The notes under the pieces: generated by a model
What the model was told of the DNA's origin: nothing
Seen by the model: the letters and a program-made list of their open reading frames with translations, nothing else
The model's database searches: none
Shown: positions 1 through 64,000 of the stretch, piece after piece
How the letters are laid out: every line of letters starts with the position of its first letter
How positions within the stretch are numbered: position 1 is the stretch's first letter
Program-made: the position numbers and the translations under genes
Assembly (NCBI RefSeq): GCF_013409505.1
Contig: NZ_JACCBN010000001.1
Span: 3,844,001-3,908,000 of the forward strand
DNA from: Actinomycetospora corticicola
Lineage (GTDB): Bacteria; Actinomycetota; Actinomycetes; Mycobacteriales; Pseudonocardiaceae
Length of the DNA: 64,000 bases
Reading direction: 5' to 3'

Positions 1-1
1 C

Positions 2-151
2 CCGGACCTCGACGTGGAGAACGTCCGGCTGGAGCACGTCGGCCACATGGCCATGACGATCGACCCCGAGGTCGTGCACCTCGTGGCCTGCCGACTGGGC
101 CGGACGCGTTCGCCGCGGGACCGGATCGCCCCGGTCGCCGCCGCCGGCTGA
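2..151 (+). CDS. C-terminal end of a probable alpha/beta-hydrolase (lipase/esterase type), partial
   Basis: Forty-nine codons are open from the window edge to a TGA at 149-151. The peptide contains the stretch RLEHVGHMAMTIDPEVV. This looks like the catalytic-histidine segment (GH followed by a short hydrophobic helix and DPEVV) at the C-terminus of actinobacterial secreted or cytoplasmic lipases of the alpha/beta-hydrolase fold, with the first His of VGHM as the likely catalytic base. Everything upstream, including the nucleophile elbow, lies outside the window, so the family call rests on this short tail only. Confidence 0.5.
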   Translation, partial: PDLDVENVRLEHVGHMAMTIDPEVVHLVACRLGRTRSPRDRIAPVAAAG

Positions 152-407
152 CCTACCGGCGGGTCACCGGTCGTCGGCCTCACCCGACCGGGTGACGACC
201 GCTCGGCGCGTACGGACGTGCACACGGCGTGCCGGGTGGGTGTTTCACGGGCTGACGTTTGCCCGCGGTTGGGATTCCGTGACAACGTCCCGTCGTCCAG
301 CATCACGGTGCGGTCACGAACGGCTCACGGATCGACCCCGACGATTCGTCCGGCGCCCCCACGCCACCGCCGTCCGCGTCCTGCCTCGACCTGCGGAAAG
401 GTTGGTT

Positions 408-1418
408 TTGGCGCGTCACAGCTCCCCCCGCCCGACCGCCTTCACCCCCCGGTTCGACGGATTCGCCGGCTTCGGTGCGCCTGCTCTCGCAGGCGCCGCA
501 GGCCCCGGTCTGTTCGGCGGCGGTCCCCGCTTCACGCCCGCCCGTCCGGCGCCCCGCCCGGCGGAGGAGGGCCGGACCACGGCCTTCGTCGGCGGGTCCG
601 GCCGCGCGCCGGCGCTGCCGACTAACGCGCCCGCTGGACTGCGCCCGGCCCCGGCTCCTGCCCCCGACGCCGGGCCCTCCCGCGGCCGCCGCGCCGCGAA
701 CCCCCTGACCGGCCGTCTCGCCGTCGCCGCGGTCGCGGCCGGCGCGCTCGCCACGGCGGGCCACAGCGTCGTGTCCAGCGGCCTCGACGCGCCGACCGGG
801 GAGACCCGCACCGACCTCGCGCTCTCCGCCGGGACATCCGCGGCCAGCACCCCGGTCGCCGCCGCGACCGCCGCGCCGAGCTCCGCCCTGGACGCCGCCA
901 CCACCGGCGTCATGGCGATCGCCCCGGCGCCCACCGCCCCCAGCCAGGTCTCGTCGCTGTCGAAGGCCCGCAAGGTCGCCGACGCCGCCGTGGCCCGCGA
1001 GGCGGCCGCGCGCGCCCCGAAGTTCGTCAAGCCCGCCGAGGGCCGCTTCACCTCCGGGTTCGGCGCCCGCTGGGGCACCTCGCACCGCGGCGTCGACATC
1101 GCGAACGCGATCGGCACCCCGATCGTCTCGGTCGCCGACGGCACCGTGCTCGAGTCCGGCCCCGCCAGCGGGTTCGGCATGTGGGTCCGGGTGCAGCTCG
1201 AGGACGGCACGATCAACGTCTACGGCCACATCAACCGCTCCTTCGTGAAGGAGGGGCAGAAGGTGAAGGCCGGCGAGGAGATCGCCGAGATCGGCAACCG
1301 CGGGCAGTCGACGGGGCCGCACCTGCACTTCGAGGTCTGGACGCCGGGCGGCGCCAAGATCAACCCGCTCCCCTGGCTCGCGGAGCGCGGCATCTCCCTG
1401 GGCGCGTCCGCCGACTAG
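408..1418 (+). CDS. M23 family metallopeptidase (secreted peptidoglycan hydrolase)
   Basis: The C-terminal third (about residues 205-325 of 336) is a lysostaphin-type M23 domain. It carries the zinc ligands of SHRGVDIAN (HxxxD) and of GPHLHFEV (HxH), so it should cut peptide crosslinks of peptidoglycan outside the membrane. The N-terminal half is an Ala/Pro/Gly-rich segment ending in one hydrophobic stretch (LAVAAVAAGALATAG, about 104-118) that serves as membrane anchor or late signal sequence. I chose the TTG at 408 because GAAAGG lies six bases upstream and the peptide MARHSSPRPTAF is a usual start for these proteins. An in-frame GTG/ATG region reaches back to 192 but looks non-coding. The gene is monocistronic and ends at a strong hairpin shared with the convergent oxygenase gene. 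The 256 bp upstream hold no riboswitch that I can recognise. Confidence 0.85.
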   Translation: MARHSSPRPTAFTPRFDGFAGFGAPALAGAAGPGLFGGGPRFTPARPAPRPAEEGRTTAFVGGSGRAPALPTNAPAGLRPAPAPAPDAGPSRGRRAANPLTGRLAVAAVAAGALATAGHSVVSSGLDAPTGETRTDLALSAGTSAASTPVAAATAAPSSALDAATTGVMAIAPAPTAPSQVSSLSKARKVADAAVAREAAARAPKFVKPAEGRFTSGFGARWGTSHRGVDIANAIGTPIVSVADGTVLESGPASGFGMWVRVQLEDGTINVYGHINRSFVKEGQKVKAGEEIAEIGNRGQSTGPHLHFEVWTPGGAKINPLPWLAERGISLGASAD

Positions 1419-1431
1419 GCCCGTCCCGTTC

Positions 1432-1484
1432 CGAGCGAGCGGCACTCTCGCGCACATAGATGCTGCGAACGTGCCGCTCGCTCG
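1432..1484. terminator. Bidirectional hairpin terminator
   Basis: A perfect 14-bp stem (CGAGCGAGCGGCAC at 1432-1445 with its complement at 1471-1484) encloses a 25-nt loop. It sits between the convergent stops of the M23 peptidase and the MpaB-like oxygenase, where a two-way terminator is expected. There is no T-tract, as is common in actinobacteria. Confidence 0.65.
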
Positions 1485-1515
1485 TTCCTGGGGTGCGGCC
1501 GAACGGAGCAGCGCG

Positions 1516-2361
1516 TCAGGCGCTCCGCACCAGCTCGCGCGCCCGGGCGATCTGCGGCGGCATCGGCGGGTCGGGCAGCAGCGTCGTCGCGCCCCGGGTC
1601 AGGCGCAGCGCCACCGTCGTGGCGGCATCGGTCGTCGGCAGGCCGGGGAGCCCGTACATCCGCCGCGCCCACCGGGGCAGCGTGCCCAGCGCCAGGCCCG
1701 CGAGGGTGGACAGCGTGACGGCGATCCCGGCGGGCGCGTGCGGCTGCGGGCGCAGCAGGCCCCCGACGCCGAGCCGGGCCTCGTCGGTCATCCGGAGGCC
1801 CGGGCGGACCCGCTCGAAATAGGCCGCCATCTCCGCCTGTGTGGCCGGGACGATCGCCGGGTCGAGCCCCACGACCTCCGCCGCGCGCACGTTCTCGGCC
1901 ACGTAGGTGTCGGCGTCCGCGGCGTCGAGCACGCCCGCGCGCCGGGCGATGTCGACGTAGGAGTCGATCTCGCAGACGTGGACCCACAGCAGGTGCTCGG
2001 GCTCGTCGAGGCGGAACGCGGTCCCGTCGGGGTCGTGGCCGCGCAGCGTGGCGTGCAGCCGACGCACCCGGCTCCCCGCCACCTCGATCTCCGCGGTGCT
2101 GCCGAAGGTGCGGGTGCCCACGAACTCGACGGTCCGCTGGAACCGCGGCCACGCCTTCTTCGGGTCGAACAGGGCGGAGTTCTGATAGGTCCCGCGCATC
2201 ACCCGGGGGTGCAGCGACTGCAGCAGCAGCGCCCGCATCCCCGCGATCCACAGCACGGGCTCGACGTGCACCCGCCACGTCACCGAGTCGGGTCCGAACA
2301 GGCCGTCGTCGTGGATGTCCACTGCACTCCCGGGGGTCACCGAGCCACCGTTCGGCGGCAT
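1516..2361 (-). CDS. Oxygenase MpaB family protein (DUF2236)
   Basis: The 281-residue product contains the DUF2236/MpaB core: an N-terminal LFGPDSVTWRVHVEP motif, MRALLLQSLHPRVM, and the helix with HATLRGHDPDG followed by LLWVHVCEID. These His-containing helices bind a b-type haem in the family (latex-clearing protein and the mycophenolic acid pathway oxygenase MpaB are relatives), so an oxidative role on a hydrophobic substrate is inferred; the substrate is unknown. The ATG at 2361 is the longest plausible start. A GTG at 2322 with GGGAG four bases upstream is a good alternative that would remove 13 residues. It lies 68 bp after pcrA on the same strand and may be cotranscribed. Confidence 0.8.
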   Translation of the reverse strand: MPPNGGSVTPGSAVDIHDDGLFGPDSVTWRVHVEPVLWIAGMRALLLQSLHPRVMRGTYQNSALFDPKKAWPRFQRTVEFVGTRTFGSTAEIEVAGSRVRRLHATLRGHDPDGTAFRLDEPEHLLWVHVCEIDSYVDIARRAGVLDAADADTYVAENVRAAEVVGLDPAIVPATQAEMAAYFERVRPGLRMTDEARLGVGGLLRPQPHAPAGIAVTLSTLAGLALGTLPRWARRMYGLPGLPTTDAATTVALRLTRGATTLLPDPPMPPQIARARELVRSA

Positions 2362-2429
2362 CGGGGTCGACCGCCTGCCTCCAGACCTACCCGCGGGTCG
2401 GCGACCCGGCAACCGGGGAGCCCACGCCC

Positions 2430-4952
2430 CTACAGCTTCTGCATCGGGACGCCCCCGATGAGCATCAGGCGCACCGTGCCCGAGGACCCGAAGTCGATCG
2501 TCGCGGTCTGCTTGCTGCCCACGCCGTCGACGACGGTGACCAGCCCGAGCCCGTACTTGTCGTGGCTGACCCGGTCGCCCACCTCGAGCGACAGGGCCGG
2601 CGCACTCGACGCCGAACGCATCGGCGACGGCCGCGAGCGGGCCCCGGTGAGGTCCCGGCCCCAGCTCCGGCCGGACCCGAAGCCGGTCGACATCGACGGC
2701 GCCGACCGCTCGGGCGCGGACCGCCGCCAGTCCACGACCTCGACGGGCACCTCGTCGAGGAACCGCGACGGCGGGTTGGCCTGGGGCTGTCCGAACGCCG
2801 AGCGCATCAACGCGCGGGAGAGGTAGAGCCGCTGCTGGGCGCGGGTGATCCCCACGTAGGCGAGCCGGCGCTCCTCGGAGAGCTCCGCCGGGTCGGCCAG
2901 TGCCCGCTGGTGGGGGAAGACGCCGTCCTCCCAGCCCGTGCAGAACACGACCGGGAACTCGAGGCCCTTCGCGGTGTGCAGCGTCATCAGCGTGACCACG
3001 CCGTCCCCGCCGTCGGGAATGGAGTCGGCGTCCGCGACCAGCGAGACCCGCTCGAGGAAGGCCTCCAGCGAGCCGGGGTCGGTGGCGTCGTCGGCCGCGA
3101 CCACCACGCCCGCCGGGACCTCCGCCGCCCCGTCGGCCTGGGCGGCCTCGGCCACCGCGGCGTTCGCCCGGGCGTCGCCGACGAACTCGCGGGCGACGCT
3201 GACGAGCTCGGTGAGGTTCTCCAGCCGCGACTGCTCCTGCGGGTCCTCCGAGTTCTCCAGCTCCGCGCGGTAGCGCGTCATGTCGAGCACCGCGTCGAGG
3301 GTGTCGGCGACCTCCTGGCCCCCGGCCACCCCGGCGGACAGCGCGTCCATCATCTCGACGAAGTCGGCGATGTTGCGCTGCGACCGCGTGGCGAGCCCGT
3401 GCACCGTGCCCGCCGCCGCCCGCCGGAGCGCCGCCGCGAAGGTGATGTGCTCCCGCTCGGCGTGGTCGGCCACCACGGCCTCCGCGCGGTCGCCGATCCC
3501 GCGCTTGGGCACGTTGAGGATCCGGCGCAGCGAGACCGTGTCTTCCGGGTTGGAGAGGACCTTGAGGTAGGCGAGCGCGTCGCGGACCTCGCGGCGCTCG
3601 TAGAACCGCACGCCGCCGACGATCTTGTACGGCATGCCGAGGCGCACGAACACGTCCTCGAACACCCGCGACTGCGCGTTCGTCCGGTAGAACACCGCGA
3701 CCTCGCCGAAGCGCACCTCGCCGCCGTCGACGAGCCGGTCGATCTCGGCGGCCACGAACGCGGCCTCGTCGTGCTCGTTGTCCGCGACGTAGCCGACGAT
3801 CTTCTCGCCGTCGCCCTGGTCGGTCCACAGTCGCTTGTCGCGCCGGTCCGGGTTGCGGGCGATGACCCCGTTGGCCGCCGTCAGGATCATCTGCGTGGAG
3901 CGGTAGTTCTGCTCCAGCAGGATCGTCCGCGCCTCGGGGTAGTCCCGCTCGAACTCGATGATGTTGCGGATCGTGGCGCCGCGGAAGGCGTAGATCGACT
4001 GGTCGGCGTCACCCACCACGACCAGCTCGGCGGGCGGCACCGACCCGTCGGGCGAGCCGCTCGCCAGGGCCCGCACCAGCGCGTACTGGGCGTGGTTCGT
4101 GTCCTGGTACTCGTCGACCAGCACGTGCCGGAACCGGCGGCGGTAGTGCTCCGCCACGTCGGGGAAGCGCTGGAGGAGGTCGACCGTGCGGCCGATCAGG
4201 TCGTCGAAGTCCAGGGAGTTCGATTCCTGCAGCCGCTGCTGGTAGGTGGTGAACACGTCGGCGCAGCGCCGCTCGTAGTCGTTCGCCGCCGCCTCGGAGG
4301 CCGTGATCGGGTCGACCAGCTCGTTCTTCCACGCGCTGATCTGCCCGAGCAGGCCGCGCGGCGGGAACCGCTTCGGGTCGAGGTCGAGCTGCTTGGTGAT
4401 GGTGGCGACGAGCCGCCGCGAGTCGTCCGCGTCGTAGATCGAGAACGTGCTGGACAGGTCCAGGTGCTTGTACTCGCGGCGCAGGATCCGCACGCACATG
4501 GAGTGGAAGGTCGACACCCACATCGCGTTGGACCGCCGCCCGACGAGGGCCGCGACGCGCTCCCGCATCTCGGCCGCGGCCTTGTTGGTGAAGGTGATCG
4601 CGAGGATCTGCCCGGGGTGCGCGCCGTGGGCGAGCTGGTAGGCGATCCGGTGGGTCAGCACCCGCGTCTTGCCCGAACCGGCGCCCGCCACGATGAGCAG
4701 CGGCGAGCCGGCGTGCGTCACGGCCTCGCGCTGCTGCGGGTTCATCCCCTCGAGCAGCTTCTGCCCGCGGTCGTCGCGCCGCTCCCGTCCCGACGACGGG
4801 TCGCCCGGGCCGGGCGGGTCCGCGCGGCCCGGCTGCCCGTCCGCGGTGCGGCGCAGTGCGGTGGTCCCCGCCGCGCCCGCGAGTCGCGCGGCGAGGCCGG
4901 CCGCGGCGCTCGGGCGGGCCGTCCGGGACGACCCCGTCTCAGTGCTACTCAT
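2430..4952 (-). CDS. pcrA: ATP-dependent DNA helicase PcrA/UvrD
   Basis: This is a superfamily 1A 3'-5' DNA helicase of 840 residues used in nucleotide excision repair and in clearing recombination intermediates and stalled polymerases. Visible motifs in order are the Q motif NPQQREAV (71-78), Walker A AGAGSGKTRV (89-98), motif Ia ILAITFTNKAA, motif II VDEYQDTN, motif III GDADQSIYAFRGA, motif IV EQNYRST, motif V TLHTAKGLEF and motif VI YVGITRAQ. The far C-terminus (about 795-840) has the small Tudor-like module GDRVSHDKYGLGLV that binds RNA polymerase in UvrD/PcrA. A disordered N-terminal 65 residues precedes the helicase core. The length is normal for actinobacterial PcrA. Confidence 0.96.
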   Translation of the reverse strand: MSSTETGSSRTARPSAAAGLAARLAGAAGTTALRRTADGQPGRADPPGPGDPSSGRERRDDRGQKLLEGMNPQQREAVTHAGSPLLIVAGAGSGKTRVLTHRIAYQLAHGAHPGQILAITFTNKAAAEMRERVAALVGRRSNAMWVSTFHSMCVRILRREYKHLDLSSTFSIYDADDSRRLVATITKQLDLDPKRFPPRGLLGQISAWKNELVDPITASEAAANDYERRCADVFTTYQQRLQESNSLDFDDLIGRTVDLLQRFPDVAEHYRRRFRHVLVDEYQDTNHAQYALVRALASGSPDGSVPPAELVVVGDADQSIYAFRGATIRNIIEFERDYPEARTILLEQNYRSTQMILTAANGVIARNPDRRDKRLWTDQGDGEKIVGYVADNEHDEAAFVAAEIDRLVDGGEVRFGEVAVFYRTNAQSRVFEDVFVRLGMPYKIVGGVRFYERREVRDALAYLKVLSNPEDTVSLRRILNVPKRGIGDRAEAVVADHAEREHITFAAALRRAAAGTVHGLATRSQRNIADFVEMMDALSAGVAGGQEVADTLDAVLDMTRYRAELENSEDPQEQSRLENLTELVSVAREFVGDARANAAVAEAAQADGAAEVPAGVVVAADDATDPGSLEAFLERVSLVADADSIPDGGDGVVTLMTLHTAKGLEFPVVFCTGWEDGVFPHQRALADPAELSEERRLAYVGITRAQQRLYLSRALMRSAFGQPQANPPSRFLDEVPVEVVDWRRSAPERSAPSMSTGFGSGRSWGRDLTGARSRPSPMRSASSAPALSLEVGDRVSHDKYGLGLVTVVDGVGSKQTATIDFGSSGTVRLMLIGGVPMQKL

Positions 4953-5014
4953 CGCCTCGCCACGCTACCCGGCACCCCCGACGGTCCGGGGCCTCCTCGG
5001 ACGGACCGATGCTG

Positions 5015-5043
5015 CTGACACGGGGGCGGACCCGGACTACTCT
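5015..5043 (+). promoter_or_regulatory. Probable sigma-A-type promoter of the chorismate mutase leader
   Basis: CTGACA at 5015-5020 and TACTCT at 5038-5043 are separated by exactly 17 bp, close to the TTGACA/TANNNT consensus of vegetative actinobacterial promoters. The expected start of transcription is 5050-5051, which coincides with the GTG of the small leader ORF. Confidence 0.6.
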
Positions 5044-5050
5044 CGTCGAC

Positions 5051-5116
5051 GTGCACGCGACGCGGCGATTTCCCTACGGGACCCGGACCCCGGTTCCCGT
5101 GGCTGCCCAGCGCTGA
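5051..5116 (+). CDS. Putative leaderless leader peptide (21 aa) upstream of chorismate mutase
   Basis: The GTG sits at the predicted transcription start, so the transcript would be leaderless. The peptide VHATRRFPYGTRTPVPVAAQR has Phe at codon 7 and Tyr at codon 9, the two end products that descend from chorismate mutase. It ends at TGA 5114-5116, fifteen bases before a terminator-like hairpin. Together these suggest transcription attenuation by ribosome position. The Phe/Tyr content is low compared with classic leaders, so regulation by another signal is possible. Confidence 0.45.
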   Translation: MHATRRFPYGTRTPVPVAAQR

Positions 5117-5131
5117 CTGCTCACCACGCCC

Positions 5132-5165
5132 GCCCCGGAGTCCACGCGACCCCGGGGCTTTCTCG
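5132..5165 (+). terminator. Attenuator-like hairpin before chorismate mutase
   Basis: GCCCCGG (5132-5138) pairs with CCGGGGC (5152-5158) and is followed directly by TTTCTC. The preceding leader codons also contain ACCCCGG (5087-5094 region), which could compete for the same CCGGGG arm and so act as an antiterminator. The position between leader peptide stop and the gene start is that of an attenuator. Confidence 0.55.
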
Positions 5166-5209
5166 TGCCGGGGTCGGACGGCTCCGACACACCCGTGAGG
5201 ACCACGACC

Positions 5210-5506
5210 GTGACCGACACGCCGACCAGCAGCACCGGCGGGCTCGCCCCCGCCACGGCGGAGGAGATCCCCGACCTGCGGGTCGAGATCGACGCCATCG
5301 ACGCCGAGCTGCTGCGTCTGATCAAGCGCCGCTCCGAGATCTCGCAGCGCATCGGGCTCGCCCGCATGGCCGCCGGCGGCCCGCGCATCGTCTACAACCG
5401 CGAGATGCAGGTCCTGGCGCGGTTCCGCGACCTCGGCAGCGAGGGACGCGAGCTCGGCATGCTGCTGCTGCGCCTCGGGCGCGGGCGGCTCGGTGGCGGC
5501 CGGTAG
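5210..5506 (+). CDS. Chorismate mutase (AroQ class, intracellular actinobacterial type)
   Basis: This small all-helical enzyme converts chorismate to prephenate, the branch point to phenylalanine and tyrosine. The 98-residue product matches the short AroQ-delta type of Mycobacterium (Rv0948c): LRVEIDAIDAELLRLIKRR, then a loop with ARMAAGGPRIVYNREM, and the conserved end LLLRLGRGRLG. In mycobacteria this end inserts into DAHP synthase to activate the mutase. I chose GTG 5210 because GAGG lies nine bases upstream; GTGs at 5165 and 5195 are longer alternatives, the first of which overlaps the attenuator tail. The leader peptide and hairpin upstream suggest attenuation control. Confidence 0.9.
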   Translation: MTDTPTSSTGGLAPATAEEIPDLRVEIDAIDAELLRLIKRRSEISQRIGLARMAAGGPRIVYNREMQVLARFRDLGSEGRELGMLLLRLGRGRLGGGR

Positions 5507-5554
5507 TTCCGGAATCGGGCGCGGACCACACCTCCGCGCTGGCATCCTGGATCC

Positions 5555-5878
5555 ATGGGAACGGTCATCGACCTGATCGCGACGATCGTCGCCATCCTCG
5601 GTCTGCTCGCCGCCGTCGGCTACGGCGGCTACCTGCTCATGCTGCGGTCGGTGGCCACGAAGCGTCCCGGCGCCTCGCACCTCGCCGCCGACGCCCGCAA
5701 GCGGCTGCCCGCGGCGGGCGGCCTCACCGTCGGGGCGCTCCTCGCCCTGCTGCTCACCAACGGTGGCGTCACGCCCGACGTCATCGGGCTGCTCCTCGGC
5801 GGCGGCATCGGCCTCGCGTCGGTCAACCAGCTCCAGAGCGCCCGCAAGCGGCTCGCCAACCCGCCGTCGTCCTTCTGA
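5555..5878 (+). CDS. Small membrane protein of unknown function
   Basis: The 107-residue protein has three hydrophobic segments (about 5-30, 54-68 and 73-85), separated by a basic loop with KRPGASHLAADARKRLP, and ends in a short polar tail. I recognise no named domain. It follows chorismate mutase by 48 bp on the same strand and could share its transcript. The ATG is preceded by a weak site. Confidence 0.65.
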   Translation: MGTVIDLIATIVAILGLLAAVGYGGYLLMLRSVATKRPGASHLAADARKRLPAAGGLTVGALLALLLTNGGVTPDVIGLLLGGGIGLASVNQLQSARKRLANPPSSF

Positions 5879-6201
5879 CGCCACCCGTTCAGCCGCGTGA
5901 CAACCTCGGAGGGCGGCCCGGGCGGAGTCGGAGCGTGCGCACCCGATGTGACCACACTGCTCCCCGTCGTCGCCGAGCGGCCGTCCAGCAGCGCCGAACG
6001 ACCGTCACCGGACCGTTGCGACGTCGTTCGGATGAGTGATCACCGTTCTCCCTCGTCCGTGTCCGCAACACGCCCGCACGGCGACGGAGAGCGGTCGATC
6101 GGCGGCCGGGCCTTCCCGGGCGCTGGGCGTGCGTCACCTGCCCGAGTAGACAGTCACCTCACAGGAACCGTTGGCGGGGGCTGACTTCTGGGAGTGACGA
6201 C
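5879..6201. other. Intergenic region, 323 bp, no feature recognised
   Basis: There is no convincing coding potential, terminator or riboswitch. It must hold the promoter of the following gene, whose start has GGGAG at 6190-6194. No -35/-10 pair stands out. Confidence 0.5.
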
Positions 6202-7800
6202 GTGACTGTGTCCGCCTCGGCGGGCCGGGGTGACCGGTCCCGCGGCTGGTACGGCCTCTCCGGCACCGCTGGATCGCAGGACCCGGCGCTTCCCCCGTTG
6301 CCCGACGCCCCGCGACAGCGCGGGCGGGACCGCGGTCGGCACACCGCCGGCGTCCCGGTGACCGACTACGTCCTGCGCGAGGACACCGGCGAGCTCCCGA
6401 CGACGGGTGCGGTCATCACCGCGAGCGGGCGGATGCGCCGCCACGCCGCGCCGCTCACGATCCGCCGCGGCACCGCCGCCGGCCGGGTCACCACCGCCGC
6501 GGTCCTGGTCGGCGGCACCGCCGTCGGCGTCATCGGCGCGGTCGCCGGCCCCACCTTCCTCCCGCCGGTCGACGACTCCCCCGTCCACTCGCCGGTCGGC
6601 CCGGACGGCGTCACGCCGATCCCCGGCGCTCCCGGTTCCGCGCTGACGGCCGCCCCCGGGTCCGTCGCCTTCGCCGCGTTCTCGACCTCGGCCCAGAGCC
6701 TGGGTCTCTCCGGAGGCGGTCCCCTCGTCGGGGGCCCGCTCGCCGGCTCGACGTCGCTCCCCGGCGCGACCGCCGCCCCCGTCCCCGGTGTCGTGACGCC
6801 GGGGACGGGGGGAACGGCGACCCCGCCCGGCGGCGGCGCGGGAACCGGCGGAGGTACGGGTGGCGGCGGGGGGCTGCCGGGCCTGCCCATCCCGGGTCTC
6901 CCCGGTGGCGGCGGCTCGACCGGTGGCGGTGGTGGCACCCCGCCCGGCGGAGGGAACTCCCCCGCCGGTGTGACCCCCGTCGTCCCGATCGTCGGCGGCG
7001 CCGTCGTCGACACCGGGAACACGGTCAAGCCCCTGCCCGTCGTCGGGCCCGTCGTCGGCGGCGTGACCGACACGGTGGGCGGTCTGACCGGTGCCGTGCA
7101 GCAGGACGTCGCCGCGCCCGCCGGGGCACTCGTCGGGGGCACCGTCGACACCGTGGGCGGGGTCGCGGCCCCGCTGCCCGTCGTCGGCGGCGCCACCCAG
7201 GGCCTGACGAACACGGTCTCCGACGTGACCACGATCCTCACCGGCGGTGGCCAGAAGCCGTCCGGGCCGGGCGTCGCCGGGGCGACCGGCACGTTGCTGA
7301 CCGACGCCGGCACCACCGTGGGGACCGTCGCCCCGCCGCTGGCCGGCACGGTGGCCCTGACCACGAGCACGGCCTCCGACTTCGTCGCGAAGACCAGCGA
7401 GACGGTCACCGCGCCCGTCACGCAGACCGTGGACGCGGTCGGCACCGCAACCAAGGACGTCCCCGCCGTCGGGCCGACCCTGCAGCGGACGACCGAGACG
7501 GTGTCCGAGACCGTCGGGACATTGCTGACCGGGGCGAGGTCGACCTCGAGCGGATCGTCGTCCCAGGCCGCGCCGACCAGCTCGGACGACGAGGGCTCGT
7601 CGTCGGGCTCGTCCTCCTCGGCGAAGCAGTCGTCCTCGGAGGAGTCCTCGCAGGAGTCCTCGGACGAGGGCTCGTCGTCGGGGAGTTCCTCGGACGAGGG
7701 CTCCGGCAGCGACTCCGGCAGCAGCTCCTCCTCCGGCTCGGACGGCGGCGACGTCGTCTCCGCCGTGACCAGCACGGCGTCCGGTCTGCTCGGCCAGTAG
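6202..7800 (+). CDS. Large low-complexity single-pass membrane protein, function unknown
   Basis: The GTG start has GGGAG seven bases upstream. The 532-residue product has a basic cytoplasmic N-terminus (1-93), one membrane helix (about 95-117, VTTAAVLVGGTAVGVIGAVAG) and a long exported part. The exported part is first Gly/Pro-rich (about 190-260). It then has degenerate repeats of the type PLPVVGPVVGGVTDTVGG (about 275-345) and VGTVAPPLAG-like units. It closes with about 75 residues made almost only of Ser, Asp, Glu and Gly. No enzyme motif is present. A cell-surface stalk or wall-spanning protein is plausible. It lies 121 bp before a Ser/Thr kinase and could be a phosphorylation target, which is inference. 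Confidence 0.75.
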   Translation: MTVSASAGRGDRSRGWYGLSGTAGSQDPALPPLPDAPRQRGRDRGRHTAGVPVTDYVLREDTGELPTTGAVITASGRMRRHAAPLTIRRGTAAGRVTTAAVLVGGTAVGVIGAVAGPTFLPPVDDSPVHSPVGPDGVTPIPGAPGSALTAAPGSVAFAAFSTSAQSLGLSGGGPLVGGPLAGSTSLPGATAAPVPGVVTPGTGGTATPPGGGAGTGGGTGGGGGLPGLPIPGLPGGGGSTGGGGGTPPGGGNSPAGVTPVVPIVGGAVVDTGNTVKPLPVVGPVVGGVTDTVGGLTGAVQQDVAAPAGALVGGTVDTVGGVAAPLPVVGGATQGLTNTVSDVTTILTGGGQKPSGPGVAGATGTLLTDAGTTVGTVAPPLAGTVALTTSTASDFVAKTSETVTAPVTQTVDAVGTATKDVPAVGPTLQRTTETVSETVGTLLTGARSTSSGSSSQAAPTSSDDEGSSSGSSSSAKQSSSEESSQESSDEGSSSGSSSDEGSGSDSGSSSSSGSDGGDVVSAVTSTASGLLGQ

Positions 7801-7921
7801 GGCGAGGCGCAGATCGCGGCCGTGACACGTCACCCGACCGTGGGACCCGACACGTCCCGCCCTCTACCCTGATGCCTCACGGGGGCCGCGGGGCCCGGGA
7901 GTCTCGGGCGGAGGGAGGCCG

Positions 7922-9493
7922 GTGACAGCTCGTCGCGTCGTCGCCGGGCGGTATCGCCTCGAGGAGCGCATCGGGTCGGGCGCGATGGGCGTCGTCTGGC
8001 GCGGGACGGACGAGCGGCTCGGCCGTGTCGTCGCCGTCAAGCAGGTCTTCCTCAACCAGGGCCTCGACGAGTCCGAGGCCGACGAGGTCCGCCAGCGCAC
8101 CCTCCGCGAGGGACGCATCGCGGCGCGGCTGCAGCACCCGCACGCGATCTCGGTCTTCGACGCCTCCATCGAGGGCGACGAACCGTGGCTCGTCATGGAG
8201 TACCTGCCCTCGCGCAGCCTCTCCGCGATGCTCGCCGAGCAGGGGCCGCTCGACCCGCGCCTCGTCGCGCGCATCGGCCGCCAGGTCGCCGACGCCCTCG
8301 ACGCCGCCCACCAGGCCGGCATCGTGCACCGCGACGTCAAGCCGGGGAACGTCCTCATCGGCAGCGACGGCACCGTCAAGATCACCGACTTCGGCATCTC
8401 CCGCGCCACCGGCGACCTGACCCTCACCCGCACCGGCATGCTCGCCGGCACCCCCGCCTACCTGGCCCCCGAGGTCGCCCGCGGGGAGGACTCGACGTTC
8501 GCCTCCGACGTCTTCTCCCTCGGCGCCACGCTGTACGCGGCGGTCGAGGGCGTGCCGCCCTTCGGGTCGGAGGACAACGCGCTCGCGCTGCTGCACGCCG
8601 TGGCCGCCGGGGCGGTGAACCCGCCGGTCCAGGCCGGGCCGCTGACGGCGCTGCTCATGCGCCTGCTCCGCGACGACCCCACCGAGCGCCCCACCCCGGC
8701 CCAGGCCCGCCGCGAGCTCGGCCGGATCGCCCACGCCGCCGGGTCCGCGTCGACCGCGAGCTGGGCCCGCGCCGACCTCGACGAGGCCCGGGTCCCCGAC
8801 TCCCGCCGCTCCACCGAGTCCGACCGCGTCGCCACCGGTTCGCGAGGTCGCTCCGGCGGGACCCCGTCGCCCACCTGGCACGGCAGCCCCTTTCCCGACG
8901 CCGGGTCGGAGGACCCGGGCCCGACGCTCGGCGACGGCGACCGGGTAGGGCCGCCCGCCCCGCCCGCCCCGCGGTCCAACGGGTCCGGTCCGCGCGCCGT
9001 CGCGGCCGCTCCCGCCTCCCGTGCGAAGCGCCGTCGTCCGACCACGGCCATCGTCGTCGCGGTGCTGCTCGCCGCCGTACTCGCGGGCGTCCTGCTCGCC
9101 GTCGCCCTGACCCGCGGCTCGACCGGCACCGAGGGCGCCTCGCTCGGGTCGCCCACGTCGACCGGGGTGGCGGGACCGACCGACGAACGGACCCAGATGG
9201 TCGCCGCGGTCCGCGACTACTACTCGATCGTCACCGCGAACCCCGGCGCGGGCTGGGCGCGGCTCGGCGCGACCATGCAGGACACCGCGGGCGGGTTCGG
9301 CGGCTACCAGAGCTTCTGGTCGACGATCGCGTCCGTGCAGGTCACCGACGCCGAGGCGATCGACGACGACACGGTCCGGGCGACCCTGGTGTTCACCTCG
9401 AAGAACGGGTCGACCAGCCGCGAGGTCCACGAGCTCGGGATGGGCCGCGGCACCGGCGGCGGCTGGCTGATCAACTCGGAGCGGACCGTCTAG
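7922..9493 (+). CDS. Transmembrane serine/threonine protein kinase (Pkn family)
   Basis: This is a Hanks-type kinase with Gly loop GSGAMGVVW (18-26), ATP-binding Lys40, catalytic HRDVKPGN (136-143), DFG (156-158), activation loop with TRTGMLAGTPAYLAPE (170-184), and a full C-lobe to about 270. A Pro/Ser-rich juxtamembrane linker follows, then one membrane helix (about 375-397) and an exported domain of about 125 residues. The exported domain (MVAAVRDYYSIV then GGWLINSERTV) resembles the SnoaL/NTF2-like sensor fold seen in other actinobacterial kinases. There are no PASTA repeats. The GTG start is preceded by GGAGGGAGG. The kinase presumably senses an extracellular cue; the ligand is unknown. 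Confidence 0.92.
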   Translation: MTARRVVAGRYRLEERIGSGAMGVVWRGTDERLGRVVAVKQVFLNQGLDESEADEVRQRTLREGRIAARLQHPHAISVFDASIEGDEPWLVMEYLPSRSLSAMLAEQGPLDPRLVARIGRQVADALDAAHQAGIVHRDVKPGNVLIGSDGTVKITDFGISRATGDLTLTRTGMLAGTPAYLAPEVARGEDSTFASDVFSLGATLYAAVEGVPPFGSEDNALALLHAVAAGAVNPPVQAGPLTALLMRLLRDDPTERPTPAQARRELGRIAHAAGSASTASWARADLDEARVPDSRRSTESDRVATGSRGRSGGTPSPTWHGSPFPDAGSEDPGPTLGDGDRVGPPAPPAPRSNGSGPRAVAAAPASRAKRRRPTTAIVVAVLLAAVLAGVLLAVALTRGSTGTEGASLGSPTSTGVAGPTDERTQMVAAVRDYYSIVTANPGAGWARLGATMQDTAGGFGGYQSFWSTIASVQVTDAEAIDDDTVRATLVFTSKNGSTSREVHELGMGRGTGGGWLINSERTV

Positions 9494-9513
9494 ACCGGCG
9501 TACGTTCCCCGGC

Positions 9514-9852
9514 ATGACCTTCCAGATCGTCGACCCGTCCGATCTCGACGTCGGCCGCGGCCCCCACCCGGCCGCGAGCCCGTTCGAGAAGCGGGTCGGC
9601 GAGGCGATCGGCGTGACGGCGTTCGGGCTCTACCAGATCGAGCTGCCGGCGGGCGAGGAGACGGTCCCGCACGACCACGTGGACGACCGCGCCGAGGACG
9701 CCTACGCGGTCCTGCGCGGCAGCGGCTGGCTGGTCGTCGACGGCGAGGACGTCCCGGTCGCGCCGGGACAGTTCGTCGCCGTGAGCCAGGAATCCTCCCG
9801 CTACCTCCGGGCCGGGGACGACGGGCTCGTCTTCATCGCCGTCTGCGCCTGA
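9514..9852 (+). CDS. Cupin domain protein
   Basis: The 112-residue protein is a single cupin barrel. Motif 1 is GEETVPHDHVDDRAEDAYAVL (H, H, and acidic ligands) and motif 2 is GQFVAVSQESSRYLRAGDDG. The usual second-motif His is replaced by Ser, so metal binding may be incomplete. It begins 20 bp after the kinase gene and is probably cotranscribed. Substrate unknown; the family includes small-molecule-binding and isomerase-like proteins. Confidence 0.8.
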   Translation: MTFQIVDPSDLDVGRGPHPAASPFEKRVGEAIGVTAFGLYQIELPAGEETVPHDHVDDRAEDAYAVLRGSGWLVVDGEDVPVAPGQFVAVSQESSRYLRAGDDGLVFIAVCA

Positions 9853-9873
9853 GTCCCTTCCCGACGCCCGGTC

Positions 9874-10515
9874 CTACCGGACCAGGCCGACGGTCCGCTC
9901 GGCGGTGGTCCAGTCGGCGGCGATGGCCTGCTGGGCGGCGACGAGGCCGACCTGCCCGCGGCAGACCGCCGCGTTGAGGTGGTCCTCGACCTGGTCCTTC
10001 GAGTTCTGCACGCCGCGGCCGGGCTCGTCGGACGGCTCGGGCCACAGGTTCCGGACGTCGTTCGCGCCGCCGAGCTCGAGGGGCAGGAAGTGGTCGAGCT
10101 CGGTCGTCGACGACGTCCCGGCGGGGTCGCCGTAGGCGAGCATGGCGGCCTTCTTGACCTTGCCCGTCTCCGTCTCGGGGGCCCGGACCGTGGCGGTCCA
10201 GCCGTGGCGGCAGATCGTGGACCGGATCGTGGCCTGGGTGACGGTGGCCTGGACCGCGCCCGGGGTGCACGACGGGTCGGGACGGCGACCGCCGTCGACG
10301 GCTCGGCACCGGGCCGGGTAGACGCCGGTGACGTGGCTCGAGGCCGGCACGGTGACCACCCCGCCGCCCGTGGACGCGCTCGCAGCGGCCGGGGAGGGCG
10401 ATGCACTCGTCGCGTCCGGGAGCCGGGCGGGACCACAACCCGCCGTCAGGATCGCGACCACCGCGAGACCCGCACAGATCGACGACACCCGGAGACGACG
10501 CGACGGAGTGATCAC
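9874..10515 (-). CDS. Lipoprotein with a C-terminal HNH-like motif
   Basis: A lipoprotein signal (basic start, hydrophobic core, LTAGC with Cys27) is followed by a Ser/Ala/Pro linker and a domain of about 150 residues. This domain carries DHFLPLELGG (141-150) and NDVRNLWPEP (152-161), the DHxxPLxxGG...NLWPE pattern of small secreted HNH-type or GmrSD-like nuclease domains. It also has conserved cysteines (ARCR, PSCTPG, ICRHG). A surface-anchored nuclease or nuclease-derived protein is inferred; no immunity gene is adjacent. It is convergent with the cupin gene, with only 21 bp between the stops. Confidence 0.75.
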   Translation of the reverse strand: MITPSRRLRVSSICAGLAVVAILTAGCGPARLPDATSASPSPAAASASTGGGVVTVPASSHVTGVYPARCRAVDGGRRPDPSCTPGAVQATVTQATIRSTICRHGWTATVRAPETETGKVKKAAMLAYGDPAGTSSTTELDHFLPLELGGANDVRNLWPEPSDEPGRGVQNSKDQVEDHLNAAVCRGQVGLVAAQQAIAADWTTAERTVGLVR

Positions 10516-10579
10516 CGGCCCAGCGTCGACGGGCGATGCTCTGCGGCAGGCAAAGTCCGCGCCGCCGGCGTGTCGCGGC

Positions 10580-10751
10580 TCAGGCCGTTGCTTCCGTCCA
10601 CCCGGCGCGCGCGAGGACGGCTCGGACGACCGGCGACTTCGCCTCGGCGTAGTAGTTCATGTCCGGCCACTCGCGGTCGGCGAGCGCGCGCTTCGCGCAG
10701 CACGAACTCCTCCTTCGCCCGTTCCCACCGGCGCGACCGCATCGTCAAGTC
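10580..10751 (-). pseudogene. Relic of a GrpB/UPF0157 family gene (C-terminus only)
   Basis: The last 40 codons before the TGA at 10580-10582 read ALADREWPDMNYYAEAK and then PVVRAVLARAGW, the usual C-terminus of GrpB-family proteins. The preceding RWERAKEEFVLREA lies in another frame, so a one-base frameshift near 10700 breaks the reading frame. The N-terminal roughly 130 residues are missing. This is a decayed remnant. Confidence 0.5.
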
Positions 10752-10755
10752 ACCT

Positions 10756-10782
10756 TGACTGTCAGGCTGTCTTGACGGACAG
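10756..10782. promoter_or_regulatory. Nested inverted repeats, candidate operator
   Basis: TGACTGTCA (10756-10764) is a perfect palindrome around one base. CTGTC-N6-GACAG (10767-10782) follows directly. The pair ends eight bases before the ATG of the next gene, which carries a helix-turn-helix-like segment, so autoregulation is possible. Confidence 0.4.
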
Positions 10783-10789
10783 TCCAGTC

Positions 10790-11200
10790 ATGACGACGCC
10801 GGAACAGCTCGACCGCGACCTGACCCTGCGCGTCGCCGTGTCGCGCTACGACGAACTCCGACTGCGGGACTCCCTGTCCGACCCGGACGACCCGAGCGGC
10901 CCCAGCGCGCTCGACCGCTCGGAGGCGCTGGAACTGCTCGCCCTCGGAGAGCTCATCAGCCGCAAGGCCATCGCGGGACGTCAGCTCACCGTGCGCACCG
11001 CCCGGGCTACGGGCGCCTCCTGGGCCCAGATCGGCCAGGCCCTCGGAAGTACGCGGCAAGCCGCGTGGGAGGGCCACACCCGATGGATCGACTCCCAGGT
11101 CGCACGTCGCAACGAGGAGACCCAGCTCGGTTACGACGAGGTCTCGGCCGCCGAGGCCTGCGCCCTGGCCGGGAACCCGGACGACGACGCCGCGACCTGA
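10790..11200 (+). CDS. Small helix-turn-helix-like protein, function unknown
   Basis: The 136-residue protein has an acidic N-terminal helical part and a segment ARATGASWAQIGQALGST (about 68-85) that reads like the recognition half of a helix-turn-helix, followed by RQAAWEGHTRWID. This WAQIG(Q/E)ALG(V/S)TRQAA motif is common in small actinobacterial DNA-binding proteins of unknown role. The ATG at 10790 lies just after two inverted repeats and has no clear ribosome site, so translation from a leaderless or short-leader transcript is possible. Confidence 0.65.
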   Translation: MTTPEQLDRDLTLRVAVSRYDELRLRDSLSDPDDPSGPSALDRSEALELLALGELISRKAIAGRQLTVRTARATGASWAQIGQALGSTRQAAWEGHTRWIDSQVARRNEETQLGYDEVSAAEACALAGNPDDDAAT

Positions 11201-11439
11201 GCCGGGTCCGGCACCGCAGATCGGAATCGACCCGACCCCCTCCTGGTCGGCTTCCACTCGCGAAGGTCTCGGCCTCGATCGATCGACCCGGGACGGCGGG
11301 CGGGCGGCCCGCGTCCGGCTCATGACGATGGGCGTCGTCACATCCAGGACGTCCCGGAACAGTCGGGGGCGATCCGGACTTGTGGTGCGAGGACCCCCGG
11401 AGCAGTGGGCCACCGATCGCCCCACCCCGGAAGGCCGCC

Positions 11440-12726
11440 ATGACCTCGTCCTCCCCTGACGTGCAGGACCCCACCTCCGAGGAGCGCGCCGCCGTGCCCC
11501 CGAGCCGGGTACGCATCGCGCTGGTGCTCGGGGCGCTCATCGCGCTCGGGCCGTTGACGATCGACATGTACCTCCCGGCGCTGCCGACGATCACCGCCCA
11601 GCTGGAGACCACGCAGGCGGCGGTGCAGCTGACGTTGACCGGCACCCTGATCGGGTTGGCCGCGGGCCAGCTGCTGATCGGCCCGCTCTCGGACGCCGTC
11701 GGGCGCCGCCGCCCCCTCCTGGTGGGGACCGCGCTGCACGTCCTCGCCTCCGTGGCCATCGTCGTGGCGCCGAACGTGGCGGTGCTCGGCGTGCTGCGGG
11801 TGCTGCAGGGCCTGGGTGCCGCCGCCGGAGCCGTCGTCGCCCTCGCCGTCGTGCGTGACCTGTTCACCGGACGTCCGGCGGCGACGCTGCTCTCGCGGCT
11901 GTTCCTCGTCATGGGGGTGGCCCCCGTCCTCGCCCCGACCCTGGGCGGGGAGCTGCTGCGCGTCACCTCCTGGCGGGGTGTGTTCGCGGTGCTCGCGCTG
12001 TACGGGGCGGTGCTGGTGCCCGTCGTGTGGCGCGCCCTGCCCGAGACGTTGCCGCCCGCCCGCCGCAGCCACCCCGGCGTCCGGACGACGCTGCGCACCT
12101 ACCGCGGGCTCCTCCGCGACCGGGCCTTCGTTGGGCTGGTCCTCGTCGCCGGGCTCGCGATGGCCGGGCTGTTCAGCTACGTCTCCGGCGCGACCTTCGT
12201 CTACCAGGACCAGTACGGGCTCGACGAGCAGCAGTTCGGGTTCCTCTTCGGGGCGGGCGCGGTCTTCCTCATCGCCGCCACGCAGCTGAACGCCCTGCTG
12301 CTGCGGCGCTTCGAGCCACGCCACATCCTCGTCGCCGCGATCGGAGCGGGAACCGTGGCGGCGTTCGTCCTCCTCGCCCTGGCACTGGTCGGCACGGGCC
12401 TCGTCGGCGTCGTCCTCCCGATGTGCGCAGTGCTGTTCGCGTGCGGCCTGGCCCTGCCCAACGCTCCCGCCCTGGCGCTCTCCCGGCACGGCAGCCACGC
12501 GGGGACCGCGGCCGCGCTGCTCGGCGCCGTCCAGTTCGGGGTCGGCGCGCTCGTCTCGCCGCTGGTCGGCATACTCGGCAACGACGCCGTCGCACTGGGC
12601 CTCTCCGTCACCGGTGCGCTGGTCCTGGCCTGCGTCGTCCTCGCAGTGATCGTGCGCCCGTGGAGCCTGGGCGACGTGGACGCGCCGCCCGAGGTGGCCG
12701 CTCCCGAACCCGCCGGCACCGTCTGA
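11440..12726 (+). CDS. Bcr/CflA family multidrug efflux MFS transporter
   Basis: This 428-residue major facilitator has 12 predicted helices. Near the start is the drug:H+ antiporter motif LGPLTIDMYLPALP, typical of Bcr/CflA exporters. Motif A between helices 2 and 3 is GPLSDAVGRRRPLL, and motif C-like glycines follow (MGVAPVLAPTLGG). It should export amphipathic drugs such as bicyclomycin or chloramphenicol, or sulfonamides, at the expense of the proton gradient. The ATG at 11440 has GGAAGG six bases upstream. A 240-bp intergenic region of no recognised content follows. Confidence 0.9.
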   Translation: MTSSSPDVQDPTSEERAAVPPSRVRIALVLGALIALGPLTIDMYLPALPTITAQLETTQAAVQLTLTGTLIGLAAGQLLIGPLSDAVGRRRPLLVGTALHVLASVAIVVAPNVAVLGVLRVLQGLGAAAGAVVALAVVRDLFTGRPAATLLSRLFLVMGVAPVLAPTLGGELLRVTSWRGVFAVLALYGAVLVPVVWRALPETLPPARRSHPGVRTTLRTYRGLLRDRAFVGLVLVAGLAMAGLFSYVSGATFVYQDQYGLDEQQFGFLFGAGAVFLIAATQLNALLLRRFEPRHILVAAIGAGTVAAFVLLALALVGTGLVGVVLPMCAVLFACGLALPNAPALALSRHGSHAGTAAALLGAVQFGVGALVSPLVGILGNDAVALGLSVTGALVLACVVLAVIVRPWSLGDVDAPPEVAAPEPAGTV

Positions 12727-12967
12727 GCGGGGCTCTCCCGCACGGCGGACCCCACGCACCGAGGATCAGGACGACGGGTCCGCGCGGCGTCGTCGGTAGG
12801 CCCGCGTGGCGACCGGGGAGTGGCCTGATCTTGCCGGTGGTCGTCCATCCAGCCACTGGAGTTCGCGGAAGGCGATCGTCGATGCTGTCTCCGCTGACGC
12901 GCGAGAGCGTGCGTCGGCCCGCGGCCCGGGTCGAAGGCGAGCGTTGTTGGGAAGGAGCGTGTTCTCC

Positions 12968-13831
12968 ATGTCGACGGGCGCCCCGGTCGACGGATTCACC
13001 CTGAGCTTCGACCGTCTGGGATCGGTCGGTCGGCCGCCGGTGGTCCTGCTCCACGGTTGGCCCGGGGACCGGACGGACATGGCATCCGTCGCCGAGAGGC
13101 TCGGGGACGAGTTCGACGTCGTCGTGCCGGACCTGCGCGGTTTCGGTGCCTCGGACAAGCACCTCCGCGACCCCGGCGACCACTACGGCCTGGCGGCCCA
13201 GGCCCGCAGTGTCACGGGACTGATCGAAGAGCTGGGGCTCAACCGGGTCGTGCTGGGCGGTTACGACATCGGCAGCAGGGTCGGTCAGCAGATCGCGAAG
13301 GACAGGCCCGACCTGCTCAGCACCCTGGTCATCACGCCACCGGCTCCCGGCGTCGGGTCACGGATTCTCAGCGAAGGTCCGTTCCGGGAGTTCTGGTATC
13401 AGTCCTTCCACCATCTCGACCTCGCCGAGAAGCTCCTCGACGGGAAACCGGACGCCGTGCGGGACTACCTGGAGTACTTCTGGACCCACTGGTCCGGCCC
13501 TGACTTCGTCATGGACGCCGCCCGGCTCGAGCACCTGACGTCGGCGTACGGCCCCGCCGGCGCGTTCGTCGCGTCGATCGGGTACTACCGGGCGGCCGGA
13601 GACGTCGTGCCGCGCTACCTGGGCGAGACGGTCCCCGACGAGAAGATCACGGTCCCCACGACGTTCCTGTGGGCCGAGCACGACCCCCTGTTCCCGAGCG
13701 CCTGGTCCGACCGTGTCGGAGAGTTCTTCGCGCACGTCACCGTGCAGCCCGTGGACGGGGTCGGCCACTTCGTCCCGGTCGAGGCGCCCGACACGTTCGC
13801 CCGCGCCATCGTGCAGGCAGCAGGCCCCTGA
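12968..13831 (+). CDS. Alpha/beta-fold hydrolase of the epoxide hydrolase type
   Basis: The 287-residue product shows the oxyanion-hole motif HGWPGD (29-34) and a nucleophile elbow GGYDIG with Asp100, the replacement of Ser by Asp found in epoxide hydrolases and haloalkane dehalogenases. It also has cap-domain tyrosines (WYQSFHH and GYYRAAG), an acid residue in AEHDPLF, and the catalytic His267 in VGHFVPVE. Tyrosines in the cap favour epoxide hydrolase over dehalogenase. Natural substrate unknown. GGAAGGAG lies ten bases before the ATG. Confidence 0.85.
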   Translation: MSTGAPVDGFTLSFDRLGSVGRPPVVLLHGWPGDRTDMASVAERLGDEFDVVVPDLRGFGASDKHLRDPGDHYGLAAQARSVTGLIEELGLNRVVLGGYDIGSRVGQQIAKDRPDLLSTLVITPPAPGVGSRILSEGPFREFWYQSFHHLDLAEKLLDGKPDAVRDYLEYFWTHWSGPDFVMDAARLEHLTSAYGPAGAFVASIGYYRAAGDVVPRYLGETVPDEKITVPTTFLWAEHDPLFPSAWSDRVGEFFAHVTVQPVDGVGHFVPVEAPDTFARAIVQAAGP

Positions 13832-13892
13832 GGGGCAGGTGGTCGCCCGGGGCAGCCACTGCGGGCAGTCCGTCGTGGTGGTCGCCCCCTGA

Positions 13893-14155
13893 TCACACGC
13901 GAGCGGCGTCGAGCACCTCGAGCACGGTCGCGAGGACCGTCTCGGGGCTGTCCTCCTGCACGAGGTGCCCGGCGTCGTCGACGATCCGCAGGTCGGACCC
14001 GGAGATGCGTCCGGCCAGGTCGTGCGCCCGCGCGACGGGGATCCAGCCGTCCTGCGCCCCACAGGATCGTCACCGGGGGCGTCTGGCCCTCGCCACGGCG
14101 GCGCTGCTCGCCGGGGAGGAGCGCCGCAGGATCGGACGCTGCGCGCTCGTCGTGA
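13893..14155 (-). pseudogene. C-terminal relic of an alpha/beta-hydrolase, frameshifted
   Basis: In reverse the frame TPPVTILWGA runs to about 14050. After a frameshift, DGWIPVARAHDLAG continues to IVDDAGHLVQEDSPE and a TGA at 13893-13895. These are the acid (WGAxDxWIP) and His (DAGHLVQED) segments of an alpha/beta-hydrolase. The N-terminal two thirds, with the nucleophile, are absent. The remaining upstream DNA is replaced by a 63-bp palindrome. Confidence 0.6.
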
Positions 14156-14170
14156 GGCTCGCCGCGCTCG

Positions 14171-14233
14171 TGATCAACGGGCCCTCATCGGGCCTGCGGA
14201 TGCCCCGTGGGCCCGATGAGGGCCCGTTGATCA
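14171..14233. repeat. Perfect 24-bp-stem palindrome
   Basis: The arm at 14171-14194 (starts TGATCAACGGGCCC) is exactly complementary to 14210-14233, with a 15-nt loop. It lies where the truncated hydrolase relic breaks off, upstream of the response regulator stop. It may be a REP-like mobile palindrome or a bidirectional terminator. Confidence 0.7.
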
Positions 14234-14358
14234 TGGCGACGCCGATTCCCTGGCGCGGGCCGCCGATGCGCTCGGCCGCCCAGGCGTCCACGGACTCGTC
14301 GTGGCGCCCCCCTGACGTCGGACGTCAGCCGTGGGCCACCGCTGACACCGGGGACCGA

Positions 14359-15030
14359 CTACACGAGCCGCCGGTCGCTCGCCCACCGCGAGAGCTCGTG
14401 CCGGTTCGACGACTGCGTCTTGCGCAGCACGCTCGACACGTGGGTCTCCACGGTCTTCACCGAGATGACCAGCTCCGCCGCGATCTCCTTGTAGGCGTAG
14501 CCGCGCGCGAGCAGCCGCAGCACGTCGCGCTCGCGGCGGGTGAGCTGGTCGACCTCGGGGTCCACCGGTGGCGCCGCACCCGGACGGTCGGCGAACGCGT
14601 CGAGCACGAAACCCGCGAGGCGGGGCGAGAACACCGGGTCGCCGGCCTTCACCCGCACCACGGCGTCGGCGAGGTCCCGACCCGAGATCGTCTTCGTGAC
14701 GTAGCCCCGGGCGCCGGCACGGATCACCGAGATGACGTCCTCCGCGGCATCGGACACCGACAGCGCCAGGAACACCACGTCGGGGTACTCGGTGCGCGTC
14801 CGGGCGAGGACCGCCGCACCTCCGCCGTCGGGCATGTGGACGTCGAGCAGCACGACGTCGGGCCTGTAGTGCCCGATCCCGGCGATGGCCTCGCCGACCG
14901 ACCCGGCCTCGCCCACCACGGTCACGCCCCGCGCGGCCGGCCCCTCCAGCTCGGCGCGCACGCCGCGACGGAACAGGGCGTGGTCGTCGACGATGAACAC
15001 ACGGGCGGTGTCCTCGGTCGGGCTCGTCAT
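14359..15030 (-). CDS. NarL/LuxR-type response regulator
   Basis: The N-terminal receiver has acidic pocket Asp15-Asp16, phospho-acceptor Asp63 in VVLLDVHMPDG, and the Lys of GYVTKTISG. The C-terminal LuxR-type helix-turn-helix (about 160-215) has LTRRERDVLRLLARGYAYKEIA and VKTVETHVSSVLRK. It overlaps the histidine kinase stop by four bases (ATGA) and is therefore translationally coupled to it. The partner kinase carries a PspC domain, so the pair probably answers cell-envelope stress and controls the divergent PspC gene. Confidence 0.93.
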   Translation of the reverse strand: MTSPTEDTARVFIVDDHALFRRGVRAELEGPAARGVTVVGEAGSVGEAIAGIGHYRPDVVLLDVHMPDGGGAAVLARTRTEYPDVVFLALSVSDAAEDVISVIRAGARGYVTKTISGRDLADAVVRVKAGDPVFSPRLAGFVLDAFADRPGAAPPVDPEVDQLTRRERDVLRLLARGYAYKEIAAELVISVKTVETHVSSVLRKTQSSNRHELSRWASDRRLV

Positions 15031-16295
15031 GCCACCTCACTCGGTTGCTCGGTCCGGGGCATCGTCAGCCCCACCTCGGTGCCCTCGCCCAGGGCGGTGC
15101 GCAGCCGCACCGTGCCCCCGTGCCGCTCGACCCGGGCGCGGATGGAGTCGGCCAGCCCGTGCCGGTCGTCGGGCACGGCGTCGGGCTCGAAGCCCTTGCC
15201 GCGGTCGCGGACGAAGACGCTCACCGTCCCGTCCTCGCACTCGGCGTACACGCTCACCTCGTCCACCCCGGCGTGCTTGGCCGCGTTCGTCATCGCCTCG
15301 CGGGCGGCCGCGACGAGCGCCGCGGTGCGCACGTCGTACGCCGCCTCCCCGACGATCACCGGCGCCACCGACACCGCGAACGCGTCCTCGATCTCCCCCG
15401 CCGCCGCGCGCAGGGCCGACCCGAAGCAGGTCGCCTCGGGCACCTCGTCGTCCCCGGAGGAGTCCCCCGACGACCGGTAGAGCCAGTCCCGCAGCTCCCG
15501 TTCCTGACGACGGGCGAGGCGCCGGACCTCCCGCGCGGTCTCGTCCCCCGCCACCTCGGTGTGCCGCTGGATGAGCGCGAGCGTCTGCAGCACCGAGTCG
15601 TGCAGGTGCGCGGCGATCTCGGCGCGCTCCTCGCTGCGGATGCGCTCACGGCGTTCCGCGGAGAGCTCCCGGGCCAGGCGCATCCACCAGGGGACGGTCA
15701 GCACGACCACCCCGACCAGCGTCGCGGTGGCCGCGAGCAGCCCGAACTGCACCGCCCCGACGTCGGCGCTCGTGAAGAGGAAGGCGCCGATCCCGCCGGC
15801 GACGAGCAGCGCCCCGAGGACGGCGCGCACGATCCCGCCGCGCCCGGCGACGATCCGCAACCGACCCGTCCGGCGGGCCCCGCCGTCGCTGTCGGCCTCC
15901 CGCCACACCACGGCCGCGCCGACCAGCGCGATCCCGAGCGGTCCGAGGATCCAGCCGGAGATCTGGTCGCCGACCGCGGAGAGCACCAGCGCGAGGGCCA
16001 GGCCCAGCGCGACCAGGCCGTACCCGCGGACGCGGTCGCGGTCGTCGACCTCGCGCTCGGTGCCGACCGGCTCGATGGGGCAGCAGATCCACAGCCCGCC
16101 GTAGGCCAGCACGCCGGCTCCGCCCAGGGCGCACAGCAGCGTGAACACCACGCGCACGCGCAGCACGGGCACGCCGAGGTGCGCGGCGACCCCGCCCGCG
16201 ACACCCGCGACCACGGCGCCGCGGCGGTGCCGCTGCACACGTCGCCCGGCGACGAGGGGCCTCGCCGGTTCCTCCGTGGTGGTCACGGGAGCCAT
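15027..16295 (-). CDS. Sensor histidine kinase with N-terminal PspC domain
   Basis: The 422-residue protein begins with a PspC-like module (RGAVVAGVAGGVAAHLGVPVLRVRVVF then LAYGGLWICCPIEP), followed by further membrane helices to about 205. The HisKA_3 dimerisation helix comes next, with phospho-acceptor His in AHLHDSVLQTLALIQ. An HATPase domain closes the protein, with N box REAMTNAAKHA and G box motif DRGKGF. ATG 16295 is chosen; a GTG at 16301 is equally possible. It forms a two-component pair with the overlapping LuxR regulator and is divergent from another PspC-domain gene. Confidence 0.9.
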   Translation of the reverse strand: MAPVTTTEEPARPLVAGRRVQRHRRGAVVAGVAGGVAAHLGVPVLRVRVVFTLLCALGGAGVLAYGGLWICCPIEPVGTEREVDDRDRVRGYGLVALGLALALVLSAVGDQISGWILGPLGIALVGAAVVWREADSDGGARRTGRLRIVAGRGGIVRAVLGALLVAGGIGAFLFTSADVGAVQFGLLAATATLVGVVVLTVPWWMRLARELSAERRERIRSEERAEIAAHLHDSVLQTLALIQRHTEVAGDETAREVRRLARRQERELRDWLYRSSGDSSGDDEVPEATCFGSALRAAAGEIEDAFAVSVAPVIVGEAAYDVRTAALVAAAREAMTNAAKHAGVDEVSVYAECEDGTVSVFVRDRGKGFEPDAVPDDRHGLADSIRARVERHGGTVRLRTALGEGTEVGLTMPRTEQPSEVA

Positions 16296-16339
16296 CGTCA
16301 CACGTCGCGCGGTCCCCGGACCTCGGGTTCACCACCCCG

Positions 16340-16365
16340 GCGACCCCGAGAAATCCCGGGGTCGC
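16340..16365. promoter_or_regulatory. Inverted repeat in the divergent PspC / kinase promoter region
   Basis: GCGACCCCG (16340-16348) and its complement CGGGGTCGC (16357-16365) are separated by eight bases. They lie between the two divergent genes, where an operator for the adjacent response regulator would be expected. A small transcription-stop hairpin is the alternative. Confidence 0.35.
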
Positions 16366-16460
16366 TCCGGGGCACCGACCGGGGTCGTCCCGGACGATCC
16401 GGCTGGTCACCGTCGGCAGGCTCGGACACCATCACCACCGGATGCCGAGAGGATGAGCCC

Positions 16461-17672
16461 ATGAGCGGGGCCACGAACACCAAGGACGGGACGGATCTCG
16501 CCGCCGTCGCGCGGGGGGCCTGGGAGTCCCGGCCCGCCCGTCGTCACGAGGACACGAAGGTCGCGGGGGTCGCCGGCGCGATCGCGCGGCGCTACGACCT
16601 GGACCCGACGCTGGTGCGGGTCGCGTTCGTCGTCTGGGCGATCGTCGGTGGCGGTCTCCTGCTCTACCTGCTGGGCTGGCTCGCCCTGCCGGCGGACCCG
16701 GCCGACCCGCCGCGGCGAGACCGGCTCGTCGGCCGGGACCACGGCAGCCCCGTGCTGTTGATCGTCATCACGGCCGTCGTCGGGATCGCGACCGTCGGGA
16801 ACGCCACCGGCGGCCGGGTCGTCACGCTGGTGGGGCTGCTGCTCGCGGCCGTCGCGCTCTACGCCCTGCACACCTCGCGGGCCGCCCTCGGCGTACCGGG
16901 CACGCCCGGCGTGCGCCCGCTCGCCGCGATGGTCGCCGACCTCGGCGAGCCCGTCGCCTGGGACGCGCTCGGCGCCGACCCGAAGGCCTGGGCGTATCCC
17001 GGCCCGACCCCCTATCGGCGTGCTGGCTTGGACCCGGAACCCGTGGTCCGCGAGCCGCGCCGCCGCGGCGTGCTCACCCCCGTCGTCCTCGCACTGGCCC
17101 TGCTCGCGGCCGGGCTCGCCGCGGTCGGGGTGCTGCTCGGCCTCCCCGGCGTGACCGGGGTGTGGATCCCGGCCGCTGCGCTCGCCGTCGTCGGGATCGG
17201 CCTCGTCGTCGCGGGCCTGCGTGGTCGCCCGCGTCGCGGCCTCGTGTTCGTCGCGATCCCGCTGCTCCTCGCCTCCGTGTTCGGGTCCGTCGCCGTGACG
17301 CGTCCCGACTCCGGGTTCACGGGCGACCAGCGCGGGGTGGGCGACCTGGTCGCGACCCCGCTCACGGCCGCGCAGGTCCGGCCCGGCTACCGGACCGGTC
17401 TCGGGGACGTCACCCTCGACCTCTCCCGCCTCGCACCCGGAGCGCCGATCAGCACCACGGTCGAGTCCGGCGCCGGGGACGTCACCGTCACCGTGCCCGC
17501 GACCGCCGACGTCACGGTCTCCTGCGAGAACGGCGTCGGGGACGTCGACTGCCTCGGGCGGACCGGCACGGTGACCCGCCTGGTCGACCCCGGGCCCGAC
17601 GGTCCCGGCGGCCAGGTCATCGACCTCACGGTGCGCAACGGCGCGGGCGACCTGGCGGTGCGTCGTGGCTGA
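16461..17672 (+). CDS. PspC domain membrane protein with C-terminal beta-rich domain
   Basis: The 403-residue product has an N-terminal PspC domain (VAGVAGAIARRYDLDPTLVRVAFVVW, then LLLYLLGWLALPA), several further membrane helices to about 290, and an exported C-terminal domain. In that domain glycine-rich GDVTLDL / GAGDVTVTVP / GVGDVDC / GAGDLAVRR units repeat about every 25 residues, as in the beta-helical adhesin-like LiaF/DUF4097 folds. LiaF-type proteins hold back LiaS-type kinases, and the divergent kinase with a PspC domain fits such a membrane-stress circuit. GAGAGGA precedes the ATG. Confidence 0.85.
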   Translation: MSGATNTKDGTDLAAVARGAWESRPARRHEDTKVAGVAGAIARRYDLDPTLVRVAFVVWAIVGGGLLLYLLGWLALPADPADPPRRDRLVGRDHGSPVLLIVITAVVGIATVGNATGGRVVTLVGLLLAAVALYALHTSRAALGVPGTPGVRPLAAMVADLGEPVAWDALGADPKAWAYPGPTPYRRAGLDPEPVVREPRRRGVLTPVVLALALLAAGLAAVGVLLGLPGVTGVWIPAAALAVVGIGLVVAGLRGRPRRGLVFVAIPLLLASVFGSVAVTRPDSGFTGDQRGVGDLVATPLTAAQVRPGYRTGLGDVTLDLSRLAPGAPISTTVESGAGDVTVTVPATADVTVSCENGVGDVDCLGRTGTVTRLVDPGPDGPGGQVIDLTVRNGAGDLAVRRG

Positions 17673-17934
17673 GTCCGGGTACGACCCCCGCGGGTGGGCG
17701 ACGCCCTCCGAGCAGCCCACCATCCACCCCGACGCCGAGCAGCCCGGCACCACGACGAAGGCTCCGCGGCGACGCGACCCGATCGCGCTGCTGGTCGGGC
17801 TCGTCTGTCTCGTCGTCGCGGCGTTCGCCATGGCGAGCCCGGCGACCCTGGTGGCGGTGGACCCGCGCTGGGTGCTGGCGGGAGCCGCCGTCGTGATCGG
17901 CGGCGGTGCGCTGTTGTGCGCTGCGCGCAGGTGA
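17665..17934 (+). CDS. Small two-helix membrane protein
   Basis: The GTG start overlaps the PspC gene by eight bases. The 89-residue product has a Pro-rich N-terminus and two hydrophobic helices (about 42-60 and 66-84). Its last codons (CAARR and the TGA) fall inside a dispersed palindromic repeat, so the present C-terminus may have been set by insertion of that repeat. Function unknown; presumably works with the PspC protein. Confidence 0.65.
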   Translation: MAESGYDPRGWATPSEQPTIHPDAEQPGTTTKAPRRRDPIALLVGLVCLVVAAFAMASPATLVAVDPRWVLAGAAVVIGGGALLCAARR

Positions 17935-17970
17935 GCAGAAAGTGGGCCTATAGCCCCACTTTCTGCTCAC
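17917..17970 (+). repeat. Dispersed stop-codon-associated palindromic repeat, copy 1
   Basis: A conserved block TGCGCTGCGCGCAG is followed by a 16-bp perfect stem (17931-17946 with 17955-17970; GTGAGCAGAAAGTGGG). Two more copies in reverse orientation lie at 22109-22167 and 44456-44513. Here the TGA of the preceding gene is the first part of the stem. Confidence 0.8.
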
Positions 17971-17985
17971 GAGCCCGGAGGGCAC

Positions 17986-19614
17986 ATGCACGTCGACCTG
18001 CACCTGCACGACGCGGCCGTCCTGACCCTCGACGGTGACGGCCTCGGCCGCCCCGCCCGCGGGCTCGCGATCCACGGCGGTCGGGTGCTGGCCGTTCTCG
18101 ACGACGGGTCGCTGCCGACCGGGTGGTCCGCGGACCGGACGGTCGGCTGCGGCGGCGCGACGGTGGTGCCCGGCTTCGGCGACGCCCACAACCACATGGC
18201 GTGGTTCGGGCAGACCCTCGGCGAGATCGACCTCTCGACGGCGCGCTCCCTCGACGAGGTCTATGCCGCCGTCGCGGAACGGGCGGCGACGGCCGGGCCG
18301 GACGAGTTCGTCGTCGGGTCCGGCTACGACGACGTCCGGCTCGGCGGCTCCCCGCACCACGCCGCGCTCGACCGGGCCGCGGGCGGGCGGCCCGTCCGCC
18401 TCCAGCACCGGTCCGGGCACGTGTGCGCCGCGTCGACCGCGGCGTTGCGTCGGGCGGGCATCCTCGGCGGCACCGCGACGGTACCCGAGGGTGGGAAGGT
18501 GGTGCTCGACGACGCGGGCGAACCGACCGGGGTCGTCGAGGAGGCCGCGCAGCCGCTGATCGCCGACCTCATGCGGCCCTACGCGGTCGACGACGTCGCC
18601 GCCGCGCTCGGCCGCGCGTCGCGGGTCTACGCCGAGCAGGGCCTCACCCACGTCACCGAGTGCGGGATCGCCGCCGGGTTCATGGGCCGCACCCCGCGCG
18701 AGCTCGCCGCCTACCAGGCGGCCCGCGACGAGGGTCTGCTCGCGCAGCGGGTGCAGGTCATGCCGGTGGACGCCGCGCTGCACGAGGTGCCGGGCGGGGA
18801 CGGCGTCGGGCTCGACCTCGGGATGCGCACCGGCTTCGGCGACGACCGGCTCCGGCTCGGCCCGATGAAGATCTTCTTCGACGGCGCGTTGAGCTCCCGG
18901 ACCGCCGCGATGAGCGCGCCGTTCGGCGACCGCGACCACGCCGGCTACTACCAGGACGACCCCGAGCACATGCACGCGATGGTCGTCGGCGCCCACCTCG
19001 CGGGGTGGACCGTCGCCGCCCACGCGATCGGCGACCGCGCCGTCGACGCCGCGCTGGACGCCTTCGCCGACGCCCAGGCCCGGCTGCCCCGCCCGACCGT
19101 CCGGCACCGCATCGAGCACGCGGGCGTGGTGACCGACGAGGGCGTCGCACGGTTCGCCGCCCTCGGGGTCACGCCCGTGCCGCAGGCGCGGTTCCTCGTG
19201 GAGATCGGCGACTCGATGGCCACGGCGGTCGGCGACGACCGGGTCGACCTGCTCTACCGGCACGCCGCCTTCCTGCGCGCCGGCGTCCGCGTCCCCGCCT
19301 CGTCCGACCGTCCCTGCGTCGGGGACGGCCACCCGCTGCGCACGATGCAGGCGATGGTGCAGCGCCGCTCGTCGTCGGGACGGCTGATCGGACCCGACGA
19401 GCGCGTCGACCCGGTCACCGCCCTGCGCTCCCTGACCGTCGACACCGCCTGGGTCGCCGGCGACGAGGCCTCCCGCGGCGTCCTCGCCCCGGGCTCCCAC
19501 GCCGACCTGGTGGTGCTCGGCGACGACGTCACCGCGGTCGACCCCGACCGCATCGGCGGCGTCGAGGTCGTGGCCACCATGGTCGGCGGGGAGTGGACCC
19601 ACTCGCGCCTCTGA
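17986..19614 (+). CDS. Amidohydrolase family protein (YtcJ/amidohydrolase 3 type)
   Basis: The 542-residue product has the two-part composite barrel of amidohydrolase_3 proteins. Metal-binding GDAHNHMAW (HxH) is near residue 65, AHAIGDRAVDAALD near 345, and RHRIEHAGVV with a metal His near 372. The C-terminal SSDRPCVGDGHPL replaces the usual GSDxP loop. Members hydrolyse amide or cyclic-amide bonds (formamides, hydantoin-like or N-acyl compounds); the substrate here is unknown. GGAGG sits six bases before the ATG. It is convergent with the flavin monooxygenase gene. Confidence 0.87.
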   Translation: MHVDLHLHDAAVLTLDGDGLGRPARGLAIHGGRVLAVLDDGSLPTGWSADRTVGCGGATVVPGFGDAHNHMAWFGQTLGEIDLSTARSLDEVYAAVAERAATAGPDEFVVGSGYDDVRLGGSPHHAALDRAAGGRPVRLQHRSGHVCAASTAALRRAGILGGTATVPEGGKVVLDDAGEPTGVVEEAAQPLIADLMRPYAVDDVAAALGRASRVYAEQGLTHVTECGIAAGFMGRTPRELAAYQAARDEGLLAQRVQVMPVDAALHEVPGGDGVGLDLGMRTGFGDDRLRLGPMKIFFDGALSSRTAAMSAPFGDRDHAGYYQDDPEHMHAMVVGAHLAGWTVAAHAIGDRAVDAALDAFADAQARLPRPTVRHRIEHAGVVTDEGVARFAALGVTPVPQARFLVEIGDSMATAVGDDRVDLLYRHAAFLRAGVRVPASSDRPCVGDGHPLRTMQAMVQRRSSSGRLIGPDERVDPVTALRSLTVDTAWVAGDEASRGVLAPGSHADLVVLGDDVTAVDPDRIGGVEVVATMVGGEWTHSRL

Positions 19615-19620
19615 CAGAAA

Positions 19621-19663
19621 AGCGTCGTTGCTGTCATCCAGTGGCAGGAATGCCGCATCGTCG
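19621..19663 (-). repeat. 43-bp repeat, left copy of an inverted pair
   Basis: Its reverse complement matches 20910-20952 at 39 of 43 positions. It lies in the 67-bp gap between the convergent amidohydrolase and monooxygenase stops. A small internal hairpin (GTGGCA / TGCCGC) is present. Confidence 0.75.
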
Positions 19664-19681
19664 CAGGTCAGGAACCCGTCG

Positions 19682-20869
19682 TCAGGAACCCGCGATCGCC
19701 GGGACGGGAGCCGCCATCGGCACCCGCGAGCGCCGCGCGGCGAGCCGGGAGAAGCCCGGGACGTTCGACAGCACCCGCAAGGCCGTCGGCGGACCGGTCA
19801 CGCCGGCCGCGTTGCGCTTCGCCGCGGCCCGCTCGATCCGCACCTGCCCCTGTTGCTCCTTCTCGACGCCGGGTCGGCGCCGCCGCTCGAGCTCCGCCGG
19901 GTCCGCGCCGGTGACGACGAGGTTGGCCAGCTCGGCGGCGTCGGCCAGCGCGAGGTTGATGCCGTTGCCGCCGACGGGGCTGACCACGTGCGCGGCGTCG
20001 CCGATCAGCACGAGGCCGGGCTTCGACCACGTGTCGACGGTCGTGATCCGCACGGGCAGCAGGGTCAGGTCGTTCACCGACCGCACCGTCGCGCGGACCC
20101 GGTCGACCAGCCACGGCAGCACGGTGCCCAGCGCGTCGACCAGCGGCTCGACCCCGGCCTCGCGCACCTCGGCGAACGTGCCCGCCGGGATCGACCAGCC
20201 GAGCTGCCACTGCCCCGTGCCCTGGTCGAGCAGGGCGATCGTGCCGCCGGGGCGGGCGAAGAGATCGAGTCCCGACGACGGGGGGTCGTCGTCGTGCTGG
20301 TCCACCGCGGCCCACAGCAGGTCGAGGCTCGCGCCGAGCTCGGTGGCCTCGATGCCCGCAGCGGCTCGGACCTTCGACGAGCGCCCGTCCGACCCGACGA
20401 CGAGGTCGGCCGCGATCTCGTGCGGCTCACCGTCGACGGTGTAGCGGACGCCGGACACGCGCTCGCCGTCGCGGAGGAGGTCGCTGAAGCGCGCCCCCAT
20501 CCGCACGGTCGCGCCGAACCCGGTCGCGCGCTCCGCCAGCCACGGCAGGAACCGGGCCTGCGGGATGAGCGCGTAGAAGGGGAACCGCTTCGAGGCGCCC
20601 CGGTAGTCGACCAGCCGGTAGGTGCGCTCCGGGGTGTGCCAGCGGAACGCGTCCGAGCGGGTGTGCGGCACCTCGGCGAGCAGGTCGGAGGCCAGCCCCA
20701 GATCGTCGAGGTACTCCAGCACCCCGGGCGCGAGGGTGTCACCGCGGAAGCGCCGCGCGAAGTCGTGCCGCGCCTCGAGCAGGGTCACCTCCACCCCGCC
20801 GCGGGCGAGCAGGTACGTCAGGAGCACCCCGCCCGGTCCACCACCGACCACCACCACACGCGTTCCCAT
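19682..20869 (-). CDS. FAD-dependent monooxygenase (PHBH/UbiH-like)
   Basis: The 395-residue class A flavoprotein has the Rossmann motif VVVVGGGPGGVLLTYLLARGG (about 5-25), a DG motif (VVGSDGRSSKVR) and the GD motif GLVLIGDAAHVVSPVGGNGINLALADA. All three bind FAD and NAD(P)H. Such enzymes hydroxylate or epoxidise aromatic or isoprenoid substrates; the substrate is unknown. The gene is bracketed by inverted 43-bp repeats, and its promoter has an imperfect palindrome of the type bound by MarR or PadR regulators, although no such regulator is adjacent. Confidence 0.9.
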   Translation of the reverse strand: MGTRVVVVGGGPGGVLLTYLLARGGVEVTLLEARHDFARRFRGDTLAPGVLEYLDDLGLASDLLAEVPHTRSDAFRWHTPERTYRLVDYRGASKRFPFYALIPQARFLPWLAERATGFGATVRMGARFSDLLRDGERVSGVRYTVDGEPHEIAADLVVGSDGRSSKVRAAAGIEATELGASLDLLWAAVDQHDDDPPSSGLDLFARPGGTIALLDQGTGQWQLGWSIPAGTFAEVREAGVEPLVDALGTVLPWLVDRVRATVRSVNDLTLLPVRITTVDTWSKPGLVLIGDAAHVVSPVGGNGINLALADAAELANLVVTGADPAELERRRRPGVEKEQQGQVRIERAAAKRNAAGVTGPPTALRVLSNVPGFSRLAARRSRVPMAAPVPAIAGS

Positions 20870-20879
20870 GGACCCAGAA

Positions 20880-20900
20880 TATCTCTTGGCGACCAAGATA
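20880..20900 (-). promoter_or_regulatory. Imperfect palindrome before the monooxygenase, candidate operator
   Basis: CTTGG-CGA-CCAAG with partly matching AT-rich flanks (TATCT on one side, ATA on the other) lies ten bases upstream of the ATG. Its composition and spacing resemble MarR/PadR-type operators. The AT-rich segment is unusual for this chromosome. Confidence 0.4.
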
Positions 20901-20909
20901 AAACCGGGT

Positions 20910-20952
20910 CGACGATGTGGCGTTCCTGCCACTGGACGACAGCGACGACGCT
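20910..20952 (+). repeat. 43-bp repeat, right copy of an inverted pair
   Basis: It matches the reverse complement of 19621-19663 at 39 of 43 positions. It lies between the monooxygenase promoter and the end of the aminotransferase gene, so each copy sits just beyond a stop codon. Confidence 0.75.
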
Positions 20953-20971
20953 CCGCTGCCACCAGAGGGAG

Positions 20972-22093
20972 TTACAGCTTCCGCAACCGCAGCAGCGCAT
21001 CCGACAGCACCTCGTCGCGCTTGCAACACGCGAAGCGCACCTGCGTCTCCACCCCGACCGGTGAGGCGTGGAAGACCTGGTTCGGCACCGCCGCGACGCC
21101 GACGCGCGCCGGGAGCGACCGGCAGAACTCCAGCGAGTCGGTCTCCCCGAGCGGGGCGATGTCGGCGGTGACGAAGTAGGAGGCCTTGGAGTGGTAGACC
21201 TCCATGCCCAGGTCGCGCAGGCCGTCGGTGAGCAGGTCGCGCTTGGCCTGCAGCTCGCGACCCATCAGCGCGAACCGCTCCTCGGGCAGCTCCAGCCCGA
21301 CGGCGACGGCGTGCTGCAGCGGCGTCCCGGAGGCGAACGAGAACCACTGCTTGACGCCGAGCACCTTCTCGACCAGCTCGGCCGGTCCGGTCGCCCAGCC
21401 GATCTTCCAGCCGGTCACCGAGAACGTCTTGCCGGCCGAGGACACCGCGATCGTCCGCTCCGCCATCCCCGGCAGCGTGGAGATCGGGATGTGCACCTCG
21501 TCGTCGAAGAGCAGGTGCTCGTAGACCTCGTCGGTGATCACGATCAGGTCGTGCTCGATCGCGACCGCCGCCACGGCCTCGAGCTCGGCCCGCGAGAGCA
21601 CGGCGCCGGTCGGGTTGTGCGGCGAGTTGAGCAGGATGACCTTGGTCCGCTCGGTGACCGCCGCGCGGAGGAGCTCCGGGTCCAGCCGGTAGTCCGGCGC
21701 GCTGATCCGCACCGGCACGAGAGAGGCCCCGACCAGCACGGACGTCGCCTGGTACAGGTCGTAGAACGGCTCGAGGGCGATCACCTCGTCGCCCGGACCG
21801 ACGAGGGCCACCAACGCCGACGACAGGGCCTCCGAGGCCCCCGCACACACCACGACCTGCGACGCCGGATCGAGCTCCAGCCCGTAGAACCGCTTCTGGT
21901 GGGCGCAGATCGCCTCGCGGAGCGCCGGGACCCCGATGGCCGGCGGGTACTGGTTGAGCCCCCGGTGCATCGCGGCGACCGCGGCGTCGACGACCTCCCT
22001 CGGCCCGGGCGTGTCGGGGAAGCCCTGGCCGAGGTTGATCGCGTCGTACTGCACGGCGAGCGCGGACATCTCGGAGAAGATCGTCGTCGCCAC
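20972..22093 (-). CDS. Class I/II PLP-dependent aminotransferase (DapC / kynurenine aminotransferase-like)
   Basis: The fold-type I aminotransferase of 373 residues has LGQGFPDTPGP near the start, cofactor-contacting AGASEALSSALVAL, substrate-binding NSPHNPTGAVLS, ITDEVYEHL, and the PLP-lysine motif SSAGKTFSVTGWKIGW. Close relatives act as N-succinyldiaminopimelate or methionine/kynurenine aminotransferases. I chose GTG 22093 because CCGGAGGTCA precedes it at ideal spacing. The GTG at 22117 lies inside the right arm of a dispersed palindrome and is an unlikely start. Confidence 0.9.
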   Translation of the reverse strand: MATTIFSEMSALAVQYDAINLGQGFPDTPGPREVVDAAVAAMHRGLNQYPPAIGVPALREAICAHQKRFYGLELDPASQVVVCAGASEALSSALVALVGPGDEVIALEPFYDLYQATSVLVGASLVPVRISAPDYRLDPELLRAAVTERTKVILLNSPHNPTGAVLSRAELEAVAAVAIEHDLIVITDEVYEHLLFDDEVHIPISTLPGMAERTIAVSSAGKTFSVTGWKIGWATGPAELVEKVLGVKQWFSFASGTPLQHAVAVGLELPEERFALMGRELQAKRDLLTDGLRDLGMEVYHSKASYFVTADIAPLGETDSLEFCRSLPARVGVAAVPNQVFHASPVGVETQVRFACCKRDEVLSDALLRLRKL

Positions 22094-22108
22094 GGTGACC
22101 TCCGGTCG

Positions 22109-22167
22109 GGTGAGCACTTCGAGGGGCTATAGCACCACTTTCTGCTCACCTGCGCGCAGCGCACCTA
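22109..22167 (-). repeat. Dispersed stop-codon-associated palindromic repeat, copy 2
   Basis: Read in reverse it starts at the TAG of guaA (22165-22167), runs through GTGCGCTGCGCGCAGG, and forms a stem GGTGAGCA (with TGCTCACC) around a looser middle containing GTGGTGCTATAGCCCC. Only the outer eight base pairs and the centre are paired, unlike copy 1. Confidence 0.8.
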
Positions 22168-23733
22168 CTCCCACTCGATCGTCCCCGGCGGCTTGCTGGT
22201 CACGTCGAGCACCACGCGGTTGATCTCCGCGCACTCGTTGGTGATGCGGGTGGAGATCCGCTCCAGCGTCTCGTACGGGACCCGCGTCCAGTCCGCCGTC
22301 ATCGCGTCCTCGCTCGACACCGGACGGATCACCACGGGGTGGCCGTAGGTCCGGCCGTCGCCCTGCACCCCCACCGAGCGGACGTCCGCGAGCAGCACCA
22401 CCGGGCACTGCCAGATCGTGCGGTCCAGCCCGGCGGCGGTGAGCTCCTCGCGGGCGATCGCGTCGGCCCGCCGCAGGGTGGCCAGGCGGTCCGCGGACAC
22501 CGAGCCGATGATCCGGATCGCGAGCCCCGGGCCGGGGAACGGCTGGCGCTGGACGATCGACTCGGGCAGCCCGAGCTCCGCGCCGACCGCCCGCACCTCG
22601 TCCTTGAACAGCGCCCGCAGCGGTTCGACCAGCGAGAACTGCAGGTCGTCGGGCAGGCCGCCGACGTTGTGGTGGGACTTGATGTTCGCCGCCCCGGTGC
22701 CGCCGCCGGATTCGACGACGTCGGGGTAGAGCGTCCCCTGCACGAGGAAGTCGACGCCCTCGCCCTCGGCCAGGTCCCGCGCGGCGCCCTCGAAGGACCG
22801 GATGAACTCCCGGCCGATGATCTTGCGCTTCTCCTCCGGGTCGACCACGTCGGCGAGCTCGCGCAGGAACACCTCCTCGGCGTCCACCGTCACGAGGTCC
22901 ACGCCGGTCGCGGCGACGAAGTCCCGCTCGACCTGGCCCCGCTCGCCCTCGCGCAGCAGGCCGTGGTCGACGAAGACGCACGTGAGCCGGTCGCCGATCG
23001 CGCGCTGCACGAGCGCCGCGGCGACGGCGGAGTCGACCCCGCCGGAGAGCCCGCAGATCGCCCGCCCGCTCGGCCCGACCTGCGCGCGGATCGCCTCGAC
23101 CGTCTCCTCGACGATGTTCGCGGCCGTCCAGTCCGGGCGGATGCCGGCGACGTCGCGCAGGAACCGCTCGAGCACCAGCTGGCCGTGCGGGGAGTGCCCG
23201 ACCTCCGGGTGGTACTGCACGCCGGCCAGGCGCCGGTCGACATCCTCGAAGGCGGCCACCGGGGCGCCGGGCGAGGACGCCGTCGTCGTGAAGCCCTCCG
23301 GCGCGGCCGTGACCCCGTCGCCGTGGCTCATCCACACGGGGTGCGCCTCGGGGATGTCGCCGTGCAGCCGGCCGGCCTCGGTGACCTGCAGCTCGGTCCG
23401 CCCGTACTCCCGGTCGCCGGTGTGGGCCACCGTGCCGCCGAGCGCGGAGGCCATGAGCTGGAAGCCGTAGCAGATGCCGAACACCGGCACGCCGGTCTCG
23501 AAGAGGGCCGGGTCGACGCTCGGCGCGCCCTCGGCGTACACACTGGCCGGCCCTCCGGACAGCACGATCGCCGCCGGGTCCTTGGCCAGCATGTCGTCCA
23601 CCGACGTCGTGTGCGGCACGACCTCGGAGTACACCTGCGCCTCGCGCACCCGCCGGGCGATGAGCTGCGCGTACTGGGCGCCGTAGTCGACGACGAGGAC
23701 GGGGTGCTCACCACTGCTGCTCACGGTCCCCAT
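22165..23733 (-). CDS. guaA: GMP synthase (glutamine-hydrolysing)
   Basis: This enzyme makes GMP from XMP, ATP and glutamine. The N-terminal class I glutamine amidotransferase domain has its Cys in [11 protein letters not shown] (about residue 91) and His-Glu in YHPEVGHSP. The ATP-pyrophosphatase domain has the PP-loop [14 protein letters not shown], and the C-terminal dimerisation domain ends in KPPGTIEWE. The length of 522 is normal. The gene stands with guaB3 and guaB 8 kb away, as in mycobacteria. Confidence 0.97.
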
Positions 23734-23772
23734 CGTGCCTCAGCGATGAGTCCGGCCGACCCGGGCGGTCCT

Positions 23773-24416
23773 ATGGTCGTGACCACCGTGACGACCGACC
23801 TCTGGCCCCTCATCCACACCGAGCGTGCCGCGCTCGCCGCCGACCTCGCCACCCTGTCCGACCAGCAGTGGGAGGCCCGCTCGCTGTGTACGGCGTGGAC
23901 GGTCGAGCAGACCGTCGCCCACCTCGTCGCCGGCGCCTCGATCGGCCCGCTCCGATGGTTCCGCAGTGTCCTCGGCGCGCGCGGGAGCTTCGACCGGCAC
24001 AACGCCCGCCGGCTCGCCGAGCACCGCGGCGCCACGTCCGCCGAGACGCTGGCGCGGTTCGGGACCGGGTCGACAGCCGGACGTGCCCGCCGGGGCCAGT
24101 GGAGATGTGGCTCGGCGAGATCGTCGTGCACGGCGCCGACGTCCGGCGCCCCCTCGGGCTGGTCCGGGACGTGCCCGAGTCGACGCTGACCCCGCTCGCG
24201 GCGTTCTTCGCGAAGCAGAACTCCACGGTGCGCAGCCGGTCGACCTCCGAGGGAGTCCGCCTCGCGGCCACCGACGGCCCTTTCTCCGCCGGTCCCGACG
24301 ACGGGCCACCCGTCTCCGGCCCGACTCTCGCGCTGATCATGGCGATGGCCGGCCGCCCTGCGTTCTGCGACGACCTCACCGGCCCAGGCGTCGACGTAAT
24401 CCGCTCCCGCTGCTGA
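23773..24416 (+). pseudogene. Mycothiol-dependent maleylpyruvate isomerase family gene, frameshifted
   Basis: The N-terminal part (WPLIHTERAALAADLATL, SLCTAWTVEQTVAHLVAG) is a DinB-like/mycothiol-dependent isomerase domain with the metal His in VAHL. Near 24056 the frame changes: ETLAR is followed in another frame by VRDRVDSRTCPPGP and then VEMWLGEIVVHGADVRRPLG, which restores the family pattern including the second metal His. A single missing base after GCGCG explains it. The rest continues to TGA 24414-24416. It is either a real recent inactivation or a sequencing error. Confidence 0.75.
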
Positions 24417-24434
24417 GCGGTCCATCGAGATGGC

Positions 24435-24484
24435 GATGTCAGTGGCACGGAGCTCCCTCGGGGGCACCCGATGCCACTGACATC
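24435..24484. terminator. Long hairpin after the mycothiol enzyme gene
   Basis: A 13-bp perfect stem GATGTCAGTGGCA (24435-24447) pairs with 24472-24484 around a 24-nt loop that itself contains GGAGCTCC. Position just past the stop suggests a terminator. The core CAGTGGCA is shared with the 43-bp repeat family. Confidence 0.5.
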
Positions 24485-24674
24485 CGTGGGGCCGTTGCGC
24501 TCCGGCAGCCGCTCATGATCATCGAGCACCCTCGGCGGTGGGCAGGCCCCTCCGACCACCGCAGGTGCTCGCTCGTCGGCGTGGCTGTGTGTCCCGCACA
24601 CGGTCGCGCTGGCACGAGCACGGCGAACACCGCGTTGCGCGCCGCAACGGCCACGACGACGAGGACTGCGCCTC

Positions 24675-24745
24675 CCGACCGTGTGCGCGGCGCAACGGGG
24701 CAGCGAGGCAGGATGACCCCTGCCGACCGTGTGCGCCGCGCAACG
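24675..24745. repeat. Two 23-bp direct repeats, 48 bp apart
   Basis: 24675-24697 and 24723-24745 share the sequence CCGACCGTGTGCGC and onward to CGCAACG with one mismatch. Related fragments (CACACGGTCGCG, GCGTTGCGCGCCGCAACG) lie just upstream. Non-coding; function unknown. Confidence 0.55.
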
Positions 24746-24748
24746 CGC

Positions 24749-25114
24749 TCAGGCCGGCCGGAACACCCCGTCGACGAGGCTCGGCACCACGCTGCTCGTG
24801 TCCAGCTCGGAGGCCACGGCGACATCGTCGGCGAACCCGAGCCCGCTCAGCTCCCGCCCACTCGAACAGGCGCGCATCTCCTCCCCGAGCCGCGGCCGGA
24901 TCGCCGCGAACGCCGCCGCGGCCACGGAAGCCTCCGGGGAGGCACGGCCTCCGACCAGCGTCGACAGCACCGCGCCCGCTCCCCACAGGTCCTCGACGGC
25001 GACACGCAGCCCGCCGACCACCGCGACGTCGGCCCCGGACGCCACCACCGACCCACCGTCGGGCCCCCACTCGCACCGCAGCCGGTACGCCCCCTGGTCA
25101 GCCGAGGACGTCAC
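24749..25114 (-). pseudogene. Internally deleted 2-phosphosulfolactate phosphatase-like (ComB) gene
   Basis: The first 30 codons (YRLRCEWGPDGG, ADVAVV) match the N-terminus of ComB-like proteins. From residue 35 on, the sequence (VEDLWGAGAVLSTLVGG, SPEASVAAAAF, RACSSGRELSGLGFADDVAVASELD, VVPSL) matches the C-terminal third. About 100-120 central residues with the catalytic region are missing, while the reading frame stays open (121 instead of about 230-240 residues). It is probably a non-functional in-frame deletion. Its GTG overlaps the ptsI stop by 17 bases. Confidence 0.65.
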
Positions 25115-26774
25115 GCACCGCCGCCCGGGCCGAGGCCACGTCGCGGGACGCCACGGCCACCCGCGCCGCCTGCTGTGCGGTGGCGAGGTCCACCGACGAC
25201 ACGCGCGCCGCCACGGCGGGCAGGGCCGAGGCCGCCGCCGACAGCGACGTCACGCCGAGCCCGACCAGGACGACGGCGAGGGCCGGGTCGGCCGCCGCCT
25301 CGCCGCACACGCCGACGGGGGTCCCGGTGACCTCGGCGGCCCGGCAGAGCTGGTCGAGAAGACGCAGGACGGCGGGCTGCCACGGGTCGTTGAAGCCGGC
25401 GAGCGGGCCGGACTGCCGGTCGGCGGCGAAGACGTACTGCGTCAGGTCGTTGGTGCCGACCGACACGAAGTCGACCTCGGCGAGCAGCTCGGGGGCGTTG
25501 AGCACGGCCGCCGGCACCTCGATCATCACGCCGACCTGCTCCACCCCCGCCTTCCGCGCACGGGCGACGAAGCGGGCGGCCTCGTCCGCGGTCGAGATCA
25601 TCGGGGCCATCACCTTGAGGGTCACCCCGGCGTCGGCGGCACCGCCGACGGCCGCGACGAGCTGGCGGTCGAGCACGTCGGCCCGCTCCGCCCCGTCGTC
25701 GAACAGCCGCTGACCGCGCACGCCGAGCGCCGGGTTGACCTCCGGCGTCATGGCGAGGAACGGCACGGGCTTGTCGGCGCCGGCGTCGAGGGTCCGCAGC
25801 GTGATCGGCTTCCCGGCCAGCGGCGCCATCGTCGCCGCGTACCCGGCCCGCTGCTCCTCGGGCGTGGGCTCGCTCGACGCGGAGAGGAAGGTCAGCTCGG
25901 TCCGGAGCAGCCCGACCCCCTCGGCACCGACCCCGGCCGCCCGGGCGGCGTCCTTCGCGTCGGCGATGTTGGCGACGACCGCGATCCGGTGGCCGTCGGT
26001 GGTCGTCACCGGGCCCGTGACCGAGGACGGTCCGGCCGCGGCCAGGTCCGCGCCCACCGCCGTGTCGGCCGGCACCTCGACGACCTCCCCGACCGTCCCG
26101 TCGACCCGCACGAGCGTGCCCTCGACCAGGCCGGCCGCCCCACGGCAGCCGACGACGGCGGGGATGCCGAGCGACCGGGCGAGGATCGCGGTGTGGCTGG
26201 TCGGGCCGCCCTCGACGGTGACCAGGGCGAGCGCGGTGGCGGGGTCGAGCGTGGCGGTGTCGGCGGGGGCGAGGTCGGTCGCGACCAGCACCGACGGCCC
26301 GTCGAGGACCGGCACCCCGGGCGCGGGGACGCCGAGCAGCTCGGCGACGACCCGGTCGCGGACGTCCGCGACGTCGCCCGCCCGCTCGGCCATGTAGCCG
26401 CCGGCGGCCTGCAGGGCGGCGACGAACCGGGCGGCCGCCTCGTACACCGCGCGCGGGGCGGGCGTGCCGTGGTCGCGCACCAGACCCTCGGCCGCCTCGA
26501 CCAGCGACGGGTCCTCGGCCATCATCGCGGTCGCGTAGAGGACGTCGGAGACCTCCTTCGCGAGCCCCGGCGTGCCGGCGGTGTCCATCATGCGACCCGA
26601 CACCGCGGCCCCGGCGGGAGCGATGCGGGCCGCCTCGACCTCCCGGCGGTCCTCCGCGACGACGGGGCCGACCGGGGGCTCCCCCAGAGGTTCCGGCACG
26701 CGCACGACGGGGCCGACCGCCGCTCCCGCGCTCGCCGGCGTCCCCGGCAGCGTCGCCGTCTCGGTGCTCGTCAT
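25098..26774 (-). CDS. ptsI: Phosphoenolpyruvate-protein phosphotransferase (PTS enzyme I)
   Basis: Enzyme I autophosphorylates from PEP and passes the phosphate to HPr. The N-terminal HPr-binding domain is followed by the active-site His in VEGGPTSHTAILARSLGIPAV (about residue 190). The PEP-binding TIM barrel then has LLRTELTFL, GVRGQRLF, KVMAPMIS, GVMIEVPAA, VSVGTNDLTQY and the Cys of VGVCGEAAADP. The length of 558 is normal. GGGAG precedes the ATG. It is divergent from the fructose operon and shares its regulatory region. Confidence 0.96.
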   Translation of the reverse strand: MTSTETATLPGTPASAGAAVGPVVRVPEPLGEPPVGPVVAEDRREVEAARIAPAGAAVSGRMMDTAGTPGLAKEVSDVLYATAMMAEDPSLVEAAEGLVRDHGTPAPRAVYEAAARFVAALQAAGGYMAERAGDVADVRDRVVAELLGVPAPGVPVLDGPSVLVATDLAPADTATLDPATALALVTVEGGPTSHTAILARSLGIPAVVGCRGAAGLVEGTLVRVDGTVGEVVEVPADTAVGADLAAAGPSSVTGPVTTTDGHRIAVVANIADAKDAARAAGVGAEGVGLLRTELTFLSASSEPTPEEQRAGYAATMAPLAGKPITLRTLDAGADKPVPFLAMTPEVNPALGVRGQRLFDDGAERADVLDRQLVAAVGGAADAGVTLKVMAPMISTADEAARFVARARKAGVEQVGVMIEVPAAVLNAPELLAEVDFVSVGTNDLTQYVFAADRQSGPLAGFNDPWQPAVLRLLDQLCRAAEVTGTPVGVCGEAAADPALAVVLVGLGVTSLSAAASALPAVAARVSSVDLATAQQAARVAVASRDVASARAAVRDVLG

Positions 26775-26828
26775 GGCGCTCCCACTCGTCCTCGTGTGTC
26801 GGTGAGGAGAACGTACGACGACGACCCC

Positions 26829-26872
26829 TTGACAGTCCACAGGCAAACCAACAAACTTCCAACCAGAACAAC
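26829..26872 (+). promoter_or_regulatory. Fructose PTS divergent promoter with candidate DeoR operators
   Basis: TTGACA at 26829-26834 is a perfect -35. The -10 at 17-18 bp is weak (CAAACT), as expected for a regulated promoter. Directly downstream, two imperfect repeats CAAACCAACAAAC (26844-26856) and CCAACCAGAACAAC (26859-26872) form a GT/CA-skewed tract of the type DeoR/FruR repressors bind. A strong GGAGGTGA ribosome site for the deoR gene follows. Confidence 0.45.
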
Positions 26873-26904
26873 ACGAGCTAGCCGCAGAACGGAGGTGATC
26901 GGGC

Positions 26905-27675
26905 ATGTACGCCGCAGAGCGCCACCAGCTCCTGGTCCGCCGGGCGCGGGAGCTGGGCCGGCTCGAGGTCACCCAGGTCGCCGCCGAGCTCGGCGTCACC
27001 ACCGAGACCATCCGGCGCGACCTCACCGCGCTCGAGCGCCAGGGCCTGCTGCACCGCGTGCACGGCGGCGCCATCGCCACCGACCGGCTGGAGATCGAGC
27101 CCGCCGTCGGGGTCCGGGAGACCACGCACTCCGAGGAGAAGGACCGCATCGCCAAGGCCGCGGTCGCCGAACTCGGCTCCGCGAGCACGATCCTGCTCGA
27201 CGCCGGCACCACCACCGCCCGCGTCGCGGCCCTGCTGCCCGACGACGTCGAGCTCACGGTCGTCACCAACGCCCTGCCGATCGCGACCGCCCTCGCCGGC
27301 CGCCACCGCATCACCGTGCACCTCATCGGCGGCCGGGTCCGCGGCGCCACCCTCTCCGCGGTCGACCGCTGGGCGCTCAAGACGCTCGAGAGCGTCAACT
27401 GCGACGTCGCGGTCCTCGGCACCAACGGCTTCTCGATCGACCGCGGGCTCACGACGCCGGACGTGGCCGAGTCCGCGGTCAAGGGCGCGATCGTCAAGGC
27501 CGCGGCGCGCAGCATCGTCGTCGCCGACTCGTCGAAGTACGGCGCCGACTCCTTCTCCCGCTTCGCGACCCTCGCCGACGTCGACACGCTCGTCACCGAC
27601 CCCGACCTGCTCGAGACCCACCCCGAGGCGGCGGACGCGATCCGCGCGGCCGGACCGGACCTGGTGATCGCCTGA
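26905..27675 (+). CDS. DeoR/GlpR family repressor of the fructose operon
   Basis: The 256-residue regulator has an N-terminal DeoR helix-turn-helix (EVTQVAAELGVTTETIRRDL at about 22-41, then LHRVHGGAI) and a C-terminal sugar-phosphate-binding DeoRC domain with DAGTTT, TNALPIA, GTNGFSIDRGLTTPD and VVADSSKYG. In related operons the inducer is fructose 1-phosphate. It is the first gene of the operon and overlaps fruK by one base, so autoregulation is likely. Confidence 0.92.
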   Translation: MYAAERHQLLVRRARELGRLEVTQVAAELGVTTETIRRDLTALERQGLLHRVHGGAIATDRLEIEPAVGVRETTHSEEKDRIAKAAVAELGSASTILLDAGTTTARVAALLPDDVELTVVTNALPIATALAGRHRITVHLIGGRVRGATLSAVDRWALKTLESVNCDVAVLGTNGFSIDRGLTTPDVAESAVKGAIVKAAARSIVVADSSKYGADSFSRFATLADVDTLVTDPDLLETHPEAADAIRAAGPDLVIA

Positions 27676-28622
27676 TGATCGTGACCGTCACGCCCAACCC
27701 GTCGATCGACCGCACGGTCGAGATCCCCGTCCTGACGCCGGGTGCGGTGCTCCGCGCGACCGCCCACCGCGTCGACCCGGGCGGCAAGGGCGTCAACGTC
27801 TCCCGCGTCCTCGCCCGCTTCGGTCGCCCGACGCTCGCCGTCATGCCCGGCGGCGAGGGCGAGCTCTCGGCCCTGCTCCGCCGCGCCGGCGTGCAGCCGG
27901 TCTGCACCCCGGCCCAGGGTGCGACGCGGGTCAACACCGCGCTCGTCGAGGCCGACGGGACCACCACCAAGGTCAACGAGCCCGGCGTCGCGCTCACCGC
28001 CGACCAGGTCGACGCGCTCGTCGACACCGTGCGCGCCCACGCGGCCCCCGCGAGCTGGGTGGTGACGGCGGGCTCGGTGCCCTCCGGGGCCACCGACGAC
28101 CTGCACGGCCGGATCACCCGGGCCGCGCGGTCGGCCGGCGCGAAGGTCGCCGTCGACACCTCCGGGGTCGCCCTCGCCCACGCCGTCGCGCAGACCCCGG
28201 ACCTGATCAAGCCCAACGTCGCCGAGCTCGCCGAGCTGGTCGGGCACCCGCTGCCCGCCCTCGCCGACGTGCTGGCGGCCGCCCGCGAGCTCGTCGCCGG
28301 CGGCATCGGCACGGTGCTGGTGAGCATGGGCGCGAGCGGCGCGATCGCCGTCGACGCCCTCGACGCCTGGCACGTCGCGAGCCCCGTCGTGGCCGTGCGC
28401 AGCACCGTCGGCGCCGGCGACTCGACCCTCGCCGGTTACCTGATCGCCCTGGAGTCCGGCGCGAAGAGCCCGGACGCCCTCCATCACGCGGTGGCCTGCG
28501 GGGCCGCTGCGGTCGGTCTCCCCGGCACCGCGGTGCCCGGACCCGCCGACATCGACCCGATCGTCGTCCGCCCGGCGTCAGCCCCGGACTCCACCCTCGA
28601 CCTCACCGGAGAGGCAGCATGA
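27675..28622 (+). CDS. fruK: 1-phosphofructokinase
   Basis: This PfkB-family sugar kinase (315 residues) phosphorylates fructose 1-phosphate to fructose 1,6-bisphosphate. It has substrate motif TPNPSIDRT near the start, GGKGVNVSRVLARFG (32-46), and the PfkB signature RSTVGAGDSTLAGYLIA with the catalytic Asp at about 255. The ATG shares one base with the deoR stop and the gene overlaps the EIIA gene by four bases, so translation is coupled through the operon. Confidence 0.95.
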   Translation: MIVTVTPNPSIDRTVEIPVLTPGAVLRATAHRVDPGGKGVNVSRVLARFGRPTLAVMPGGEGELSALLRRAGVQPVCTPAQGATRVNTALVEADGTTTKVNEPGVALTADQVDALVDTVRAHAAPASWVVTAGSVPSGATDDLHGRITRAARSAGAKVAVDTSGVALAHAVAQTPDLIKPNVAELAELVGHPLPALADVLAAARELVAGGIGTVLVSMGASGAIAVDALDAWHVASPVVAVRSTVGAGDSTLAGYLIALESGAKSPDALHHAVACGAAAVGLPGTAVPGPADIDPIVVRPASAPDSTLDLTGEAA

Positions 28623-29071
28623 GCGACCTGATCACGGCCGACCTCGTCGACCTGGACCTGCCCACCGGGGATCGGCGGGAGGTGGTCCGCTCGCTCGCCG
28701 AACGCCTCGTGAAGGCCGGCCGCGTGACCGACCTCGAGCAGTTCCTCGCCGACATCGAGGCCCGCGAGGCCCAGATGCCGACCGGGCTCGACGGCGGGAT
28801 CGGCATCCCGCACTGCCGGTCCACGGCCGTCACCGAGCCCACGCTGGGCTTCGGCCGCAGCACCGCGGGCGTCGACTTCGGCGCCGAGGACGGCAACCCC
28901 GCCGACCTGGTCTTCCTCATCGCCGCGCCCGAGGGCGGCGGCTCCGACCACATGACCGTGCTGGCCGCGCTCGCCCGCCGCCTGGTCCGCAAGTCCTTCA
29001 CCGGCGAGCTCCGTTCCGTCACCGACCCGGCCGCCGCTGCCGGCTTCATCGCGAAGGAGGTCTCGGCGTGA
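28619..29071 (+). CDS. PTS fructose transporter subunit IIA
   Basis: This is a stand-alone EIIA-fructose domain of 150 residues. The phosphorylated His is in GIGIPHCRSTAV (about residue 60), and the family motifs MPTGLDGG and DLVFLIAAPEGG are present. It passes phosphate from HPr to EIIB. ATGA overlaps on both sides join it to fruK and the EIIBC gene. Confidence 0.94.
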   Translation: MSDLITADLVDLDLPTGDRREVVRSLAERLVKAGRVTDLEQFLADIEAREAQMPTGLDGGIGIPHCRSTAVTEPTLGFGRSTAGVDFGAEDGNPADLVFLIAAPEGGGSDHMTVLAALARRLVRKSFTGELRSVTDPAAAAGFIAKEVSA

Positions 29072-30570
29072 AGATCGTCGCCGTGACCGCGTGCCCCACG
29101 GGCATCGCCCACACCTACATGGCCGCCGAGGCCCTCGAGGCCGCGGCCGAGGAGGCCGGGCACGAGATCGTCGTCGAGACCCAGGGCTCGGCCGGCTCCA
29201 CCCCGCTGACCGCCGAGCAGCTCGCCGAGGCCGACGCCGCGATCTTCGCGGCCGACGTCGAGGTCCGCGACAAGGAGCGCTTCGCGCACCTGCCGCAGGT
29301 CTCGGTCGGCGTCAAGAAGGCCATCTCCGGCGGTGACCTCCTCATCGCGCAGGCCGAGGAGGCCGCGAAGAACCACGTTCCGGCGCCCGCCGGGGCCCCG
29401 GCCGCCGCCGCACCCGCCGGGGCGAAGGCCCCGACCGGTCCCGGTGCCGCGTCCAAGGTCCGCGCCTGGCTGATGACCGGCGTCAGCCACGTCATCCCGT
29501 TCGTCGCGGCCGGCGGCCTGCTGATCGCCCTGGGCTTCGCCCTCGGCGGCTACCAGATCAACCTCCCCGACGACGACCCGCTCTACAAGACCATCCTCGA
29601 CGGCGGGTTCTCGGCCGGCTCGATCACCGCCTGGGGCGCGCTCGCCTTCGGCATCGGCTCGGCGGCGTTCAACTTCCTCGTCCCGGTCCTCGCCGGCTAC
29701 ATCGCCTACGCGATGGCCGACCGTCCCGCCCTCGTCCCCGGCTTCGTCGGCGGTGCGATCGCCGTGACGACGGGCGCGGGCTTCCTCGGCGGCCTCGTCG
29801 CCGGCTTCGTGGCCGGTGGCCTGGTCATGTGGATCAAGACGTGGCGCGTCCCGCGGGCCCTCGCCGGGATCATGCCGGTGCTGGTCATCCCGCTGCTGTC
29901 GACCGCCGTGGTCGGCCTGCTGATGTACGTGATCGTCGGTCGCCCGATCGCCCTCATCACCGAGGGCCTGACCAACTGGCTGAACGGCCTCTCCGGCACC
30001 AACGCCGTCCTGCTCGGCATCCTGCTCGGCCTGATGATGTGCTTCGACATGGGCGGGCCGGTCAACAAGGCCGCCTACACCTTCGCCGTCGCCGGGCTGT
30101 CCACCGGCTCCGAGGGCGCGCTGACCATCATGGCCGCGGTCATGGCCGCCGGCATGGTCCCGCCGCTCGCGATGGCGCTGGCCACCGTCGTCCGCAAGTC
30201 GCTGTTCACCGACGTCGAGCGGGAGAACGGCCGGGCCGCCTGGCTCCTGGGCGCCTCGTTCATCTCCGAGGGCGCGATCCCGTTCGCCGCGGCCGACCCG
30301 TTCCGGGTCATCCCCTCGATCATGGCCGGCGGCGCGGTGACCGGCGCCCTGTCCATGACGCTCGGCGCCACCCTGCGCGCCCCGCACGGCGGCATCTTCG
30401 TGGTGCCGCTGATGGGGAACCCGCTCGGCTTCCTCGTGGCGGTCGTGGTCGGCACCCTGGTCGCCACCGCCCTGGTCGTCGCCCTGAAGACCTTCGCCCG
30501 CCGCCGCCCGGTGCAGGCCGAGGCCGCCACCCCCGAGACCGTCACCGAGCGCGAGACGGTGTCGGCATGA
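29068..30570 (+). CDS. fruA: PTS fructose transporter subunit IIBC
   Basis: Residues 1-100 are the EIIB domain with phospho-Cys9 in VTACPTGIAHTYMAAEAL. An Ala/Pro linker (about 105-130) leads to an EIIC permease with about nine membrane helices (from about 140), including GAIPFAAADP and FDMGGPVNKAAY motifs for sugar binding. It imports fructose and releases fructose 1-phosphate for FruK. Length 500. It overlaps EIIA by four bases. Confidence 0.95.
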   Translation: MKIVAVTACPTGIAHTYMAAEALEAAAEEAGHEIVVETQGSAGSTPLTAEQLAEADAAIFAADVEVRDKERFAHLPQVSVGVKKAISGGDLLIAQAEEAAKNHVPAPAGAPAAAAPAGAKAPTGPGAASKVRAWLMTGVSHVIPFVAAGGLLIALGFALGGYQINLPDDDPLYKTILDGGFSAGSITAWGALAFGIGSAAFNFLVPVLAGYIAYAMADRPALVPGFVGGAIAVTTGAGFLGGLVAGFVAGGLVMWIKTWRVPRALAGIMPVLVIPLLSTAVVGLLMYVIVGRPIALITEGLTNWLNGLSGTNAVLLGILLGLMMCFDMGGPVNKAAYTFAVAGLSTGSEGALTIMAAVMAAGMVPPLAMALATVVRKSLFTDVERENGRAAWLLGASFISEGAIPFAAADPFRVIPSIMAGGAVTGALSMTLGATLRAPHGGIFVVPLMGNPLGFLVAVVVGTLVATALVVALKTFARRRPVQAEAATPETVTERETVSA

Positions 30571-30599
30571 GCACCCCGTCCCAGAGCACGGAAGGCACC

Positions 30600-30872
30600 A
30601 TGATCGAGCGCACCGTCGTCGTCGCGACCGAGATCGGCCTGCACGCCCGCCCCGCCGCGGTGTTCTGCAAGGCCGCCGCGGCCCAGCCCGCCCGGGTCAC
30701 CCTGGCCACCGCCGAGGGCGACTCCGCGGACGCCCGCAGCATGCTGGCCGTCCTCGGACTCGGGGTGCGGGGCGGCCAGGAGGTCACCCTCACCGCCGAC
30801 CCGGACGTCACCGGGGCGCAGGCCTCCGTCGACGCCCTCGCCGAGCTCCTGGCCACGGACCTCGACGCCTGA
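30600..30872 (+). CDS. ptsH: HPr family phosphocarrier protein
   Basis: The 90-residue HPr has active His in EIGLHARPAAVFCK (about residue 15) and the regulatory-site region DARSMLAVLGLGVRGG. ATG 30600 gives normal HPr length and has GGAAGG upstream. An ATG at 30567 overlapping the EIIBC stop (ATGA) would add 11 residues and is the alternative. With ptsI divergent, the locus carries a complete fructose PTS. Confidence 0.93.
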   Translation: MIERTVVVATEIGLHARPAAVFCKAAAAQPARVTLATAEGDSADARSMLAVLGLGVRGGQEVTLTADPDVTGAQASVDALAELLATDLDA

Positions 30873-30892
30873 TCCCGTTCCCCCGGAAAGAC

Positions 30893-30937
30893 CGAAGGGC
30901 CCCTTCGCTCGAGTAGATCGAGCGAAGGGGCCCTTCG
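30893..30937. terminator. Perfect 20-bp-stem hairpin after ptsH
   Basis: CGAAGGGCCCCTTCGCTCGA (30893-30912) pairs perfectly with 30918-30937 over a 5-nt loop and is followed by TTCGTG. It lies 20 bp after the HPr stop, between convergent operons. The left arm is itself nearly palindromic. Confidence 0.7.
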
Positions 30938-30957
30938 TTCGTGTCCGGGCCCACCTC

Positions 30958-31008
30958 GCGTGAGGGGAACCCTCGAGCGCTCTTGTGGCTCGAGGGTTCC
31001 CCTCACGC
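30958..31008. terminator. Perfect 21-bp-stem hairpin before the guaB3 end
   Basis: The arm 30958-30978 (starts GCGTGAGGGGAACCC) pairs perfectly with 30988-31008 over a 9-nt loop. It is 17 bp from the guaB3 stop and probably terminates the leftward guaB-guaB3 transcript. It has a different sequence from the neighbouring hairpin. Confidence 0.7.
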
Positions 31009-31025
31009 GGGAGGAGGGAGGCGGG

Positions 31026-32162
31026 TCAGCGACGCACCGAGAGCCCGACCCGCTGGAACTCCTTGAGGTCGGAGTAGCCCGTCTTGGCCATGGCCCGCCG
31101 CAGCGCGCCGAACAGGTTGACCCTGCCGTCGGACTGCGGGGCCGGGCCGCGCAGGACGCCCGCGAGGTCGCACCCGCGCTGCGCGACGCCCACGACGCCG
31201 GAGCGGGGCAGGTTGGGGTGCGCGGCCGCGGAGGTCCAGTACCAGCCACCGCCCGGGGCCTCGTCCGCGGCGGCGAGCTGCTCCCCGAGCATCACGGCGT
31301 CCGCCCCGCACGCGATGGCCTTGGCCATGTCGCCCGACGTCGCCATCCCGCCGTCGGCGATGACGTGGACGTAGCGCCCGCCCGTCTCGTCGAGGTAGTC
31401 CCGGCGGGCGGCGGCCGCGTCGACCAGCGCCGTCGCCATCGGCACGCCGATGCCGAGCACCGCGTCGGTGGACGTCGAGCACGACTGCCCGTAGCCCACG
31501 ATCACGCCGGCGGCGCCGGTCCGCATCAGGTGCATCGCGGTGCGGTAGTCCCCCACGCCGCCGGCGACGACGGGGATGTCGAGCGAGTCGATGAAGTCCT
31601 CGAGATCGAGCGGCGACTCGCCGTCCTCGGAGTCCGAGGCGACGTGCTCGGCGGAGATGATCGTCCCCTGCACGACGAGCACCTCCACGCCCGCCGCCAG
31701 CAGCGTCGGGGTCAGCTCCCGGGCGTGCTGGGGGCTCACGCGGGCCGCGAGCGTCACGCCCGCGCCGCGCACCTGGTTCAGCGCCTCGGTGAGCAGGTCG
31801 GGCTGGATCGGGGCGGCGTGCAGACGCTGCAGCTCCACGAGGGCTGCAGCCGGGTCGTCGGCGGCGCGGCCCACGATCTCGGCGAGCGCCTTGTCCGCCT
31901 CCGCGTGCCGGGCCCAGAGCCCCTCGGCGTTGAGCACCCCGAGACCGCCCAGCTCGCCCACCCGCACCGCGGTGGTCGGCGAGACCACGGCGTCGGTCGG
32001 GTGGGTGAGCAGCGGGAGCTCGAAGCGGTAGGCGTCGAGCTGCCACGCGGTCGACACCGCCGACGACGACCGCGTCCGCCGGGACGGCACGATGTCGAGG
32101 TCGTCGAAGGTGTAGCTGCGGTGGGCGCTGCGGCCCCGGCCGATCTCGACCTGCTCGCGCAT
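31026..32162 (-). CDS. GuaB3 family IMP dehydrogenase-related protein
   Basis: The 378-residue actinobacterial paralogue of IMP dehydrogenase has the TIM-barrel motifs SYTFDDLDIVPSRRTRS, PVVAGGVGDYRTAMHLM, ADGGMATSGDMAKAIACGADAVMLGEQLA. It lacks the CBS domains. The catalytic loop reads GYGQSCSTSTDAVLGIGVPMATA, as in the GuaB3 group. GuaB3 from other bacteria has been reported to act as a GMP reductase. It follows guaB by 18 bp and is surely cotranscribed. Confidence 0.9.
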   Translation of the reverse strand: MREQVEIGRGRSAHRSYTFDDLDIVPSRRTRSSSAVSTAWQLDAYRFELPLLTHPTDAVVSPTTAVRVGELGGLGVLNAEGLWARHAEADKALAEIVGRAADDPAAALVELQRLHAAPIQPDLLTEALNQVRGAGVTLAARVSPQHARELTPTLLAAGVEVLVVQGTIISAEHVASDSEDGESPLDLEDFIDSLDIPVVAGGVGDYRTAMHLMRTGAAGVIVGYGQSCSTSTDAVLGIGVPMATALVDAAAARRDYLDETGGRYVHVIADGGMATSGDMAKAIACGADAVMLGEQLAAADEAPGGGWYWTSAAAHPNLPRSGVVGVAQRGCDLAGVLRGPAPQSDGRVNLFGALRRAMAKTGYSDLKEFQRVGLSVRR

Positions 32163-32180
32163 GGGCTCTCTTTCGAAGTG

Positions 32181-34304
<2,124 letters not shown>

Positions 34305-35153
34305 TTAGTTGCTCGGCGTGGGCGTCGTTGTCGTCGTCGCCGACCGGCCCTCGGTGCCTGCATCCGGCGCCGGAGTACTGGGCTCGGAACTCACCGGAGG
34401 AACCGGCGTCGGCGAGACCTCGGTCGTCGAGCCCCCGGAACCCGGCCTCGGCTGCTTCGTCACCTCTGGGGACGCAGGAGCCTGTGTCTCCGACCCACTC
34501 CCGGCCGACGGCTCGGTCGACTGCGTCGGGTCGAGCGACTTCAGCGCGTCCTGACGCTGCTGCACGAGCGGCGGCTGGTCCTCGGGCTGGACGGCCTGGA
34601 TCTGCCCCTGCACGGACTGCAGCAGCGACGCGGCCGTCGCCTTGTCACCGCGGGCGATCGCCTTGTTCGCCTCGACGATGGTGTTCCGGGCGTTCTCGGC
34701 CTTGACCACGTTGTCGGCGTGGGAGGAGAAGAAGACCTTGGTCAGCCCGAACATCGCGTCGCCGGGCTGCGCGGAGTGGACCGCGACCGTGAACCCGGAC
34801 AGTGCGACGGCGATGGCCGCGGCGGCCACCGCGAACGGCATCCGTCGTCGGGCGCGGCCGGCCCGGCGCTCCCGAGCGTCGTGGCCGGCCTCGACGGCCT
34901 GGGCGGCCTCGTCGAGCGACACCAGTTCCGGCATGGGTTCGGCCTCGATGTCGGCCTTCCACGAGGCGAGGATGGCGGCCAGATGGTCGTCGTCCTGCCC
35001 TGGACGCCCGAAGACGTCCCCAGTTCCCACCCCGCCACTGATCGCCCCGCCGGCGATCGCATCGAGCAGGGCGTCGTCGGCCCGGACGGCGGCGAGGTCC
35101 ACCGGGCCGTCGACCAGATCGTCACCCGCACCGAACGCGCGGTGACCACCCAC
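34305..35153 (-). CDS. rsdA: Anti-sigma-D factor RsdA
   Basis: The membrane-bound anti-sigma factor holds SigD inactive. The N-terminal sigma-binding part contains ADDALLDAIAGG (about 25-36) and DHLAAILASWKADIEAEPMPEL. One membrane helix (about 107-125, MPFAVAAAAIAVALSGFTV) leads to an exported Pro/Ser/Thr-rich C-terminus. Release of SigD in mycobacteria requires regulated proteolysis of RsdA. The GTG start follows the sigD TGA with no gap, the usual arrangement of sigma and anti-sigma pairs. Confidence 0.9.
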   Translation of the reverse strand: MGGHRAFGAGDDLVDGPVDLAAVRADDALLDAIAGGAISGGVGTGDVFGRPGQDDDHLAAILASWKADIEAEPMPELVSLDEAAQAVEAGHDARERRAGRARRRMPFAVAAAAIAVALSGFTVAVHSAQPGDAMFGLTKVFFSSHADNVVKAENARNTIVEANKAIARGDKATAASLLQSVQGQIQAVQPEDQPPLVQQRQDALKSLDPTQSTEPSAGSGSETQAPASPEVTKQPRPGSGGSTTEVSPTPVPPVSSEPSTPAPDAGTEGRSATTTTTPTPSN

Positions 35154-35732
35154 TCAACTCACCTCTTCCGAGATCGCGGACACGGCGGTCCGCAGCTTCG
35201 ACAGTGCGCGGTGCTGTGCCACCCGGACCGCTCCGGGTGTGGATTCGACCGCTTCCGCGGTCTCCTCCGCCGAGAGACCAACGACGACACGCAGCACGAG
35301 GATTTCCCGTTGTTTGGGAGGCAGCGTGTCGAGCAGCTGACCCATCTGGACGGACAGAGCACCGTTCATCGCGCGCTGCTCCGGACCGTCGTACGGGTCC
35401 AGTTCCTCGGGCAGCTCGGAGACGGGTTCGGACTTGTTCCGCGCCACCGAGCGATGGGCGTCGACCACCTTGTGCGCCGCGATCCCGTACACGAAGGCGA
35501 GGAAAGGGCGACCCTGGTCCCGGTAGCCGGGCAGTGCGGTCAGCACGGCGAGGCACACCTCCTGGGCCACGTCGTCGGCCGAGACCGACGACCTCTCCTG
35601 CCTCCCGATCCTCGCGCGGCAGTAGCGCACGACGAGCGGTCGGATGATCGCGAGGACACGATTGAGAGCCGAGCGGTCGCCGTCGTTGGCGGCGGCCACC
35701 AGCCTCTCGAGGTCGTTCCCTGACTCGGTCAT
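35154..35732 (-). CDS. sigD: RNA polymerase sigma factor SigD (ECF type)
   Basis: The 192-residue sigma factor has region 2 (ADDVAQEVCLAVLTALPGYR, GRPFLAFVYGIAAHKVVDAHR) and region 4 (LDTLPPKQREILVLRVVVGLSAEETAEAV, GAVRVAQHRALSKLR), very close to mycobacterial SigD. ATG 35732 with GGGGAG is chosen. The same frame stays open with Pro-rich codons for more than 300 bases upstream, so a longer form cannot be excluded. Confidence 0.93.
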   Translation of the reverse strand: MTESGNDLERLVAAANDGDRSALNRVLAIIRPLVVRYCRARIGRQERSSVSADDVAQEVCLAVLTALPGYRDQGRPFLAFVYGIAAHKVVDAHRSVARNKSEPVSELPEELDPYDGPEQRAMNGALSVQMGQLLDTLPPKQREILVLRVVVGLSAEETAEAVESTPGAVRVAQHRALSKLRTAVSAISEEVS

Positions 35733-36172
35733 CGCTCCCCGTGGCCCCGGCGTTACGCGCGGCGGTGTGACCCGCAGGTCCACCTCGGTCCGACGGGCCG
35801 CGTCGTGCACGGTGGGAACCGACGCACTCGGTGGCCCGGAGGCGTCACCGTACCGTCCCCCCGGACGGACCGCGCCATGTCCTGCGGACGGGTTCCCCCG
35901 ATCCGGCACCCGCCAGCGGTCGGCGGCCCGATGGGCGGCACGCGGTGTGCCGATCGGCGGGGTGGCCACCTCGTCGGGGGCCGATCCGTACCCACTGACG
36001 GGGGGAATCGGCGACCCCACCGGCGGGCTCTGCGGCGGCGGACCCACGGACGGGTGGACCGGCGGGTACGCGGACCCCGGGTACGGCGGGTAGGTGGGCG
36101 GCGTCGTGGGATACGCCCCGGTCCCCGGGTCGGCGACGGGCCGACCGGGGTGGACGGGACGGGGCCGCGCGG
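35733..36172. other. 440-bp gap upstream of sigD, open and proline-rich in the sigD frame
   Basis: On the minus strand the sigD frame continues upstream without a stop and reads TYPPYPG, SAYPPVHPSVGPPPQSPP, IPPVSGYG and so on, ending near the response regulator stop. No canonical start with a ribosome site is visible beyond GTG 36047. It may be a long leader with the sigD promoter, or an N-terminal disordered extension. Confidence 0.4.
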
Positions 36173-36769
36173 TCAGGAGACCAGGCCCCGTCGGAAGCCG
36201 TGCGCCACGGCCTGCGCACGATCACGGACGCCGAGCTTGCGGAAGAGCCGGCGCGCGTGGGTCTTCACCGTGTCCTCGGACAGGTAGAGCTCCCGCCCGA
36301 TCTGGCCGTTGCTCTTGCCCTGCGCCATCCCGCGCAGCACCTGCAGCTCGCGCTCGGTGAGCTGGACGCCGGTGTCCGACGGCGTGCGCGGGGCCGGCAC
36401 CGAGGTGCTGGCGAGGGTGTGGGCGAGCGCGGCGACCAGCTCGGGACGGGAGGCGTCCCACCGCAGGTAGCCGCGGGCCCCGCCCGCGATGGCGGCGGCG
36501 ATGCTGCCGGAGTCGTCCGGGGCACCGAAGACGATGACGTTCGCCTGCGGGTGCGCGGCGACGAGCCGACGGGTGGCCTCCACCCCGGTCGGCACGGCGC
36601 GCTGGGTCCCCACGAGGACGACGTCCACGCTCTGCCGGGAGAAGCGGGTGAGCAGCTCGTCGCCGTGGGCGACGCAGTCGATGCGGTGGACGCCCGGCAC
36701 GGCCGACATGACGCGGGTCAGGCCCTCACGCACGCTGCGGCGGTCGTCGCAGATCAGGACCGTCGTCAC
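36173..36769 (-). CDS. Orphan LuxR-type response regulator with degenerate receiver
   Basis: The C-terminal LuxR helix-turn-helix is intact (LTERELQVLRGMAQGKSNGQIG, LSEDTVKTHARRLFRKLGV). The N-terminal receiver keeps the Asp pair (CDDRR, 8-9), but the phospho-acceptor position reads VVLVGTQ (Gly54 instead of Asp) and the conserved Lys is Arg in GYLRWDAS. It is therefore likely a phosphorylation-independent regulator, like the BldM/WhiI group of actinobacteria. GTG 36769 with GGGAGGAA upstream is chosen. No kinase is adjacent. Confidence 0.88.
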   Translation of the reverse strand: MTTVLICDDRRSVREGLTRVMSAVPGVHRIDCVAHGDELLTRFSRQSVDVVLVGTQRAVPTGVEATRRLVAAHPQANVIVFGAPDDSGSIAAAIAGGARGYLRWDASRPELVAALAHTLASTSVPAPRTPSDTGVQLTERELQVLRGMAQGKSNGQIGRELYLSEDTVKTHARRLFRKLGVRDRAQAVAHGFRRGLVS

Positions 36770-37389
36770 GGAAGTTCCTCCCTGCAGCGTTCCTGCAGTC
36801 GCTTGGCGGGCACTACCGGTCATCGGCGCGCCGCCGCCCCGGCTTGAGTCGGATCCGCGGTTTTCCCGCGCCGGATCGACGACCGGTGCCATGCCTGCTC
36901 CTCATCCGGTGATCCTGCGGCGACCGGACGGCGTACCGCGCCGTACGACGTGGTTGCCACCGGACCCCTCTCCCCTGTCAACGGCGCCGAGGGCGACCGG
37001 TCACGGCCGACCCTCCCGCTCCCCCGTCGTATCCGCCACCCACACGGAGCACCGAACACGGTGTGCTCAGGGAATGATCACGGATGGTGGTCGTATGGGC
37101 AAGTCTTGTCACGCACCGGATTCGTCGACCGGTGCGATCGGCGCGGTGTGTCGCGCATCCGGACGACCGGCGGTCGATTGCGAAGGGGGGGACGGCTCAC
37201 AACCGGATGTCTTGTCCGCCGTGGTCCGGCGGTCATAGGGTCGGACCACGGTCGCCCTGCGCGCGACCACCGGCACGGACGGTGACGCACCGGCCGGGCC
37301 CACCACTTCGTGGTGCCGACGACGTCGGGTCTGGACACCTCGGGCCCGGGGCCGCCGCCCACCCGCGTCAGGACGAGGAGGTGGTCGAG
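36770..37389. promoter_or_regulatory. Divergent regulatory region between the orphan regulator and whiB
   Basis: This non-coding stretch of 620 bp contains a GAGCAC-N10-GTGCTC inverted repeat (37047-37068). It also has a probable whiB promoter, TTGTCC (37213-37218) and TAGGGT (37236-37241) with 17-bp spacing. The -10 lies in the loop of a perfect 10-bp inverted repeat CCGTGGTCCG (37219-37228 and 37242-37251), a likely operator. That puts the start of transcription near 37248, with a leader of about 140 nt. Confidence 0.5.
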
Positions 37390-37689
37390 ATGGCCGACGT
37401 CCGTCGACTCCCCGGCCCCAACGCCGATCTCTGGGACTGGCAGCTGCACGCCGCGTGCCGCGGCATGGACAGCGCGTTCTTCTTCCACCCCGACGGCGAG
37501 CGCGGGCCCGCCCGCGCGAGCCGGGAGCGCCGCGCCAAGGCGGTGTGCGAGGGCTGTCCCGTGATGGAGCCCTGCCGTCGGCACGCGCTCGCCGCGGGCG
37601 AGCCCTACGGCATCTGGGGCGGACTCTCGGAGTCCGAGCGCACCGGGTCCCGCTCGCGCGGCCGGGTGCAGGACATCGTCATCCGCTGA
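37390..37689 (+). CDS. whiB3: WhiB-family iron-sulfur transcriptional regulator (WhiB3 type)
   Basis: This 99-residue WhiB protein has the four [4Fe-4S] cysteines C23, C53, C56 and C62 (CEGCPVMEPC), the GIWGG turn (74-78), and a basic C-terminal tail RSRGR for DNA contact. WhiB proteins bind the principal sigma factor and respond to redox or nitric oxide. Its position between sigD and groEL1 is that of Mycobacterium whiB3 (Rv3416). AGGAGG lies about eight bases before the ATG. Confidence 0.92.
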   Translation: MADVRRLPGPNADLWDWQLHAACRGMDSAFFFHPDGERGPARASRERRAKAVCEGCPVMEPCRRHALAAGEPYGIWGGLSESERTGSRSRGRVQDIVIR

Positions 37690-37718
37690 GACCGGCACGG
37701 ACCCACGGACGGCCCGCC

Positions 37719-37738
37719 GGTCACCGTCGACGGTGACC
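37719..37738. repeat. Perfect 20-bp palindrome after whiB
   Basis: GGTCACCG-TCGA-CGGTGACC is completely self-complementary and lies 30 bases after the whiB stop. It may be part of the termination region. Confidence 0.55.
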
Positions 37739-37776
37739 GACGGGTCGTTCGTGCATCCGGGCCGGACACGACGAGA

Positions 37777-37809
37777 ACGGGCCCGCACGCCGGTGGCGTG
37801 CGGGCCCGT
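37777..37809. terminator. Strong bidirectional terminator between whiB and groEL1
   Basis: ACGGGCCCGCACGCC (37777-37791) pairs perfectly over 15 bp with 37795-37809, leaving a 3-nt loop. It is 25 bases from the groEL1 stop and between convergent genes. Confidence 0.75.
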
Positions 37810-37834
37810 CGTCGTACCGGTGACCTACCGGGAC

Positions 37835-39469
37835 TCAGTGCCCGTGCCCGTGGCCGTGCCCGTGGCCGTGGCCACCGGCGGCGGCGGGCGCCTCCTCCTC
37901 GGGCTTGTCGACGACCGCGGACTCGGTCGTCAGCACCATGCGCGCGATCGAGACCGCGTTCTCCAGGGCGGAGCGCGTGACCTTGACCGGGTCGATGATG
38001 CCCGCGGCCATCAGGTCGCCGTAGGTCTCGCTCGCGGCGTCGTAGCCGGTCTCCCAGCCGCCGTCGGCGACCTTGGCGGCCACCACGGCACCCTCGAGGC
38101 CCGCGTTGGCCGCGATGGCCTTGAGGGGCGCCGAGAGCGCCCGACGGACCAGCGCCACCCCGGTGGCCTCGTCGCCGGTGCGCCCGAGGCCGCCCTCGAG
38201 CTCGGCCGACGCGTGCAGCAGGGCCGCACCGCCGCCGGGCACGATGCCCTCCTCGACCGCGGCCCGGGTCGCCGCCACCGCGTCCTCGATGCGGTGCTTG
38301 CGCTCCTTGAGCTCGGTCTCGGTGGCCGCGCCGACCTTGATCACCGCGACGCCGCCGGCGAGCTTCGCCAGCCGCTCCTGCAGCTTCTCGCGGTCCCAGT
38401 CGGAGTCGGTCTCGTCGATCTCGCGACGGATCGCCGCCACCCGGCCCTCGACGGCGGCCTTGTCGCCGCCGCCCTCGACCAGCGTGGTGGCGTCCTTGGT
38501 GACCACCGCGCGCCGGACGGAGCCCAGCGCGTCGAGCCCGGCCTCGGAGAGCTTGAGCCCGATCTCGGGGTTGATCACCGTGGCGCCGGTGGCGGCCGCG
38601 AGGTCGTCGAGGAACGCCTTGCGGCGGTCCCCGAAGAACGGCGCCTTGACCGCGCAGATGCGCAGCGTCTTGCGGATGGCGTTGACGACGATGGTCGACA
38701 GCGCCTCGCCCTCGAGGTCCTCGGCCACGACGAGCAGCGGCTTGCCGGACTCGACGACCTTCTCCAGCAGCGGGAGGAGCTCCTGGATGGAGGAGATCTT
38801 CTCGCGGTGCAGCAGGACGTGGGCGTCCTCGAGCACCGCCTCCATGGACTCGCCGTCGGTGACGAAGTAGGGCGAGAGGTAGCCCTTGTCGAACTGCAGC
38901 CCCTCGGTGACCTCGAGCTCGGTCGCCAGCGTCGAGGATTCCTCGATGGTGATGACGCCGTCCTCGCCGACGCGCTCCATCGCCTCGCCGATGAGGTCGC
39001 CGATCTCCTGGTCGCGCGAGGCGACCGCGCCGACGGCGGCGATGCCACGCTTGCCGTCGACCGGGGTGGCCTTCGCCCGCAGGACCTCGGTGACCTTCTC
39101 CGCGGCCGCCGCCATGCCGGCGCCGATTCCGGTGGGGCTCGCCCCGGCCGCCAGGTTGCGCAGGCCCTCGGCGACGAGCGCCTGGGCCAGCACCGTGGCC
39201 GTCGTCGTGCCGTCACCGGCGACGTCGTTGGTCTTGGTGGCCGCCGTCTTCGCCAGCTGCACGCCGAGGTTCTCGAACGGGTCGGAGAGCTCGATCTCGC
39301 GGGCGATGGTGACACCGTCGTTGGTGATGGTCGGTCCACCGAACTTCTTGTCCAGCACGACGTGGCGCCCCCGCGGTCCGAGGGTCACCTTCACCGCCGC
39401 CGCCAGCTGGTCGACGCCGCGCTCGAGGGCGCGACGGGCGGTCTCGTCGAACGTGATCTGCTTGGGCAC
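37835..39469 (-). CDS. groEL1: Chaperonin GroEL (GroEL1 type, His-rich tail)
   Basis: The 544-residue 60-kDa chaperonin subunit has [48 protein letters not shown] (ATP-binding DGTTT) and the late motif [16 protein letters not shown]. It ends in a Gly-His repeat ([11 protein letters not shown]) in place of the GGM tail. That tail marks the actinobacterial GroEL1 paralogue encoded beside groES, which tends to serve specialised folding roles and can bind metal. It follows groES after a hairpin and is under CIRCE control. Confidence 0.96.
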
Positions 39470-39497
39470 TATCCGTCCTTTCGTACACCGGACACAC

Positions 39498-39540
39498 CAC
39501 CGCCCCGGGACCCCGGAGCTTCGGGATCACCGGGGCGGTG
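39498..39540 (-). terminator. Intercistronic hairpin between groES and groEL1
   Basis: CACCGCCCCGG (39498-39508) pairs perfectly with 39530-39540 across a 21-nt loop that contains a second small stem. No T-tract follows. Such hairpins in groESL operons act as partial terminators or processing and stability elements that give more GroES than GroEL message. Confidence 0.5.
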
Positions 39541-39556
39541 GCGCTGCCTACGGTGC

Positions 39557-39853
39557 TTAGTTGACGACCGCCAGGACGTCGCGCGACGACAGGATCAGGT
39601 AGTCCTCGCCGTTGTACTTGACCTCGGTGCCGCCGTACTTCGAGAAGATGACGACGTCGCCGACCGCGACGTCGAGCGGGATGCGGTTGCCGTTGTCGTC
39701 GACCCGCCCCGGGCCCACCGCGAGGACCTTGCCCTCCTGCGGCTTCTCCTTGGCGGTGTCAGGGATGACGATGCCGGACGCGGTCGTGGTCTCGGCCTCG
39801 GAAGCCTGCACCACGAGCTTGTCCTCGAGCGGCTTGATGTTCACGCTCGCCAC
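39557..39853 (-). CDS. groES: Co-chaperonin GroES
   Basis: The 98-residue GroES has [26 protein letters not shown], the mobile loop around [21 protein letters not shown], and [24 protein letters not shown]. It caps the GroEL ring. First gene of the CIRCE-regulated groES-groEL1 operon. Confidence 0.97.
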
Positions 39854-39962
39854 GGGATGACCTCCACGATCTGGGGTCCAGCTGTTCTGGATGGGTGGGT
39901 GACGGCGCCCGGGAGGCCGACCCGTCGTCGCGGGTGCCGAGCCGGCTCCGGTGCCGTTCGTT

Positions 39963-39989
39963 TTGGCACTCTACCGCCGCGAGTGCCAA
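39963..39989 (-). promoter_or_regulatory. CIRCE element (HrcA operator) with overlapping groES promoter
   Basis: TTGGCACTC-N9-GAGTGCCAA is a perfect 9-9-9 inverted repeat, differing from the canonical CIRCE by only one base per arm. On the minus strand TTGATG (39997-39992) and TAGAGT (39973-39968), 18 bp apart, give a promoter that overlaps the element. HrcA repression of groES-groEL1 under normal temperature follows from established knowledge. The promoter lies at the very end of rimI. Confidence 0.9.
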
Positions 39990-39993
39990 TCCA

Positions 39994-40491
39994 TCAACGA
40001 GGGTCGTGCGGGCGTGTGGCGGCGGTCGGGACGGCCGGTCGACGCATGGTGTGCGCGTCCGCCCCGCTCGCGTAGTAGCGCCGTCGGGTGCCCACCACCT
40101 CGAAGCCCTCGGAGCGGTAGAGCGCCAGCGCGGGCACGTTGTCGGTGCGCACCTCGAGGAAGGTGACCGCCTCGATCGCGTCGGCGCGGTCGAGCAGCGC
40201 GCGGAGCAACCGGCGGCCCACTCCGTGCCCCTGCACCATCGGGTCCACCCCGATCGTGTGCACCTCGGCCTCCGCCGGGTCCCGTCCGAAGGCGGGGGCG
40301 GGCAGCAGCGCGATCCCGGCGTAGCCCACCAGCCGGCCACCCGCCCGGGCGGCCACGTACGGGTGGCCCGCGTGCAGCTCCGAGCGGAACGCGTCGGCGC
40401 TCCACGGGTCGTCGCCGGGGAAGAGCAGCGCCTCCAGCCGGGCGCACTCCGCGGCGTCCGCCGGGGTCAGCGGCCCGAGGACGACGGGCAC
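39994..40491 (-). CDS. rimI: Ribosomal protein S18-alanine N-acetyltransferase
   Basis: This GNAT-fold acetyltransferase (165 residues) has LTPADAAECARLEALLFPGDDPWSADAF at the start, acetyl-CoA motif GVDPMVQGHGVGRRLLRALL, and FLEVRTDNVPALALYRSEGFEVVGTRRRYY, the characteristic RimI end. GTG 40491 with GGGGAGGGG upstream gives normal length. A GTG at 40566 overlapping the upstream stop (GTGA) would add 25 residues. The usual neighbours tsaB and tsaD are absent. Confidence 0.88.
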   Translation of the reverse strand: MPVVLGPLTPADAAECARLEALLFPGDDPWSADAFRSELHAGHPYVAARAGGRLVGYAGIALLPAPAFGRDPAEAEVHTIGVDPMVQGHGVGRRLLRALLDRADAIEAVTFLEVRTDNVPALALYRSEGFEVVGTRRRYYASGADAHTMRRPAVPTAATRPHDPR

Positions 40492-40562
40492 CTCCGGCGC
40501 CCCTCCCCGTGGCGGCGGAGCGTCGTCGCCGTCGCGGCGGGAGGCGGCGTCCCCCGGTCCGG

Positions 40563-41741
40563 TCACGCCCGTCGTCGGGGTCGGCGCAGCCGCGACCGGC
40601 GGGACGACGATCCGGCCTCCTGCGGCCGGAGGCGGCGGAGCACCTGGCTGCGGTGGGTGCAGCGGCGCAGCAGTTCGAGCAGGGCCGCGTCGAACTCCCC
40701 GGGCTGCTCGAGCATCGCCATGTGGCCCGCGCCCTCGAGCGGGAGCAGCTCGGCCCGCGGCAGCTCGGCGGCGATCACCTCGGAGTGCGAGTACGGGATC
40801 ATGACGTCGCGGGTGCCGCCGGCGACGAGCACCTCGCACTGCGAGAGGCCCCGCAGCGCCGCCTTGCGGTCGTGGGTGGAGAGCGTGTTCGCGAACGAGG
40901 TGAGGACGTCGAGGGCGGTCGAGGCGATCGTCGAGTCGACGAGGTCGATCAGCGCCGGGTCGACGTCCTGGTCCCCGAACGAGAAGCGCGCGACCGCGGC
41001 CCACATCGCGTTGCCACCGAGTCGGCGGATCCGGTCGACGGTGGCCGGGCGCCAGTGGGCGAGCCGGCCGAGGACGTTGACGGTCGGGTTGCGGTGCGAG
41101 AGCACCGCGCGCTGCAGGCCGACGGTGCCGACGTCGCCCGCCGAGGTCGACACGAGCGCGACGCCGAGCACGCGGTCGCGGAAGAGCGCGGGGTGCCGCT
41201 CGGCCAGCGCCATGATCGTCATGCCGCCCATGGAGTGGCCGACCAGCACGAGGTCGCCCTCCGGGGCCACGGTGCGGATCACGGCGTCGAGGTCCGCGCC
41301 GAGCTGGGCGATGGTGCAGGCCCGTGCCGAGCACTGTCCGGATCGGCCGTGCCGGCGCTGGTCGTAGAGGACGACGCGGACGGCGGGGTCGGTGAGGCCC
41401 GCGAGCATCCGACGCTGGAAGTGCCAGCAGCGCCGGTCCAGCGCGAACCCGTGGACGAGGACGACCGTCAGTTCGGGCTTCGCCCCCGGCGTGACCGGGT
41501 CGACCTCCTCGACGGCGAGCCGGACCCCGTCGTCGGCGGCGACCGAGGACTCCCGCCCGCGGGGCAGCAGGCCGAGCTGGGAGGGGTGGGCGGACTCGTG
41601 CTCCTCGAGCTCGGCGCGGGCCTTCACCACCCGGGAGCGGGCACGACCCGCGCCGACGGCGCCGACCGCGGCCGCGCCACCCAGCACCGTGCCCGCGATC
41701 GCCCCGATGATCCCGCCGGTGTGCCGCCGGTCGTCGCTCAT
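40563..41741 (-). CDS. Alpha/beta-hydrolase
   Basis: The 392-residue protein has an N-terminal hydrophobic Gly/Ala segment (GGIIGAIAGTVLGGAAAVGAVG, about 9-30), then an alpha/beta-hydrolase domain. That domain has VVLVHGFALD (oxyanion hole), YDQRRHGRSG, the nucleophile elbow VGHSMGGMT, an acid in GGTRDVMIP and a catalytic His in GAGHMAMLEQPG. The Arg-rich C-terminus is low in complexity. It lies in the alr-rimI interval where actinobacteria often have such a hydrolase. Substrate unknown. Confidence 0.85.
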   Translation of the reverse strand: MSDDRRHTGGIIGAIAGTVLGGAAAVGAVGAGRARSRVVKARAELEEHESAHPSQLGLLPRGRESSVAADDGVRLAVEEVDPVTPGAKPELTVVLVHGFALDRRCWHFQRRMLAGLTDPAVRVVLYDQRRHGRSGQCSARACTIAQLGADLDAVIRTVAPEGDLVLVGHSMGGMTIMALAERHPALFRDRVLGVALVSTSAGDVGTVGLQRAVLSHRNPTVNVLGRLAHWRPATVDRIRRLGGNAMWAAVARFSFGDQDVDPALIDLVDSTIASTALDVLTSFANTLSTHDRKAALRGLSQCEVLVAGGTRDVMIPYSHSEVIAAELPRAELLPLEGAGHMAMLEQPGEFDAALLELLRRCTHRSQVLRRLRPQEAGSSSRRSRLRRPRRRA

Positions 41742-41828
41742 CGGTCGTCGCCCGCGGACCGCGCCGCCGCCGCCGTCGTCATGACTGGCCTTCTACCACG
41801 TCCGCACCCGAATAACCCGTGAAGTCGG

Positions 41829-42971
41829 TCAGCCCACCACGGTCCGGACCGGCCGGGGCCGGCTCCCGACCCCGGTGACGATCTCGTAGTGGATGGTGCC
41901 GAGCAGCTCCGCCCACTCGGCCGCGCTCGGCCCGCCGTCGTCCCCCGCGCCGAAGAGCAGCACCTCGTCACCCTCGGCGACGCCGTGGTCGGTCCCGCTC
42001 GGGCCGAGGTCGACCATCACCTGGTCCATGCACACCCGTCCGACGACGGGGCGGCGGACCCCGCCGATCCCGACCGTCAGCCTCCCCGTGGACCCGAGCA
42101 GCCGGGGCACGCCGTCGGCGTACCCGACCGGCACGAGGGCGAGGACCCGGTCGGTGGGCGTGGTCCAGATGTGGCCGTAGGAGACGCCCTCGCCGGCGGC
42201 GACGGTCTTGAGCAGCGCGACCCGGCTGCGCAGCGACATGGCCGGGCGCAGGGCGGTCGGCTCCCCCGCCCCGGCGATCGGGTCGAGCCCGTAGACCGCG
42301 ATCCCGGGCCGGACGAGGTCGCGGTGCAGGTCGGGCCGGGTGAGCGTGGCGGCGGAGTTCGCGACGTGCGCGAGCAGCGTCCGCCCGAGCCGGGTCCGCG
42401 CGGCGGCGTGGGCGTCGTCGAACCGGCCGGCCTGGACTTCGATGGTCGGGTGGGCCGGGGCGTCGGCGTGCGCGAGGTGGGTCCACACCGCGACCGGTTC
42501 GACCTCGCCCGCGGCCGTGTGATCGGCGACGGCCTCGAGGAGATCGCCCCACCCGTGCGGCGGGCAGCCGTTGCGCGAGAGCCCCGTGTCGATCTTGAGG
42601 TGGATGCGGGCGGGCCGTCCCGCGGCCCGGGCGCCCGCCGCGACGGCGGCGAGGTCGCGGCGGGAGGCGACACCGAGGTCGACGTCGGTCGCGACGGCGG
42701 GGGCGAAGTCCTCGTCGGGCACGTGCAGCCATGACAGGACCGGGGCGGTGATCCCCGCCGCGCGCAGCTGCGCGGCCTCCTCGAGGGTGCACACCCCGAG
42801 CCAGCGGGCGCCGGCGTCGAGCGCGGTGCGTGCCACGTCGACGGCCCCGTGGCCGTACCCGTCGGCCTTGACCACCGCCATCGTCCCGGCGCCGGCGGCG
42901 AGCCCGACCAGGTGGCGGACGTTGTGGCGGACGGCGTCCAGGTCGATCCGGACCTCCGCGCGGGGGCTCAC
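41829..42971 (-). CDS. alr: Alanine racemase
   Basis: This PLP enzyme makes D-alanine for peptidoglycan. The 380-residue product has the cofactor Lys in AVVKADGYGHGA (about 35), HLKIDTGLSRNG, RPGIAVYGLDP, the catalytic Tyr in AGEGVSYGHIW, and VCMDQVMVDLG near the C-terminus. GTG 42971 overlaps the nnr stop by four bases (GTGA), so the two are translationally coupled. Confidence 0.96.
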   Translation of the reverse strand: MSPRAEVRIDLDAVRHNVRHLVGLAAGAGTMAVVKADGYGHGAVDVARTALDAGARWLGVCTLEEAAQLRAAGITAPVLSWLHVPDEDFAPAVATDVDLGVASRRDLAAVAAGARAAGRPARIHLKIDTGLSRNGCPPHGWGDLLEAVADHTAAGEVEPVAVWTHLAHADAPAHPTIEVQAGRFDDAHAAARTRLGRTLLAHVANSAATLTRPDLHRDLVRPGIAVYGLDPIAGAGEPTALRPAMSLRSRVALLKTVAAGEGVSYGHIWTTPTDRVLALVPVGYADGVPRLLGSTGRLTVGIGGVRRPVVGRVCMDQVMVDLGPSGTDHGVAEGDEVLLFGAGDDGGPSAAEWAELLGTIHYEIVTGVGSRPRPVRTVVG

Positions 42972-44434
42972 ACCGCCTCCCGGACCGAGCGGATGGCCTC
43001 GGGCAGCGCGGCCTGGACGTGGGAGGCGGGGACGGGGGCTCCCCGCGAGCCCAGCTCCGCGGCGCGGGCGTGGACGAACGCGGCGCAGCCGCCGGCGTCC
43101 AGGGGGTCGAGGCCTGCGGCCAGCAGCGCCCCCGCGACGCCCGAGAGGACGTCGCCCGAGCCCGCCGTCGCGAGCCAGGAGGAGCCCGCCGGGTGCACCA
43201 GCACCCGGCCGTCCGGCGCCGCGACGACCGTGGCGTTGCCCTTGAGCAGGACCGTCACGCCGAGTTCGGCCGCGGCCCGGCGGGCGGCGCCGATCCGGTC
43301 GACGGCGGGGTCGGGCGGGTCGTCGAACGAGGCGACGAGGCGGGCGAACTCCCCGGCGTGCGGCGTCACCAGCGTCGTCGTCGCGGCGGCACGGGCCCGC
43401 AGGTCGGCGTCGGCGCCGAGCAGGGTGATCGCATCGGCATCGGCGAGCACCGGGAGGCCGGCGTCGAGCACGTGGCGCAACGTCGCGGCGCCGGCGTCGT
43501 CGGTGCCCAGCCCCGGCCCGACGGCCCAGGCCTGGACGCGCCCGGCGTCCTCGACGTGGTCGGTGGCGACGACCTCGGGCCAGGCGGCCCGGACCTCGTC
43601 GGCGGCGGACCCGGCGTAGCGGACCATCCCGCTGGTGGCCAGGGCGGCGGCGCCGCTCGCGAGCACGGCCGCGCCCGGGTAGGTGGCGCTGCCGGCGGCG
43701 ATCCCGACGACGCCCTGGGTGTACTTGTCGTCGGTCGGACCGGGCACGGGCCAGCGCGCCCCGACGTCGGCGGCCTCCAGCACCCGGGCGTGCGGCTCCC
43801 CGAGCTCCGGTCCCAGCCCGACGTCGATGAGCGTCACCGGGCCGCACCGGTCCCGGTTCAGCACGTGCACCGGCTTGCGGGCCCCGAAGGTGACCGTCGC
43901 CGTGGCGCCGACCGCCCGATCGGGCACGACCCCGGTCCGCGGGTCGACGCCGGACGGGGTGTCGATCGCGAGGACCGGGACCCCCGCGGTGTCGGCCGCG
44001 TCGACGAGGACGGGCGCGGGGTCGCGCAGCCCGCCCCGGGCCGAGATGCCGACGATCGCGTCGAGGACCAGGTCGGCCCGGCCGATCGCGACGACGGCGG
44101 GCTCGACCTCGGTCAGCACCCGCGCGCGGAACGAGCGCAGGGCCTCGAGGCCGGCCGGGTGGGCCCGGTCGGGGGCCAGCAGCACCGCGGTGACGGCGAC
44201 GCCCCGGCGGCAGAGGTCGGCCCCGGCCCAGAGCCCGTCGCCCCCGTTGTTGCCCGCGCCGACGAGGACGACGACCCGGCGTCCGACGACCCCGCCCGTC
44301 CGCTCGCTCAGCAGGCGCAGCGCGACCTGGGCCGCGCCGTGGGCCGCGCGGCGCATGAGCGCCCCCTCGGCCGTACGCGCCAGGACGGGTTCCTCCGCGG
44401 CCTGCACCTGCTCGGGCGTCCAGACGCCGTACAC
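42968..44434 (-). CDS. nnr: Bifunctional NAD(P)H-hydrate epimerase / ADP-dependent NAD(P)H-hydrate dehydratase
   Basis: The N-terminal YjeF_N epimerase domain (1-210) has VVLVGAGNNGGDGLWAGADL and DAIVGISARGGL. The C-terminal ribokinase-like dehydratase domain has TDDKYTQGVVGIAAGSATYPGAAVLA, VTPHAGEFARL, LLKGNATVVAAP and the nucleotide site LATAGSGDVLSGV. Together they repair hydrated NAD(P)H. GTG 44434 is preceded by GGAGG. Next to alr as in most actinobacteria. Length 488. Confidence 0.94.
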   Translation of the reverse strand: MYGVWTPEQVQAAEEPVLARTAEGALMRRAAHGAAQVALRLLSERTGGVVGRRVVVLVGAGNNGGDGLWAGADLCRRGVAVTAVLLAPDRAHPAGLEALRSFRARVLTEVEPAVVAIGRADLVLDAIVGISARGGLRDPAPVLVDAADTAGVPVLAIDTPSGVDPRTGVVPDRAVGATATVTFGARKPVHVLNRDRCGPVTLIDVGLGPELGEPHARVLEAADVGARWPVPGPTDDKYTQGVVGIAAGSATYPGAAVLASGAAALATSGMVRYAGSAADEVRAAWPEVVATDHVEDAGRVQAWAVGPGLGTDDAGAATLRHVLDAGLPVLADADAITLLGADADLRARAAATTTLVTPHAGEFARLVASFDDPPDPAVDRIGAARRAAAELGVTVLLKGNATVVAAPDGRVLVHPAGSSWLATAGSGDVLSGVAGALLAAGLDPLDAGGCAAFVHARAAELGSRGAPVPASHVQAALPEAIRSVREAV

Positions 44435-44455
44435 GATGTGCCTCCTTCGTCGGCA

Positions 44456-44513
44456 GGTGAGCACTGAGGGGGCTGTAGCCCCACTTTCTGCTCACCTGCG
44501 CGCAGCGCACCTA
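44456..44513 (-). repeat. Dispersed stop-codon-associated palindromic repeat, copy 3
   Basis: In reverse it starts at the TAG of glmS (44511-44513), followed by GTGCGCTGCGCGCAGG and a stem GGTGAGCA / TGCTCACC, with inner GGGGCT / AGCCCC. The block from TAG to AAAGTGG is identical to that behind guaA. Confidence 0.8.
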
Positions 44514-46379
44514 TTCGACGGTCACGGACTTCGCGAGATTGCGCGGTTTGTCGACGTCGTACCCGCGGGCGCGGGCGACCTCGGCGGAGAACACCTGCAG
44601 CGGCACGGTGGCGACGAGCGGCTGGATCAGGGTCGGCACCACCGGCACCTCGATCAGCGTGCTCGCGAACGGCCGCACCGTCTCGTCGCCGCGCTCGGCG
44701 ATGACGATCGTGCGCGCCCCGCGGGCCTGGATCTCCCGGATGTTCGACAGCAGCTTCGCGTGCAGCGTCGCCCGCCCCCGCGGCGAGGGCATCACCACGA
44801 CGACGGGGAGGTCCTGCTCGATCAGCGCGATCGGCCCGTGCTTGAGCTCGCCCGCCGCGAAGCCCTCGGCGTGCATGTAGGCGAGTTCCTTGAGCTTCAG
44901 CGCCCCTTCGAGGGCCACCGGGTAGCCGACGTGGCGACCGAGGAAGAGGACCGCCTTCGAGTCGGCGAGCTCGCGGGCCAGCGCCCGGGTCGGCTCGACC
45001 GCGGAGGCCAGCACCTTCTTCACCGCGTCCGCCGAGGCGACGAGCTGGTGGTACTCGCGCTCCACCTCGTCGGCGTACTTCGTGCCACGGTTCTGCGCGA
45101 GCGCGAGACCCACGAGGTAGCAGGCGACGACCTGCGACGTGAAGGTCTTCGTGGCCGCGACCCCGACCTCCGGCCCGGCGTGCGTGTAGAGCACGGCATC
45201 GGATTCGCGCGGGATCTGCGCGCCGTTGGTGTTGCAGATGGCCAGCACGCGGGCCTTCTGCTCGCGGGCGTGCCGGACGGCCTCGAGGGTGTCGGCGGTC
45301 TCGCCGGACTGCGAGATCGCGACGACGAGCGTGGACCGGTCGAGCACCGGGTCGCGGTAGCGGAACTCGCTCGCGACCTCGACCTCCACCGGGATGCGGC
45401 ACCAGTGCTCGATCGCGTACTTCGCCAGCAGGCCGGCGTGGTAGGCGGTGCCGCAGGCGACGACGAACACCTTGTCGATGTCGCGCAGCTCCTGGTCGGA
45501 GAGGCGCTGCTCGTCGAGCACGATCCGGCCGTCGACGAGGTGGCCGCGCAGCGTGTCCGCGAGGGCCGCCGGCTGCTCCTCGATCTCCTTCGACATGAAG
45601 AAGTCGTGGCCGCCCTTCTCGGCGGCCGCGATGTCCCAGTCCACGTGGAACGGGCGGGTCGCGGCGAGGTCGCCGTGGAAGTCGGTGACGACCGCGCCCT
45701 CGCGCGTCAGCGTGACGATCTGGTCCTGGCCCAGCTCGACGGCGTCGCGGGTGTGGTCGATGAACGCCGAGACGTCGGAGGCCACGAACGTCTCGCCGTC
45801 CCCGATGCCGACCACCAGCGGCGACGACCGGCGGGCCGCCACGATCTCGTCGGGCCGCCCGGCGTGGGTGAGCACGAGGGTGAACGCACCCTCGAGCCGG
45901 TTGACCACGCGCCGGACGGCGGCGGTGAGCCCGGCGTCGGGCTCCTCGTCGAAGGCCCGGGCGACGAGGTGCGCCGCGACCTCGGAGTCGGTGTCGCTGG
46001 CGAGTTCCACCCCGGCGTCCTCGAGCTCGGCGCGCAGCGCGACGAAGTTCTCGATGATGCCGTTGTGGACGACGGCCACCCGGCCGGTCGCGTCCCGGTG
46101 CGGGTGGGCGTTCCGGTCGGTCGGCGCGCCGTGCGTGGCCCAACGGGTGTGGCCCATGCCGGTCCGCGCCGGGTGCTCCGCGTCCTCGGGGTGGGCGTCG
46201 GTGACCCGCACCAGGTTGTCCAGCGCGCCCGCCGCGCGGTGGACCTCCACCGTCGTCGAGTCGGGCGTCACCGTCGCGACGCCCGCCGAGTCGTACCCCC
46301 GGTACTCCAGCCGCCGCAGTCCGCCCAGCAGGACGTCGCGTGCCGGGCGCCAGCCCACGTACCCCACGATGCCGCACAC
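44511..46379 (-). CDS. glmS: Glutamine-fructose-6-phosphate aminotransferase (isomerising)
   Basis: It makes glucosamine 6-phosphate, the first step to UDP-GlcNAc. The N-terminal Ntn glutaminase domain has the nucleophile Cys2 (MCGIVGYVG), TRWATHGAPTDRNAHPH and HNGIIENF. Two SIS domains follow (CGTAYHAG, SQSGETADTL, EGALKLKELAYMHAEGF), and the usual C-terminus KPRNLAKSVTVE. 622 residues, normal. GlmM, the next enzyme, lies 2 kb away. Confidence 0.97.
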   Translation of the reverse strand: MCGIVGYVGWRPARDVLLGGLRRLEYRGYDSAGVATVTPDSTTVEVHRAAGALDNLVRVTDAHPEDAEHPARTGMGHTRWATHGAPTDRNAHPHRDATGRVAVVHNGIIENFVALRAELEDAGVELASDTDSEVAAHLVARAFDEEPDAGLTAAVRRVVNRLEGAFTLVLTHAGRPDEIVAARRSSPLVVGIGDGETFVASDVSAFIDHTRDAVELGQDQIVTLTREGAVVTDFHGDLAATRPFHVDWDIAAAEKGGHDFFMSKEIEEQPAALADTLRGHLVDGRIVLDEQRLSDQELRDIDKVFVVACGTAYHAGLLAKYAIEHWCRIPVEVEVASEFRYRDPVLDRSTLVVAISQSGETADTLEAVRHAREQKARVLAICNTNGAQIPRESDAVLYTHAGPEVGVAATKTFTSQVVACYLVGLALAQNRGTKYADEVEREYHQLVASADAVKKVLASAVEPTRALARELADSKAVLFLGRHVGYPVALEGALKLKELAYMHAEGFAAGELKHGPIALIEQDLPVVVVMPSPRGRATLHAKLLSNIREIQARGARTIVIAERGDETVRPFASTLIEVPVVPTLIQPLVATVPLQVFSAEVARARGYDVDKPRNLAKSVTVE

Positions 46380-46495
46380 GGGCTCCGAGCGTAGGTGGAC
46401 GGAAGTGGACCTTGACCGGCGGCCGGGGTGACGCAGCCGTCACGGCCGTGTTCCAGCAGGCCAGTGCGGGTGGGGATGCACTACCGTGCCGCGCC

Positions 46496-47386
46496 ATGGC
46501 CAGTGCGAAGCAGATCGTCGCCGAGCTCGGGCGCCCGGGCCCGCACCAGGTGCTGCGCGGGGACCTCGCGCTGGTGGGCCTGCCCGGGGTGCTCTTCACC
46601 CCCGCGTCGGGTGAGCTGCTCCCCGCCGTCGCCTTCGGGCACGACTGGCTGAACCCGGCCCCGCGCTACCTCGGGCTCCTGCGTCACCTGGCGTCGTGGG
46701 GGATCGTCGTGGCCGCGCCGGACACCGAGCGCAGCCCGTTCGCCTCGCACCGCAAGCTCGCCGGGGACCTGCGCACCGCGCTCGACGTCGTGTCCACCGT
46801 GCGCCTCGGCGGCACCGCCCGCGGTGCGGCGGTGAGCGTCGACCCCCGCAAGCTCGGTCTCGCCGGCCACGGCATGGGGGCGGCCGCCGCCGTCCTGGCC
46901 GCCGCGACGCCGCCGCCCGCGACGCGGGTCCAGGCCGTGGGCGAGCCGTACTGGGAGAGCGGCTCGGAGATCGCCGAGGCGCGGGGGCAGGTCGAGGCCG
47001 TCGCCACGATCGCCCTGTCGGAGTCCCGCCCGCCCGCGCAGGACGCCGCGCGCGCGGTGCACCGCCCCGGCCTGCACATCGCGTTCGGCAAGGACCTGGT
47101 GTCCCCGCCGTCAGCCGGCGCGGAACCGGTCGCCGCGGCCTGGGCCGGCCCGTCGGTGCTGCGCACCGTGAAGAAGGCCAGCCACATGGCGATCGTCGAG
47201 GGCAGGCACTGGAGCGACCTGGTGCTCGACGGCAAGGCCGACCTGGGCGTCGGCACGACGGTCAAGGCCCTGCTCACCGGGTTCCTGCTGCACCACCTGA
47301 ACGGCGAGAAGGCGTACGCCGACCTCGTCGACGGCGCGGTCAAGGGCACCGAGGTGCGGGTCTACCGGGAGTCGTCGACCGTCTGA
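46496..47386 (+). CDS. Alpha/beta-hydrolase-like protein (dienelactone hydrolase-like)
   Basis: The 296-residue protein has the pattern of the dienelactone/poly-ester hydrolase group: PAVAFGHDWLNPAPRYLGLLRHLASWGIVVAAPDTE, then a nucleophile elbow reading LAGHGMGAAAA. The nucleophile position is Gly rather than Ser, and SHMAIVEGRHW holds the late His. With the nucleophile replaced it may be inactive or a binding protein. It is divergent from glmS, and its last 25 bases overlap the end of the convergent gene. Confidence 0.75.
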   Translation: MASAKQIVAELGRPGPHQVLRGDLALVGLPGVLFTPASGELLPAVAFGHDWLNPAPRYLGLLRHLASWGIVVAAPDTERSPFASHRKLAGDLRTALDVVSTVRLGGTARGAAVSVDPRKLGLAGHGMGAAAAVLAAATPPPATRVQAVGEPYWESGSEIAEARGQVEAVATIALSESRPPAQDAARAVHRPGLHIAFGKDLVSPPSAGAEPVAAAWAGPSVLRTVKKASHMAIVEGRHWSDLVLDGKADLGVGTTVKALLTGFLLHHLNGEKAYADLVDGAVKGTEVRVYRESSTV

Positions 47387-48207
47387 GCCCCGTCGTCCGG
47401 CTCCTCGCCCATCCCGAGCCCGCCCAGCGCGGCGAGGATCTCCGGGAGCGCCAGCAGGTCGGGCGGCAGGCCACCGGTGTCCGCGGGCTCCCCCACCTCG
47501 ACGGCCGTCCCCGACAGCCGCCGCAGCACCCCGAGGCGGTCGGCCAGCTCCCGCCAGGCGTCCGCGATCGTCGCGTCCGTGCGGTCGGCGACGACGAGGT
47601 AGCGCTGCAGCACGGCGTCGAGGGCCGCGGCCCAGGAGCGGGCGGCCGCGGGGACAGCGCCGGGCCGCGGTGGTGGTCCGGGGTCACCGGCGCCGAGCGC
47701 CCGGGCGGCGGCCGCCCGGTCGGTGACGTCGTCGGCGACCGCGAGCCCGGCGGCCTCCACCGTCTCGGCGGTCTCCGCGAGCATCGTGACGATCTCCTGG
47801 GCCGCCCGCCCGAGGGCGACCACCCGGTCCGCGACCTCCTCGGCCGACGGCCCCGACCAGCGCTCCCACAGCGTGCCCGCCTCCTCGGCGAGCGCGCGGT
47901 GGCGGGCGCGGACCCGGTCGGCGGCCCGGCGGAGGTCCTCGGCGCCGGCGGCGATCGCGGCGAACCGGATGCCCCGCTGCGCGGTGTGCCGGGCCCGGAG
48001 ACCGGCGGCGTCGACCGGCGGAGCGGGCAGGCCCGCGGTCTCCGTCAGCGCCACCCGGGCGGGCAGGACGGCGACGATCCGCTCGACCGCGGCGTCGCCC
48101 GCGGCGAGCAGCGCGTCGGATGTGTCGGCGCCGAGCTGACCGAGCCGTCGCGGTGGCGGGACCGCGGACAGCGGTCCGGTCCCGCGCCCGCCGTCACGCC
48201 GTGTCAC
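47362..48207 (-). CDS. WXG-like helical protein of unknown function
   Basis: The 281-residue, almost entirely helical and Ala-rich protein contains AGTLWERWSGPSAEEVADRVV (about 107-127) and a further helix with ETAETVEAAGLAVADDV. The W-x-x-W-S-G turn between two helices resembles WXG100-like or EspB-like domains. It lies between glmS and glmM, where mycobacteria also keep uncharacterised Ala-rich genes, and 2.6 kb from the ESX-4 genes. The GTG start has GGAG three bases upstream. Link to type VII secretion is inference. Confidence 0.6.
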   Translation of the reverse strand: MTRRDGGRGTGPLSAVPPPRRLGQLGADTSDALLAAGDAAVERIVAVLPARVALTETAGLPAPPVDAAGLRARHTAQRGIRFAAIAAGAEDLRRAADRVRARHRALAEEAGTLWERWSGPSAEEVADRVVALGRAAQEIVTMLAETAETVEAAGLAVADDVTDRAAAARALGAGDPGPPPRPGAVPAAARSWAAALDAVLQRYLVVADRTDATIADAWRELADRLGVLRRLSGTAVEVGEPADTGGLPPDLLALPEILAALGGLGMGEEPDDGAQTVDDSR

Positions 48208-48266
48208 GGGCTCCAGGGTCCCCCACCGCGTACACCGGCCCCACACCGGCCCCACCGGCGGGAGGC

Positions 48267-49634
48267 CTACGCGCGGACGTCGGCGACGAGACCGGCGAGG
48301 CGACCCGCGACGTCGCGGGCGGTGTCCTCGGTGGGCGCCTCGACCATCACCCGCACCACCTGCTCGGTGCCCGACGGCCGCAGCAGGACCCGGCCGTGCC
48401 CGGCCAGCGCGGCCTCCTCGGCGGCGACGGCGTCGGCCACCCGGGCGGACGTCCCCACGGCCGCCTTGTCGGCGACCGGCACGTTGAGCAGCACCTGCGG
48501 GAGACGGTGCACCACGCCGGCGAGCTCGGCGAGCGGGCTTCCGGTGGTGGTCATGCGGGCCATCAGCCGCAGCGCGGTGAGCAGCCCGTCGCCCGTGGTG
48601 GCGTGCGAGGGCAGCACCACGTGCCCGGACTGCTCCCCGCCCAGCGAGAACGCGCCCGCGCGCAGCTCCTCGAGCACGTAGCGGTCGCCCACGGCCGTCG
48701 TGCGGACCGCGATGCCCGCCTCCCGCATGGCCAGGTGCAACCCGAGGTTGCTCATCACGGTGGCGACGAGGGTGTCGCCCGCGAGCTCGCCGTCGGCGTG
48801 CAGCGCGAGGGCGAGCACCGCGAGGATCTGGTCCCCGTCGACCACCGACCCGTCGGCGGCCACCGCGAGGCACCGGTCGGCGTCGCCGTCGTGGGCGATG
48901 CCGAGGTCGGCGCCGTGCTCCACGACCGCCTTCGCGAGGCCCTCGAGGTGGGTCGAGCCGACGCCCTCGTTGATGTTCCAGCCGTCCGGTTCCGCCGCCA
49001 GCGTCGTCACCCGGGCCCCGGCCCGCTCGTAGGCGCGGGGGGCCGCCAGCGACGCCGCGCCGTGGGCGCAGTCGACGACCACGTGCACGCCCTCGAGGGC
49101 GTGCGGGGTGGCCACCAGCAGGTGGTCGAGGTAGCGGTCGAGCGCGTCGGGCACGTCGGTGACGCGGCCGATCCCGCGCCCCGTGGGCCGCCGGTCGGGC
49201 TGCGCGACCCCGCCGAGACGGGCCTCGATCTCGTCCTCGAGGGCGTCGGGCAGCTTGTGCCCGCCGGCCGCGAACAGCTTGATGCCGTTGTCGGGCATCG
49301 GGTTGTGCGACGCGGAGATCATGACGCCCAGGTCGGCCCCGAGCGTGGCGGTCAGGTGCGCGACCGCGGGGGTCGGCAGCACGCCGACCCGCCGGACGTC
49401 CGCACCGGCCGCCGAGAGGCCCGCGCACACCGCGGCCTCGAGCATCTCGCCGCTGGCCCGCGGGTCGCGGCCCACCACCGCCACCGGCCGCGCCGCTCCG
49501 TCACCCGACACGACACCGCCCGCGTGCTCGACGAGCACACGGGCGGCGGCGGACGCGACGGAGAGCGCCAGCTCGGGGGTGAGGTCCGCGTTCGCGAGGC
49601 CGCGGACGCCGTCGGTCCCGAACAGGCGACCCAT
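48267..49634 (-). CDS. glmM: Phosphoglucosamine mutase
   Basis: It converts glucosamine 6-phosphate to glucosamine 1-phosphate after GlmS. The 455-residue product has [13 protein letters not shown] at the start, the phosphoserine loop [17 protein letters not shown], metal loop [12 protein letters not shown], sugar loop GGEQSGHVV, and [15 protein letters not shown] at the C-terminus. Its ATG shares one base with the rpsI stop (TGATG), so it is read from the ribosomal protein operon. Confidence 0.96.
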
Positions 49635-50209
49635 CAGCGCTTCGAGTACTGAGGGGCCTTCCGAGCCTTCTTGAGGCCGTACTTCTTGCGCTCCGTGGCC
49701 CGCGCGTCGCGGGTCAGGAAGCCCGACTTCTTCAGACCGGGACGGTCCTCCGGGTCGACGATGATGAGCGCCCGGGCGATCGCCAGACGCAGCGCACCGG
49801 CCTGGCCGGAGGTCCCGCCACCGTGCAGCCGCGCGTAGATGTCGAACTGCTCGGTACGCTCGGTGTCGACCAGGGGCTCACGGATGAGCTGCTGGTGCAC
49901 CTTGTTCGGGAAGTACTCGTCGAACGCCTTGCCGTTCATCGTCAGCTTGCCGCTACCGGGCACCAGACGGATGCGGACCACGGCCTTCTTGCGACGGCCG
50001 ACGGTCTGGATCGGGCGGTCGAGCGAGGCGAACACCGGCGCCGGGGCGTCACCGAAGACCTCGGCGCCCAGCTCGTCGTCGGTCTCGGACCCGGCGAAGT
50101 CGCCGGAGTCCAGGTCCGCGGCCTCGGCGAGCGACTGCCCGCCTTCCGGCGCCTCGGACGTGACCTCGAAGTCGGTCTCGTTCTCGACGTTGTCGTCGGG
50201 GGTGGTCAC
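49634..50209 (-). CDS. rpsI: 30S ribosomal protein S9 (uS9)
   Basis: The 191-residue S9 has an acidic N-terminal extension of about 60 residues ([19 protein letters not shown]), typical of actinobacteria, before the core. The core has [41 protein letters not shown] and the rRNA/tRNA-contacting tail [12 protein letters not shown]. It overlaps rplM by four bases. Confidence 0.97.
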
Positions 50210-50649
50210 TGGCTCACCTGTCGAATCTCGAACGGAACGGGCTGCTGGGCGGCGTGCGGGTGCTCGGGGCCCGCGTAGACCTTGAGCTTGGACGCCATGG
50301 CCCGGCCCAGACGGTTCTTGGGCAGCATGCCCTTGATGGCCTTCTCGACCAGACGGTCCGGGAAGCGCTCGAGCTCCTCGCCCACGGTGCGCTTCTTCAG
50401 CCCGCCCGGGTAGCCACTGTGGTGGTAGACGAAGCGGTCGTCCCGCTTGTTACCGGTGAGCGCCACCTTCTCCGCGTTCACGATCACCACGAAGTCACCG
50501 GTGTCGACGTGCGGGGCGTAGGTCGGCTTGTGCTTGCCCCGCAGCAGCTGGGCGGTCTGGCTGGCCAGCCGGCCGAGCACGACGTCGGAGGCGTCGATGA
50601 CGTGCCAGGCGCGGTCGATGTCGCCGGGCTTCGGACTGAACGTGCGCAC
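50206..50649 (-). CDS. rplM: 50S ribosomal protein L13 (uL13)
   Basis: The 147-residue L13 has [55 protein letters not shown], and [14 protein letters not shown] 50649 has GAGG eight bases upstream. The 168-bp leader region contains a TACTCT hexamer about 130 bases upstream on the minus strand, a possible -10. First gene of rplM-rpsI-glmM. Confidence 0.97.
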
Positions 50650-50817
50650 GGAAGCTACCTCGTCACGGTCATACTGGGTCGGTACGTCAGGTGGTGACAC
50701 TCGCGGCGGTCGTCCCGAGGGGAATCCGCACACTGCATCACCTTCGCGGCAGGCGTTCACCGCGCAACGACTGTTCAGAGTACGCGGCGGCCCCCACCGG
50801 CCCGTCACCCACCCCCG

Positions 50818-51102
50818 TCAGTACCGGGCGGCGTTGCGTTGCTCCACCGCCCGGTAGGTCTGCTCGGCCTGCCCGAGCCGTCCCCCGACGAGGCCGAGGA
50901 CCTGGGCGAGGTCGGCCCAGGCGGTGTCGATCTCGCGCTGCCGGGCGCGGTACTGCTCGGCCGCGGCACCGGTCCAGCCCGCGACGAGCGGGGCGAGCCG
51001 CCGCTCGAGGTCGTCGAGCTGCCCGCGGATGCGGGTCGCGGTGGCGGTCACGTTCTGCTGGGCGGCGGAGAGCTCGCCGAAGGTCACGCGGATCTCGTCC
51101 AT
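50818..51102 (-). CDS. WXG100 family type VII secretion substrate (EsxT-like)
   Basis: The 94-residue two-helix protein has the WTG turn at 43-45 (AGWTGAAAEQY) and the export signal YRAVE (YxxxE) near the C-terminus. GGAGGAG precedes the ATG. It is paired with a second WXG100 gene 11 bp upstream, with which it should form a heterodimer. Position next to rplM matches Mycobacterium ESX-4 (esxT/esxU). Confidence 0.9.
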   Translation of the reverse strand: MDEIRVTFGELSAAQQNVTATATRIRGQLDDLERRLAPLVAGWTGAAAEQYRARQREIDTAWADLAQVLGLVGGRLGQAEQTYRAVEQRNAARY

Positions 51103-51113
51103 GTCGTCTCCTC

Positions 51114-51425
51114 CTAGCCCAGGGCCCGGCCGATGCGCGAGGTCGAGGCGGCGACCTCGTCCTCGGCGGCCCGGTAGCCGACCGCGGAGGCCTGGACGGA
51201 CTCCGCGATGGCCCCGAGGGCCGCGTTGATCCGGTTCGCGTCGTCGTTCCAGCGCGCCATCAGCTGCGAGAAGGCGACCGACGCGTCGCCCCGCCAGGTC
51301 GCCTCCAGGGGGACCAGCTGCCCGCGCAGCTGCGCGAGCTGCGCGGTGATCTGGTCCCGCACCTCCAGGACGTGCTGCCCCGCCCCCTGCATCAACTGCG
51401 TCTCGGTCCCGAACTGTCCTGCCAT
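51114..51425 (-). CDS. WXG100 family type VII secretion substrate (EsxU-like)
   Basis: The 103-residue two-helix protein has the WRG turn at 44-46 (EATWRGDASVAF) and a C-terminal YRAAE export motif. GGAGGAG lies five bases before the ATG. Partner of the downstream WXG100 gene. Both lie behind the interrupted eccC, so expression and export may be affected by the insertion. Confidence 0.9.
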   Translation of the reverse strand: MAGQFGTETQLMQGAGQHVLEVRDQITAQLAQLRGQLVPLEATWRGDASVAFSQLMARWNDDANRINAALGAIAESVQASAVGYRAAEDEVAASTSRIGRALG

Positions 51426-51517
51426 CCCCGCTCCTCCCACCGACGTGCCGCTCCGACGGTGACATCCCGACGGCGGGCGCGGGTGCGGTTCGGGAGAACT
51501 CGTCCCCGCCGGATCGC

Positions 51518-53410
51518 TCAGGGCGGGCTGCGCAGCGTCCCCACCACCCGCTCGCAGGCCGCGAGCACGGCGTCCCGCGAGGCCTCGTCGTGGCGGCAGC
51601 CCACCGAGAGCTGGGTGCTCCCGAGGAAGAGCACGACCCAGTCCACCGTCGTCCCGGGCGCCGGGACCTGCCGGTAGGTCGCCACCTCGCGCCCGGCGAA
51701 CGTCGTCTCGGGCTGCAGGTCCGACACCCCGCCCCCGGCGGACCGCGCCGCCTCGAACCCGGCGAGCAGCTGGGCCCGCGCCCCGGCCGGGTCCGGCGAG
51801 GCGAGCGCGCTCTCCTGCACCGCGACGAGGTTCGGGCCGGTCGGCTGCCCCTCGGGCCGGATGCGGCTGCGACGGTACTCCGCGTCGGAGCCGTCGACGG
51901 TCCAGCCCGCCGGGAGCTCGTAGGCGTGGGCGAAGACCGAGACCACCGTCGGCGCGCTCGCCCCCGCCGTCGGCCCCTCCCCGCCCCGCAGCCCGGCCAC
52001 CGCCAGGATCAGCACGACCACCGCCACCGTCGCCGCGGCCACCAGCCCCGCCCGGCGGCGGGGGTCCCGCCCGCCCGGACCGACCGGGGGCCCCACCCGG
52101 GCCGGGAGCCGCCCCGCCGGGACGAGCTCGTGGGCGATCCGCACCGTCGGGCCGTCGGGGTCGACGCGGGGTCCGGGTCCCGACGACGGGGTCGGGAGCG
52201 GAGCCGCGGAGGCGGCGGGAGCCGGAACGCTCGCCCGGACCGGGGCACGCACTCCCGCGGAACCCGCGCCGCCGGCCGGAGCGGTCGGACGGGCGGGACC
52301 GGCCACCGGCCACTCGGGCAGCAGCACCGGGCGGACCGCCGGCGCGGGGACGGGCACCCGCCCGGCGGCGGCTGTCGCGAGCAGGGCACCGCGGGCGACG
52401 ACGGTCCGCGGATCGGCCGGGACCACCGGCGGCACGCCGAGCCCGCGGTGCACGAGGGTCGCGAGCAGCGGGGTCCGGGCCAGGCCGCCGACCAGCCGGA
52501 CGTCGGCGAGGCGCGCGGCGGGCACCCCGGCCTCGTCGAGCACGCCGGCGAGCAGGTCGACGAGGTCGCCGCAGGGTGCCCGGAGGAGGTCCTCGAGTTC
52601 GCCCCGCGAGCACCACGCCGTGCCGGCCGTACCGGGCAGCGGCACGTCGGCCTGCTCGGACTCGGAGAGCCGCTCGCGGGCGTCGCGCACGTCCTCGACG
52701 AGCACCTGACGGTGCCGACGGTCCGGCAGGGTGGCGCCCTCGACCACGGCGTGCACCCGGGCGACGTCCCCGGTGGTGGCGGTCAGGCCCGCCACGACGT
52801 GCGCCAGGAGCAGTTCGTCGGCGTCGTCCCCGCCGAAGGCGCTTGAGGCCCGGTGCGCCAGCACGTGCCCGGTCGCGTCGACGACCGCGGCCGTCGCCCC
52901 CCGTGCGCCGACGTCGAGCACGGCGGTCGGACCGTCGCGGCCGGTCGGACGCATCCAGCGCGCGTGGGCCGCCGCGGCCACGGGTTCGGCCACCAGCGCG
53001 AGGTCGGCCGCGAGTCCGGTCCCGGCGCGCCGCAGGACCTCCCGCCGCCGCGCCCCCCAGTCCGCGGGGTGGGTGAGCACGAGGACGTCCGGGCGCTCCC
53101 CGCGCAGGGCGGGCCGCGCCCGGTCGACCGCCGCCGCGAGGACGGCGCCGAGCGCCTCGACGACCCCGACGGTGCGGGTGCCGAGCAGGAGGGAGTCGGC
53201 GTCGACGGCGCGGCGCGGTCGCGGTTCGAGGCGGGTGGGGTCGGCCGCGGCCCGCGCCCGCGCGGCGGCGCCGGTGACGAGGGCGGCGTCGTCCGGGGCG
53301 AACACGGCCGGGAGGTCCGGGGCGAGCTCGACCGCCTCGGCCCCGCCGCCCGGGTCGACCACGGCGACGACGCCGGTGTCGCCGAGGTCGACCGCGACGC
53401 GGCGGCTCAC
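51518..53410 (-). CDS. Type VII secretion-associated protein (TIGR03931-like, ESX-4)
   Basis: The 630-residue membrane protein has an N-terminal Hsp70/actin-like ATPase fold (VAVDLGDTGVVAVVD, VLDVGARGATAAVVD, LVGGLARTPLL at about 5, 170 and 310). A long Pro/Ala-rich linker follows, then one membrane helix (about 470-488, AGLVAAATVAVVVLILAVAG). The exported C-terminal domain (AYELPAGWTVDGSDAEY, GCRHDEASRDAVLAACERVVGTL) is the TIGR03931-type module. This is the position of Rv3446c in mycobacterial ESX-4. The GTG overlaps the eccC stop by four bases. Confidence 0.82.
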   Translation of the reverse strand: MSRRVAVDLGDTGVVAVVDPGGGAEAVELAPDLPAVFAPDDAALVTGAAARARAAADPTRLEPRPRRAVDADSLLLGTRTVGVVEALGAVLAAAVDRARPALRGERPDVLVLTHPADWGARRREVLRRAGTGLAADLALVAEPVAAAAHARWMRPTGRDGPTAVLDVGARGATAAVVDATGHVLAHRASSAFGGDDADELLLAHVVAGLTATTGDVARVHAVVEGATLPDRRHRQVLVEDVRDARERLSESEQADVPLPGTAGTAWCSRGELEDLLRAPCGDLVDLLAGVLDEAGVPAARLADVRLVGGLARTPLLATLVHRGLGVPPVVPADPRTVVARGALLATAAAGRVPVPAPAVRPVLLPEWPVAGPARPTAPAGGAGSAGVRAPVRASVPAPAASAAPLPTPSSGPGPRVDPDGPTVRIAHELVPAGRLPARVGPPVGPGGRDPRRRAGLVAAATVAVVVLILAVAGLRGGEGPTAGASAPTVVSVFAHAYELPAGWTVDGSDAEYRRSRIRPEGQPTGPNLVAVQESALASPDPAGARAQLLAGFEAARSAGGGVSDLQPETTFAGREVATYRQVPAPGTTVDWVVLFLGSTQLSVGCRHDEASRDAVLAACERVVGTLRSPP

Positions 53411-55920
53411 GGGTCGTCCCGGGCGGGGGTGGGCCGGATCGGCTCGTCCGGGTCGCGCCACGCGAGCTGCACGAGCGTCTCCCCGTGCCGGCGGGTCACG
53501 AGCACGGCCCGCCCGGGGGGCCGCGGGCCCGGCCGGGCCGCGCCGACCAGCGGGCCCTCGTCCCGGCTGCCGTGCCCGACCAGGCCGGGCGTGGCCAGCT
53601 CGCGCAGCCGGGCGAGGACCGGCTCGAACATCGCCCGGGAGGCGCCGCCGACGCGGCGGGCCACGACCACGTGCAGCCCGATGTCCTTGGCCTGGGCCAG
53701 CAGGTCGAGCAGCGCGGTGAGCGGGTTGCCGGTCGCGGTGGCGACGAGGTCGTGGTCGTCGACGAGGAGGAACACCTCGGGACCGGTCCACCAGGACCGG
53801 GCACGCAGCTGCTCGGGGGTGACGTCGGGCCCCGGGAGCCGGCGGCGCAGCGAGGCGACGAGGTCGGTCATCGCCTCGGTGAGCGCGTCCGCGGTCGAGG
53901 TGTAGCTGATGAGGTGCTCGGACTCGACGGCCCCGAGCAGTCCCCGCCGGTAGTCGACGATCATGAGTCGGGCCTGCGCGGGCGTGTACCGGGTGACCAC
54001 CTGGTGGGCGAGCAGCCGCAGGAACGACGTCTTGCCGGACTCGCCGTCGGCGTAGACCAGCAGGTGGGGGTCCGCGGCCACGTCGAGCAGGACCGGCGCG
54101 AGCCGGTCCTCGTCGACCCCGATCGGCAGCAGGTGCCGCTCCCCGACGTCCGGACCGGGCAGGGCCGCGACGTCCACCCGGTCCGGCAGCAGTTCGACCG
54201 GGGCCACGCCGGTCCCGGGCCACGCGGCGGCGACGGCGGGGACGACGTCGGGCTCGGGGAGCGCGACGAGGACGTGGCTGCGGTCGGGCGCGATGCCGTG
54301 CCCGGGGCGGCCGGTCGGGACCGTGGCGGCCACCCGGCGGTCGACCTCGGACTCCCCGGGGTCGCCGAGCCGCAGCTCGATGCGGGTGCCGAGCAGGTCC
54401 TTCAACGCGGGCCGCAGGTCCGCCCAGCGCCCGACCCCGATCGCGACGTGCACCCCGTAGGACAGCCCGGTGGTCGCCAGCGTGAGGACCGTGGCCTCGA
54501 GCGCCTCGTGGTCGGCGCGGAACGCGTGCCAGCCGTCGACGACGAGCACGAGGTCGCCGAACGGGTCGGGCAGGTCCTCCCCGCGTCGCCGGCGCTCGCG
54601 CAGGTCGGCGACCGAGGCGATCCCCCGCTCGCGGAACCAGCGTTCGCGGGCGGTGGCCACGGCCGCGACCTCGGCGACGACGCGACGCACGAGGTCGGTG
54701 TCGCCGCGGCCGGCGACGGTGCCGACGTGCGGGAGGTCGGCGAGCCCCGCCAGGGTCCCGCCGCCGAGGTCGACGACGTGGAAACCCAGCTCGTCCGGGG
54801 TGTGGGTGAGCGCCGCGGCGCAGATCAGGGTGCGGAGCAGGGTCGACGTCCCGGCGCGCGGTCCCCCGGCCACGCCCACGTGGCCCGCCGCCCCCGAGAG
54901 GTCGGCCCAGAGCACCTCCCGGCGCTGCTCGTAGGGCCGGTCGACCAGGCCCAGCGGGAGGCGCAGGGTGCCGTTCGCCGGGAAGCCCGGGGCGCGCCGA
55001 CCGCGGTCGGTGTCCGACAACGGCGGGAGCAGGGTCGTCAGCCCGACCGGCCCGGCGAGCGGGGGCAGCCACACCTCGTGGGCCGGGGGCCCCGCGTCGC
55101 GCAGCCGGTCCACCACGGTGTCGAGCACGCTCGGCGCGGCGTCGTCCGGCGTCGGACCGACCGGGGCGGGCAGGGCGACGGAGCCGTCCGGCGGGTCGAC
55201 CCAGCCGCCGTGGAAGGGCCGGGGCACGGCGTGGCGTCGGGACGGGGTCGCGGCGGGGCGCGGGGCGTCGCCCGCGCGGCGGACCGGGCCGGACACGTAC
55301 CCGGCGGTGAAGCGCACCATCGTCGAGGTGTCCGAACGCAGGTAGCCCGTGCCGGGCACCGCGGGCAGCGTGGCGGCGTCCGGGACCCCGAGGACGGCGC
55401 GGGAGTCCGCGGCGGAGAACGTCCGCAGCCCGATCCGGTAGGAGAGGTGCGACTCGAGCCCGCGCAGCCGCCCCTCGTCGACGCGCTGCGAGGCGAGCAG
55501 CAGGTGGATCTGCAGCGAGCGGCCGAGCCGGCCGATCGCGGTGAACAGGTCGGCCAGGTCGGGCTTCTGGTGCAGCAGCTCGGAGAACTCGTCGACCACC
55601 ACGAACAGGGCGGGCAACGGCGTGAGGTCGGCGCCGCGCTCCCGGGCCCGCTCGTAGTCCGCCACCGAGGCGAGGTTCCCGGCGGCCCGCAGCAGTTCCT
55701 GACGACGGGTCATCTCGCCCGCGAGGGCGTCCTGCATCCGGTCGACGAGCGCGAGGTCGTCGGCGAGGTTGGTGATCACGGCCGCGACGTGCGGCGCGTC
55801 GGCCAGGCCGGCGAACGTGGCGCCGCCCTTGAAGTCGACGAGGACGAGATTGAGCGCCGCCGACGAGTGGGTGGTGATCAGGCCGAGGACGAGGGTCCGC
55901 AGGAGCTCCGACTTGCCCGA
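53407..55920 (-). pseudogene. eccC: EccC secretion ATPase, 5' part removed by element insertion
   Basis: The remaining 837 codons carry the three FtsK/SpoIIIE-like ATPase domains of EccC. Domain 1 begins abruptly at SGKSELLRTLVLGLI, the second half of its Walker A, and has Walker B ALFVVVDEFSELL. Domain 2 has the degenerate GGPRAGTSTLLRTL and LVLVVDGWHAF. Domain 3 has ADGESGKTSFLRLL and VFLLVDDHDLV. The N-terminal membrane helices and the first half of Walker A (expected GATG) are missing. Beyond base 55920 the sequence changes to the integrase leader, and an in-frame TGA appears within 18 bases. The missing part should lie at the other end of the inserted element. An internal GTG at 55779 could start a truncated product. 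Confidence 0.85.
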
Positions 55921-55942
55921 ACAAGGGTTGTACGCTCACTCT
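55900..55942. other. Element/chromosome junction (att site) in the eccC Walker A codons
   Basis: Left of 55920 the minus strand reads the codons for S-G-K-S-E-L-L in frame with eccC. Right of 55921 eccC homology ends (the codon for Gly before SGKS is not there) and AACAAGGGTTGTACGCTCACTC leads into the integrase ATG at 55943. The breakpoint 22 bp from a serine integrase marks it as attL or attR; the shared core must include part of CTTGCCCGA. Confidence 0.7.
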
Positions 55943-57487
55943 ATGTCCGCTCTTCTCACCGCCCTCCGCGTTGTCCTCTACCTGCGGATCAGCTCCGACC
56001 GGGACGGCGATGCCCTAGGGGTGGAGCGACAGCGGGAGGACTGCCTGAACCGCGCTGAGCGTGAGGGTTGGACCGTAGTCGGTGAGTATGTGGACAACGA
56101 CAAGGGTGCCTCTACGAAGAGCACGAAAAAGCGTCCCGAGTATGACCGGATGATCGGCGACGCAAGAGCCGGGAAGTTTGACGTCATCCTGGGTTATTCG
56201 GCTTCTCGTCTCACCCGTCGGCCGAAAGAGTACGAAACTCTGATTGAGCTTTCGGAGCGTCACAAGGTGCGGATTCGTACCGTTGCAAGCGGTGACGCTG
56301 ACTTCTCAACGGCGGACGGCCGGGCCGTTGCCCGCACGATTGCGGCGTGGGACGCGGCGGAAGCTGAGCGGATCGGTGAGCGCGTAAGCCGTAAAGTCCG
56401 GGAGAATGTCAAAGCTGGGAAGTTTCTCGGTGGTCGTCGCCCGTTCGGTTTCGAGAGTGACGGCGTGACCATCCGGGAGTCTGAGGCGGAGGAGATCAGG
56501 AACGCTACCGCTACCGTTCTCCGTGGCGGCTCTCTTCGATCTATCGCCCTGGACCTGAACACCCGTGGCGTGAAGACCTCCGCCGGAAAGGACTGGAGTC
56601 CTCTCGCAGTTCGTGACCTTCTCCGTCGCCCCAGGAACTCCGGAATGGTGAAGTATGCGCCCACCGAGTGGGACGAGGATGACAACGGCAACAAGGTCCG
56701 CAAGGTGAACCGTTCTCACGCAGCGGTTGGTAAGGCTTCCTGGGATGCCATCGTGACGGAGGATGAGCGCCTGGCTGTGGTCGCCATTCTGGAGGACCCT
56801 AAGCGCAAGACCTCCCCCGGCAATCAGCCCTCTTACCTGGGCTCCAGCATCTACCTTTGTGGAGTCTGCGGAAGCAAGGTCCGAACCTCCGCTAGTGGTG
56901 GTCGCGCTACCCGCTACGTGTGCAACGGCGGAAAGGGCACCGGACCTAATCACCTCTCTCGCAATGCCGACAAGACGGACGCTCTTGTGAATGCAGAGAT
57001 GGTGGAGTGGCTTACCGCGTTCATCGGCGTCAATAAGCTCATGGCTTCCAAGCCGGGGGCTTCCGTCACCCCGGAATGGTCCAGGCTCACCACGGAGCTA
57101 ACGGCCGTCCAGGCACGCGCTACGGAACTTCAGGAGGACTACGCGGACGGGTACATGAGCCGTGCGGAGTTCCGTTCTGCCGTGGACCGCAACCGCGACC
57201 GTGAGGCACAGATCAGGGAGGAAATGGACCGGCTTACCGCTCCGTCCAACCGTCTCCCGATGTTTGACAACGTGAAGACTCCGGGGGAAGTCCCGGAGAA
57301 GTGGGAAGCCCTCTCCATCGAAGAGAAGCGCAAGGTGGTCGGATCTGCCCTCCAGGTCTCCATCCTGCCCACGGAGAAGCGTGGCCCGGTATTCGATCCG
57401 GAAAGCGTCCAGGTGACCCCTAAGCTCAACCCTCTTACTCTCGTCGGTGAGCCCAACGTCCCGGAGCACGATCACACGGACAAATAA
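55943..57487 (+). CDS. Large serine recombinase (phage-type integrase)
   Basis: The 514-residue integrase has the resolvase catalytic domain with YLRISSDRDGDALGVERQ (catalytic Ser17 of the YxRxS motif), GYSASRLTRRPKEYE and AAWDAAEAERIGERVSRK. Then come the recombinase domain (GRRPFGFESDG, SIALDLNTRGVKTS) and a zinc ribbon beginning LCGVCGSK. A coiled-coil (about 395-455) includes ELQEDYADGYMSRAEF. Such enzymes join attP and attB without host factors and need a recombination directionality factor for excision; none is recognised here. It lies directly at the element boundary. Confidence 0.95.
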   Translation: MSALLTALRVVLYLRISSDRDGDALGVERQREDCLNRAEREGWTVVGEYVDNDKGASTKSTKKRPEYDRMIGDARAGKFDVILGYSASRLTRRPKEYETLIELSERHKVRIRTVASGDADFSTADGRAVARTIAAWDAAEAERIGERVSRKVRENVKAGKFLGGRRPFGFESDGVTIRESEAEEIRNATATVLRGGSLRSIALDLNTRGVKTSAGKDWSPLAVRDLLRRPRNSGMVKYAPTEWDEDDNGNKVRKVNRSHAAVGKASWDAIVTEDERLAVVAILEDPKRKTSPGNQPSYLGSSIYLCGVCGSKVRTSASGGRATRYVCNGGKGTGPNHLSRNADKTDALVNAEMVEWLTAFIGVNKLMASKPGASVTPEWSRLTTELTAVQARATELQEDYADGYMSRAEFRSAVDRNRDREAQIREEMDRLTAPSNRLPMFDNVKTPGEVPEKWEALSIEEKRKVVGSALQVSILPTEKRGPVFDPESVQVTPKLNPLTLVGEPNVPEHDHTDK

Positions 57488-57504
57488 GCCCTGAAACGAC
57501 GAGA

Positions 57505-57542
57505 AGCCCCGTCCCGGAAGATTCCAGGGCGGGGCTCCTTAA
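57505..57542. terminator. Bidirectional terminator after the integrase
   Basis: AGCCCCGTCC (57505-57514) pairs with GGGCGGGGCT (57527-57536; one G-T pair), and the loop holds an inner GGAA/TTCC stem. CCTTAATAT follows on the plus strand. It separates the integrase from the convergent gene. Confidence 0.75.
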
Positions 57543-58096
57543 TATAAGCTACCTGCTAACCAGCCGTCCGGCATCGGTGGTCGAATCTCCTGCCATTCCC
57601 GTGTGATCTGGAGATTGAGTGCGTGGTACTCATCAGCGATGCGCTCAATATCGCCGATAGAAAACGCCTTCTGCGTAAGATTTCCTTTCAGGCGACTTTT
57701 GGAACAGATCAGCACAGGTGTCCCGTCCTCTTCGTCGTTGCCAAAGGGTCGGGGATTCACCTTACTGTCCGGGGACAGAGACGCCCGCCTCCACGTTCCG
57801 TGGATTATCCAATTGCGACTCTCTGCGAGCGGACCGATAGCGTCAACTCGCTCTTTGAATACTCGCAACATTTCCACCGTGCCGGAGAGGTCATTAGCCT
57901 CGTCCACACCGACCTTGACGGCCCAACGGAGCCATGACGTCGACTGCCCCTCTACGACCGGAATCGCGGCCCGAGAGCGGTAGAGGCTCATCAGCACCCA
58001 CCGCAGAAGTTCATCCGTCCCCGCGCTAGCGATTGCAACCGCACCGATCCCCTGAGCTAGCTGAGCCGACTCTTCCGGCGAGTAGGTAGGAACCAT
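57539..58096 (-). CDS. Unknown protein with HEPN-like RNxxxH motif
   Basis: The 185-residue, mostly helical protein has helices ELLRWVLMSLYRSRAAIP and TVEMLRVFKERVDAIGPL. The segment AESRNWIIHGTWRR (about 107-120) contains R-x4-H, the pattern of HEPN-fold RNases and nucleic-acid-binding proteins. ATG 58096 has GGAG upstream; an in-frame extension to 58234 lacks a good ribosome site and overlaps the next gene. Location beside the integrase and next to membrane-protein genes is typical of phage cargo such as exclusion or abortive-infection genes, which is inference. Confidence 0.6.
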   Translation of the reverse strand: MVPTYSPEESAQLAQGIGAVAIASAGTDELLRWVLMSLYRSRAAIPVVEGQSTSWLRWAVKVGVDEANDLSGTVEMLRVFKERVDAIGPLAESRNWIIHGTWRRASLSPDSKVNPRPFGNDEEDGTPVLICSKSRLKGNLTQKAFSIGDIERIADEYHALNLQITREWQEIRPPMPDGWLAGSLY

Positions 58097-58198
58097 GGTC
58101 TCCAGGTTAGGCCTGGGCCACGGAACGGCCGCTAGCTGCTCAACGGCCCGACCCATGCGGGATGAGGGAGCCCGTTCCTGGGGCTGAGAAGACCGTTG

Positions 58199-59101
58199 GT
58201 GCCCGACATGGAAACGGCCCCGCTCCGCCCCCACACGGGAGGGCTGGCTTCACTCGCCGCCGTCTGTCCGCCTAGCCTCACTCCCGTGACGCGGAGGCTC
58301 AGCCGAGGACTGCTGTTGCTCTACCCTGTCGGGGCCATCCTCTTCGTGGTCGGCGTGTGGGGAGGGCTGCCTGAGGCCCCACAGGGCTGGTGGGACACCA
58401 CTGGGTTTGTCGTCAACCTTGTCTCTGGCCTCACCGCGGCGTGCATCGGCATCCCGACGGCCTTCTTCGTCCTGCAGAAGCTCCTAGACGACCGTGCGAA
58501 GAGGATAGCGCGAGAGGAAGCAATCCTACTGTCCCTCCGGAACCTTCTAGCGATCGAAGCGGACTTCCTAAGCATCTGGGGAATCGGCCGGGGAGAAGCC
58601 CAGGATAAGTGCATATCTATGCAGCTCATTACAGAACTACAGAGAGCGCGCAGCGCGGCAAGCCAAACCGCAGGAAGGCACTCCCGGACGGTCAAGGGCA
58701 ACGGTCGCAAGCAATCTGTCGTCTCGCGTCCAGACGAAGTGCTTTTACCCTACGAGGACCCGCAGCCTCCACAAGTCGCTAGAGACGACGCTCTTGAGCG
58801 ACTCGACCACCAACGACGAGTCATCGCGGATCGGTCCATCTCTAACGGCATTGCGCCCACTCCGAACGCTTCCCTAGCTCAGATTCTCTCGGTCCTACAC
58901 GGCGCTGCGGAAACGGACCTCCTACACCCTTGTCGGCGAATGCGCGCGCGGTTGCCGACCGGTGCCGGGCCGACTGTGGTCCTGGACGAGTGGTCGCGCG
59001 TCCTCACCGGCTTAGAGCTGGAGCTGTCGCAGAGGCGCGCATGGCTCACACCGCTCATTGCGGAGATTGATCGCCACACCCTGCTTCTGGCGGAAAGGTG
59101 A
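58199..59101 (+). CDS. Two-helix membrane protein, tandem paralogue 1
   Basis: About 300 residues. Two adjacent hydrophobic helices near the N-terminus (LLLLYPVGAILFVVGVWGG, then TGFVVNLVSGLTAACIGIP) are joined by GWWDTTGF, followed by a long cytoplasmic helical part that starts LQKLLDDRAKRIAREEA. The next gene repeats the same plan (GWWDKTGFIVNLASGLTAACFGIP). GAGAAG lies before GTG 58199; ATG 58208 is an alternative. Stop and next start overlap (GTGA). No known family recognised. Confidence 0.7.
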   Translation: MPDMETAPLRPHTGGLASLAAVCPPSLTPVTRRLSRGLLLLYPVGAILFVVGVWGGLPEAPQGWWDTTGFVVNLVSGLTAACIGIPTAFFVLQKLLDDRAKRIAREEAILLSLRNLLAIEADFLSIWGIGRGEAQDKCISMQLITELQRARSAASQTAGRHSRTVKGNGRKQSVVSRPDEVLLPYEDPQPPQVARDDALERLDHQRRVIADRSISNGIAPTPNASLAQILSVLHGAAETDLLHPCRRMRARLPTGAGPTVVLDEWSRVLTGLELELSQRRAWLTPLIAEIDRHTLLLAER

Positions 59102-60063
59102 GCAAGCTTCCGTCTTGGGACCTCCAGCTCGTGCCCAAAGCGCTGAAACGACCTCTGTGGCTGCTGGTTCCACTGGGAATCGCTCTTACGGCCGTGGGTC
59201 TCTTCGCGCCCTTCCCACAAGGTGAGACTGGCTGGTGGGACAAGACGGGTTTCATCGTCAACCTCGCATCCGGTTTGACTGCGGCGTGCTTTGGAATCCC
59301 GGTGGCCTTTTATGGCATCCAGTGGCTTCTCGAGAAGCGACAACGAGAGAATGAGCTCAAGACGCTGGAATACCTCTTGAGGAAGAACGTCCTCGATCTA
59401 GGGCGGGCCGGGACCGGGATCGTTCTTAGCCTTCTCGTCGGGAAACTCTCAGAGGCGCACGCCGCCGTTGTGAAAGTAGCGATGTTACTTAGTGCCCTCC
59501 AAGCTTACGATCAAGGCGCTGTTTGGAAACACGACAAGAGTCTTGGACAATCCAAAGCACACCTGGAAGAGCTCCTTGATAGCGTCCAGCACGACCACCT
59601 GGATGGCTTCATCGGATTAGAGGCGCTTTCAATGCTCGGTCGCCCAGACAACCACCGAATCGCGATTTCCAAGCTAAACACGATAATGACTGATCTTCTA
59701 CCGCGTTTCGACTACCTAGAGCAAGCGTCTGGAATCTCCGAGTACGACTTGCACCTACTTGATGAATATCTACATAAGCCCAACGCTGTAGAGATTCTAA
59801 AGGCGTATGCCGAACCACCACTCTCGGGAAGGGTGGAACTTGTCCTTCCCTCGTCGAGTTCGGGTACGGGCTTTTCCATCAATACTGAGGCCCTCGCAGT
59901 ACTGCAAGACGACACCTCTTCTGTCGTTTCTGCTTTATGGTATTACAATCAATTCTTGCAGGTTCTAGGGAGAGTCTGCTCCGCCTTGGAGGTCGACATC
60001 GAGCCTATGTTGGAATTCAGATCGATCTACCGGCCAAACTACGACGAGGAGTTGGGCCCATGA
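59098..60063 (+). CDS. Two-helix membrane protein, tandem paralogue 2
   Basis: The 321-residue protein is clearly homologous to the upstream gene over the membrane hairpin (WLLVPLGIALTAVGLFAP, GWWDKTGF, SGLTAACFGIPVAFYGIQWLLEKRQ). It differs in the cytoplasmic part, which is helical, contains VGKLSEAHAAVVKVAMLLSAL, and ends in RSIYRPNYDEELGP. It is translationally coupled by a four-base overlap. The pair probably forms a heteromeric membrane complex. Base use is AT-richer towards the 3' end. Confidence 0.72.
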   Translation: MSKLPSWDLQLVPKALKRPLWLLVPLGIALTAVGLFAPFPQGETGWWDKTGFIVNLASGLTAACFGIPVAFYGIQWLLEKRQRENELKTLEYLLRKNVLDLGRAGTGIVLSLLVGKLSEAHAAVVKVAMLLSALQAYDQGAVWKHDKSLGQSKAHLEELLDSVQHDHLDGFIGLEALSMLGRPDNHRIAISKLNTIMTDLLPRFDYLEQASGISEYDLHLLDEYLHKPNAVEILKAYAEPPLSGRVELVLPSSSSGTGFSINTEALAVLQDDTSSVVSALWYYNQFLQVLGRVCSALEVDIEPMLEFRSIYRPNYDEELGP

Positions 60064-60593
60064 AGGAGATGCAGTACCTGCAAGAACGAACTTTTTGAAC
60101 CCGGCGCTGGTTAGACAGCCCTCCCCGGCGGTCCCGTAGTCCATGGCTGGAGGGGGCACCCCCCGGCTAGGGGGGCATCGCGACGCGTCGACGCGCTCCA
60201 GCTCGACCGCACACAGACTTTGTCAATAAGAAAGAAGAAAAAGCAAAAGAGAAAAACAAAACAACAATTCGCATCGCAACGCTTGCGTTGTGTTGGCGTG
60301 CATGTCATGCCATGAGGGCAAGCCGTATGGTCAAGGCATATGCGTACGCATCACTGTTGTTGTGTGCTCAGCATGCTATTGCTCTTGTGCTTATTGCTTA
60401 GTGCAATGCATAGCGTGAGGGCTATGGATATGAGGGGGGCATGGCATAGGGCTAGGCCCAGGCAGTACAGGGGGTGAGGCATACCTACCTACCGGGTGGA
60501 TAGAGCAGGGGGGCATATCAAGGGGGTGCACAGAAGGGAGGAAGGGCACAGCGCTAGATCAGCACTGCACCCTTCCCGGATTCCTGTCTCGTC
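60064..60593. other. 530-bp AT-rich non-coding block between convergent phage gene sets
   Basis: No ORF is convincing. It holds CCCCCC-GGCTA-GGGGGG (60161-60177), a hairpin that may end the rightward transcript. A run of about 50 bases at 60224-60273 is nearly free of G and C apart from isolated bases (AAGAAAGAAGAAAAAGC). CAACGC-TT-GCGTTG, the palindrome ATGCGTACGCAT, and GCTATTGC...GCAATGCATAGC hairpins follow. An origin, a small RNA gene or a transcription-stop zone are possible. Confidence 0.5.
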
Positions 60594-60830
60594 CTAGCCG
60601 GGCACCGCTAGCTGGGTACGGGAGGCACGCTGCCTATCCGCCTTCCCGCACCCACAGGACTCAGTACGGCCGGACACGAGTCCCGATGTGTAGACCGGCC
60701 TCGTGATGCCGCAATCGCACCGGCAAGTCCACCGGGTATTCCTGCCACCGTTCCGGCAGGGCACCGGCTCAGCGGGCTCCAGGACTAGCCACCGGCCGAA
60801 CCGCCTACCGGCTAGGTCTACCCCTGCCAT
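60594..60830 (-). CDS. Small Cys-rich ribbon protein, paralogue 1
   Basis: The 78-residue protein has GRRFGRWLVLEPAEPVP, then RWTCRCDCGITRPVY, and RTESCGCGKADRQR. The FGRxxV...WxCxCDCG...SCGC plan is a small zinc-binding domain common in phage genomes, often near AP2 or HNH modules; role unknown. A second copy is at 63580-63846. Its ATG overlaps the upstream stop (TAATG). Confidence 0.75.
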   Translation of the reverse strand: MAGVDLAGRRFGRWLVLEPAEPVPCRNGGRNTRWTCRCDCGITRPVYTSGLVSGRTESCGCGKADRQRASRTQLAVPG

Positions 60831-61672
60831 TACCGGGAACGGCGAGGATCGAGAGTGGCACCCAGGGTCGGAAGAGAACCGGCGGCACGGCGGATTCCCT
60901 GTGCGTGCCCGATGGCTAGGGCACTCGCCTTCCGGCGGGAGTCCGACGAGGTGGCAGCCTTCCGAACGGCAGCACTAGAGATAGCGTCGTACAGCCGGTC
61001 AACATCGGTGCCCGACCATCCCCGGCCGGTTACGTACATCTTGAGCCAATGCCGGTCGGCAAGCATCGCTGCCACCGAATCGTCATGCTGCTCCACGTAC
61101 CGGACAGCGGCAGCCTGTGCGGACACGGCGGAATGAGCCGCTCCGAGAAGCATCTTCGCATCCTCGCGGGCAACCATTTCCTGACCGGCAGGAACCTTCG
61201 GAAGTGCATCCTCCGTCAGCAGAGCAATAGCCGTGTCGGCTAGCGCCATAGCGTCCGCGGAAGCCTTCCCTAGTTCCCGACGACCGGACTCAATCAGCTC
61301 CTCCGCAACGGCCACCTTCCCGGCCGGATTCGCTAGCTGATCGTCAAGCGTGCGCTTCACCGACGAGGCTGCAACCGCAGCGCCGTTCTGCCCGGCCACG
61401 TACGCGTCACGGGCGGCAACGAGGACCTTCCCGGCATCGCCTAGGGCACCGGGTGAGTAGGCCCCGGCTCCAGCCGTTGCCTCCCGGCTCAGTGCCGCTC
61501 CGATCGTCTCGCGCTGTCCAGCCATCTCCTCATACCGGGAAGTGTCGGACGAGGCCATGAGGCCTCGATACGCGTTCGCGTCCGCCTTATCCCGCCGGTC
61601 GTTCGCCCGGTCACGGGCAGCGGCCACACGGTCCTCGTGCGCGATCACTGCGTCAGTGTCGTTCTCGTTCAT
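60830..61672 (-). CDS. Helical protein of unknown function
   Basis: The 280-residue, Ala-rich, almost wholly helical protein starts with a charged coiled-coil-like segment (EDRVAAARDRANDRRDKADANAY) and has long amphipathic helices through residue 200. A shorter C-terminal part includes WLKMYVTGRGWSGTDVDRLYDAI. GGAAGAGAG lies five bases before the ATG. No family recognised; scaffold-like or DNA-binding roles are open. Confidence 0.65.
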   Translation of the reverse strand: MNENDTDAVIAHEDRVAAARDRANDRRDKADANAYRGLMASSDTSRYEEMAGQRETIGAALSREATAGAGAYSPGALGDAGKVLVAARDAYVAGQNGAAVAASSVKRTLDDQLANPAGKVAVAEELIESGRRELGKASADAMALADTAIALLTEDALPKVPAGQEMVAREDAKMLLGAAHSAVSAQAAAVRYVEQHDDSVAAMLADRHWLKMYVTGRGWSGTDVDRLYDAISSAAVRKAATSSDSRRKASALAIGHAQGIRRAAGSLPTLGATLDPRRSR

Positions 61673-61797
61673 CGTTGCTCTCTTCCAATTGACTCTAGGT
61701 GTCGCCTGATCGTCGCTATCTCGCACCGGGGACAGAGTGACGACCGACTCCGCCCCGACTGTTCGGAATGGCACCCCGACGAGGTGACACTCCTCTA

Positions 61798-61983
61798 CTA
61801 ATCGTCACTTGGTAGGGGGTCGCCGGCTTCGGCCTGCCCCGTTTCCGGTGACGTCATATTCCTGATCCGCTCCATGGCTTCCTCTTCCCGCCTACGGCGT
61901 TCCTGTGCCGTAATGAACTTCGGGGAGAAGTCATGCGTGCACGGGACTCCGAGCGTCTTACAGAAGCAACTCATCGGCGCCAT
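61798..61983 (-). CDS. Small protein with CFC...C motif
   Basis: The 61-residue product starts MAPMSCFCKTLGVPCTHDF (three Cys and a His, possible metal site), followed by a charged helix ITAQERRRREEEAMERIR and an acidic tail. A GAGAGG site lies upstream. Unknown function. Confidence 0.5.
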   Translation of the reverse strand: MAPMSCFCKTLGVPCTHDFSPKFITAQERRRREEEAMERIRNMTSPETGQAEAGDPLPSDD

Positions 61984-61989
61984 AGTTCT

Positions 61990-62067
61990 CTACCTCTCCG
62001 AGCAATGAACCTGTGTCTCGTCACGAGTCATGTCCGTCTCTACCGGCCACACAATCCAGTCCGTCAT
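61990..62067 (-). CDS. 25-residue coupled micro-ORF
   Basis: An ATG overlapping the stop of the 68-residue gene (ATGA) opens 25 codons beginning MTDWIVWPVETDMTRD and ending at TAG 61990-61992. It fits the chain of overlapping small phage genes but is too short to judge alone. Confidence 0.35.
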   Translation of the reverse strand: MTDWIVWPVETDMTRDETQVHCSER

Positions 62068-62270
62068 AACGTGCCCCATCTCTTCCCGGTCATCCGGTCA
62101 AGGCTGGACTCACCGTTCTCCAGCCCGAACAACAGAACTCCGCCTAGGAGAGGTGGAGGAACGGCAAACCGTGCCTTCCACTCCTCGTCACTCTCTCCCG
62201 GCCTACGGCCTTCCTTTACGTTCTCCATCCACCTATGGATTCTCTGATCCTGGTCTGAGTACCTAGGCAT
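62064..62270 (-). CDS. Small hydrophilic phage protein
   Basis: The 68-residue protein has DQDQRIHRWMENVKEGRRPGESDEEWKARFAVPPP and a short C-terminal part. AGGTGACCT precedes the ATG. Unknown; the charged helical start suggests a partner-binding protein. Confidence 0.5.
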   Translation of the reverse strand: MPRYSDQDQRIHRWMENVKEGRRPGESDEEWKARFAVPPPLLGGVLLFGLENGESSLDRMTGKRWGTL

Positions 62271-62471
62271 AGGTCACCTGTGTTGCGTTAGGGATGGACG
62301 GAGCCACCCAGGGCTCCGCTAGGGCTCCGCCCTGTTCCTAGGCCATCTCAAGACACCCAGGCACGGACGGAGTCCGGTCAATTAAGTGGAGGACCGATCA
62401 CGACAAGGTCCTAGGTAGTGATGATGTGATGAGGAGGGGGATATATAAGGGGGAACCATCATCATCACCAC
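62271..62471. promoter_or_regulatory. Repeat-rich intergenic region after the ATPase gene
   Basis: It contains AGGGCTCCGCTAGGGCTCCGCCCT (tandem/inverted GGCTCCGC units), a TATATAA hexamer, and complementary ends GTGATGATG (about 62417-62425) and CATCATCAC (about 62459-62467) that could form a long hairpin just after the ATPase stop. A promoter for the small leftward genes may lie here. Confidence 0.4.
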
Positions 62472-63500
62472 TCACCGGAGCGACCACCGGTCGCCTTCCC
62501 GCTGGAGCCGTCGCCTGATCTTCCCGTTGCCGGTCATGTGCGTCTGAGCGGTGCTCTCCGTCAGCACACCGGGGAACCTCTTAGCTAGCTCACCGGCTAC
62601 GGCACGGCCGGACTTCTCCGGCCACTCCTGAGCCACCACGGCAGCCATAGCGGCCGCCTGTGCGTCCGTGAGGGCCTTCCTGCCCCTCTCCCGTCCGGCT
62701 GGAGCCTGTGACTCGTCCCCGGCTTCCTCGTGCTGCTCCTCCGGCTCCACCGGCCCGTGACTGAGTACGCGGTAGTCCGGCCCGGCTAGCGGCTGAGCGA
62801 TAATCTCCGCCGGTTGTGCGAGTCCGTTCCCCTGGACATACAGGCCGGTATTCCCGCCCCGGAGTCGACGCCTAGCGGTCTGCCGAACCTGAATCCACGC
62901 ACGGGACTTCTGGACAGGCACCCCGGTACCCATGGGTGCCGCCCCCCGTTTCGTTGCGTACTTCTCCGTCTCGTGGTGGAGGACCACAACGGGAATCCCC
63001 CGGCTCACGAGGAGGTCTAAGCCGTCATAGACGACCGTGGCGGCAGCCGTGTCATTCGGGTCCCCGGTGCTGCCATTCAAGTTGTCCAGGACGACAAAGT
63101 TCCGGCCGGTGCCGATCAGGAGTGAGGTGAGGTCACGCCACTCCTCCGGAGTCTTAGTCATCCCGGTTCGGTACATCGGTACGTCTAGAGCGTTAGCGTC
63201 AGGAACTCCCGCATAGATTCTCTGTGCGTACTCCTCCGGAGAACCGGGGTCCGTGCAGAGGATGGCTGGACGCCAGTCCTTCGACTCGTCCACCGGTTGC
63301 ATTCCCAGGAACTCCCTCCCGTCCACCATGAGGGAGAGAAGCATGGACGCGACGAGGTAGGACTTCCCTACATTCGACGGTCCGTAGAGAGTCGTGATGC
63401 TGGAGGAGATGACTTCATGGAACACCCATCGTTCCGTCCGACTGGCACGCTCGAACGCTTCCGCTAGGGACAGAACCGGGAACCTCTCACTGGTCACCAC
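62472..63500 (-). CDS. AAA/RecA-like ATPase (phage RepA / RecA-superfamily type)
   Basis: The 342-residue protein has Walker A TLYGPSNVGKSYLVASM (about 35-51), AILCTDPGSPEEYAQRI, Walker B NFVVLDNLNGSTGD, and the sensor VVVLHHETEKYATKRGAAPMGTG, the layout of RepA-like and RecA-superfamily ATPases in phages and plasmids (AAA_25). The C-terminal part (LTDAQAAAMAAVVAQEWP, GRAVAGELAKRFPG) looks like a winged-helix module. It likely acts in replication or recombination of the element. The GTG start overlaps the preceding micro-ORF. Confidence 0.8.
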   Translation of the reverse strand: MVTSERFPVLSLAEAFERASRTERWVFHEVISSSITTLYGPSNVGKSYLVASMLLSLMVDGREFLGMQPVDESKDWRPAILCTDPGSPEEYAQRIYAGVPDANALDVPMYRTGMTKTPEEWRDLTSLLIGTGRNFVVLDNLNGSTGDPNDTAAATVVYDGLDLLVSRGIPVVVLHHETEKYATKRGAAPMGTGVPVQKSRAWIQVRQTARRRLRGGNTGLYVQGNGLAQPAEIIAQPLAGPDYRVLSHGPVEPEEQHEEAGDESQAPAGRERGRKALTDAQAAAMAAVVAQEWPEKSGRAVAGELAKRFPGVLTESTAQTHMTGNGKIRRRLQREGDRWSLR

Positions 63501-63580
63501 TCGTCCCCTAGTCGACTATTCCAGCCCGGCCGGTGCTCGTTCACGAGACGCTCCGCCTCGTCGTCTAGGCCCTCGTCCAT
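63494..63580 (-). CDS. 28-residue coupled micro-ORF
   Basis: The ATG overlaps the stop of the ribbon-protein gene (TGATG), and the TGA overlaps the start of the ATPase gene. Peptide MDEGLDDEAERLVNEHRPGW continues to RLGDEW. It may serve only to couple translation. Confidence 0.4.
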   Translation of the reverse strand: MDEGLDDEAERLVNEHRPGWNSRLGDEW

Positions 63581-63846
63581 CACGCCGCGCGGAATCCGTA
63601 CCGGCGCGACTGGCACCCACAACTCCGGGAAGCACCTTGCTTGAGATTCGTTCCGCGGATGGCCTTCTCCGACCCGCAATCACAACGGCAGTACCACCAC
63701 GCTCCGTCCTTCCGTTGCCGGGCACTCTCCGGCCGTTCGGAGAACGGGCAATAACGGAGGACCACGAGGAGTCCGAACCTCTCCCCCTCCAGGCCCCGAA
63801 TCGTCGTGTTCCGGTTGCCCTCTCCGTACTTCTCTACGTCAGCCAT
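63580..63846 (-). CDS. Small Cys-rich ribbon protein, paralogue 2
   Basis: The 88-residue protein has GERFGLLVVLRYCPF, DGAWWYCRCDCGSEKAI and GASRSCGCQSRR, the same plan as the protein at 60594-60830. Its ATG overlaps the stop of the upstream gene (TGATG). Zinc binding is inferred from the CxCDCG...CGC pattern. Confidence 0.75.
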   Translation of the reverse strand: MADVEKYGEGNRNTTIRGLEGERFGLLVVLRYCPFSERPESARQRKDGAWWYCRCDCGSEKAIRGTNLKQGASRSCGCQSRRYGFRAA

Positions 63847-64000
63847 CACGCGTCTCCGTTCGCTAGGGCTAGTGCTCGTTCTCCGGGATATAGCGGGACC
63901 ATCGGCCCCGACGGCGGGAAGTACCGACCCGCCTCGTGGATCAGTCCGTCACGGAGCCATCCCTTGACGCGCTCAACCGCGTTCCGAACTCCGTGCTTCT
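63846..64000 (-). CDS. C-terminus of an unknown phage gene, partial
   Basis: Fifty codons are open from the window edge, including NAVERVKGWLRDGLIHEAGR and GPMVPLYPGERALALA, with a TGA overlapping the next ATG. The first part reads like the end of a winged-helix or primase-associated helix. Not identifiable further. Confidence 0.5.
   Translation of the reverse strand, partial: KHGVRNAVERVKGWLRDGLIHEAGRYFPPSGPMVPLYPGERALALANGDA

Follow-up and report, generated by a model that had tools for sequence, protein, structure and literature searches.

The 64,000-nucleotide stretch of Actinomycetospora corticicola DNA under study (the window) contains a type VII secretion locus of the ESX-4 type: EccCa/EccCb, EccD, EccE, a TIGR03931 protein, two WXG100 proteins, L13 and S9 are all found, and the profile match for mycosin falls below its cut-off. 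The locus was compared with the gene order of M. tuberculosis, in which eccC, eccD, mycP and WXG100 genes have an Rv3446c-type setting alongside rplM-rpsI. Two WXG100 genes (50818..51117 and 51117..51413, minus strand; TIGR03930, 9.9e-19 and 5e-18) adjoin a gene for a T7SS-associated protein of the Rv3446c type (51521..53407, minus strand; TIGR03931, 4.5e-18, with HscA/DnaK-like matches below cut-offs), and these profile matches bear out the identities first given to the three genes from sequence alone. Beyond them lies the 3’ part of eccC (53407..55914, minus strand), a gene interrupted at its first Walker A motif. The frame of this part is open from the attL core (SGKSELLRTLVL...), its first GTG/ATG/TTG start is at 55779, giving 790 aa, and 53407-55779 matches the EccC profile TIGR03925 at 1.2e-229. 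The match of the window EccC to TIGR03924 is confined to profile positions 508-673; therefore, the first part of the protein is missing from the window.

The original prediction placed the break at 55920, where minus-strand EccC matching ends at S-G-K-S-E, and expected the other half of the gene, with a short direct repeat, at the far end of an inserted element. Both were found. The eccC 5’ half, 494 codons ending in GLCVGATGSG, lies 4.1 kb past the window’s end (L009:12595-14151, minus strand; TIGR03924 positions 1-465), across 12,254 bp of integrated element in a genome that consists of one contig. The element occupies 55913..64000 of the window and continues for 4,166 bp past its end (L009:414-12667, equal to C1:3899913-3912166); its G+C content is 61.5%, against 72% in the left flank (413 bp) and 81% in the right. 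The attL core (55913..55922, minus) is one copy of a direct repeat of 10 bp that reads GTTCGGGCAA on the strand of eccC; the second copy is outside the window at L009:12668-12677 (from C1:3912167). Because this repeat makes the breakpoint ambiguous, 55920 is correct to within a few bases only. When the two host sides are joined they give VGATGSGKSELL, in frame, and the reading frame is open across the joined flanks. The Walker A motif is uninterrupted in all 16 other genomes of the genus that carry eccC, as had been anticipated for close relatives.

Adjoining the break is a gene for a 514 aa integrase (55943..57487, plus strand), whose ATG at 55943 is 20 bp inside attL. Large serine recombinases combine a Resolvase N-terminal catalytic domain with a Recombinase domain in roughly 450-650 aa. 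The window protein has both (PF00239, 2.7e-27; PF07508, 6.5e-14), matches PHROG 95 integrase at 9.8e-94, and has its gene next to one end of an element with a short attL/attR core, which agrees with its first reading as a large serine recombinase; its zinc ribbon (PF13408, Zn_ribbon_recom) scores 24.7 bits, just below the 25.3 cut-off. With both ends and the direct repeat in hand, the proposed site-specific insertion into the Walker A codons by a serine-integrase element holds. A tRNA attachment site was considered and rejected, since a search of the window and of L009 with ARAGORN gave no tRNA or tmRNA, in keeping with the early view that no tRNA is involved.

The remaining genes of the element are less readily assigned. 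Three ORFs (57539..58234, minus; 58196..59101, plus; 60830..61774, minus) are without a Pfam, PADLOC or PHROGs match, and the second of these resembles its neighbour at 59098..60063 (plus), to which it is related by a 104-nt direct repeat (72%) and which has a weak PADLOC match only (SngA, 0.0012); PADLOC returned nothing beyond this for seven proteins of the window element. Two small proteins match part of an HNH endonuclease family (60594..60830 and 63580..63849, both minus; PHROG 374, 8.2e-16 and 6.1e-14). An AAA_25 ATPase (62472..63500, minus; PF13481, 3.3e-12) is possibly a replication gene of the element: its weak match to a polymerase/primase (PHROG 906, 1.6e-5) is the only one among the scanned ORFs to touch the replication gene types of AICEs (RepSA/RepAM/Prim-Pol). 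At the right end is an excisionase/MerR-like HTH gene that also has a weak PHROGs match to terminase small subunit; apart from that match, none of the genes that would mark a prophage (capsid, terminase, portal or tail) was found among ten element proteins compared with PHROGs. A whole-genome search with PF01580 (E <= 0.001) found nothing within C1:3899913-3912166 except the two eccC ends.

The break is not peculiar to this genome. In a scan of one genome collection, 16 further eccC genes had their break in this very lysine codon (10 in Corynebacterium, three in Pseudonocardia, two in Pseudonocardiales MAGs and one in Mycobacterium); all read GATGSG+AAY and then pass into non-eccC DNA, and a serine integrase adjoins the break at every one of the 17 sites, window included. 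The suggestion that the P-loop would be a reliable attachment site across hosts is thus supported by recurrence in other genera. The eccC 3’ half was located in 15 of the 16 further cases; the C-half was looked for and not found in C. parakroppenstedtii. In IMG/VR a single contig carries the eccC pattern, and its junction sequence suggests that it is the Corynebacterium sp. SN15 element. Three genomes were set aside: G005, one of the 16 genomes of the window’s genus with the gene, keeps its Walker A motif and has an eccC broken at a different site, after DFKGGATFAG, with the 3’ part on another contig and a serine integrase adjoining; in G007 the apparent break is the end of a contig; and G019 has a frame break without an insert.

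The Walker A lysine is encoded by AAG, and the AA of this codon falls at window positions 55913-55914, inside the attL core. In nine of the 11 elements compared, the run common to attL and attR is just this AA, an indication that crossover takes place at this dinucleotide; in the window the dinucleotide is assigned from these relatives because its own shared run is 10 bp. Since the scan pattern demands GGN-AAY, six of the nine AA-only cases had the AA required beforehand on one side; the other three, as well as the window and P. sulfidoxydans elements, were found without the AAY pattern. For five of the 11 elements the two junctions are on different contigs and their pairing is assumed. The attP arms of the window element form inverted repeats (16/22 positions, a value reached by 0 of 2000 shuffles); this symmetry is weak in the P. 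sulfidoxydans and P. autotrophica elements (12/22 in each, reached by 3% and 5% of shuffles).

Integrases of different groups at the site are 28-51% identical, and the window integrase is 34% identical to its best-ranked phage relative. On the integrase tree the label needs five changes, at least two of them forced by well-supported branches; these changes may be losses, and the number of origins is uncertain because resolution deep in the tree is poor (11 of its 26 inner branches are starred). Related integrases also lie beside T2SSE genes split at Walker A in four genomes. Among these, the lysine-codon AA is seen at the N-side junction in three genomes and at the C-side in two; in G048 the gene is broken a few codons past the lysine and not at its codon. 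Two TadA sites are identical to the window attB at 29/44 and 25/44 positions. The T2SSE pattern occurs on 31 IMG/VR contigs, of which four were judged from protein context to be real TadA/CpaF N-halves and 27 to be chance.

Given the anatomy of the element, its att core, the recurrence of the break and the dinucleotide common to both junctions, insertion of a serine-integrase element into the Walker A codons of an ESX-4-type eccC is, taken as a whole, very probably the correct explanation, and the site is best read as a conserved P-loop attachment site and not as a demonstrated regulator. On this explanation an integrative mobile element entered eccC by serine-integrase recombination, with the DNA encoding the first Walker A motif (GATGSGKSELLRT) as attB and the strands predicted to cross within the catalytic lysine codon AAG, at its AA. 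The insertion has cost the 5’ part its lysine codon, so that this part now ends GATGSG-N, and has left the 3’ part without a start and P-loop; ESX-4 EccC is therefore expected not to function for as long as the element stays in place. If the integrase excised the element precisely, the halves would be reunited without a scar, and the small HTH protein at the right end is the probable directionality factor. The site was presumably chosen because few stretches of these ATPase genes are as well conserved in their DNA as the P-loop codons; this would explain both the several integrase lineages with different elements at one eccC codon and the relatives of the window integrase at the equivalent TadA/CpaF-type codon. 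A broader version, in which the P-loop lysine codon is a general landing site on whose AA several actinobacterial serine-integrase lineages have converged (in ESX-4 EccC and TadA/CpaF, as motors of transfer machines in the cell envelope), with conjugative, mobilisable and capsid-bearing carriers and with the host’s machinery for exchanging genes or proteins reversibly off during residence, is rather unlikely to be right in full.

Alternatively, the disruption itself could be adaptive: genes of cell-surface machines that transfer DNA or protein (ESX-4 EccC, TadA/CpaF, ComEC) would be chosen because disabling them bars competitors or keeps recombination from removing the element. ESX-4 has a role in mycobacterial conjugation, and the targets comprise EccC (17 sites), TadA/CpaF-type T2SSE and ComEC/Competence. 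Durrant et al. 2022 (PMC10083194) describe DNA competence genes as enriched among serine-integrase targets. However, conservation of P-loop DNA could by itself explain EccC and TadA, and among seven flanks run through Pfam one matched NIF3 and another matched nothing. This explanation is judged improbable.

The original prediction also suggested a switch for type VII secretion. In active lysogeny the Listeria comK prophage splits a gene that its excision restores; the window element resembles it in splitting a gene that excision would restore, and differs in that regulated excision and a host benefit are hypothetical for it and that eccC carries stops in some hosts with an element at this site. 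Conditional excision would restore EccC and turn ESX-4 on, and re-integration would follow. The in-frame joining of the halves and the excisionase-like gene are consistent with this, as is selection on the split gene. With G016 as outgroup, the window lineage has, in raw counts, 53 synonymous and eight non-synonymous changes in the N-half (48/8 on the sister branch) and 112 and 12 in the C-half (89/15); two more outgroups go in the same direction, so that across three outgroups there is no sign of relaxed selection in the codon changes, and both window halves are open. Furthermore, 12 of 14 other C-halves are stop-free in the first 520 codons past the lysine. Yet a recent insertion would be expected to give the same selection signal, stops do occur in two of the C-halves (six are listed for C. 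oculi and one for C. alimapuense) and the C-half of C. parakroppenstedtii was not found, and the cargo scanned at the site differs between elements, being of several kinds with no shared regulator. A secretion switch is thus possible, but on the sequence evidence quite improbable, and it is not supported by the present analysis.

Another T7SS locus of the same genome encodes an intact second EccC of 1315 aa, which shares only 60% identity with the split one in the compared stretch, and with no relaxed selection seen the split gene does not look like a decayed remnant beside a spare copy. An assembly join, or a one-off illegitimate insertion into an already dead gene, has practically no chance of being correct, given the selection result, the single contig, the direct repeat, the in-frame rejoining and the same break in 16 other assemblies.

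phiC31 and Bxb1 are examples of serine-integrase elements whose attB lies in a conserved protein-coding gene. The window element is like them in its recombinase adjoining one att site, short core, inverted-repeat attP arms and a split gene restorable by excision, and unlike them in its target, the EccC Walker A lysine codon. Distantly related integrases on one conserved coding site also resemble the recombinase sets of Durrant et al. 2022 (PMC10083194), where a Mg chelatase/ATP-dependent protease gene is the target of 12.4% of site-specific integrases and a single prolyl isomerase site is targeted by 33 integrases; EccC, FtsK, ATPase, type VII, P-loop and secretion have no match in the main text of that paper, and its supplementary tables may list the site. 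Among the matches listed from open-licence PMC text without supplements, there is no description of the eccC/TadA Walker A as an attachment site, and within that literature no account was found of a crossover at the lysine codon in two ATPase families. AICEs (PMC3218068) are elements of actinomycetes that integrate and conjugate, and by definition carry an FtsK/SpoIIIE-type transfer gene. Those of P. sulfidoxydans and P. autotrophica at the eccC site resemble them in having a serine integrase, an FtsK/SpoIIIE-type gene and a Rep_1-type gene, and the window element is not an AICE by that definition because the PF01580 search found no FtsK/SpoIIIE gene in it.

The Walker A lysine codon is thereby mapped comparatively as an attachment site for several integrase groups with different cargo, which is of use in locating element ends, picking new site-specific integrases for actinobacteria and probing ESX-4 loss. 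It also opens to test the question of whether the ATPases of transfer machines are what mobile elements select, or simply DNA that is conserved. For annotation, an eccC or tadA ending in GATGSGN or GGTGSGN may signal an inserted element and not a short protein.

The window (C1:3844001-3908000) lies in a 6.17 Mb genome of one contig (C1). On its minus strand, at 49.6-55.9 kb, it holds part of an ESX-4-type secretion locus: rpsI, rplM, a pair of WXG100 genes, a gene of the TIGR03931 (Rv3446c) type and a 3' fragment of eccC. EccC homology ends at the S-G-K-S-E codons of Walker A as originally noted, although the position given, 55920, can be fixed only to within a 10-bp stretch (55913-55922); just beyond it is the expected large serine recombinase (plus strand, ATG at 55943, 514 aa). 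A genome-wide PF01580 search matched profile positions 10-53 at C1:3912163-3912303, and the eccC 5' half was found at L009:12595-14151, minus strand, ending ...GPHGLCVGATGSGN, with eccD, mycP, eccE and truA beyond it (L009 is a region read across the window's end; adding 55499 gives window positions). Positions 414 and 12668 are the only occurrences of the 10-mer TTGCCCGAAC in L009, which gives the element a length of 12,254 bp. It is 61.5% G+C, compared with 72% and 81% for the flanks read. When the host sides are joined, a single frame stays open through VGATGSGKSELLRTLVL. With the N-terminal half and a direct repeat at the other end, and the frame restored, the proposed site-specific insertion into the Walker A codons is real and closely mapped, and the attachment site is recurrent.

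An eccC orthologue is present in 17 of 18 genomes of the genus, own genome counted, and in all 16 others with the gene Walker A is GATGSGKSELLRTLVL and uninterrupted, so that the site is intact in close relatives, as had been asked of them. The nearest relative, G001, has 94% identity over a 177-aa N-terminal query and 99% over a 197-aa query spanning the site. In G007 eccC runs to a contig end soon after Walker A; in G005 Walker A is kept and the gene is broken further along, after DFKGGATFAG (L051:5487-5730; L093 around 8830-8930), a second integration site within eccC, the 3' part lying on a second contig adjoined by another serine integrase. Codon changes were compared between the window and G001 branches, three outgroups being tried; with outgroup G016, synonymous/non-synonymous counts, given without a significance test, were 53/8 versus 48/8 for the N-half and 112/12 versus 89/15 for the C-half. 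The window branch is thus about as synonymous as its sister, which, from codon counts, points to either a recent insertion or an eccC gene still in use.

The 197-aa query was also compared with 390 family genomes, of which 20 among the matches listed were examined closely; at least five have eccC split at Walker A, these 20 (own genome included) having been picked mostly for weak best scores, so that genomes in which a further EccC scored well would escape. The GTDB species collection was scanned once for the motif PHGxx[VI]GATG[ST]G with AAY as the next codon, a pattern that is blind to breaks with A or G next and gives no frequency. This returned 16 loci, those five included: ten from Corynebacterium, three from Pseudonocardia (P. 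sulfidoxydans, P. halophobica and P. autotrophica), two from Pseudonocardiales MAGs and one from a Mycobacterium sp. All 16 depart from eccC after GATGSG+AAY, and the eccC 3' half was located for 15; that of C. parakroppenstedtii was looked for and not found. A serine integrase adjoins the break at every one of the 17 sites, window included. Elements with both halves on one contig measure 9.5 to 33 kb; those of P. halophobica and P. autotrophica are equal in length (13,842 bp), and their insertions are counted as one event at most.

The run common to attL and attR is AA alone in 9 of 11 elements compared (C. oculi, for example, has GGGA/AA/T opposite GTTT/AA/G); that of P. sulfidoxydans has 5 bp and the window's 10 bp. 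For six of the nine the scan pattern GGN-AAY had preset AA on one side; the other three (P. autotrophica and the two MAGs) had come to light independently of it, as had the window and P. sulfidoxydans elements. Five of the 11 elements, from both MAGs and three Corynebacterium genomes, have their junctions on separate contigs. The lysine codon is complete in 14/14 attL rows aligned, by itself expected. Because AA is the whole common run in 9/11, some of them found pattern-free, AA of the AAG lysine codon is taken as the probable crossover dinucleotide, and the window is assigned the same dinucleotide by extension. In most elements the attP arms form inverted repeats (window 16/22, C. alimapuense 20/22), the symmetry being weak (12/22) in the two Pseudonocardia rows. 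Similar arms are found in the window, ACAACCCTTGTTCGG...CCAAACACGGGTTG, and in C. alimapuense, ACAACCCGTGTTCGG...CCGAACACGGGTTGT, whose integrases are nonetheless only 30% identical.

Between groups, integrases at the eccC site are 28-51% identical. In a tree of 29 rows (11 of 26 inner branches starred), from which two near-copies (P. halophobica and C. parakroppenstedtii) and six other relatives had been left out, the eccC label requires 5 changes, at least two forced by starred branches, and clusters more than in shuffles (mean 10.1 changes; 3 of 500 as low). At 4/17 sites (window, both MAGs and C. senegalense) the integrase is found next to the C-half and directed away from it; at the remaining 13 it is on the N-half side. 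In P. sulfidoxydans the EccC N-half is in frame with the integrase (1007-aa ORF, L086:493-3516), so that the eccC mRNA may give rise to the integrase as a fusion protein.

Flanks of 11 related integrases were read and seven searched with Pfam, giving four T2SSE (TadA/CpaF-type; loci L012, L013, L015 and L017), one ComEC/Competence, one NIF3 and no match for the last. In a family search the T2SSE halves meet around Walker A, at profile positions 152-165, in all four genomes; G060 has split T2SSE twice, pairing across contigs being assumed. In G015, G027 and G060 the N-side junctions are GGTGSG/N or GGTQAG/N, AA coinciding with the lysine codon, and the C-side junctions read among these three, from G027 and G060, are consistent with this; in G048 the break is a few codons past the lysine codon. 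Four IMG/VR contigs break at GGTG[ST]G/N in a TadA-like frame, as judged by eye. The ComEC-type competence gene adjoining a related integrase (L016:2-1474) is again a DNA-transfer gene.

The integrase would pair attP with P-loop DNA and exchange strands at AA; integration would deprive the N-part of the catalytic lysine and the C-part of a start, so that ESX-4 EccC should be off in the integrated state. The simplest reading is that the P-loop is used because its DNA is conserved. A bolder one is that the element profits from disabling a transfer machine, echoed in passages of Durrant et al. 2022 (PMC10083194) by competence-gene enrichment among serine-integrase targets and by one target common to diverse integrases. 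That the element is instead an excision switch for type VII secretion, as first proposed, is improbable: the restored frame, two open eccC halves in this genome and no sign of relaxed selection on them would suit it, but stops interrupt the C-half in C. oculi and C. alimapuense (2/14 other C-halves), one C-half was not found, and elements of many kinds occupy the site.

The kind of mechanism is already known. EccC, FtsK, ATPase, type VII, secretion and P-loop are absent as terms from the main text, supplements aside, of PMC10083194; in passages of a 2011 AICE survey (PMC3218068) three serine-integrase AICEs sit in protein-coding genes that those passages do not name, and PMC8190616, in the part seen, treats T7SS proteins as plasmid markers rather than eccC insertion. 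No description of the P-loop lysine codon as a site common to two ATPase families was found in the literature searched, the supplements of Durrant et al. 2022 being outside its scope.

Cargo, listed for selected ORFs, includes FtsK/SpoIIIE-type and Rep_1 genes (two Pseudonocardia elements), relaxase and type I R-M genes (C. alimapuense), a GmrSD-type gene and a family A DNA polymerase (C. oculi), an N-6 methylase (C. minutissimum), type I R-M and STAND genes (C. pacaense) and an HK97 major capsid protein (L129:3734-5071) in the 9.5 kb Mycobacterium sp. element, which invites comparison with small capsid-bearing satellites or remnants. The P. autotrophica element has a tyrosine recombinase (L087:10790-11734) besides its serine integrase. 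At the right end of the window element a small HTH protein (L009:12437-12616; PHROG 66 excisionase 1e-8, HTH_17 4.8e-8) would likely serve as directionality factor. An adjacent, alike ORF pair (58196-60063; 104-nt direct repeat, 72%) has neither Pfam nor PHROGs match, and small proteins at 60594-60830 and 63580-63849 match the same part of HNH endonuclease family PHROG 374. Elsewhere in the genome, another T7SS locus holds a second, intact EccC (1315 aa, L010:4514-8458) with uninterrupted P-loop codons and EccB- and EccD-like genes nearby.
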